Below are positions 1-22,943 of a stretch of DNA of 22,943 nt, piece after piece. Where the stretch lies: positions 1 to 22,943 of the IMG/VR virus record IMGVR_UViG_3300042345_000371; one strand, given 5' to 3'. This stretch comes from a virus. The translations under genes and the position numbers were made by a program. The notes under the pieces were generated by a model, which saw only the letters and a list, made by a program, of their open reading frames with translations, was not told the origin of the DNA and searched no databases. Numbering within the stretch: the stretch's first letter is position 1; each line of letters begins with the position of its first letter.

Positions 1-2307
1 AATAGGAATAACTGTATTATATCCTTGCTCTGTTATTCTATTAGAAAACGTTTCAGTAACACGTATGTTACCATCTTCTGTTATTCTACCATAGTATACA
101 TTTGTATCAGTTACCGTTGTAATATCTACGTACTGCTCACTAGTAATTGTACTTGGTGAAATAGTAACTCCTCCACTAGTTGTTGTTATAGTAGCACTCT
201 TAACGAAATTAGGAAATAGTATTTGTGTACTTACTACGCTTGTAGGTTTACCCGTTACTTGTACCGTTGTACCTTGTATACTTCTAAAGTCGTTTATCAA
301 TTCTAAGTTAACTTCACCACTAGTTAAAGAACTATTCATTTGATTAATGATATATCTTTTATCTCTTATCACTAGCCTATCATTTAGTTTTAACCTTGTA
401 AGTATGCTTAATGGTAAGATAGTTTTAACCGTTGTAACTCTATTCTTTTTGTTAAATAAGTTAGATAAATAACCATAGTAATATGTTGCAAATTTGCCCA
501 TAGTAATTGGTACATTTAAAAGGCTTGAATTATCAGAACCCCAATTTAAAGAATAGTTAGTGCTTAACTGTTTCATGTCTTGTCCAAATGGCATATAAGT
601 AGTTAAAGTATTTGTAGTTGTTCCATCAAAGAATTTAATACTTGTACTTTGTTGCTCATACATATAAAGCAAAATTGGTTTAGGTACGTACGGTTTATGT
701 TCAGGTGCTTTTGTTAAACAGAATCCGACTTGTGTCATTGTACCATCAAACTCAGAATGTAGTAAGTTTTCAAAAGGTACTTTAATCACATAGTCGCCAC
801 CATCATAATCGTAAGTATTGAATAAGTCGCCATACTCTTTGCCAAATAACTCAGCAAATTCTCTATTCATAAAAGACTGACTTTGCTCATGTTCAAACTT
901 AATAGTCTTGTATAGTGGTACTCTTGCAACTCCTATTTCTTCAGTTGTTGTGTATTTAGTAATATCTATTATTCTACCTTTATTATACCAATCGTCTAAT
1001 GGTTCAATTTGAAATACTGTTTTACTTTGTGCGTAACACGTTAAATTAAATTGTTTGAATATACCACTAAGAAAGTCATATACTGTCATATCAGGCATAA
1101 ATGAAGATAAATCAATATAGTCTGCTGATAGTGTTTGTGTTGCATTAATAGAATTAGGAATATATGTAACTGTTTCTTCTTGTAACATATCTTGAAAAAA
1201 ATATGTTTCTGTTTTAATATAATTGTATATACTTGTAAAAGTTAAACTTTTATTTGCTTTTATAATACACTTAATATTATGTATATTACCACTTCCATTT
1301 GTTGTATCAATTGTACATATTTCATACGTATTATTACCACTTCCAATTCTAGTTGTTAATAATGCCCCGTTTTCATAAACATCTATATAATAAGTTGCAG
1401 TAGAATCACTAACATTAGATATAACTAGTTCTATTTTAGCAAATGCTTGTATTATAGCTTGTCCGTAAATATTAACTTCTTTAATAATAACGGTATCAGT
1501 AGATGGATTCATTATTGAATAACCTAAGGCTGCATCTATTAGATTATTATAACTTAATATGTCTATTGTTTCAGACGTTGTGAATAATTCAAATGTTTCT
1601 TTATTCTTTAAGTATAGAAATAGATTAGTAAATCTTGTATTTGTTAAAAATAAACCCGCAAAATCAATATTAAAATAGCTCTCTATTGCTTCGAATATCC
1701 TAGCAACTTTTAAAGCAGGAAACAACTCATCGTAATTTAACTTTCCACCCGTTGTACTTATATCCGTACTCGTTGCATCTCCATAAGTCCAAAGTCTTTT
1801 TGAAGTAATTAAAGGATATCTAATATCGTAATCCGTTGTATCTGTTATTCTATCTTGTACCTCACTACCTGAGTAAGCAGAATCTATTAAAGAGTAATCT
1901 AAATCTTTTAATTTAGTATCTCCAAACCTATCTTTTAAACTTAAAACTTCACCGTAAAACGTAATCGAATAGTTTTCGTTTTGGTTATTCTTAATACTTG
2001 CTTTTTCCAGTTGTATTTTACCCGTTCTAAATGGCATTAAATCAATTTCTATAAAAGCATTTCTTCTTAGGTTATGGTCTAAAACAGTATCTACATCATT
2101 ATTGTAAAAGTGTTCAAATATTGCATTATTAACAACGCTTGATGGAACAGTAAAAGATTGAGAGTAGTCGGTGAAAATCTTTGAAATATCATTAATATTT
2201 TGAATTGAACTAGATACCTTAACTTCTTCATCATTAAACAACTCAATTTTAGAATAATTTCCACTGTTTGGAATTGCTTCAATATATAAATCGACCTTTC
2301 TTCTCAT
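1..2307 (-). CDS. Large phage tail/baseplate-type structural protein, 3' end outside window
   Basis: An open frame runs from ATG at 2307 to the window edge with no stop: 769 codons, C-terminus missing. It starts MRRKVDLYIEAIP. The protein is rich in Thr, Ser, Asn and aromatic residues with many predicted beta stretches and no membrane segment or signal peptide, as expected of a virion protein. Around residues 390-420 it has DYIDLSSFMPDMTVYDFLSG followed by IFKQFNL. Near 650-670 it has ILTRLKLNDRLVIRDKRYII. Both look like the hub-type tail proteins I know from Bacteroidota phages. The last ~70 visible residues are Thr/Ser/Val-rich and could begin an Ig-like or fibre domain. ATG 2307 overlaps the upstream stop as ATGA, indicating coupled translation. 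Exact role (hub, distal tail or adhesin) is inference. Confidence 0.8.
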   Translation of the reverse strand, partial: MRRKVDLYIEAIPNSGNYSKIELFNDEEVKVSSSIQNINDISKIFTDYSQSFTVPSSVVNNAIFEHFYNNDVDTVLDHNLRRNAFIEIDLMPFRTGKIQLEKASIKNNQNENYSITFYGEVLSLKDRFGDTKLKDLDYSLIDSAYSGSEVQDRITDTTDYDIRYPLITSKRLWTYGDATSTDISTTGGKLNYDELFPALKVARIFEAIESYFNIDFAGLFLTNTRFTNLFLYLKNKETFELFTTSETIDILSYNNLIDAALGYSIMNPSTDTVIIKEVNIYGQAIIQAFAKIELVISNVSDSTATYYIDVYENGALLTTRIGSGNNTYEICTIDTTNGSGNIHNIKCIIKANKSLTFTSIYNYIKTETYFFQDMLQEETVTYIPNSINATQTLSADYIDLSSFMPDMTVYDFLSGIFKQFNLTCYAQSKTVFQIEPLDDWYNKGRIIDITKYTTTEEIGVARVPLYKTIKFEHEQSQSFMNREFAELFGKEYGDLFNTYDYDGGDYVIKVPFENLLHSEFDGTMTQVGFCLTKAPEHKPYVPKPILLYMYEQQSTSIKFFDGTTTNTLTTYMPFGQDMKQLSTNYSLNWGSDNSSLLNVPITMGKFATYYYGYLSNLFNKKNRVTTVKTILPLSILTRLKLNDRLVIRDKRYIINQMNSSLTSGEVNLELINDFRSIQGTTVQVTGKPTSVVSTQILFPNFVKSATITTTSGGVTISPSTITSEQYVDITTVTDTNVYYGRITEDGNIRVTETFSNRITEQGYNTVIPI

Positions 2308-3359
2308 AATACGTTGTTAATTGTGTTGTAATTGTAGTCAAATTCTAAAGTGTAGTTAATGTTTTTACTATTAATTGACTTGAATTTTTCAATCTGTTTT
2401 GATTTACATCTAACTGGTAAGCTATCAATCAATATTTTTTCACTAAACATTATTTCTTGAATAGTATTTTTAAAGTCTTCATTTACCCAACCAGTATTAA
2501 CTCTTATGCTTTCTTTACCGTTTGTATTAAAAGTTTTAGTTTGACCCTCATATGTGTTGAATGATGGCATTACTTGTGGCATTAAGTTGTATTCTGTATT
2601 AGTCATCTCTAAAGTGTCGTAAGAAGCCTTAAAAAACCACTCTCTTTGCCATGCTCCGTACTTGTTAATGAAGTCAATTGGTAATGGTGTATATTTACAT
2701 TCCTCAATTGGTCTGAAATAATACGTGCGTAATACTGTGCCACCACTTGTTGTTATCTCTAACTTATTCCCATCTGCCCAATATGAACCTGTTACTCTTT
2801 GAACTGTATAAATACCCGTAACTGCAAAAGAAAAAGTAGATGTTGCACCACTCACTAAATTAGTAAACTTTGCTTTTTGCCCACTTGTAACCTCTAGTGT
2901 AATATCTCCAGCCTTAGTACTTGAGAAAGTTGAATTAGGATTATAATAATAATAGTATGTACCCTCATCTAGTAAGTATTGCCCTCTATCGTAGTTATAC
3001 CCGTTTGTATATTCACCGTAACCATCAAAAGCGTAGTAAGTAGTTGTATCTAATAAAGTAGATGTATTCTTATAACGTTTAATCTTTACATTACACCATG
3101 AGTTATTGTTTACAGTACCACCGATTGAGTTATAGTTTAATGTTGGTTGAGTAAATGAAATAAACTCCCTAATTAAAGGTGAAACATTATACAACGTTTG
3201 TAAGTTAGTTGTACTTGGAATAGCTTTACTAAGTGTATATTGTGGTGAACTTGGTACACTTCCTGAGTTCCACAAAAATACCTCTATTTTACTACTTGTT
3301 TGTAATGCTTCGTTAACCTCTATAATGAAAGGCGACCTTGAAAAAATTCTGTTACTCAT
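2304..3359 (-). CDS. Phage structural protein of unknown role, probably tail
   Basis: 351 residues starting MSNRIFSRSPFIIEV. The first ~80 residues contain IEVFLWNSG and SPLIREFISF. The middle (about 110-200) is very rich in Tyr, Thr, Ser and Gly, like beta-rich virion domains. Near 215-245 there is a conserved-looking block, CKYTPLPIDFINKYGAWQRE, followed by WFFKAS. It has no signal peptide, membrane segment or enzymatic motif. It overlaps the upstream gene by 4 nt and the downstream large structural gene by 4 nt (ATGA at both ends), so all three are probably translated together as virion components. I recognise it as a recurrent uncharacterised protein of Bacteroidota phages. A tail or receptor-proximal role is inferred only from position and composition. 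Confidence 0.75.
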   Translation of the reverse strand: MSNRIFSRSPFIIEVNEALQTSSKIEVFLWNSGSVPSSPQYTLSKAIPSTTNLQTLYNVSPLIREFISFTQPTLNYNSIGGTVNNNSWCNVKIKRYKNTSTLLDTTTYYAFDGYGEYTNGYNYDRGQYLLDEGTYYYYYNPNSTFSSTKAGDITLEVTSGQKAKFTNLVSGATSTFSFAVTGIYTVQRVTGSYWADGNKLEITTSGGTVLRTYYFRPIEECKYTPLPIDFINKYGAWQREWFFKASYDTLEMTNTEYNLMPQVMPSFNTYEGQTKTFNTNGKESIRVNTGWVNEDFKNTIQEIMFSEKILIDSLPVRCKSKQIEKFKSINSKNINYTLEFDYNYNTINNVL

Positions 3360-3868
3360 TTCTTTGGTGTTTGTAATGTGAAATCAAATAAATCTAAAAC
3401 TTCTAATCCGAACTTTTCAATTAGTTCATCAGGTAAAGTCTTAAACGCTGCTTCAAATGGTTTAGTTAAAAATAAACTCGGTTTAATACCTTTAATAAAA
3501 ATGCTTCGTGCTATCATAAACTGTAAAGATTTACGACTTATAAACTTTCCATTCTTATCTCTTGGAGCAATACCTTTTCTTATTATCCACTTATCTAATT
3601 TATTTGGTGGTGGCATCTTTGTACTATATGAATACGGTGTATTATATTTTACTTTTGTACCACTTACACCTTTATCTTGAAAGTGTCCGTATTCTTCCAT
3701 CTCAATAGACATCTCAAAAGAGTTTGTAGATACTTTTACATTCCCTTTTAAGCTATCATATAAAGACTTAGTGCTATTCTTTTTTAGACGTGTTAAGTTA
3801 GACTTCGCTTGTTTAACTACGTAGTCTGTAAATCGTTTTAATTCCTTTTCAACTTCATTGTTTAACAT
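3356..3868 (-). CDS. HK97 gp10-like head-tail connector / tail completion protein
   Basis: 170 residues. The N-terminal third is basic and helical (VEKELKRFTDYVVKQAKSN). It is followed by EYGHFQDKGVSGTK (about 58-72), which resembles the Y-x-x-F-x-x-x-G-T region of HK97 gp10-type proteins. The C-terminal part holds two amphipathic segments (SLQFMIARSIFIKGIKPSLF and EAAFKTLPDELIEKFG), again as in that family, where the region ending in a Pro-Phe segment closes the domain. Such proteins sit between head and tail and complete the connector. The gene overlaps its upstream neighbour by 7 nt and the next by 4 nt. Size (150-200 aa) is typical. The family call is by eye and moderately sure; a virion morphogenesis role is more certain. 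Confidence 0.6.
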   Translation of the reverse strand: MLNNEVEKELKRFTDYVVKQAKSNLTRLKKNSTKSLYDSLKGNVKVSTNSFEMSIEMEEYGHFQDKGVSGTKVKYNTPYSYSTKMPPPNKLDKWIIRKGIAPRDKNGKFISRKSLQFMIARSIFIKGIKPSLFLTKPFEAAFKTLPDELIEKFGLEVLDLFDFTLQTPKK

Positions 3869-4317
3869 ACTGTCATGTCTGGAAAGAAGTTAATATCTAA
3901 TGTCATTGTACAACCTGCTATGTAATTCTCAAAGCGTTCTTCAAATGGCTCAACGCTTGGTGTACCATCAACAATATATCCACTATCAACTAAAGAACCG
4001 TGTCTTAATTGTTGGTAAAGTCTATTCAATGTTAGTAAAGCAGTATTGATTACATATTGCTTATTGTCGTTTCCTTTGAATACATCCGTTACTTCTGCTT
4101 TCGATAAGTCAACAACATCCATTGCAAGTATAGAAAGGTTACACTTAATTACATTGTCTACAAATTGGAATGAATTAACTATAATATGCGATAAAGGGAA
4201 CATAGTAGTTTTAGCCAAATCGATATCGAATAAACTTCCCTCTGTTACCGTATTAACAAATTCGTCTGCTTCTAACTGTGTACGAATTGCGTCTATTATT
4301 TGTAAGTGTCCTTTCAT
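3862..4317 (-). CDS. Putative tail terminator / tail completion protein
   Basis: 151 residues, MKGHLQIIDAIRTQL at the start, compact and acidic, no membrane segment. The pattern of an N-terminal helix (DAIRTQLEADEFVNTV), a beta-rich core (HIIVNSFQFVDNVIKCNLSI) and a later helix (NTALLTLNRLYQQLRHG) suits tail terminator/completion proteins, which cap the tail tube and contact the head connector. The neighbour is a gp10-like gene, as in other siphophages. ATG 4317 overlaps the stop of the frame at 4314-4568 as ATGA, which links its translation to the frameshift frame rather than to the longer upstream frame that ends at 4361. Function is inferred from context and fold pattern. Confidence 0.55.
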   Translation of the reverse strand: MKGHLQIIDAIRTQLEADEFVNTVTEGSLFDIDLAKTTMFPLSHIIVNSFQFVDNVIKCNLSILAMDVVDLSKAEVTDVFKGNDNKQYVINTALLTLNRLYQQLRHGSLVDSGYIVDGTPSVEPFEERFENYIAGCTMTLDINFFPDMTVC

Positions 4318-4568
4318 TCCTTAAATATTTCTTGTCTTTGTTTCTTATAAGTTAACCATGTTAAGCATTGATGTATGGAAAGTCGTGTAACTTCATCGAA
4401 TCTTCTAACATCCCCTTGAGCGAGTTCATATATGCTTGTATACCATCCCCACTGTTTTGCGAATTGAGTTGCTCCGCTAAAGTCGCTTGTTGTTTCTTGC
4501 TCATCTTCTTCATTTCCATCTCCAAATAAGTAGGAATAGCTCTCAATAATTGTTGCCCTAAAGTCCAA
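4314..4568 (-). CDS. Frameshift-expressed extension of the tail assembly chaperone (T-like part)
   Basis: 84 codons in the -1 frame relative to the gene at 4361-5056, overlapping its last 208 nt. The frame contains no ATG. Its first non-ATG candidate is TTG 4568, and that codon is exactly the one read after a -1 slip on the run of nine T at 4575-4567. The conserved-looking part is ATQFAKQWGWYTSIYELAQG then DVRRFDEVTRLSIHQCLTWL, which I recognise from Bacteroidota phages as the small protein after the chaperone-like gene. Its stop forms ATGA with the next ATG at 4317, so ribosomes in this frame feed the next gene. A fusion would be 247 residues (163+84). The G/GT analogy is inference. Independent initiation at TTG is the alternative. 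Confidence 0.6.
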   Translation of the reverse strand: MDFRATIIESYSYLFGDGNEEDEQETTSDFSGATQFAKQWGWYTSIYELAQGDVRRFDEVTRLSIHQCLTWLTYKKQRQEIFKE

Positions 4569-5056
4569 AAAAAAACCTGAGAAGCTAAAACAATATCTAG
4601 TGGAGCGTATCTCATAACCTCTGAGTAATTTAAAGCACTTTGATATGGTTCTATTTCGTATTTATCTTTAACCTCTTTAACTATTGGTCTATACATTACT
4701 GCCATAGCCTTATGAAGCGTTTGAACGTCTTGTAAATACTTTTCTAAATCTATGTATTCGCCACTTGTAATATTCTCTAAATCTGTTATGAATCCAAATT
4801 CAACTCCTTGAATCTTGAATCTAGTTTTAAACTCATTCTTTTTCTTGAATAGTTCGTTAAAATGATTAGTTAAATTAAGTATGTCCTTTTGTTTAATTGT
4901 AACTATATCTTTTAATTGTATTCCACAAAACCTTTCGACTAATTTTTGCCCTATGTAGTCTTCATCTTCACTACCTTTTACATCATCTACAAACTGTTGA
5001 TAGTGCATTAAAGGTACTTCATTAAGACTTTCGGGTATAATTAACTCTAATTTCAT
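4361..5056 (-). CDS. Probable tail assembly chaperone, G-like part
   Basis: 231 residues, MKLELIIPESLNEVPLMHYQ at the start, largely helical and charged. The core has VEFGFITDLENITSGEYIDL, HKAMAVMYRPIVKEV and EVMRYAPLDIVLASQVFFW, a motif series I associate with a widespread uncharacterised Bacteroidota phage gene found next to a small W-G-W-Y protein. The C-terminal GDGIQAYMNSLKGML also looks conserved, so the normal stop product is probably made. A second frame (4314-4568) is coded in the same DNA. Chaperones of the lambda G/GT type guide polymerisation of the tail tube around the tape measure. That role is inferred here from the overlapping -1 frame and slippery run. A 31-nt gap separates it from terL. 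Confidence 0.6.
   Translation of the reverse strand: MKLELIIPESLNEVPLMHYQQFVDDVKGSEDEDYIGQKLVERFCGIQLKDIVTIKQKDILNLTNHFNELFKKKNEFKTRFKIQGVEFGFITDLENITSGEYIDLEKYLQDVQTLHKAMAVMYRPIVKEVKDKYEIEPYQSALNYSEVMRYAPLDIVLASQVFFWTLGQQLLRAIPTYLEMEMKKMSKKQQATLAEQLNSQNSGDGIQAYMNSLKGMLEDSMKLHDFPYINA
4567..4575 (-). promoter_or_regulatory. Candidate -1 ribosomal frameshift site (nine-T slippery run)
   Basis: The minus strand reads CAG-GTT-TTT-TTT-TGG in the frame of the 231-codon gene. This gives a canonical X-XXY-YYZ heptamer (T TTT TTT) at codons for Val161, Phe162 and Phe163. A -1 slip puts the ribosome directly on TTG-GAC of the overlapping frame. No strong stem-loop is obvious just downstream. A homopolymer of this length could also allow polymerase slippage, or be a sequencing-length error. 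Confidence 0.5.
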
Positions 5057-5087
5057 AATATTAAAACGTTTATTTTTATTATTTGTA

Positions 5088-6296
5088 TTATCGAATGAAT
5101 GGTAAGCTATTTTGGTTTTCGTTTATCTGATAAGTTACTGCATAACGCAAAGCATCTAACGCATGGTTATATTTATCAATCGGAGTTTCTGACTTCTTTT
5201 CTAACCAACAATAGTTATTTAATTCTTTGATTAAATCAATGCTGCTTTCGTCTATTATTAAATCATAATCTTGAAGTAATGAAATACCAAATCTAACTGA
5301 ATCAGCACCTTTAACTGCAGGTTCAATATTAAGTCCCCTATCCTGTAACTCGTTTATCAATCTAGGTTCTGCACAATCAGCAATTATCAATGAATCGTTA
5401 GCAAATGTTTTGTTAAGTTCATACACTTGTGAAGTGGTTAAGTGTGTTTGATAAATATGTAGTTTTACATAGATAATTTTATTAGCACTATCGATTGACG
5501 TTTCAATTAATGTTGTCGGATCATTACTAAATCCAAAATCTTGACCGAATATACTTGGACTAACTTCTATAAACTCGCCTACTTTCCAATTGTTAAATAT
5601 TACACCCTCTGCTTTATCTAACCAACCTCCCAAAATAGTATGCTTATACTTTTCAGGTCTTCGTTTCTGTACGTCTTTTATTTGATTTAAGAAACTTTCT
5701 GATAGGTTTTCTATATTATCCTCATAAGTTGTATGGATAAACGTTGTGTCGCCTTTTCCAATATTGCTACCAGCTTCAACTCCTTTTGCTTCAAAAAACT
5801 TTTGATAGATGAAATGTTCTTTAGTTGCTGGATTCAATACTAGAATAACTCTATTTTGTTTTATCTGACTTCTAATAGATAAATCAATCTTATCAAATAT
5901 ATCTTCATCTGTTAACTCCTCAGCTTCATCTAGTACCCAAGTCGTAACTCCTGATAAAGATTTAAGGTTAGCTGTTTGGTTTCCACTACTTGTTTTAATA
6001 CCTCTAAATAATATCTTTGAACCAGTCTTTAAATTTATTATCTCATCCTTTGTTATGTAGAAATCGTTTTGTAATCCAGCTAATTCAATCTTTTCGATAA
6101 ACTCAGGAATAATTGAAACGTGAGCTGATGTTAAAGTATATCTAGTAAATAGTATTACATGACCAACTTCGTATGTTAGAAGCTCTAAAAATACCGTTAT
6201 ACCAAATGATTTACCACTACCTCTACCACCAGTTACAACATAGTAACGTGAATCACTTGCAAATAATGGAATGTACTTTTTATTTAAAGTTAACAA
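5088..6296 (-). CDS. terL: Terminase large subunit
   Basis: 402 residues, usual length for a PBSX/Terminase_3-type large subunit. The ATPase domain has Walker A GGRGSGKS (23-30), Walker B WVLDEAEEL with D123-E124, and a coupling segment LNPATKEHFIY (about 154-164). The nuclease domain has DFGFSNDPT (first acidic residue, about 254), IIADCAEP (about 305) and HALDALRYA (about 380), the expected RNase H-like triad. The enzyme pumps DNA into procapsids and cuts the concatemer. It must start at TTG 6296, which lies 17 nt inside the terS reading frame, because the conserved N-terminus KKYIPLFASDSRYYVVTGG has no ATG before it. Very secure. Confidence 0.96.
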   Translation of the reverse strand: MLTLNKKYIPLFASDSRYYVVTGGRGSGKSFGITVFLELLTYEVGHVILFTRYTLTSAHVSIIPEFIEKIELAGLQNDFYITKDEIINLKTGSKILFRGIKTSSGNQTANLKSLSGVTTWVLDEAEELTDEDIFDKIDLSIRSQIKQNRVILVLNPATKEHFIYQKFFEAKGVEAGSNIGKGDTTFIHTTYEDNIENLSESFLNQIKDVQKRRPEKYKHTILGGWLDKAEGVIFNNWKVGEFIEVSPSIFGQDFGFSNDPTTLIETSIDSANKIIYVKLHIYQTHLTTSQVYELNKTFANDSLIIADCAEPRLINELQDRGLNIEPAVKGADSVRFGISLLQDYDLIIDESSIDLIKELNNYCWLEKKSETPIDKYNHALDALRYAVTYQINENQNSLPFIR

Positions 6297-6546
6297 GTTC
6301 TTTTAAGTTAATATCTGTTAATGATATATTATTATCAATTGTTTCTTTTGGTTTACCGTAACAATATTCAATGATAATTTTTGAAGCACTTATTTTATCA
6401 TTTGCTTTTGCTTTATCATCTACAATTATATTTGCTAAACATTGAATTGCATCTAGTGAATAAGGCAACATTAAGTCCCTTATCCTATTCTCTTCGTCTT
6501 TTGGTTTACGACCTGAATTTGGTCTTGCCCCTCCTCTTTCTGCCAT
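6280..6546 (-). CDS. terS: Terminase small subunit (helix-turn-helix DNA-recognition protein)
   Basis: 88 residues. The N-terminus MAERGGARPNSGRKPKDEEN is the basic leader typical of small terminase or terminase-adjacent proteins in Bacteroidota phages. The middle, DAIQCLANIIVDDKAKANDK then ISASKIIIEYCYGKPKETID, matches the helical region that precedes the GKP motif of these proteins. It would bind the packaging site and hand DNA to TerL. It overlaps terL by 17 nt, the standard terS-terL arrangement. Small size (usual small subunits are 100-180 aa) is the only unusual point. Confidence 0.8.
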   Translation of the reverse strand: MAERGGARPNSGRKPKDEENRIRDLMLPYSLDAIQCLANIIVDDKAKANDKISASKIIIEYCYGKPKETIDNNISLTDINLKELVNFK

Positions 6547-6565
6547 TTGAAAATGTTTTGGTTAA

Positions 6566-6802
6566 TCAATTTACTATTTGTGCTTCGGGTATATCTTCTG
6601 TAAACATTCTTACAAAGTCATCCTTTGATATTATTGTTACTTCATCTCTTTCACTTTCTACATTGAATACTTTGTAGCCTTTGTAGTGTTCTTTGTTGTA
6701 GAATGCTAAACCAAAGCAAAGAAAGTAGAACTCTTTATTCTTTTGCTCTTGTGGAATCTTTTTAATTAGCTTCTTAAATACTCTCTCTACTTCTAAACTC
6801 AT
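6566..6802 (-). CDS. Uncharacterised small late protein
   Basis: 78 residues from ATG 6802 (MSLEVERVFKKLIKKIPQEQ). I prefer this start because it follows the lipoprotein stop by one base (TAATATG), whereas the longer frame would overlap that gene by 50 nt. The N-terminal helix is amphipathic and basic. The middle FYFLCFGLAFYNKEHYKGYK is aromatic, and the C-terminus is acidic (ISKDDFVRMFTEDIPEAQ). No motif recognised. Its place directly before terS suggests late expression; no function is assigned. Confidence 0.65.
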   Translation of the reverse strand: MSLEVERVFKKLIKKIPQEQKNKEFYFLCFGLAFYNKEHYKGYKVFNVESERDEVTIISKDDFVRMFTEDIPEAQIVN

Positions 6803-6803
6803 A

Positions 6804-7052
6804 TTACCAATTATTAACGTTTGTAATACAGTAATCACTTCCTGGATGAGCATTCATCCAATCTCCTTGTTGAAGATAAAATCTTTTTTCGTTACCACTA
6901 CAACTGTTTCTAATTACTACTGAATAGTCTTGTACGTTGTCGCTTACTACTAAACCACAGTTACAAATTTCTTGTGGCTTGTTTGGTTTAATCTCATCTT
7001 TTTTGCAGCTTAACGCAATTAGTGAAATAAGTATTAATAGTTTAGTTTTCAT
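6804..7052 (-). CDS. Phage-encoded lipoprotein with surface-export-like signal
   Basis: 82 residues from ATG 7052. Residues 1-15 form a short signal peptide: MKTK, a hydrophobic core LLILISLIAL, then lipobox A13-L14-S15 with lipidated Cys16. Mature protein begins C-K-K-D-E, matching the Bacteroidota lipoprotein export signal (Lys followed by two acidic residues next to the Cys) that directs lipoproteins to the outer face of the outer membrane. Four more Cys (C-N-C, RNSC, DYC) suggest disulfides in the ~65-residue mature domain. An in-frame extension to 7133 is not used, because it would hide the signal peptide. It overlaps the upstream gene by 11 nt. Superinfection exclusion or receptor blocking (as T5 Llp) is the leading guess; an outer-membrane spanin is less likely, being far from the lysis genes. 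Confidence 0.75.
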   Translation of the reverse strand: MKTKLLILISLIALSCKKDEIKPNKPQEICNCGLVVSDNVQDYSVVIRNSCSGNEKRFYLQQGDWMNAHPGSDYCITNVNNW

Positions 7053-7428
7053 ATTCGTTGTATACTTTTTGTAAGTTGTTAATAAACTCTCTCCAACATG
7101 AACCGCATTGAGTAGGTTCTTCGTTTGTTCCAAATACTCTATTATAAATTGTTAATAGTTCTATTTGTTCACTTGGTTTAATTGCTTCTCTATGTGTTAC
7201 CTTAAAGAAGTTAGTTAAGAAGTTGTATTCGTCTTCAACTAAACATGAAAGTTTTTTGTAAGGGAATAATTTATTTAGTTTCTCTTTTCGTTCGTCGCAT
7301 CCACAATCCTCTCCTGCAATGAACTTTACTAATGCTTTTATTCCCGTTGCAGTAGTTATCTTTTCAATAGTGTCACCTAATCCTTTTGACGCTTCTATTT
7401 GTTCTTTTGTTCTTCTTACTCTTGCCAT
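7042..7428 (-). CDS. Uncharacterised Cys-containing late protein
   Basis: 128 residues, MARVRRTKEQIEASKGLGDT at the start. Two Cys clusters are visible: EDCGCDERKEKLNKLFPYKK (about 40-59) and QCGSCWREFINNL (about 107-119), spaced as in a Zn-binding or redox site. The middle IKPSEQIELLTIYNRVFG looks conserved. I have a recollection of similar proteins (CGCxxRKExLNxLFPY) beside terminase genes in Bacteroidota phages, with no known function. It lies between the sigma-factor gene (5-nt gap) and the lipoprotein gene (11-nt overlap), so it belongs to the late operon. Confidence 0.75.
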   Translation of the reverse strand: MARVRRTKEQIEASKGLGDTIEKITTATGIKALVKFIAGEDCGCDERKEKLNKLFPYKKLSCLVEDEYNFLTNFFKVTHREAIKPSEQIELLTIYNRVFGTNEEPTQCGSCWREFINNLQKVYNEYEN

Positions 7429-7433
7429 TTTAT

Positions 7434-7973
7434 TTATATTAATTCGTAATCTTTGTTTAAATAATCCTCATAGTGTTCACCTACATTTTCTTTTAACTTT
7501 TGTTTACATCGTTTTAAAGTTGTAAATATAGTCATGTAATGAATGTTTGACTTGTCTGCAATTTTTCTTATGCTTAATTTCTTTTGTGTGTAAATATCAA
7601 AAGTTAGTTTGTCGAATGGATGCCATGTTAAACTCTCTTCTTCTATTAACCTTGTTATGTTTTCATATGCTTCTTGTTCTTCGTTTGTACTTTCTTCGTT
7701 TGTTAGAAATCTACATTCGTCAATTGACATCTTCTTTTTAATTAGTTTCTTCTTGTATCTATCAAAGTCCCCGTGAAGTGTTCTAAGTATCATATAAACG
7801 TAGCTTCTATTTACTTTACCGTTTACTATACATTTGTCTAAATGGTTATTTCTAAGAACTTTTAAGTACATTTCTTGTACAATATCTTCTGAGAATGTAT
7901 GCTCTCCAAAGTTTTCAACTATTGCAACCCATTGCTTGTGGCTACTTGCTAGTATGTTAATCTGATTTACCAA
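7434..7973 (-). CDS. Phage RNA polymerase sigma-70-family (ECF-like) sigma factor
   Basis: 179 residues. Residues 24-42 (EHTFSEDIVQEMYLKVLRN) resemble the sigma region 2 helix with its D-I-V-Q-E core. Residues 130-160 (KKLSIRKIADKSNIHYMTIF then TTLKRCKQKL) form a region 4 helix-turn-helix. The linker is charged and helical. It would redirect host core RNA polymerase, plausibly to late genes, since it lies at the head of the late operon just before the packaging and tail genes. The only good start is TTG 7973, which overlaps the stop region of the 37-residue gene upstream. A non-sigma HTH regulator is the alternative. Confidence 0.7.
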   Translation of the reverse strand: MVNQINILASSHKQWVAIVENFGEHTFSEDIVQEMYLKVLRNNHLDKCIVNGKVNRSYVYMILRTLHGDFDRYKKKLIKKKMSIDECRFLTNEESTNEEQEAYENITRLIEEESLTWHPFDKLTFDIYTQKKLSIRKIADKSNIHYMTIFTTLKRCKQKLKENVGEHYEDYLNKDYELI

Positions 7974-8080
7974 AATAATTGAATAAATTGTTCAAACAAC
8001 ATTGCTTTATTTGCCCCTTTAATATACATTCCATACATTAAACGTCTTATTTTCTTTGGTAGTTGCTTACTTAGTTTCAT
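7967..8080 (-). CDS. Tiny basic protein, 37 aa, unknown
   Basis: 37 residues: MKLSKQLPKKIRRLMYGMYI then KGANKAMLFEQFIQLFW. Its ATG overlaps the stop of the upstream gene as ATGA (8080-8077), and its end overlaps the sigma-factor start by 7 nt, so it fits tightly in the operon. Residues 1-13 are strongly basic and the rest is amphipathic and hydrophobic. No homologue recognised. The double overlap is the main evidence that it is translated. Confidence 0.55.
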   Translation of the reverse strand: MKLSKQLPKKIRRLMYGMYIKGANKAMLFEQFIQLFW

Positions 8081-8262
8081 TTCTTTGTCTTAAAATCTTT
8101 GTAGAACTTTAAAATGTGCAAATACATTTGTTGCATTTCTTCACTCTCATCGTACCAAAGCATACAAGTTTTGTGAACATCTTGAAACGTACCGTAGTCT
8201 GTTATTATCCAACGTCTTAACGGTAATTGTAGTATTTGTTTAAGAAGTTCTCTATTTTCCAT
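8077..8262 (-). CDS. Uncharacterised small protein opening the late operon
   Basis: 61 residues, MENRELLKQILQLPLRRWII at the start, containing several aromatic residues (RRWIITDYGTF, CMLWYDESEE, HILKFYKDFK). It is probably soluble and helical. A promoter box (TATATTTG, 8274-8267) ends four bases before the ATG, so the transcript may be leaderless or nearly so. The strong terminator upstream (8297-8332) separates it from the preceding genes. It is therefore probably the first gene of the late transcription unit. No function recognised. Confidence 0.65.
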   Translation of the reverse strand: MENRELLKQILQLPLRRWIITDYGTFQDVHKTCMLWYDESEEMQQMYLHILKFYKDFKTKK

Positions 8263-8266
8263 GAAG

Positions 8267-8274
8267 CAAATATA
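8267..8274 (-). promoter_or_regulatory. Promoter -7 box TATATTTG, start of late operon
   Basis: Exact Bacteroidota TAnnTTTG box between terminator 8297-8332 and the ATG at 8262. No clear TTG -33 element is seen at the usual distance; the region there is the A/T tract of the terminator. The following CTTC is shared with the box at 18534-18541. With the start site expected about 7 nt downstream, the mRNA would begin at or near the start codon. Confidence 0.55.
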
Positions 8275-8296
8275 ATAATCTTTTTTAATTTTAAAC

Positions 8297-8332
8297 TAAA
8301 AAGGTATAATTAATTAAAACTATACCTTTTTA
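8297..8332 (-). terminator. Strong hairpin terminator, potentially bidirectional
   Basis: A perfect 12-bp stem (8297-8308 with 8321-8332; core AAAAAGGTATA) with a 12-nt loop 8309-8320. Both flanks are A/T runs, so it can work on either strand. It would end transcription of the small-gene operon (8373-9100) before the late promoter. Confidence 0.75.
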
Positions 8333-8363
8333 CTTACCTAAATTATTAACTTAAAATTCGATA

Positions 8364-8371
8364 CAAATATA
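8364..8371 (-). promoter_or_regulatory. TATATTTG box just after a stop codon, before the terminator
   Basis: An exact TAnnTTTG box followed by TATC, the same twelve bases as the box at 9127-9134. It begins one base after the stop of the gene at 8373. Nothing is coded between here and the terminator at 8297-8332, so if active it would give only a ~70-nt RNA. No TTG -33 element is visible. It may be a chance match. Confidence 0.3.
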
Positions 8372-8372
8372 T

Positions 8373-8516
8373 TTATTTATTTTGATTTGAAGATATTTCT
8401 TTGTTTTTTTCTTCAATATATATTTCTAGCATTTTTTCAATACTTGTACCCAAATACTTTTCTCCGTTTTCTCTAAACCACATAAAGAAGTTTTTTAATG
8501 TTTCAAATTCATTCAT
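8373..8516 (-). CDS. Small acidic helical protein, 47 aa, unknown
   Basis: 47 residues from ATG 8516: MNEFETLKNFFMWFRENGEK then YLGTSIEKMLEIYIEEKNKE and ISSNQNK. Composition is acidic and helical with an aromatic N-terminal face. It overlaps the upstream gene by 8 nt and ends 41 nt before the terminator. Last gene of the four-gene mini-operon 9100-8373. No family recognised. Confidence 0.6.
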   Translation of the reverse strand: MNEFETLKNFFMWFRENGEKYLGTSIEKMLEIYIEEKNKEISSNQNK

Positions 8517-8655
8517 GTTCTTTTATTTTATATGTAATTAATGTTTTTGCAAATTCTTTTAATTCTTGCACTTTGTCTTTAGGAACAGTTAAAATTACTC
8601 GTTGTCCGTTTAATACTTTCTTGCGTCCTGCATTTCGTTCGTTATGTTTTTTCAT
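8509..8655 (-). CDS. Small basic protein, possible ribbon-helix-helix DNA binder
   Basis: 48 residues. Starts MKKHNERNAGRKKVLNGQRV, then ILTVPKDKVQELKEFAKTLI. A basic R-N-A-G-R-K-K leader, a short beta strand (QRVILTVP) and a helix (KDKVQELKEFAKTL) follow in the order seen in Arc/MetJ ribbon-helix-helix proteins. The first strand of that fold makes the DNA contact, so a small phage regulator is plausible. ATG 8655 overlaps the upstream stop (TAATG). Only one helix is clear before the C-terminal ITYKIKEHE, so the fold call is tentative. Confidence 0.6.
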   Translation of the reverse strand: MKKHNERNAGRKKVLNGQRVILTVPKDKVQELKEFAKTLITYKIKEHE

Positions 8656-8942
8656 TATAATTCTTTATAACATTTAGAAGAACAACATGAATTAAAATAC
8701 TCTTTTTTAACTTCATATATTCCACATATTATACATTGATTAAATTCTTTTATAGTTTCTTTGTCAACAATAAAACCCCCTCTAATTATTGAATCAGGCA
8801 TTGAATACTCAGTTACGTAAATGCAATATTGTTTCTCATTTAAATAACATCCGTTTTCTATACTTTTTCTTTGTTCAATTAAATATCCGACAATCTCTTT
8901 ATTACTATCGGATATTTTAGCTTTGTATTTTTTTACAATCAT
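8655..8942 (-). CDS. Small protein with C-terminal Cys cluster
   Basis: 95 residues. The first ~65 look like a beta-rich domain (MIVKKYKAKISDSNKEIVGY, then later RGGFIVDKETIKEF). The C-terminus has C-I-I-C at about 70-73 and C-C-S-S-K-C at about 87-92, spaced as a small zinc ribbon. It begins at ATG 8942 in a TAATG overlap with the preceding 52-codon gene and ends in a TAATG overlap with the next gene. No known function; nucleic-acid or protein contact through the zinc site is a guess. Confidence 0.65.
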   Translation of the reverse strand: MIVKKYKAKISDSNKEIVGYLIEQRKSIENGCYLNEKQYCIYVTEYSMPDSIIRGGFIVDKETIKEFNQCIICGIYEVKKEYFNSCCSSKCYKEL

Positions 8943-9100
8943 TATACTATATCTTTTATAGAAACTTGAATCATTCTAGGCATTGAATAGTAGTAATATC
9001 TTAAACCTTTTTTAGTTTCTATTGAGTAAACTTTTAAAGTTTTTCCATTTGTAAAAGTTATTGTTTTATTTGTTTCTGAATATTTGTTTAAATCTAACAT
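8942..9100 (-). CDS. Small protein, 52 aa, first gene of mini-operon
   Basis: 52 residues from ATG 9100: MLDLNKYSETNKTITFTNGK then TLKVYSIETKKGLRYYYYSM, ending PRMIQVSIKDIV. Probably a small all-beta protein. The best promoter of the window (TTG-19 bp-TATATTTG, 9127-9156) lies just upstream, and the start context AACGATAGAAATTATG matches other operon-head genes here. Its stop overlaps the next ATG (TAATG). These signals support translation despite the short length. Function unknown. Confidence 0.6.
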   Translation of the reverse strand: MLDLNKYSETNKTITFTNGKTLKVYSIETKKGLRYYYYSMPRMIQVSIKDIV

Positions 9101-9126
9101 AATTTCTATCGTTTAATTGTGTGATA

Positions 9127-9156
9127 CAAATATAAGTAACTTTTTTTAATAAACAA
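9127..9156 (-). promoter_or_regulatory. Bacteroidota-type promoter (TTG-19-TATATTTG)
   Basis: On the minus strand TTG (9156-9154), a 19-bp spacer, then TATATTTG (9134-9127). This is the expected -33/-7 arrangement. It lies in the AT-rich gap 9101-9179 after ninG and drives the four small genes 9100-8373. No hairpin terminator is visible between the ninG stop and this promoter. Confidence 0.7.
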
Positions 9157-9179
9157 TACTTTTATTAAATTATTTTAAA

Positions 9180-9704
9180 TTATTTTTCATGTTCTTTTAT
9201 CTTTTGTTTATACTTATCTATTATTTGTTTAAGCTCATCTACTGTAAATTTTCTTGTTAGTTGTGAATCTACTGTTAATTTTTCAAATGCTTCGTAACCT
9301 ATTCGCTTAATTAAGTTTTCCCTAAATGGAATTAGATTTCCACTCAAAAAAGTGTTACAATGTTCACAACCTGAAAAAACATTATTCTCATCAAATCTAA
9401 CGTTATAATGTCCACCAGCTGAATAGTAATGTGAAGCGTTTACTTTCTTCATGTTGTTTGAATTACAAGCTATACAAGGTTTACCATTATCCCTTAAACG
9501 AATGTACTTATTAAATACTTGTTGAGCTAGTTTTAAATAGTCTTGAACGGTTAATAAATCTTCTTTAACTTTCTTCTTTCTTTCGTTCCATGCTTTCAAC
9601 TTTGTTTGTTCTGCAAAGTGTTTTATACATTCATCGTTTATCATACAAAATTTTTGATTAAAGTATTTAGGTTCAAACTTTTGTTTACATTGTTTACATC
9701 TCAT
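9180..9704 (-). CDS. ninG: NinG/Rap-like recombination nuclease
   Basis: 174 residues. The N-terminal zinc knuckle C3-x2-C6 with C20 and C26 is followed by a basic helix (LKAWNERKKKVKEDLLTVQD) and the NinG core: KPCIACNSNN (C77, C80), ASHYYSAGGHYNVRFDENNV (H92, H99), SGCEHCNTFLSGN (C113, C116), then an HNH-like tail. This matches lambda NinG (Rap), a structure-specific endonuclease acting on recombination intermediates. In the family the metal-binding His/Cys cluster is the hallmark. It overlaps the upstream gene by ATGA. It ends the replication/recombination operon, consistent with resolving replication or ERF-made intermediates. Very confident. Confidence 0.93.
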   Translation of the reverse strand: MRCKQCKQKFEPKYFNQKFCMINDECIKHFAEQTKLKAWNERKKKVKEDLLTVQDYLKLAQQVFNKYIRLRDNGKPCIACNSNNMKKVNASHYYSAGGHYNVRFDENNVFSGCEHCNTFLSGNLIPFRENLIKRIGYEAFEKLTVDSQLTRKFTVDELKQIIDKYKQKIKEHEK

Positions 9705-9967
9705 AACTCTCTAATAAAATCGCAATCGTTATCTAAAAAATTCAAGTGTATTCCTATTTCATCACCAAAGGCAAAACTCCACACAATTAACTCGTTAAGT
9801 TCGTCTGATGTCATATCTAAAGTTGAAACATTAGGATTAAATCCTGCATACTCTTTTAAAAATCTATCTACTTCTTTAATAGTTTTTGAATCTCTTAACT
9901 CTATTAATCTAGTGTGTATTTTTTCAAGACAAACACCTTTATAAAATTTTATTAATCTTTTATTCAT
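9701..9967 (-). CDS. Uncharacterised protein of the replication operon
   Basis: 88 residues from ATG 9967 (MNKRLIKFYKGVCLEKIHTR). The longer frame from 10021 would overlap the previous gene by 62 nt; with ATG 9967 the overlap is 8 nt. Mostly helical, N-terminus basic, C-terminus acidic (LDNDCDFIREL). It couples to ninG by ATGA. No family recognised. Confidence 0.65.
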   Translation of the reverse strand: MNKRLIKFYKGVCLEKIHTRLIELRDSKTIKEVDRFLKEYAGFNPNVSTLDMTSDELNELIVWSFAFGDEIGIHLNFLDNDCDFIREL

Positions 9968-10307
9968 CTTCCCAAGTGTAACCATTGTTTTTATTTTTAG
10001 TAATCTTAGAGCTTTGAGCATCTATTAAAGCATCATTCATATATTTTAAATCTCCAGTTTCAAACATAAAATGTTCGTTCTTACTTATTCTAAAGTGTTC
10101 ATTATACCAATGCTCTTTTATATATCTTTCTCTTACTTCTGGATAGCTACAAAGATAGAATTTAATTAATTTATAGTTGCTTCCGTAATGTTTAAGCCTT
10201 AAAGAAATATTTTTTGTATAACCAAACTTTAATACTGGTAATATTTTACCATTATTTTTAACATATGTTTTTACAATATATAAACCTTGATTTTTTAATT
10301 CTGCCAT
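9960..10307 (-). CDS. GIY-YIG-superfamily protein (T5orf172/MUG113-like)
   Basis: 115 residues. N-terminal GLYIVKTYVKNNGKILPVLK then FGYTKNISLRLKHYGSNYKL follows the pattern of the T5orf172/MUG113 branch of GIY-YIG nucleases: a G-L-Y-I strand, a K-F-G-Y-T strand, then an Arg (R37) in the following helix. A later helix ERYIKEHWYNEHF could carry the catalytic acidic residue. This branch is common in phages and is often annotated as an endonuclease-like DNA-binding protein. Second GIY-YIG-type gene of the module (the other is at 12601). Activity is not certain. Confidence 0.6.
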   Translation of the reverse strand: MAELKNQGLYIVKTYVKNNGKILPVLKFGYTKNISLRLKHYGSNYKLIKFYLCSYPEVRERYIKEHWYNEHFRISKNEHFMFETGDLKYMNDALIDAQSSKITKNKNNGYTWEDE

Positions 10308-10308
10308 A

Positions 10309-10614
10309 TTATTTGCTTATTGTGTTTCTAACTTCTTCTCCTAGTTTTTGTCTTACTTTGTATTTTAAACCTCTTAAATATTCGTTTTCCTCTTGCAAAC
10401 GCTGGCGACATCTTCTAATAGTTTCAGGACTTGTTAACTCTCCGTTTTCTAAAGCTATTAATATACCTTTAGCATCATTTAATTCTAATTTTCCGTATAA
10501 ACTTTCAAAATCTGTTTTCCAGATAATAGATATCAATAATCTATCGCAATCTCTAGCAACTTTGTTTACTTCTAAAATACTTTTTACTCTTTGTTTTACT
10601 TCGTTGTTTATCAT
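10309..10614 (-). CDS. Uncharacterised protein, possible helix-turn-helix
   Basis: 101 residues. C-terminal half SPETIRRCRQRLQEENEYLR then GLKYKVRQKLGEEVR is strongly basic and helical. I remember similar S-P-E-T-I-x-R-x-R-R/Q-x-L-Q segments in Bacteroidota phage proteins of unknown function near the replication genes. The first half is helical too (KSILEVNKVARDCDRLLISI). DNA binding is plausible from charge and from context between the helicase and ninG, but it is not proven. It overlaps the upstream gene by 4 nt and the next gene starts 2 nt later. Confidence 0.65.
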   Translation of the reverse strand: MINNEVKQRVKSILEVNKVARDCDRLLISIIWKTDFESLYGKLELNDAKGILIALENGELTSPETIRRCRQRLQEENEYLRGLKYKVRQKLGEEVRNTISK

Positions 10615-10901
10615 AATAATTCTATTAAGTTTTTATTTTCTTTTTTTGCTTCTTCTAGTTGTTTATCTACTCTCATTAATGCTATTTGATAGCTTGATAT
10701 TAATGTTTCGTTACTTCTTACTATCTTTTCCAACTCTACAATGCAATTTAAAGCGTTTTTAATATCTTCTAAGGAACTTTCTAGTAATTTAGTATAATTA
10801 CCTTGTTTATCTTTTTGATATGCCGTTAAATGCAATATTTTTAAAGTAGATTGTAAACTTCGTAAATTTACAATATTTAAGTTAATTTCTATTTGTGTCA
10901 T
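10611..10901 (-). CDS. Coiled-coil protein of the replication operon
   Basis: 96 residues, MTQIEINLNIVNLRSLQSTL at the start. The C-terminal two thirds (about 40-96) form a long charged helix with heptad-like Leu/Ile/Val spacing ending in ISSYQIALMRVDKQLEEAKK. Likely a dimeric coiled coil or an accessory factor of the helicase gene just upstream, with which it overlaps by ATGA at 10901. No family recognised. Confidence 0.65.
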   Translation of the reverse strand: MTQIEINLNIVNLRSLQSTLKILHLTAYQKDKQGNYTKLLESSLEDIKNALNCIVELEKIVRSNETLISSYQIALMRVDKQLEEAKKENKNLIELL

Positions 10902-11935
10902 CAGAAAGGTGCATCATCAGGTTTAACATACTTCAAAGGTTTATCGAAATCATTATTTGGATTTATATTTTTATTCGAGTAAAATTCATTTATTTTAATT
11001 TCGTTTTCTTTTTTTAGTTGATATTCTCGTTCTTTATACATTTCTGATTGTATTTTAACATCAATCATATTTGGTCTTTTTATAACATCAATACCATTTA
11101 TTTTAAATCCTAAACCAAAATTATAATCACACATAATTGGTAACCCAGTCTTAGTTGGTTTACCTCCAGTATCAGTATCTTTTATTTTTACTATATCAAC
11201 CATTGTATAATTCCACATTGTTTGACTACCAATTAACCTATGTATCACTATAAAGTCATCAGCTTTATTTGAAAATGCTTTACCTCCCTCAATATCACTT
11301 TTTAATGGTGGCATAACTTCAAACTCCCAATCATGACCTTTTGGATATGTTGCACCTCTTCTACCACTTGCAGAACTTGGATGTGTATTTATGAATAATG
11401 TTTTTCCAGTTTTAGTGAAATGTTTTAAGTCATTTAATACATCATAATTATTTTGGTAACTCATTGGAAAACTTAAAGCATTGAATGGGTCAATTAAATA
11501 ATTGTCTGTATTAGAATTGTTAAATGTATCTAATAATTCATTAGGGGTGTATCTTCTTGAATTATCTACAAACTTAAAAAAGTGTTCAATCTTAATTAAT
11601 GCCCTTTGAATTTCTTTATATGTTAAATCCATAAAAGGCTTTCTAGAATACATTTGAACTAAATCCCTCAATACCTTACCATGATAATTTTCATCCATAA
11701 ACAAAGTAAAAGTTAATTCATGATTTGTTGCTAATGCTAAAAAGTACCATTCCATCCAATACGATTTACCTACGTTATCATGACCTAAAATCATATTCAA
11801 TTGGTTTTTTTTCCATACTAAATTATTATCTAAATCACAACCTAACTTTAAACCAAAAGGAATTTTGCCATCAACATAATCATACAAGTATTGAAGAGTT
11901 GAACCTGATTGAATAATATTATTTGACTGTTCCAT
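10901..11935 (-). CDS. DnaB/RecA-like phage replicative helicase (ATPase)
   Basis: 344 residues with a RecA-fold ATPase core. Walker A is GHDNVGKS (51-58), preceded by the usual strand (QLNMIL). The Walker-B-like strand is DNYLIDPFNALSF (about 145-156), and a later KTLFINTHPSSASG segment resembles the sensor strand of DnaB/SF4 enzymes. It lacks the DnaB N-terminal domain, as do many phage helicases of this Bacteroidota type. The C-terminal ~60 residues are charged and disordered, ending KPDDAPF. It follows the initiator gene with a 17-nt overlap, the typical initiator-helicase pairing. It would unwind DNA at the fork after loading by that protein. A RecA-like recombination ATPase is the alternative. 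Confidence 0.8.
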   Translation of the reverse strand: MEQSNNIIQSGSTLQYLYDYVDGKIPFGLKLGCDLDNNLVWKKNQLNMILGHDNVGKSYWMEWYFLALATNHELTFTLFMDENYHGKVLRDLVQMYSRKPFMDLTYKEIQRALIKIEHFFKFVDNSRRYTPNELLDTFNNSNTDNYLIDPFNALSFPMSYQNNYDVLNDLKHFTKTGKTLFINTHPSSASGRRGATYPKGHDWEFEVMPPLKSDIEGGKAFSNKADDFIVIHRLIGSQTMWNYTMVDIVKIKDTDTGGKPTKTGLPIMCDYNFGLGFKINGIDVIKRPNMIDVKIQSEMYKEREYQLKKENEIKINEFYSNKNINPNNDFDKPLKYVKPDDAPF

Positions 11936-12608
11936 ATTTATTAATTAAATTGTTAATATGGTTTACTCTTGCATCTTCTGATTTATTCTTAATAATTTCT
12001 TCTTGATTCATGTATTTTTCAAAATTATCAATTCTTAAAAAATGGTCTGGAGTAATCTTATTATTTTCTAAAACCCATTTATTATTGCACATATTTTTAA
12101 ATGCATTATTTAATTGGTCTAAACTATAATTAGTCTTTATAATCTTCTTAAAGTTATTTTCAGTAGTTTTTGACAAAACAGAAAAATTACCTTTTTTAAA
12201 TCCATTCACTTCTTTTTGGCTATTGAACCACAAAAGGAATTTACTCACTCTCTCATCAAAAGATATATGTTCTTTTTCTTCTTTTACTTTCTCTTCTTCT
12301 TTCTCTTCCTTACCGTTAGTCGGCATGGTAGTCATAGGGGTAGTCATAGGGGTAGTCATAGGGGTAGAGCCTAACTCTTCTTTAGTTGCTCTTAACCAAC
12401 CTTTTACACTTGTTTCAATTTGGTGTCTTTGACTTTCGTAACATAGATTTACTATAAAATTTAATTCAACAGGGTCTTCATTTAAAAACTGCTTATTAAT
12501 AATAGCAGTTAGAAAATCAAGTTTATCTTTATCATTTGTCAATTCGTTTAATACATCGAAATAGCTTCGTAAAAAATTAAACGCTCTTCGTTTCGTTTTC
12601 TTAATCAT
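11919..12608 (-). CDS. Replication initiator / replisome organizer (helicase-loader type)
   Basis: 229 residues from ATG 12608 (MIKKTKRRAFNFLRSYFDVL); a TTG six bases earlier is less likely. The N-terminal domain (about 1-80: RSYFDVLNELTNDKDKLDFL, then AIINKQFLNEDPVELNF) resembles the DUF6291-type domain that opens many Bacteroidota phage initiators. A linker follows with tandem TPMT repeats and an almost purely Lys/Glu stretch. The C-terminal half (about 115-229) is helical and could recruit the helicase coded next. The linker DNA holds iteron-like repeats and a polypurine tract, so the origin may lie inside the gene as in lambda O. It overlaps the upstream gene by 8 nt. Call rests on context plus N-terminal resemblance. 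Confidence 0.6.
   Translation of the reverse strand: MIKKTKRRAFNFLRSYFDVLNELTNDKDKLDFLTAIINKQFLNEDPVELNFIVNLCYESQRHQIETSVKGWLRATKEELGSTPMTTPMTTPMTTMPTNGKEEKEEEKVKEEKEHISFDERVSKFLLWFNSQKEVNGFKKGNFSVLSKTTENNFKKIIKTNYSLDQLNNAFKNMCNNKWVLENNKITPDHFLRIDNFEKYMNQEEIIKNKSEDARVNHINNLINKYGTVK
12270..12364. other. Candidate replication origin inside the initiator gene
   Basis: Downstream of the three iteron-like repeats (in the direction of the gene) the plus strand is pyrimidine at 41 of 42 positions from 12270 to 12311 (purine on the coding strand). In lambda, ori lies in the middle of gene O and consists of iterons followed by an AT-rich, strand-asymmetric purine stretch. The same order and orientation are seen here. 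That this is the origin is inference. Confidence 0.45.
12329..12364 (-). repeat. Three 12-bp tandem repeats (iteron-like)
   Basis: Plus-strand unit TAGTCATAGGGG is repeated perfectly at 12329-12340, 12341-12352 and 12353-12364 (minus strand CCCCTATGACTA). It codes for TPMT repeats in the linker of the initiator protein. The G run stands out in AT-rich surroundings. Copies are identical at the DNA level, including wobble positions. Confidence 0.9.
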
Positions 12609-12915
12609 TTTCAACCTCCTCTCTCACGTAAAAGCAATTATTAAAACCTTTTAAATCTCCAGTTAAACACAACATAGCATCTTTTGAATTTAACCATTCT
12701 TTACCTCCAAAAACAGAAATAAATCTAATCAATGAGTTTTCTGCAATTAATGCTTCTTTTTTAGTTTTATAGGTTTTCAATATTATAAACTCATCAAAAT
12801 TTTTAATTAATTTATGTTTTGAAACTCTATTTTCTACATTAGAACTACATCCAATATAAATTGGTTTTTTATCTTTAATTAAGATATAAACAGAAAAATT
12901 TTTTATTGTTTTCAT
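12601..12915 (-). CDS. GIY-YIG domain endonuclease-like protein
   Basis: 104 residues. The classic signature is visible: SVYILIKDKKPIYIGCSSNV with V-Y-I (9-11) and Y-I-G (20-22), followed by R30 and H34 in VENRVSKHK. A Glu in the helix EALIAENSLI would be the metal ligand. This small single-domain size is normal for phage GIY-YIG proteins (UvrC/homing-type nuclease superfamily). The substrate cannot be told from sequence. It couples to its neighbours by ATGA upstream and an 8-nt overlap downstream, so it is a fixed part of the replication operon rather than a free-standing homing insertion. Confidence 0.75.
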   Translation of the reverse strand: MKTIKNFSVYILIKDKKPIYIGCSSNVENRVSKHKLIKNFDEFIILKTYKTKKEALIAENSLIRFISVFGGKEWLNSKDAMLCLTGDLKGFNNCFYVREEVEND

Positions 12916-13136
12916 AGCTGACCTAATAAAGAAATTTGTTTTTTTAACTCTTTTGATAATTTTATAGCAGTTTGTTTACTGATACAAATATGATGTTGAT
13001 TAGTTATTAAATCATCATCTTCAAAATCTCTAATTAAAATAAATACTTCATCATAATCATTTGCGTAAAGTTGTAAAGCAACTTCAAATGTTTCACTTCT
13101 TTCTGTTCCACCGAACAATAATTTTGTATTTTCCAT
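12912..13136 (-). CDS. Uncharacterised small acidic protein
   Basis: 74 residues, MENTKLLFGGTERSETFEVA at the start. Middle EVFILIRDFEDDDLITNQHH is acidic. The C-terminal helix KQTAIKLSKELKKQI is basic. It is the first gene after the structured leader/RNA at 13178-13271, so its expression may depend on read-through of that terminator-like hairpin. No family recognised. Confidence 0.65.
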   Translation of the reverse strand: MENTKLLFGGTERSETFEVALQLYANDYDEVFILIRDFEDDDLITNQHHICISKQTAIKLSKELKKQISLLGQL

Positions 13137-13177
13137 ATGTACTACGTATTTTATTTAAAAACACGCAAAAATTAAAT

Positions 13178-13271
13178 TAAAAAAGCCAAGCTAATAGGTG
13201 CGTGAGATAACCTATTAAGCCTGACTTATTTGTTGTTGTTATAAAATTTCTTTGGAAGTTCTCACGCTTCG
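13178..13271 (-). ncRNA. Candidate structured small RNA or attenuating leader
   Basis: The gap 13137-13294 holds a promoter box (13284-13277) and, ~50 nt downstream, a strong terminator hairpin, so transcription would give an RNA of roughly 95 nt ending near 13178. The 10-nt hairpin loop contains UCUCACGC (13207-13200 on the minus strand). It is perfectly complementary over 8 nt to GCGUGAGA at the RNA's 5' side (13267-13260). This would form a pseudoknot or an alternative fold competing with the terminator. No known class recognised. Read-through would reach the gene at 13136. Confidence 0.45.
13184..13226 (-). terminator. Long-stem terminator hairpin with complementary loop
   Basis: Arms 13184-13199 and 13210-13226 pair over 16 bp with one bulged base and two G-U pairs in RNA. 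The loop is 13200-13209. On the minus strand it is followed by a run of T (A13184-13179 on the plus strand). Best-formed intrinsic terminator of the window. Confidence 0.7.
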
Positions 13272-13276
13272 TTATG

Positions 13277-13284
13277 CAAATATA
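13277..13284 (-). promoter_or_regulatory. TATATTTG promoter box upstream of the structured RNA
   Basis: Exact TAnnTTTG box in the gap after the helicase-methyltransferase gene (stop at 13295-13297). A clear TTG at -33 is not seen. It would start the RNA at about 13270. Confidence 0.5.
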
Positions 13285-13294
13285 GTAATATTAT

Positions 13295-15475
13295 TTAGAA
13301 TAAAGTTAATGTACTATTTTTTTCTGCAATACAATCTGAATGATTCTTAGCATTAATTTTAAAGTAAGATTCTTTTAATTCGATTGATATACTTTTACGA
13401 TTCATTTTTAAGGCACAAAAACCTTCGCTACCAATACCACCAAAAGGACTTAATACAGTTTCGCCCTCATTTGAGTATAAATGTAATATTCTTTCAATTG
13501 TATCTAACTGTAAAGGGCATATATGTTTTTCGTCATTTCCATCACGTCCTGAGCGATATTGTAAAGTTCTTGAATAATCGATATCATACCAAACTGGAGA
13601 AGCGTATTTTTGCCATAAATCAACTGGCAAATAATCGCTTTTACTTTGGTCTTTATCTTGGTGAGTAATTGGAATTAAATTTTCTCCTTCATTTCTAAAA
13701 AATAGAATGTAATCTGGGATACCTACTCTAGTCATTGAACTATCTTTTTTAATAGTTTTATGAAGTAAACCTAATGCCTTTGTACGTTGCATTTCAGTAA
13801 CAGGATTCTTCCAAATTGTAGCACGTGAATGATAAATGAATCCTTGTTCTTGAAACCATTGAGTTATCATACCGCTGAAATCTCTTAATCCAATATATCC
13901 CTCTTTACCTTTTTGAATTGGTAAATCCATACAATGAATAGCACATATACGACCAGGTTTAAGTGTTCTTTTTAATTCAGGTATTAAGAATTTAAAATGT
14001 TGCTCAAATTGTTTATAATCCGATACATTACCCATGTCCTCTTCTTTATCAGAATATACATATAATTCAGCAAATGGAGGGCTAAATACAACTATATCCG
14101 CACAGTTATCTGCTAGTTTTTTTGTTTCTTGTACACAATCACCATTTAATAAATGATAGTTTTCTGTTTTAATTTCTTTATTATTAATCATAACTTTTGA
14201 TTTATTTGCTTTGTAATCGTTTTCTGCTGAATATTTAGCCATTTCTTTAATCATTTCAAAATGTCTTTGTTGTTTTTCTAAAATAGTTGCACGTACATTT
14301 ATTTGTGATTCAGGAATTAAAATATGAACCGTTACTTTGTTTTTTTGACCAAATCGATAGCATCTTCTTACTGCTTGATAAAATGCTTCAAATTTGAAAT
14401 CGTATGACATAAAAATCATTTGATTACAGTTTTGATAATTCATACCAAATGAAGCTATTGAAGTCTTTGTAATTAATGTTTTAAATTCATTATTTGCAAA
14501 TCCATTTAAATATTTTGCTTTATATTCAGGTTTATCAGAACCTTGTACATTTATAGCGTTATCTAATTTTTTAACAATTAAATCTGTTTCTGAATTTTTC
14601 AATCCCCAAATTAACCATTGATTGTCATTTTGATTAACTAATTCAATTGTTTTTTCAATTCTTAAATCAAATGAACGATTTAAATCTTTATGTAAATCTG
14701 TAGCACTTACTGCAACATCACCGAATAAAGTATTTGTATTATTTTCAACTGGTATAATATGCTCTATAAATTCAATTTCAGGTAAATCATAACCATCATT
14801 ATTAAATCCTAGTGTTTTTGGATTATCGCAAGCCATTGACCATGTAGATACATATTTCCAAAATGGGTCTTTTGCGTGTTTTCTTAATCTCCATTTACTT
14901 GTTTCACCACCATCATGAACAAAGTACATAGCTAACATTTCAAGATAAGACATAGCACCTAAAAACTGGCTATGATTACCTAACTCCATATGATCATTTG
15001 GTGAAGGTGTAGCAGTACAAGCTAACTTATAAGGTGTTCCTTTAAAACTATCAATAATTAATTGGCTCGTTTTACCTGAATTATTTTTAAGAATTGAACT
15101 TTCATCTAATACTACTCCGATATACTTAGAAGTATCAATATTAGATAACTGGTCATAATTTAAAACTTCAATATTTAAGTTACTTATTCCAAACTTTGAA
15201 AACTCTTTTTTAGTTTGCTCAACAACTGCTAATGAAGTAAGTACTAATACATTTCCTTTTGTTTGTTTAACAACTTGTGATGCCCATTCTAATTGCATTA
15301 ATGTTTTACCCAAGCCACAATCAAAAAATAAAGCAAATCTACCTTTACTTAAAGCCGTTTTAACTGCATACTTTTGAAAATCAAATAAGTTTTCATTTAG
15401 TTCATTTTCATCAATATCAAATCCACTTGATATGAATGTTTTTTTCTTAGTTTCTAAAAATTCCTTGTATTGCAT
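13295..15475 (-). CDS. SNF2-type helicase fused to a DNA methyltransferase
   Basis: 726 residues, two enzymes in one chain. Residues ~30-415 are a SNF2/SF2 translocase: motif I DCGLGKT (52-58), motif II LDES (123-126), motif III TATPSPND (154-161) and motif VI QAVRRCYRFGQ (367-377). Residues ~435-726 are an amino-methyltransferase in the beta order: catalytic motif IV FSPPF (464-468) comes first and the AdoMet-binding motif I LSPFGGIGSEGF (675-686) near the C-terminus. S-P-P-F favours N4-cytosine or N6-adenine methylation. Known in other phages as helicase-methylase fusions, likely to protect phage DNA from restriction. No nuclease domain is seen, so not a complete restriction enzyme. Start ATG 15475 carries the shared ATAGAAAT start context. 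Confidence 0.92.
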   Translation of the reverse strand: MQYKEFLETKKKTFISSGFDIDENELNENLFDFQKYAVKTALSKGRFALFFDCGLGKTLMQLEWASQVVKQTKGNVLVLTSLAVVEQTKKEFSKFGISNLNIEVLNYDQLSNIDTSKYIGVVLDESSILKNNSGKTSQLIIDSFKGTPYKLACTATPSPNDHMELGNHSQFLGAMSYLEMLAMYFVHDGGETSKWRLRKHAKDPFWKYVSTWSMACDNPKTLGFNNDGYDLPEIEFIEHIIPVENNTNTLFGDVAVSATDLHKDLNRSFDLRIEKTIELVNQNDNQWLIWGLKNSETDLIVKKLDNAINVQGSDKPEYKAKYLNGFANNEFKTLITKTSIASFGMNYQNCNQMIFMSYDFKFEAFYQAVRRCYRFGQKNKVTVHILIPESQINVRATILEKQQRHFEMIKEMAKYSAENDYKANKSKVMINNKEIKTENYHLLNGDCVQETKKLADNCADIVVFSPPFAELYVYSDKEEDMGNVSDYKQFEQHFKFLIPELKRTLKPGRICAIHCMDLPIQKGKEGYIGLRDFSGMITQWFQEQGFIYHSRATIWKNPVTEMQRTKALGLLHKTIKKDSSMTRVGIPDYILFFRNEGENLIPITHQDKDQSKSDYLPVDLWQKYASPVWYDIDYSRTLQYRSGRDGNDEKHICPLQLDTIERILHLYSNEGETVLSPFGGIGSEGFCALKMNRKSISIELKESYFKINAKNHSDCIAEKNSTLTLF

Positions 15476-15490
15476 ATTTCTATTTTTTTG

Positions 15491-15523
15491 TAAATGTAAA
15501 TAAATAAATTAAATTAATTACAA
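15491..15523 (-). promoter_or_regulatory. Possible promoter for the helicase-methyltransferase gene
   Basis: TTG (15523-15521), 22-bp spacer, TACATTTA (15498-15491; last base differs from TAnnTTTG). The following bases, TTTACAAAAAAATAGAAAT, nearly equal those before the gene at 19018-19494, which also has a box ending in A. Confidence 0.4.
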
Positions 15524-15916
15524 ACTATTTTTAAGATTATTTACTTCACTTTTTAATTTTTCTAAGTATAGAATAAAATCCATTGCTTCTTGTTTTGCGT
15601 GTTCTATCCAATCTAATGTACTTAAATCTGTTCTATCTAATGTTGTGTTGTATTTCTTTATTCCAACCTCTGAACGTTGTTTAAATTGATTAATAACGTT
15701 TTCAACTATTGAATCTTTAATATAAGTTTCGCTTGTTTCTACTATTGAATTATCTGTAAAAATAAATTCATTTCTACTCCATGTTGTTCCGTAGTACCCA
15801 AGAGGATATAAAACATTATTACTTGTTTCAATTACAGTACCTCCAAATGTATCTTTATTTAATTTGGTTACTTTAACAGTAAAATGTACTGTTGAGTCTT
15901 TAAATTTTGCAATCAT
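15518..15916 (-). CDS. Protein with MazG-like C-terminal half
   Basis: 132 residues. The first half (VHFTVKVTKLNKDTFGGTVI) is beta-rich. The second half (about 85-132) has RSEVGIKKYNTTLDRTDLST then LDWIEHAKQEAMDFILYLEK. This is the helix order seen in small all-alpha NTP pyrophosphatase (MazG-like) phage proteins, where the E-x-x-D (EAMD here) helps bind metal. The function would be clearing NTPs or modifying the dNTP pool. Only part of the usual E-x-x-E...E-x-x-D motif set is evident, so enzymatic activity is uncertain. Stop and start overlap the upstream gene by 17 nt. Confidence 0.5.
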   Translation of the reverse strand: MIAKFKDSTVHFTVKVTKLNKDTFGGTVIETSNNVLYPLGYYGTTWSRNEFIFTDNSIVETSETYIKDSIVENVINQFKQRSEVGIKKYNTTLDRTDLSTLDWIEHAKQEAMDFILYLEKLKSEVNNLKNSL

Positions 15917-16193
15917 CTTCTGTTATTATTAAATTATCTATAAAAAATTGTTTTAGTAAAATATATATTTCGCTTTGTTGGTCAATAGCTTCGACACTTG
16001 CTGAACCTATTAAAACATTATCGGTGTTTCTGAATTTCTTCATTAATGTCCTTGCATTGTTTACCATATGTTTGTCAAATATATCACGTCTTATCGTTGT
16101 ATTGTCGATTAAGTCTTCAAGTACATCGCTTATAAAAGGTAACAGTATTGAAGTAGCCACCAACTTCTGATTGATTGTTAAATTCTTTTGCAT
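15900..16193 (-). CDS. Uncharacterised protein, helical
   Basis: 97 residues, MQKNLTINQKLVATSILLPF at the start. The N-terminal stretch VATSILLPFISDVLEDLIDN is hydrophobic and amphipathic but interrupted by charged residues, so probably not a membrane helix. The rest is helical and mixed-charge. Its first 77 nt lie inside the end of the upstream gene in another frame, an unusually long overlap for this phage. The next Met (43 residues in) would remove the most natural-looking segment, so I keep ATG 16193. No family known. Confidence 0.6.
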   Translation of the reverse strand: MQKNLTINQKLVATSILLPFISDVLEDLIDNTTIRRDIFDKHMVNNARTLMKKFRNTDNVLIGSASVEAIDQQSEIYILLKQFFIDNLIITEDDCKI

Positions 16194-16425
16194 ATTTTAA
16201 TTTATAATATTGTTTAACTTCTTCTTTGTTTTCAAACTTGATTACTTCAAATTTGTTTATTTCGTAGTTGAATTTTACCGTAGATAAATCGTTTAATGTC
16301 CTTTCAATTTCACATTCAATACAGACTTTACAAGTACCTTTATCAGTTGGTAGTTGATACTTTCTATTATCAACATTAAATTTATCTAAGGCTAGTAATT
16401 CTTTACAGTTAAAGCATTTCTTCAT
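16117..16425 (-). CDS. Small Cys-rich (zinc-finger-like) protein
   Basis: 102 residues. N-terminal KKCFNCKELLALDKFNVDNR followed by CKVCIEC: C4-x2-C7 and C32-x2-C35 (plus C38) match a treble-clef-type zinc site common in small phage proteins (K-C-x-x-C-K-x-x-L-x-x-x-x-F). The rest is lysine-rich and helical. The last ~25 codons (EFNNQSEVGGYFNTVTFYKR...) overlap the start of the next gene in a different frame and look less conserved, so a shorter functional protein is possible. Probably nucleic-acid binding; not shown. Confidence 0.6.
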   Translation of the reverse strand: MKKCFNCKELLALDKFNVDNRKYQLPTDKGTCKVCIECEIERTLNDLSTVKFNYEINKFEVIKFENKEEVKQYYKLKYAKEFNNQSEVGGYFNTVTFYKRCT

Positions 16426-16793
16426 TCGTTAATTTTTAAATCAATACTTGTTATTGAGTAGAATAAATTTTGAAATTGATGCACAAAGTAAATATTATAT
16501 AAATTTTCACCAAAAAGTTTACAAACTATTCTATCATTATTTACATAAAATTCAATATTACTTCCATTTTTATAAAAACATTGTTGCTTAAAATAACCAA
16601 ATCTTTTTATAATTTCTTCATTTAATGGAATAGGTTTAATTCTTATATCATTTATTTTATAACAACCATGACATTCTTCGTTTTCTGTTTTTTTTAGTCT
16701 TATAGTATTATCATAATGAATAGACGATATAAATTGAATCTCATCATCAAATAATAAATAATTACCGATTCTAAATTGTGTGTTTTTAATCAT
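16422..16793 (-). CDS. Conserved uncharacterised phage protein (RIGNYL...VHQFQNL type)
   Basis: 123 residues. Begins MIKNTQFRIGNYLLFDDEIQ, has PIPLNEEIIKRFGYFKQ (about 55-71) and ends with YNIYFVHQFQNLFYSITSID. This set (R-I-G-N-Y near the N-terminus, P-I-P-L-x-E-E-x-L/I-x-x-x-G-F in the middle, V-H-Q-x-Q-N-L-Y/F near the C-terminus) is one I recognise as extremely common in Bacteroidota phages and prophages, with no assigned function. Small soluble mixed-fold protein. It overlaps upstream and downstream genes by 8 and 4 nt. Confidence 0.75.
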   Translation of the reverse strand: MIKNTQFRIGNYLLFDDEIQFISSIHYDNTIRLKKTENEECHGCYKINDIRIKPIPLNEEIIKRFGYFKQQCFYKNGSNIEFYVNNDRIVCKLFGENLYNIYFVHQFQNLFYSITSIDLKINE

Positions 16794-16923
16794 TTTCTTC
16801 GTTATTTACGTACCAACCACAACACTTTTTACTTACTGCAAATGCTTTAAAATCCTTTCTAAAAAACCTTTGCTTTCTTATCATGGCTCTTGACCATTCT
16901 TTAATTATTATTCTTTTTCTCAT
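16786..16923 (-). CDS. Tiny basic protein, 45 aa, unknown
   Basis: 45 residues from ATG 16923: MRKRIIIKEWSRAMIRKQRF then FRKDFKAFAVSKKCCGWYVN and NEEND. Highly basic with a C-C-G-W-Y segment. It overlaps the upstream gene's 3' end by 23 nt and the downstream start by 8 nt, filling what would otherwise be a 107-nt gap in a densely packed operon. No known family; RNA/DNA binding possible from charge. Confidence 0.5.
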   Translation of the reverse strand: MRKRIIIKEWSRAMIRKQRFFRKDFKAFAVSKKCCGWYVNNEEND

Positions 16924-17146
16924 TTTTATTTAAATAATTGAAAAACCTTTCTTCTTTTTCTAAATCCTCAATCGTATCAGAAATATTAACTTTTGGATTA
17001 ATAAAACTATCGTTTCTTCTTAAATAATCATCTTCTAAATGATCTAATTCTCTACGGTGTTCTAGTCCAGCTATAACAACCCAAACACAAATTATTAATA
17101 ATCCGAATAATGCAGTTAATAACGCTGCTATGTACATTACTTTCAT
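16901..17146 (-). CDS. Small single-pass membrane protein
   Basis: 81 residues. Residues ~4-28 (MYIAALLTALFGLLIICVWV and VIAGL) form one clear transmembrane helix after a very short N-terminus, followed by a charged, acidic, helical tail (RRELDHLEDDYLRRNDSF, later LEKEERFFNYLNKNEKKN). Expected orientation N-out or anchored with a cytoplasmic tail. It is in the early operon, far from the lysis genes, so it is more likely a host-membrane or exclusion factor than a holin. It overlaps the upstream gene by 4 nt. Confidence 0.65.
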   Translation of the reverse strand: MKVMYIAALLTALFGLLIICVWVVIAGLEHRRELDHLEDDYLRRNDSFINPKVNISDTIEDLEKEERFFNYLNKNEKKNNN

Positions 17147-17376
17147 TTTATTTCGTTTAAATATTTATCAATCTTTTTTAAATTCAATTCTGTAAAGTTT
17201 ACACGATAATTTAACCATAAACTTAAACTTGTTTTGCACATACCTAAATCAATTAATTCTTTATGTACAATTGATTTACCTTGCTCTCCATTCTTATAAT
17301 AACTAGAAATAATATTAAATACTTCTTCACGTTTTAAATCGTTTCTTTGCTTTAATTCTTCGCTTATTCTACCCAT
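17143..17376 (-). CDS. Possible small helix-turn-helix DNA-binding protein
   Basis: 77 residues. Segments ELIDLGMCKTSLSLWLNYRV then NFTELNLKKIDKYLN suggest a Cro/XRE-like helix-turn-helix in which S-L-S-L-W-L-N is the recognition helix, followed by the helix ending the domain. The N-terminal helix (SEELKQRNDLKREEVFNIIS) is long and charged. If correct it could be the early regulator of this operon. The fit to the XRE pattern is partial. It overlaps both neighbours by 1-4 nt. Confidence 0.5.
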   Translation of the reverse strand: MGRISEELKQRNDLKREEVFNIISSYYKNGEQGKSIVHKELIDLGMCKTSLSLWLNYRVNFTELNLKKIDKYLNEIK

Positions 17377-17597
17377 TACTTAAATTTTTTGTTGTAATAA
17401 TCTTCGCCACTAAACCAATATTCATAATTAGTTACTCCTGATGATTTTTTTAACTTATCTCCATGAGCTTCAATAATCTGTTGTTTTTCTTGTTCTAGTT
17501 TATAGTTCAATAGTTCTATTATTTGCTCTCTAGTGAATGTTGACTGCATCCTATCAATTTCAAATGAATGTATCAACTGTTGTATTGTTGTTCTCAT
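17376..17597 (-). CDS. Conserved uncharacterised small protein
   Basis: 73 residues. The segment LNYKLEQEKQQIIEAHGDKL with the ending YWFSGEDYYNKKFK matches a short protein I know from many Bacteroidota phages (E-K-E-Q-I-I-x-A-H/Y ... E-x-Y-Y-N-x-x-F), of unknown function. Helical, charged. Its ATG overlaps the stop of the preceding 50-residue gene (ATGA). Confidence 0.65.
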   Translation of the reverse strand: MRTTIQQLIHSFEIDRMQSTFTREQIIELLNYKLEQEKQQIIEAHGDKLKKSSGVTNYEYWFSGEDYYNKKFK

Positions 17598-17746
17598 TTA
17601 CCGTATTTTATTTTGTTGTTTAAATTGTGAATGTAGTTTATCCAATCGTTAAATGTGTTTAAAGGATTGTTTGGAACTACTGTATTTTGAATGTTTTTCT
17701 TTTTTGGATTGTATGTGTTTAAATCCCATGTTATATTTGTTTTCAT
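17594..17746 (-). CDS. Tiny Asn-rich protein, 50 aa, unknown
   Basis: 50 residues from ATG 17746: MKTNITWDLNTYNPKKKNIQ then NTVVPNNPLNTFNDWINYIH and NLNNKIKYGK. Very Asn/Lys/Thr-rich. It starts one base after the upstream stop (TAAGATG) and ends in ATGA overlap with the next gene. The fit between neighbours is the main support. No family recognised. Confidence 0.5.
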   Translation of the reverse strand: MKTNITWDLNTYNPKKKNIQNTVVPNNPLNTFNDWINYIHNLNNKIKYGK

Positions 17747-17747
17747 C

Positions 17748-18107
17748 TTAAAATGCTTTAGTTGTAAATATTGCTCTTAACTCTGTGTTTATTTCGTCTA
17801 CTGTTTCCTTAAATACTTTGTCGTTATATTCTAAATAATTATCTACTGTTTTAATTCCATGCAGCACAGTTGCGTGGTCTTTTTTACCACATATTAAACC
17901 AATTCTTTTAAGGTTTAGATTAGTGTTATTTCGTAGATACCACATTAACAATTGCCTTTTAAAAACTAAATCTCTATTTCTACTAACTAAACTAATTTTA
18001 TGCTTTTGAATAATTGTTTTAACTCTAAAGATATGCTCCGTTTTTTTAAGTTCAGAACCGCATATTCTCATTATACGGTACTGATATGGTAATTCAAATT
18101 TATACAT
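17748..18107 (-). CDS. Stand-alone DnaA domain IV-like DNA-binding protein
   Basis: 119 residues with no AAA+ ATPase. The C-terminal region VSRNRDLVFKRQLLMWYLRN (41-60) then LNLKRIGLICGKKDHATVLH (64-83) follows DnaA domain IV: the basic recognition helix start, the R-Q-x-x-M-x-L helix, and the signature G-x-x-D-H-x-T/A-V-L-H. In DnaA this domain reads DnaA boxes. A phage copy without the motor could bind host or phage DnaA-box-like sites to regulate replication or to compete with host DnaA. The N-terminal 35 residues are not recognised. It overlaps the upstream gene by 8 nt. Identification of the domain is secure; role is inference. Confidence 0.82.
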   Translation of the reverse strand: MYKFELPYQYRIMRICGSELKKTEHIFRVKTIIQKHKISLVSRNRDLVFKRQLLMWYLRNNTNLNLKRIGLICGKKDHATVLHGIKTVDNYLEYNDKVFKETVDEINTELRAIFTTKAF

Positions 18108-18501
18108 TGTAAGTAAGATTATAATTAATAGATTCTACTTCTTTTTCAAATTGGTTAATGAACTCTTTTGATAGGCTCATTTCATCAATTGACTTTCCAC
18201 CTAATGAAATATTAGTTAATGATTTCAAATAACCTAAACCATCTTCATCATGAGAACCACCACCAAACTCATGACTATCTGTATCGATATCATAATTAAA
18301 TTCAATGTTGTTATCAGTATTTGAATAAATGATTAGTTTATCATCTTCTAATAACAATTCGAACTCATCTTGTTCATCTAAAATACTTTCTTCAATATGG
18401 TAAAGTAAACCAGTTTTAACACCGTTTAAATTAGCTAAATCTTCATTAACATAGCTTCTAAAATACTTTCCGTTTACGAATAATAAATAAATTGTTTGCA
18501 T
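18100..18501 (-). CDS. Uncharacterised acidic early protein
   Basis: 133 residues, very acidic (LDEQDEFELLLEDDKLIIYS, then DTDSHEFGGGSHDEDGLG). Residues 1-70 look beta-rich. The C-terminus is helical (DEMSLSKEFINQFEKEVESI). It is the first gene after a TTTG-23-TATATTTG promoter, with the shared start context ACAAATAGAAATTATG, so it is probably expressed early and strongly. Acidic early proteins can mimic DNA or bind host enzymes, but there is no specific evidence here. It overlaps the DnaA-like gene by 8 nt. Confidence 0.7.
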   Translation of the reverse strand: MQTIYLLFVNGKYFRSYVNEDLANLNGVKTGLLYHIEESILDEQDEFELLLEDDKLIIYSNTDNNIEFNYDIDTDSHEFGGGSHDEDGLGYLKSLTNISLGGKSIDEMSLSKEFINQFEKEVESINYNLTYNV

Positions 18502-18533
18502 AATTTCTATTTGTTTAATTGTTAACTCTGAAG

Positions 18534-18568
18534 CAAATATACATATTCTTTTTTAATTATTAATCAAA
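18534..18568 (-). promoter_or_regulatory. Bacteroidota-type promoter (TTTG-23-TATATTTG)
   Basis: TTTG (18568-18565), a 23-bp AT-rich spacer, then TATATTTG (18541-18534), 33 nt before ATG 18501. It lies between the SSB terminator (18604-18628) and the next gene. It drives the early operon from 18501 onward. Confidence 0.65.
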
Positions 18569-18603
18569 TTTAATAATAAATATTTAAGTTTATTTCATAA
18601 AAA

Positions 18604-18628
18604 AACCTAACTCATTACAAGCTAGGTT
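18604..18628 (-). terminator. Hairpin terminator after the SSB-like gene
   Basis: Stem 18604-18611 with 18621-18628 (7 pairs plus a G-U) and a 9-nt loop, followed by seven T on the minus strand. It lies 24 nt after the stop at 18652. Confidence 0.7.
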
Positions 18629-18651
18629 CTTAAAAGTTAAATTATTTTAGA

Positions 18652-18939
18652 TCAAAAAGGTAAACTATCGTCTTTTTTAGGTTCATTCGCTACATTTTCA
18701 ACTTCCTTTTCAGCTACAACGATACCATTATTTACATAAACGACTTTCCCATTAGCGATATACTGTTTTGGTTCTTTAGCTTCACGTTGTTCTTTACTTT
18801 GGCTATATGCCATTGAAACGTTGTTTCCGTACTTTGTTTCGTCATTGATAAATACTTGTGTGTTTAAATATTTACCGTCTACTAATTTAGACTTATCCAC
18901 CTTTGATAAATCAATACTTAAATTTAAAATCGCACTCAT
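18652..18939 (-). CDS. Single-stranded-DNA-binding-like protein
   Basis: 95 residues. A short beta-rich core (ILNLSIDLSKVDKSKLVDGK then NTQVFINDETKYGNNVSMAY) is followed by a flexible linker and ends in the acidic tip K-K-D-D-S-L-P-F. This tip matches the D-D-x-I/L-P-F ending by which SSBs recruit replication and repair proteins. It is shorter than a classical SSB (~140-180 aa) but similar to the small SSB-like proteins of Bacteroidota phages. It sits in the ERF recombination operon and would coat ssDNA for annealing. It is the last gene before a terminator. The OB fold itself is not proven. Confidence 0.65.
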   Translation of the reverse strand: MSAILNLSIDLSKVDKSKLVDGKYLNTQVFINDETKYGNNVSMAYSQSKEQREAKEPKQYIANGKVVYVNNGIVVAEKEVENVANEPKKDDSLPF

Positions 18940-19017
18940 GTTATTTTATTTATTATTATTTAAAAAATGTGTTCTATTGAAATCTGGAAGTTTTTGCACC
19001 TATACCTATTAATTTAC

Positions 19018-19494
19018 TTACTTGTTTTTAACTGCTAATGAACTTTTACTAAACGTTACTATCGGAGTTTGCAACACCTCTCCCGTTTGTTCATTAAGCG
19101 AACTAATACCGTTTTTATTATTCTCGTAAACTGATTTATATTTATTCTCAATTTGAACAAGGTTTTCTTTTGCGACTTTCCACTCATCAATATTTTTAAA
19201 ATCGAATTGTTTTCTACCCTCAACACGTGTGAATTGATAAGAGCCTATTTTAAACGTTTTGTCGTACTTTTCTGATTCATTGTAAGCTAATGTATCAATT
19301 TGCTTTTTCGCATCGTTAAAACGCTTCTCTAGTTCTTTAAATACTGCGAACGCTTCTAGGCTTGAAGTAAATCCTAAATCAACGTTTCTTATAACTAAAT
19401 CAATTTGATTTTGAATAACGTTAATTGAATCTGTGGTTAAACTAACACCGTTGTAGTTTTCTTCCATGTACATTTGTTCTTCTCTATTTTGCAT
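19018..19494 (-). CDS. Conserved coiled-coil protein of the recombination module
   Basis: 158 residues. The middle is helical (VFKELEKRFNDAKKQIDTLA), followed by YQFTRVEGRKQFDFKNIDEW and a second helix (AKENLVQIENKYKSVYENNK). The combination of a coiled coil with a short F-x-I-x-x-R-E/V-G-x-K-x-Y/F-x-F-K-x-I-x-x-W beta part recurs in Bacteroidota phages next to ERF and SSB genes. No function is established. Roles in end processing or host nuclease inhibition are guesses. ATG 19494 has the start context AATAGAAATCATG, 18 nt from a degenerate promoter box. Confidence 0.7.
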   Translation of the reverse strand: MQNREEQMYMEENYNGVSLTTDSINVIQNQIDLVIRNVDLGFTSSLEAFAVFKELEKRFNDAKKQIDTLAYNESEKYDKTFKIGSYQFTRVEGRKQFDFKNIDEWKVAKENLVQIENKYKSVYENNKNGISSLNEQTGEVLQTPIVTFSKSSLAVKNK

Positions 19495-19511
19495 GATTTC
19501 TATTTTTTTTG

Positions 19512-19519
19512 TAAATATA
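19512..19519 (-). promoter_or_regulatory. Degenerate promoter box TATATTTA
   Basis: Matches TAnnTTTG except the last base, 17 nt before ATG 19494. No TTG -33 is visible. The downstream leader is nearly identical to that before ATG 15475. Confidence 0.3.
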
Positions 19520-19577
19520 TTAATTTTTGTTGTATTTGCGTAATTAATGTTCGGTTAGCAGCTAGTTATAACCAATG

Positions 19578-19778
19578 CTACGTTATCGGTTCTTCAAGAA
19601 GTTTATCAGCCATAAGGTCAATATACTTTGTTATTTTTAATTCTGTTAAATGACTATAAGGTAAAACAACTATTTCTTCTTTTTCTTCATAGTTCATTTT
19701 TATTTTAAAACCATTTATTTCTTTACTAAATAATATTTCAATATTCAGTAATATCAAGCTTTCAATTCTATCAAACAT
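19578..19778 (-). CDS. Uncharacterised small protein (cassette gene)
   Basis: 66 residues, MFDRIESLILLNIEILFSKE at the start, acidic with a beta middle (YEEKEEIVVLPYSHL) and a helical end (KYIDLMADKLLEEPIT). The last codons and stop lie in ATAACGTAG, the same heptamer seen at the 3' ends of the ASCH and ERF genes. It begins 3 nt after the methyltransferase stop. No family recognised. Confidence 0.6.
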   Translation of the reverse strand: MFDRIESLILLNIEILFSKEINGFKIKMNYEEKEEIVVLPYSHLTELKITKYIDLMADKLLEEPIT

Positions 19779-19781
19779 ATT

Positions 19782-20453
19782 TTAATTTTTTAAAGTTTGT
19801 AATAAATATTCTCCCCATTGTTTTGCCATTGCTTCCGCTATTCCTGGAAATGTTTTACTTCTCATATTTGAGTTTTTATCTTTTCCATATCCAATATGTG
19901 TTTTTGTCAACCCTGATGCTGAAAAAACTGGTTCAACTATGTTTGTATGTTTTAATTTAGGTAGGTTTTTTAACCATAAACAAGTTGTTTTTCTTTCAGT
20001 ATCTCCAAATTGATAAGGTTGAATTATTTGGTCTGGTTTACGCCATTTTGAACTCATAATTCCGACAGGGTTTTCTATTGAAATACTTGGTATTGGTGCG
20101 TTTGCAAAACTCATAAATAAATCAATTCCTTCTTGTTGTCTGCCATCTGCAATTTTTTCTTTAAACCATCTCGCTCCAGATACTGCTAAATGTGTGCAGG
20201 GTGTAAAACAAATCATTGCGTGATATTTTCCGCTATGCGCTTCTTTTACTGCATCGCCTTGAATGTGCCATTCTGGGTGTCCGCCACTACAAGGCATTAA
20301 ATCACAACTAAAAGCATTAAAACCTAATTTGCGTAATTCAATAGTTACTGCCTGGCTTTCTTCACAAGCAACTAAAATATTAATATCCGCACTGGTTATA
20401 ACACTCGTTTTGTGCAATGGCGGAGTTTGGTCTAAATTTAATGTTTCTTGCAT
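19782..20453 (-). CDS. Cytosine-C5 DNA methyltransferase-like protein
   Basis: 223 residues, short for a C5 methyltransferase (usually >300). Residues 26-50 (ILVACEESQAVTIELRKLGF, then SCDL) form an AdoMet-pocket-like strand and acidic end. The catalytic motif appears as F-T-P-C-T-H-L with Pro85-Cys86. Residues 125-130 (SIENPVG) carry the E-N-P of motif VI. A C-terminal GYGKDKNSNMRSKTFPGIAE lies before the last helix. The missing target-recognition region suggests a minimal enzyme or a relative with a different target. It would modify phage DNA against restriction, acting beside the helicase-methyltransferase. The first ~24 residues may be a non-conserved extension. It lies between attC-like site 20498-20529 and the site at 19580. 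Confidence 0.7.
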   Translation of the reverse strand: MQETLNLDQTPPLHKTSVITSADINILVACEESQAVTIELRKLGFNAFSCDLMPCSGGHPEWHIQGDAVKEAHSGKYHAMICFTPCTHLAVSGARWFKEKIADGRQQEGIDLFMSFANAPIPSISIENPVGIMSSKWRKPDQIIQPYQFGDTERKTTCLWLKNLPKLKHTNIVEPVFSASGLTKTHIGYGKDKNSNMRSKTFPGIAEAMAKQWGEYLLQTLKN

Positions 20454-20497
20454 TTTTGTATGTTTAGTAATTAATCGGAAAGTCAGTCTTTTTTAAA

Positions 20498-20529
20498 CCG
20501 CCACTGACACAAAGCGAGGGAACGTTATA
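20498..20529 (-). repeat. attC-like half element after the ASCH gene
   Basis: Minus strand TATAACGTT (20529-20521), then 15-16 nt, then GTGGCGG (20504-20498). It has the same ends and spacing as the left half of the complete element at 20985-21060. The ASCH stop codon (20527-20525) lies inside TATAACG. The matching second arm is not evident; only a 6-bp hairpin (20482-20487 with 20503-20508) is seen. Read as a degenerate copy. Confidence 0.4.
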
Positions 20530-20950
20530 AGAGATTTGACGTACTAACTATCTGACCTAAATTTATTACAAAATATTCTACATTTGATTCTGCTCCCCAT
20601 TCTGTATTGCCTTTTGAAATTTCAATTCCTTTACATTCGATTGTTAGTTTTGGAACTTTATTTCCATAACCATTTGAAAACTCTATTAAGTCGTAGTTTT
20701 TAAACGAACAATCTAAACATTTAATCATGTGTTTAATTGCTAAATTACGTTTACCCTTATATCCAATACTATAATTAAATAATGAACATACACCATTTCC
20801 ATTCAGTTGATAACGAATATTGTTTAATTTATCTATTTTAATAAATCGACTAACAAAGAAATCTTTTATCTCTCTATACTCCTCTTTCTTTTCGCCTGAT
20901 AAAATCATATCAAACCATTTCTTTTTTAATGTTAATTTTAATATTTCCAT
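20525..20950 (-). CDS. ASCH-domain (PUA-like) protein in a cassette-like setting
   Basis: 141 residues. N-terminal ILKLTLKKKWFDMILSGEKK then EEYREIKDFF is the ASCH signature (strand, then F-x-x-I-x-S-G-x-K-x-x-E-x-R). The rest is beta-rich and ends VEYFVINLGQIV, as expected of the PUA-like barrel. ASCH proteins bind RNA or modified nucleosides; some are nucleases or amidohydrolases. Phages carry many of unknown role. The gene stands alone between two attC-like elements and its stop lies inside the second. This looks like a unit acquired separately from the surrounding genes. Confidence 0.75.
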   Translation of the reverse strand: MEILKLTLKKKWFDMILSGEKKEEYREIKDFFVSRFIKIDKLNNIRYQLNGNGVCSLFNYSIGYKGKRNLAIKHMIKCLDCSFKNYDLIEFSNGYGNKVPKLTIECKGIEISKGNTEWGAESNVEYFVINLGQIVSTSNLL

Positions 20951-20984
20951 TTGAATTAATATTTATGTATGAAATAAAACCTCT

Positions 20985-21060
20985 TATAACAGGTGTTTGT
21001 CTATATGGCGGAAACGTACACATCGCTTACCGCCACATCGTCAAGCACCAAAACGTTATA
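20985..21060 (-). repeat. attC-like imperfect palindrome between ERF and ASCH genes
   Basis: 76-bp element. Ends are TATAAC and GTTATA (21060-21055 and 20990-20985). Inner arms of 20 nt (21030-21049 with 20992-21011) pair over 16 Watson-Crick pairs and one G-T, with three mismatches. The central loop is 18 nt. This resembles integron attC sites: AAC/GTT ends, long imperfect stem, asymmetric internal loops, position right after a stop codon. GC content is clearly above the flanks. Function is inference. Confidence 0.55.
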
Positions 21061-21065
21061 TGCCA

Positions 21066-21554
21066 TTACAATAACATCAATGATTTATTCTGTAATTCAG
21101 TTAATTCAAAAGTTGCTTTAAGTTTCTCAACTGTGTAACTTCCGTCTTTGATTTTTTCTAATGCTTTCTCAAATCTAGTGTTATCAATAGTTTCTTTGCG
21201 TTGTGGCTGACTTGCTAACTGCCCGTCGTCGTCTTGTGCTTGCATTGATAGTAAACTTTGTAAAGTGTAACGTCTAAAGTAAGTAATAGCGCTCCCCATT
21301 GACTGCGGTGTCCCTCCTATTGGTAAATCAATAAAAGATTCAATCATTTCTTTACTTTCAGCATCTACAATTCTAGTGTACACCTTGCCGTTTTCTATTG
21401 GTTGTAATAGCACTAAACCTTTTGATAATAAAATACCCTCAACTGTTTCAATTAATGCGTTAATATCGACGTATTTGTTTTTGAAATGTGGATTAGTAGC
21501 GTTCTTTGTCGCTTTACCAATCTCTTTTTTGGCTTCTAAAATTTTCTTATACAT
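21066..21554 (-). CDS. erf: ERF-family single-strand annealing recombinase
   Basis: 162 residues from ATG 21554 (MYKKILEAKKEIGKATKNAT). The TTG at 21578 is rejected because the promoter box overlaps it. The ERF core is clear: NPHFKNKYVDINALIETVEG (N-P-x-F-K-N-K-Y), GLVLLQPIENGKVYTRIVD, MIESFIDLPIGGTPQSMGSA, ITYFRRYTLQSLLSMQAQDD and D-G. The Y-x-x-R-Y and D-D-D-G blocks are diagnostic. ERF proteins anneal complementary ssDNA in phage recombination, with SSB, and here probably with NinG as downstream nuclease. It is first in its operon, right after a promoter box. Very confident. Confidence 0.92.
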   Translation of the reverse strand: MYKKILEAKKEIGKATKNATNPHFKNKYVDINALIETVEGILLSKGLVLLQPIENGKVYTRIVDAESKEMIESFIDLPIGGTPQSMGSAITYFRRYTLQSLLSMQAQDDDGQLASQPQRKETIDNTRFEKALEKIKDGSYTVEKLKATFELTELQNKSLMLL

Positions 21555-21575
21555 ATTATTTCTTATTAGTTTCTG

Positions 21576-21583
21576 CAAATATA
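21576..21583 (-). promoter_or_regulatory. TATATTTG promoter box before the ERF gene
   Basis: Exact TAnnTTTG box, 22 nt before ATG 21554, downstream of terminator 21622-21643. No clear TTG -33 element. It starts the recombination operon. Confidence 0.6.
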
Positions 21584-21621
21584 ATTAATTTTATTTAATA
21601 ATAAACTATATTTAATAAAAA

Positions 21622-21643
21622 AAGTGTAAATTTCTCTACACTT
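21622..21643 (-). terminator. Hairpin terminator after the endolysin gene
   Basis: Stem AAGTGTA/TACACTT (21622-21628 with 21637-21643), 8-nt loop, then a T run on the minus strand. It separates the lysis operon from the ERF operon. Confidence 0.7.
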
Positions 21644-21688
21644 CTTAAAACTAAAATAGAAAATATGCTCTGTAAAGATAGTTATTAT

Positions 21689-22093
21689 TTACGGTTTAAA
21701 AAATCTATTTCCTGATTTTGGTGGATTTATTTGAAAGTGTACCCAAGTTTTAGTTGCGTTAAAATCTTCCATGTATAAACCTATTTCCTCCATAAGTTTA
21801 ATATTCTCTAATATCCACTTTTTTAACTTACCATCACCATCAGCAAAGTCAACCGCACGACCAAATAAATGATTTGATTTCATTGGAACTTTAGGAGGGT
21901 AAATTCCTTTCCTTGCGTATATATCTAAATGATGTTTTTTTGTTCTTAAACCACTTGTAACTATCATTGGCTTACCGTATTCTTTACGTACGATATTAAC
22001 CTTTAAAAATAATTCGTTTAAGTTAGCTTGAACATCTTTATCTAAGTCCTCAAATTTAGCTTGATTACTTAACAGTTCTTTAATTGTTATCAT
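21689..22093 (-). CDS. Endolysin, M15-family peptidase
   Basis: 134 residues. Zinc and catalytic residues are in place: S-N-H-L-F-G-R-A-V-D (H75, D82), and TKTWVHFQIN (H119). GLYMEDF (105-111) may carry the general acid/base. The N-terminal part resembles other M15 domains (VRKEYGKPMIVTSGLRTKKH). The enzyme cleaves peptide cross-links of the cell wall, releasing progeny. No signal peptide or cell-wall-binding domain, so export depends on a holin. It overlaps the small peptide gene upstream by 14 nt and ends before a terminator. Secure. Confidence 0.92.
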   Translation of the reverse strand: MITIKELLSNQAKFEDLDKDVQANLNELFLKVNIVRKEYGKPMIVTSGLRTKKHHLDIYARKGIYPPKVPMKSNHLFGRAVDFADGDGKLKKWILENIKLMEEIGLYMEDFNATKTWVHFQINPPKSGNRFFKP

Positions 22094-22157
22094 TATCTAT
22101 TTGTTTAAGTATCATTACAGTACTTAATATTAGAAATACTGCGATAAGTTCAACCAT
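22080..22157 (-). CDS. 25-aa membrane peptide between holin and endolysin
   Basis: 25 residues: MVELIAVFLILSTVMILKQI then DNDNN. One hydrophobic helix (about 4-17) followed by a polar acidic tail. Its ATG overlaps the holin-like gene's stop (TAATG), and its end overlaps the endolysin start by 14 nt. A tiny membrane peptide here could assist holin or act as a lysis regulator. It fills the only gap of the cassette, which supports its being real, though such short frames can arise by chance. Confidence 0.45.
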   Translation of the reverse strand: MVELIAVFLILSTVMILKQIDNDNN

Positions 22158-22363
22158 TATTTTAAAGTCTTTTGTGCGTGGTATAAACTTTGAGCACCAA
22201 ATATAGCACTAACCGTTTGTAAAGCTATTTTAATCAATGGTCGTGAATCTACTAAACCACTTTCAGCAATAGTTAAAGATGCCACCGATAAAGCCGTAGC
22301 AATTCTACCAGCTATTTTATGCTTACGAGGTGTAGGCTTCTTAATGTTTTCTATTATATTCAT
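22157..22363 (-). CDS. Holin-like two-helix membrane protein
   Basis: 68 residues from ATG 22363; a TTG three codons earlier is less likely. After a basic N-terminus (KKPTPRKHKIAGR) come two hydrophobic helices: IATALSVASLTIAESGLV (about 21-38) and IKIALQTVSAIFGAQSLY (about 44-61), and a short basic tail. Size and layout match the small holin-like proteins placed before M15 or lysozyme endolysins in Bacteroidota phages. It would let the endolysin reach the wall. Confidence 0.65.
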   Translation of the reverse strand: MNIIENIKKPTPRKHKIAGRIATALSVASLTIAESGLVDSRPLIKIALQTVSAIFGAQSLYHAQKTLK

Positions 22364-22389
22364 AATTAACAAATTAGTTATATTTTACG

Positions 22390-22674
22390 TTATTTTTTTT
22401 TTATTTCGTCTACTAATACTTTGAAGTATTCTGAATTAGTTCTTATAGTGTTATCCATGTGCGTTAGCTTATCTTCAAAGCGTTTAAAACGTTCTTCAAA
22501 TAGTCTTTCTAGTTGCTCATGGTTATGGTCTTTAGATGCCTTAATTTGATTAACCTCAACTTCTAATTTGATTAAGTTGTCGTGGTTTTTAGAGTGGCTA
22601 GTAAATAGCCTAGCAATTGCACCAACTATAACTGCACTTACTATTCCTACAACTGTTTTTTCAAATTCGTTCAT
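22390..22674 (-). CDS. Membrane-anchored coiled-coil protein of the lysis region
   Basis: 94 residues. N-terminal transmembrane helix ([17 protein letters not shown], about 8-24) followed by a charged alpha-helix ([20 protein letters not shown] then [20 protein letters not shown]), a likely coiled coil of ~60 residues. Similar anchored coiled-coil proteins precede holins in Bacteroidota phages; an inner-membrane spanin or lysis accessory role is possible. The ATG overlaps the upstream stop (TAATG). Confidence 0.65.
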
Positions 22675-22895
22675 TAGATAAAAGGATTTTCTATTATTGG
22701 TGGCACATATTCAAATTCACTTAATGAAAGTAAAAAGTCAAATTCGAAATTATTGATTTGAATAATATCATCACTTGAAAGAAACAGAAACCAATCGTTA
22801 TTAATATCTTGAACACAATTAAAAAAAGTATTTTCATTGTAGAATGCTCCTTGAATAGCGTTCTTTTGTTCTATTGTTAGTTTAATGCCGTTCAT
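22674..22895 (-). CDS. Uncharacterised small protein before the lysis genes
   Basis: 73 residues, [20 protein letters not shown] at the start, acidic and aromatic ([20 protein letters not shown], then [19 protein letters not shown]). Probably a soluble alpha/beta protein. I recall similar small proteins (K-L-T-x-E-Q-x-x-A-I/L) at the end of tail-gene clusters just before lysis genes. No function assigned. It starts one base after the preceding stop. Confidence 0.6.
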
Positions 22896-22896
22896 A

Positions 22897-22943
22897 TTAA
22901 TAAGTATTTCTTCCTAGTGTTGTGTTGAATGTGTTAACAATTG
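22897..22943 (-). CDS. C-terminal end of an upstream gene, cut by the window edge
   Basis: The only open frame at the right edge ends ...VNTFNTTLGRNTY then TAA (22899-22897), two bases before the next ATG (TAATATG). Fourteen codons are visible. The spacing fits the tight packing elsewhere. The composition is like the end of a virion protein, which would place the tail cluster's end here if the genome is circular, but this is too short for a call. Confidence 0.4.
   Translation of the reverse strand, partial: IVNTFNTTLGRNTY

Follow-up and report, generated by a model that had tools for sequence, protein, structure and literature searches.

Related leader systems

It is known for the IncI/IncB plasmids ColIb-P9 (repZ) and pMU720 that a hairpin in the 5' leader controls the replication gene by pairing of its loop with a segment further downstream; this pseudoknot acts at the level of translation, uses a shorter pairing than the one described here and is opposed by an antisense RNA. 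Attenuators of the pT181 type also stand before a replication gene. In these attenuators the loop of a leader hairpin kisses an antisense RNA (PMC3753616). Leaders of the ANTAR (EutV) type contain two small hairpins, of which the second is tied to an intrinsic terminator (PMC3369931).

Here we describe a leader in a stretch of viral DNA of 22,943 bases (the window), from a virus that, among named phages, is closest to those of Flavobacterium. The leader consists of a 5'-terminal hairpin (H1) and a terminator-like hairpin (H2), the loops of which carry the complementary segments P and P', respectively, and it is one copy of a widespread leader module of Bacteroidota phages. It would resemble the pT181 system in that the kiss of a leader loop bears on the formation of an intrinsic terminator (PMC3753616), but the partner of the pT181 loop is a separate antisense RNA, whereas in the phage leader it is the terminator loop of the same transcript. 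By this analogy, the phage leader would be somewhat like a pT181 attenuator whose transcript contains the antisense loop itself. When the window and three complete phage genomes were searched for sequence copies of P or P', no consistent third copy was present, and an antisense gene was not found.

The ANTAR leaders are similar in combining two hairpins with a terminator (PMC3369931), but their hexaloops are recognised by a protein and are conserved at positions 1 and 4, whereas the loops of the phage leaders are variable and mutually complementary. With 59 different pairing sequences and loops of mostly at least 8 nt, the phage leaders do not carry ANTAR hexaloops, and no ANTAR gene was seen near the window leader. 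With the IncI/IncB rep leader the module shares the pairing of a 5' hairpin loop with a downstream leader segment; the partner in the plasmid pseudoknot, however, is not a terminator loop. Flavo-1, an Rfam family, is another structured element of Bacteroidota. Neither Flavo-1 nor any other Rfam family matched the window or ten loci at gathering scores, hits at E values of 3-7 being at chance level, and the leader thus matches no curated model of a riboswitch or another listed RNA. No description of kissing-hairpin leaders was found in searches of open-licence papers. We would place the phage module among the leader attenuators as an unlisted form with a proposed function.

The leader in the window

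Table 1. Parts of the window leader and genes located downstream of it
Feature	Coordinates	Strand	Basis or remark
-7 box TATATTTG, Bacteroidota sigma-A promoter	13277..13284	minus	sequence; position of TAnnTTTG box from PMC9723704
H1, 5'-terminal hairpin, GAAG/CUUC stem, 8-nt loop	13255..13270	minus	RNAfold MFE prediction
P, kissing segment GCGUGAGA, within H1 loop	13260..13267	minus	sequence, copy count, comparison
A-rich linker joining H1 and H2	13228..13254	minus	sequence; no conserved alternative pairing
H2, terminator-like hairpin (17 bp, a single bulge)	13183..13227	minus	RNAfold
P', UCUCACGC, exact complement of P, inside H2 loop	13200..13207	minus	sequence, comparison
U tract, six T	13179..13184	minus	sequence
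First downstream gene, 74 aa	12912..13136	minus	no match in Pfam or PHROG
GIY-YIG nuclease gene, next in operon	12601..12915	minus	Pfam GIY-YIG, 1.5e-7
Replication-like gene (KRRAFNFLRSYFDV...)	11919..12614	minus	similar gene often directly follows the leader in relatives

The minus-strand promoter box that had been named in the preliminary description was confirmed in the sequence, as was the exact complementarity between P and the loop of the U-tailed hairpin (Table 1). The box is the sigma-A -7 element. Because the TAnnTTTG box occupies positions -12 to -5 in Flavobacterium, as mapped in F. psychrophilum (PMC9723704), the predicted transcription start would be at about 13272, close to the 13270 proposed before. 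By eye, no TTG was seen about 21-22 nt upstream of the window box, thus this promoter has a weak upstream element.

The pairing segment had been described simply as lying near the 5' end of the RNA, which is true, but its location can be stated more precisely: RNAfold predicts it inside the loop of H1 (GAAG-CGUGAGAA-CUUC), and P:P' is therefore a loop-loop kissing pair. The H2 loop is 10 nt long (UAUCUCACGC), and a terminator scan with a loop rule of 3-8 nt omits this hairpin. The predicted folding energy of 106 nt of the leader is -22.0 kcal/mol (z -3.43), a value equalled by none of 200 shuffles (RNAfold). The 8-mer GCGTGAGA or its complement occurs at two sites only in the 22,943 bases (0.16 expected), and at least two copies were present in 1 of 100 window shuffles; the match, previously considered unlikely to be due to chance, is thus moderately rare when the window is taken alone.

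A family of leaders with different pairing sequences

Eighty contigs were collected by the neighbouring helicase-methylase gene rather than by the RNA, and reading the stretches beside this gene revealed the same anatomy in different letters. Bacteroidota-phage contigs were then scanned for a promoter (TAnnTTTG) anchor, a 5' hairpin and a second hairpin of at least 8 bp, with no demand for a U tail. The scan yielded 98 distinct leaders with a perfect loop-loop match of 7-10 bp, compared to 1 in the reversed sequences, and among these leaders there were 59 different pairing sequences. These numbers under-count leaders whose kissing helix does not exceed 6 bp (e.g. L022, L061, L074). Loop pairs carrying a single mismatch did not rise above background (11 vs 9 reversed), and in a second scan internal G-U or A-C pairs in P:P' were essentially not found above background. 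An asymmetry between G-U and A-C, considered as proof of pairing at the RNA level, was dropped as both were absent.

Since reversed sequences retain composition but not real promoters, and since the scans themselves select for pairing, two further controls were added. When 5' regions were swapped between leaders, about 5.4 matches of at least 8 nt were expected, as opposed to the 24 observed. The other control used 14 long leaders standing before one gene family, which were picked by position, without regard to pairing. Their own 5' and 3' parts shared 7.0 bp on average, compared to 4.3 bp with the parts of other leaders, and none of 20,000 permutations reached the observed total pairing. The mean energy of the P:P' duplex was -10.7 kcal/mol, that of swapped partners -1.6 kcal/mol. 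A search for the exact window pattern across IMG/VR gave mostly unrelated matches and was biased to one pairing sequence; its matches were used solely for the subfamily alignment and for the L198/L120 comparison (see below). An intramolecular kissing structure between H1 and H2 is strongly supported.

The anatomy was analysed in the 59 leaders with different pairing sequences. In 46 of them, H1 starts -2 to +3 nt from the predicted start site. The stem of H1 is mostly 4-7 bp long and that of H2 8-21 bp; the two hairpins are about 15-30 nt apart. In both loops the gap between the pairing segment and the 3' side of the stem is most often 0 and the 5' gap most often 0-2, which is the geometry expected when a loop-loop helix stacks on the 3' strand. 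TTTT stands at the end of H2 in 49 leaders and AAAA in none; T makes up about 72% of the first five positions after the hairpin, followed by A-rich sequence, and the U tract is broken in about 26% of the leaders. About 21/59 have a TTG at a distance of 21-22 nt upstream from the box. An open frame begins 7-26 nt past H2 in 52 of the 59 leaders; the ATG of the window, at 46 nt, is an outlier. Because of this position of the start codon, the earlier choice between a small RNA and a read-through switch can be narrowed, and an mRNA leader is favoured.

The remaining parts of H1, linker and H2 paired no better than swapped controls in the 59 leaders, hence there is no conserved antiterminator. A leader-peptide attenuator was not supported either: an ATG was present in 39/59 leaders, with 47 expected by composition. 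In leaders of the L056 type, a short open frame (MSRGINKILF...; L056 2176-2280) was seen by eye to span the whole leader and to end on the start of the replication gene, its TAA overlapping the ATG, an arrangement that is not general across leaders. Ten of the 59 leaders have AGUA on the 5' side and GAA on the 3' side of the inner stem of H2 (0.7 expected with shuffled arms, maximum 4): L228 40355, L040 4399, L059 5387, L031 6930, L241, L051, L263, L372, L381 and L229 37569. This looks like the loop E (bulged-G) motif, and it might be a protein site.

Compensatory changes in the kissing helix

Seventeen leaders of the window's subtype were aligned. The kissing helix was 99.3% paired in the alignment and four of its eight pairs had changed on both sides; with the partner slid by 1-3 columns, only 0-2 two-sided changes were obtained for the entire structure. 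Most of the rows had been found with the exact window pattern, therefore the alignment under-states the variation; the five rows that differ in their letters were obtained through protein-based searches or are second leaders. The clearest case is contig G299 (L198), which carries two paralogous leaders with near-identical 5' hairpins, one containing GCGUGAGAAA and the other GCGUAGGAAA, each with its own matching loop: P differs by GA -> AG and P' is compensated. Contig G298 (L120) has a single such leader, with GCGUGAGAAA, and retains GA. Comparison of related phages for paired changes was the check suggested in the preliminary description, and as complementarity is retained through compensatory changes, the pseudoknotted (loop-loop) RNA proposed there is well supported. 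Because the pairing persists while the letters change, the leader is almost certainly a working control element, so far undescribed.

Occurrence and downstream genes

Among cultured phages, the scan detected leaders in FCV-3 (two), FCOV-F46 and FCL-2, and two clear leaders plus a third, weaker one in snusmum6-2. By reading, leaders were recognized in Cellulophaga phi13:2 and phi19:3 (CUCUCACA with UGUGAGAG) and in Flavobacterium 11b (CGGGCAGG with CCUGCCCG). Twenty larger phage contigs contained 27 matches, mostly one or two per contig, some of which, having no start codon nearby, are probably due to chance. For these contigs, the window and the named phages together, 35 matches were obtained compared to 3 in reversed sequences. 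The scan gave one doubtful match in phi38:1 and none in B40-8 and Staphylococcus phi11. About 393 kb of one Sphingobacterium chromosome gave no leaders, but a single genome is not enough to conclude that the module is confined to phages. A covariance model gave no matches in 296 Bacteroidota genomes, a result that is uninformative as the search had no positive control and few candidates were scored per genome.

The genes behind the leaders include those for helicase-methylases, for DUF6291 and replisome-organiser-like proteins, for replication initiators and for NUMOD4-HNH endonucleases; replication, helicase-methylase and HNH endonuclease genes predominate. The helicase-methylase gene (L003-L082) is preceded by a short leader of 20-40 nt in some phages and by the full two-hairpin leader in others; the module is therefore optional, as if gained and lost as a unit. 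The window itself encodes a helicase fused to an N6/N4 DNA methylase (726 aa, 13295-15475); many Bacteroidota-phage contigs contain relatives of high identity, and more distant ones occur in Mycobacterium, Arthrobacter and Pseudomonas phages. Since a separate copy of the leader accompanies NUMOD4-HNH endonuclease genes (L228 40460-41152; L230 13748-14227), the spread of the module may be aided by homing endonucleases.

Proposed mechanism and alternative explanations

We propose, with a probability of roughly 0.6, that the module is a cis-acting transcription attenuator in which the terminator is tied to the 5' hairpin of the message. The sigma-A promoter would start an RNA whose first element is H1, followed by H2 with its U tract and then by the phage gene. 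The two loops, complementary over 7-10 bp, would form an intramolecular kissing complex, and this contact would become possible only as the H2 loop exits the polymerase, at about the time when the U tract is made. At H2 the polymerase would either stop, which leaves an RNA about 95 nt long, or continue into the gene, and the kiss would set the frequency of stopping by raising or lowering termination.

Comparison of the leaders shows the promoter, H1, H2, the retained complementarity of their loops, the U tract and the placement ahead of genes; that H2 terminates, that the kiss alters termination and in which direction, we infer. A sigma-A promoter lies directly upstream, with independent support from the 98 vs 1 count and from the TTG at -21/-22 from the box, and a stable hairpin with a U tract precedes the start codon. 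The two hairpin loops covary and keep their perfect complementarity. As no conserved antiterminator with mutually exclusive pairing was found, the module departs from the two-state attenuator of textbooks. The broken U tracts and the distant window ATG also count against attenuation, and the near-absence of G-U in P:P' exceeds the strictness that an ordinary RNA helix needs.

The main rival of the attenuator is control of translation or mRNA stability, in which the two-hairpin 5' end would protect the mRNA or control the access of ribosomes to the start codon and H2 would not be mainly a terminator. The location of H1 at the extreme 5' end and of H2 at 7-26 nt from the start codon suits this explanation, the A-rich start region beside H2 would fit translation control equally well, and Bacteroidota do not use Shine-Dalgarno pairing (PMC9976891). 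What makes it unlikely in our judgement is that T-rich sequence (TTTT in 49, AAAA in 0 of 59) begins directly at the end of the stem and is followed by A-rich sequence, which is the signature of a terminator. The strict Watson-Crick pairing and the great diversity of P could also suggest that the terminated leader is a small RNA acting in trans, its loops pairing with sibling leaders in a gene-dosage feedback. P does differ within all 13 loci having at least two detected leaders, and the compensated paralogues of G299 (L198), set beside the single leader of G298 (L120), would agree with such a role. But intramolecular pairing should win over pairing in trans, P is diverse anyway, which makes distinct P within a genome weak evidence, and orthogonality rests on one suggestive genome; we give this explanation a slim chance. 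It seems similarly doubtful that the terminated leaders sense their own abundance, and thereby the gene dosage of the phage, by loop-loop pairing in trans, with a private pairing code for each leader and phage that avoids cross-talk.

P and P' might instead be DNA sites, a protein-bound inverted repeat or part of an origin, with the pairing of the RNA being incidental. Inverted repeats near the promoters of replication genes and a perfect complementarity lacking G-U are consistent with this, but P' is in every case located in a hairpin loop and shows kissing geometry, the order is fixed, with the promoter ahead and the U tract behind, and the P-P' spacing ranges from 27 to 104 nt without the helical phasing considered for DNA looping (Rayleigh p 0.95-0.97), all of which render DNA sites very improbable. 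Chance complementarity could be considered for the window, where the 8-nt match by itself is moderately rare, and the exact-pattern matches in IMG/VR do include many unrelated ones; for the family it is refuted by the reversed-sequence, swapped-region and position-only controls, and we assign it a practically negligible probability.

Significance

Few studies have addressed gene regulation in phages of Bacteroidota, and this leader recurs one to three times per genome before replication, helicase-methylase and homing-endonuclease genes. Family models built from sequence miss it because it has almost no conserved sequence; the conserved property is the match of a terminator loop to the message's own 5' end. 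The question posed by the module is whether an intramolecular kissing contact tunes intrinsic termination. As cultured phages carry the element, this is directly testable, and the natural variants provide a ready set of mutually distinct pairing codes.

Follow-up and report, generated by a model that had tools for sequence, protein, structure and literature searches.

A two-cassette array with attC-like hairpins in a viral genome: a probable phage-adapted variant of the integron

The window, a stretch of 22,943 nucleotides covering positions 1 to 22,943 of the virus record IMGVR_UViG_3300042345_000371, carries at 19565-21061 what is probably an array of two cassettes belonging to a phage-adapted variant of the integron, in a phage of Bacteroidota whose recombinase would be supplied in trans. 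Each cassette would comprise an attC-like hairpin, presumably folded from a single strand, and then a gene. Crossover would take place in the TAA/C box at the hairpin's outer end, the one with the 5-nt spacer, and the single box at 19565-19568 would act as an attI-like receptor at the array end. The most likely mover is a tyrosine recombinase from an insert-less clade that is sister to IntI and is found beside arrays elsewhere, in other phages and in some Bacteroidota chromosomes. Cassette behaviour is borne out by comparison of sequences, through the hairpins and their covariation, box-exact junctions, variability of the locus, polarity, and the linkage of a recombinase and an attI-like site to arrays in relatives.

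Both hairpins lie on the minus strand. Element 1 (20984-21061, 78 nt) stands at the 5' end of the ASCH-like gene cassette and folds into a stem of 20-nt arms with 16 Watson-Crick pairs and one G-T pair, an asymmetric outer loop, with GTTTT (5 nt) on one side and a single T on the other, and a centre of 18 nt; the fold has a z-score of -4.1, and none of 200 shuffles folded equally well. The initial annotation had assigned an attC-like architecture to 20985-21060, and the arms, loop and centre are all as it described. It took the second site for a shorter copy with the same spacing. Folding of 20380-20545 instead gave a complete 135-nt element 2 (20396-20530), with a 21/20-nt stem, a single bulged T and a long centre that holds the methyltransferase ATG, and the spacing from TATAACGTT to GTGGCGG is 16 rather than 15. 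Each element has a 5-nt spacer at one end, here called left, and 1 nt at the other, here called right. A structural scan for a stem-loop enclosed by a TAAC box and a GTTA box, with 3-7 nt between the TAAC box and the stem and 0-7 nt between the stem and the GTTA box, placed elements 1 and 2 in the top two ranks of the window, with scores of 57.5 and 57.0, the best score among 200 dinucleotide shuffles, scanned with narrower 4-6 and 0-2 nt spacers, being 47.5. The bare heptamer ATAACGT, previously used to mark the sites, proved weak evidence by itself: it occurs nine times in the window against 4.5 expected, and four of 100 shuffles reached nine. At 78 and 135 nt both elements lie within the 57-141 bp described for the attC palindrome between inverse core and core boxes (PMC3053210). 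The AAC and GTT cores are present and the strict RYYYAAC / GTTRRRY 7-mers match at only 5-6 of 7 positions, while the paired extrahelical bulged bases of IntI-type attC are absent from both elements. An Rfam search returned nothing relevant.

The genes of the array are also on the minus strand, between two fixed borders on that strand, an ERF recombination gene upstream (21066-21554) and the gene of a 158-aa protein downstream (19018-19494). Cassette 1 carries the ASCH-like gene (20525-20950), a weak assignment with a Pfam E-value of 0.028, below the cut-off, and membership of PHROG 625, of unknown function; its stop falls within the left box of element 2. Cassette 2 carries a DNA methyltransferase (19782-20453; PHROG 757) and, as its second gene, a 66-aa protein of unknown function (19578-19778). 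This is the division into two units already proposed from the sequence, ASCH-like alone and methyltransferase plus small protein. At 19545-19590 of the same strand follows a cassette tail (GTAGCATTGG) with a single box, TTATAAC at 19565-19571 (TAAC at 19565-19568). The tail motif of the family stands in front of this putative attI-like array end, which is kept in relatives.

We built a covariance model, R1, from 36 diverse elements of other phage contigs, leaving the window out. RNAalifold on the 36 aligned elements predicted 21 pairs; double compensatory changes occur in 14 of these, and C.A and G.U mismatches stand where IntI-type attC has bulges. In the window R1 found exactly two sites, element 2 (48.8 bits, E = 6.9e-9) and element 1 (48.2 bits, E = 9.3e-9). 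With R1 as the model the window answers to the definition of a CALIN, having at least two attC hits near each other and no recombinase in the record. Since a strict two-arm pattern matched only one viral and six genome stretches, a relaxed left-arm pattern was adopted; it matched at least 120 viral stretches and is present in 21 of 395 genomes sampled from the phylum of a Flavobacteriales genome, where the reversed pattern gave no match. This kind of cassette array is widespread in viruses of Bacteroidota. A DNA search for element 2 among named phages gave no match. Viral and chromosomal arrays alike have a tail motif, ATTGC-NNN, in the left flank ahead of the box. Two Flavobacteriales genomes have an element of the element-1 type (L003:2200-2277 and L006:167-244) adjoining the same gene (ATGACAGACAAG.., which we take to be DUF1810-like), and the genes on the opposite side differ.

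Relatives of the window phage were retrieved through the flanking ERF and 158-aa genes, and the interval between these genes was found to be variable or empty. In L555, L559 and L561-L564, TAACTAGCTGATAGGCGTAACTAATTACGC stands in front of the 158-aa gene; to its left the distinct arrays differ, holding small genes of other kinds, between one and four elements, or what appears to be a methyltransferase (the array end is the same in L561 and L562). The array is absent from L558, L565 and L566, where the 158-aa gene comes directly after the ERF stop. Junctions between the differing arrays fall at the boxes. The window has ..GTAGCATTGG-TTATAAC-TAGCTGC at the corresponding place before the 158-aa gene, and the third site of the initial annotation is therefore the array end. 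A third attC at 19580-19586 was rejected, as there is no stem; two of the three proposed sites stand as attC-like hairpins, and the remaining one is better described as attI-like. Element 2 also has a counterpart of about 92% identity in L244, an unrelated phage whose terminase is of another type, with similarity ending near both boxes. There a leader, MQxTLNLxQTPPLHKTSV, which is also that of element 2, is fused to another C5 methyltransferase. The same element preceding a different gene, together with relatives that carry other genes or no array, upholds the earlier suggestion of cassette-type exchange at the attC-like elements.

The polarity of these cassettes is unusual. In viral loci, same-strand gene ends lie at the left edge of 267 of 314 elements, with 4 the other way. 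Chromosomal arrays are long and co-oriented, with about one gene per element, and in 51 of 61 elements it is the right edge that meets the end of an opposite-strand gene, with no case the other way. Arrays next to canonical IntI have the 5/1 geometry too, and there the right edge is again where genes end (35 against 7, the seven exceptions being mostly sites of this set seen from the opposite strand). By this comparison the chromosomal arrays are canonical and the phage arrays reversed. Among near-identical elements in different places, 25 viral and 3 chromosomal pairs, which are not independent, conserve only the right flank, and no pair conserves only the left; identity between them starts at the TAAC box. 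Conservation of the right flank only indicates that the mobile unit is the element plus what lies to its right. As judged from these comparisons the mobile unit in phages, across about 110 viral contigs, is the attC-like hairpin plus the downstream gene, the reverse of chromosomal arrays of the same family and of ordinary integron cassettes, in which the site is 3' of its gene. The hairpin travels with the gene downstream, so that cassette polarity is reversed relative to ordinary integrons, and the arrangement implied by the initial annotation, a hairpin at the 3' end of its own gene, has to be given up.

As it sits upstream of the gene, the hairpin would double as a translation start, its loop supplying the ATG and its inner arm coding for a leader peptide. 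Of 195 long viral elements, 109 contain the start of an open reading frame, 50 codons or longer, that continues across the right arm, compared with 6 of 202 on the other strand and 3 of 45 in chromosomal arrays. One leader (e.g. MSNEEQNGFFAKPVL..) precedes many unrelated genes. In the window, roughly the first 20 codons of the methyltransferase are element 2 sequence and homology begins at residue 22-26 in most relatives, a late start that is consistent with an attC-encoded leader.

No integron integrase had been seen in the window, and a recombinase is indeed absent from the record, as it is from the roughly 32-kb relatives; the link to an enzyme therefore rests on analogy with other phages, and with only the array present any recombinase would act in trans. 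In one such phage, L123, four elements are accompanied by a 268-aa tyrosine recombinase just downstream. Homologues of it adjoin arrays in ten other phage loci and lie near chromosomal arrays in G060, G378 (with the frame split) and G019. We then took the recombinase as the starting point and retrieved 80 viral loci by it: elements lay upstream in 56 of the 65 contigs with enough upstream sequence and downstream in 1 of 79, and the upstream elements were in one orientation in 173 cases and in the other in one. In 66 of 73 loci, with 3.9 expected, a box, TAAC-TACTATATGTA, stands at a distance of 45-107 nt ahead of the recombinase match. Its T at position -7 is invariant, and where two loci resemble each other to the right of the box (61 pairs), the sequences to its left are unrelated in 59. 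By these comparisons the box before the recombinase behaves as attI. An attI-like site beside a recombinase is seen in these relatives; the window shows the array-end box and no recombinase.

The array-linked recombinases keep all catalytic residues and lack the IntI-specific insert. They score under the TIGR02249 cut-off and carry a Phage_integrase domain, and the IntI with additional domain that defines a complete integron is not found in the window. In a tree with few Xer outgroups, its sequences picked partly by IntI similarity, they group with IntI and apart from Bacteroidota XerC/XerD. By profile they are nearest to archaeal XerA (NCBIfam NF040815; PDB 4a8e, 5hxy), the closest family and structures by sequence. 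The task of Xer enzymes is the resolution of chromosome dimers; the array-linked recombinases, in contrast, adjoin cassette arrays. In the structure of VchIntIA with a VCR site the insert region holds residues that contact the bulged attC bases (PMC3053210), and in our reading of the alignment this bulge-contact region corresponds to the insert missing here. The earlier hedge that the elements might belong to another mobile hairpin family was partly right, in that the linked recombinase of relatives is not a canonical IntI. In G378 (L347:945-1870), where the chromosomal array has 12 elements, the frame split divides the adjoining recombinase between two frames, and it is possibly a pseudogene. 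G019 (L352, L362) has a canonical IntI and an insert-less recombinase in one genome, the latter about 1 kb from an element. An integron-like locus also occurs in a CPR bacterium: a Candidatus Peribacteria contig (L008:1968-7193) holds three attC-like elements and an insert-less tyrosine recombinase that falls with IntI in the tree.

Isolates of one cultured phage, Freya, differ by whole units at such boxes. The Polaribacter phages Freya_1 to _10 (PMC8776804) encode a relative of the array-linked recombinase at about 35% identity (33-35% for the integrases of Freya, Leef and Ingeline), and have boxes and variable units upstream of it. Compared with Freya_10, 3198 bp are missing from Freya_5 and 307 bp from Freya_9, while Freya_6 carries another unit, of 469 bp, in each case with ends at ..AAC boxes before the recombinase. 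Similar differences occur in Freya_1, _2 and _8, where, however, the junction falls at the ends of the records, so that internal junctions are confined to Freya_5, _6 and _9. R1 did not match the Freya hairpins, which are divergent, and their fold z-scores were not significant. Several of the 'circular' records (MT732463-MT732472) begin or end at, or a few bases from, a cassette box, as if assembly had broken at the variable array.

The chief alternative, which we hold to be unlikely, is that the window is a classical CALIN whose ordinary attC sites are moved by a canonical IntI of the host, the phage being passive and the insert-less recombinase having another role. CALINs, clusters of attC without integrase, are described in virulent phages in the main text of PMC9892861, among them Polaribacter phage P12002L with methyltransferase cassettes and divergent attC directions. 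The window resembles them in its attC clusters without integrase and in its methyltransferase cargo, and R1 matches P12002L beside its methyltransferases (33.7 and 31.0 bits). According to the same text, by Qi et al., IntI1 recombined one of two tested attC sites of this phage. A canonical IntI over the cut-off is present in 105 of the 395 sampled genomes, and the 5-nt/1-nt geometry is common to IntI-linked attC. However, only one of 18 element-bearing genomes has a canonical IntI, R1 matches arrays linked to canonical IntI weakly (best E 0.02), and it is the insert-less recombinase and its attI-like box that are tightly and directionally linked to the arrays. That this recombinase is a lysogeny integrase, its box an attP, the array a mere neighbour and the cassettes changed by other means seems very improbable to us. 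The integrases of Freya, Leef and Ingeline have been read as lysogeny integrases, with no mention of cassettes (PMC8776804), and the Phage_integrase domain agrees with that reading; yet the box is common to every cassette boundary, the arrays lie on one side and in one orientation, homologues adjoin chromosomal arrays too, and the Freya isolates differ by whole units exactly at the box.

Least credible of all, in our judgement, are hairpins that serve as terminators or mRNA structures, with turnover by homologous recombination between similar repeats. The elements do stand at gene ends, similar repeats are able to recombine, and the phage encodes an adjacent ERF. Against this, junctions lie in the outer box and not in mid-repeat, conservation of the left side only was never seen, the attI-like site shows the same junction with no hairpin at all, and element polarity differs between phages and chromosomes. 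On junctions and polarity the terminator reading was rejected.

The preferred reading, a phage-adapted cassette array served by an insert-less recombinase, has a broader form, which we favour with some reserve: Bacteroidota phages may carry an integron class of their own, made up of a short attI, a recombinase that is sister to IntI but has no insert, and inverted cassettes with a 5' attC whose hairpin loop encodes the start codon and leader peptide of the cargo gene, the loss of the insert going with the loss of paired bulges. Such a class would resemble IntI integrons, both class 1 and sedentary chromosomal, in its three-part layout, box-exact insertion beside the recombinase, hairpins of about 120 nt and 5-nt/1-nt spacer geometry. 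It would differ from them in a phage recombinase without the IntI insert, elements without the bulge pair, and reversed gene polarity. In the main text of PMC9892861 we found no attC-first cassettes with loop start codons, and for Bacteroidota phages no phage-encoded insert-less recombinase and no attI-like site; nor did our literature search of open-access texts find this attC-first phage variant.

If this reading is correct, phages run a dedicated platform for cassette exchange that is rich in DNA-modification genes. Among 121 sampled cassette proteins, about 45 match DNA-methyltransferase families (among them N6_N4_Mtase 26, C-5 DNA_methylase 10, MT-A70 5 and Dam 2), and matches to Mom, D12, EcoRI_methylase and Tad2-like proteins occur once each. 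The cargo is often DNA-modifying and probably helps the phage against host defence. The system would also offer a relative of the integron without the IntI-specific domain for comparison with IntI, and arrays of opposite gene polarity within one site family bear on how cassettes form. On this view, too, some of the phage 'integrases' from which lysogeny has been deduced may in fact be cassette recombinases. Outside the array, the window has a second methyltransferase, an N6_N4 methylase fused to a helicase in a 726-aa protein (13295-15475).
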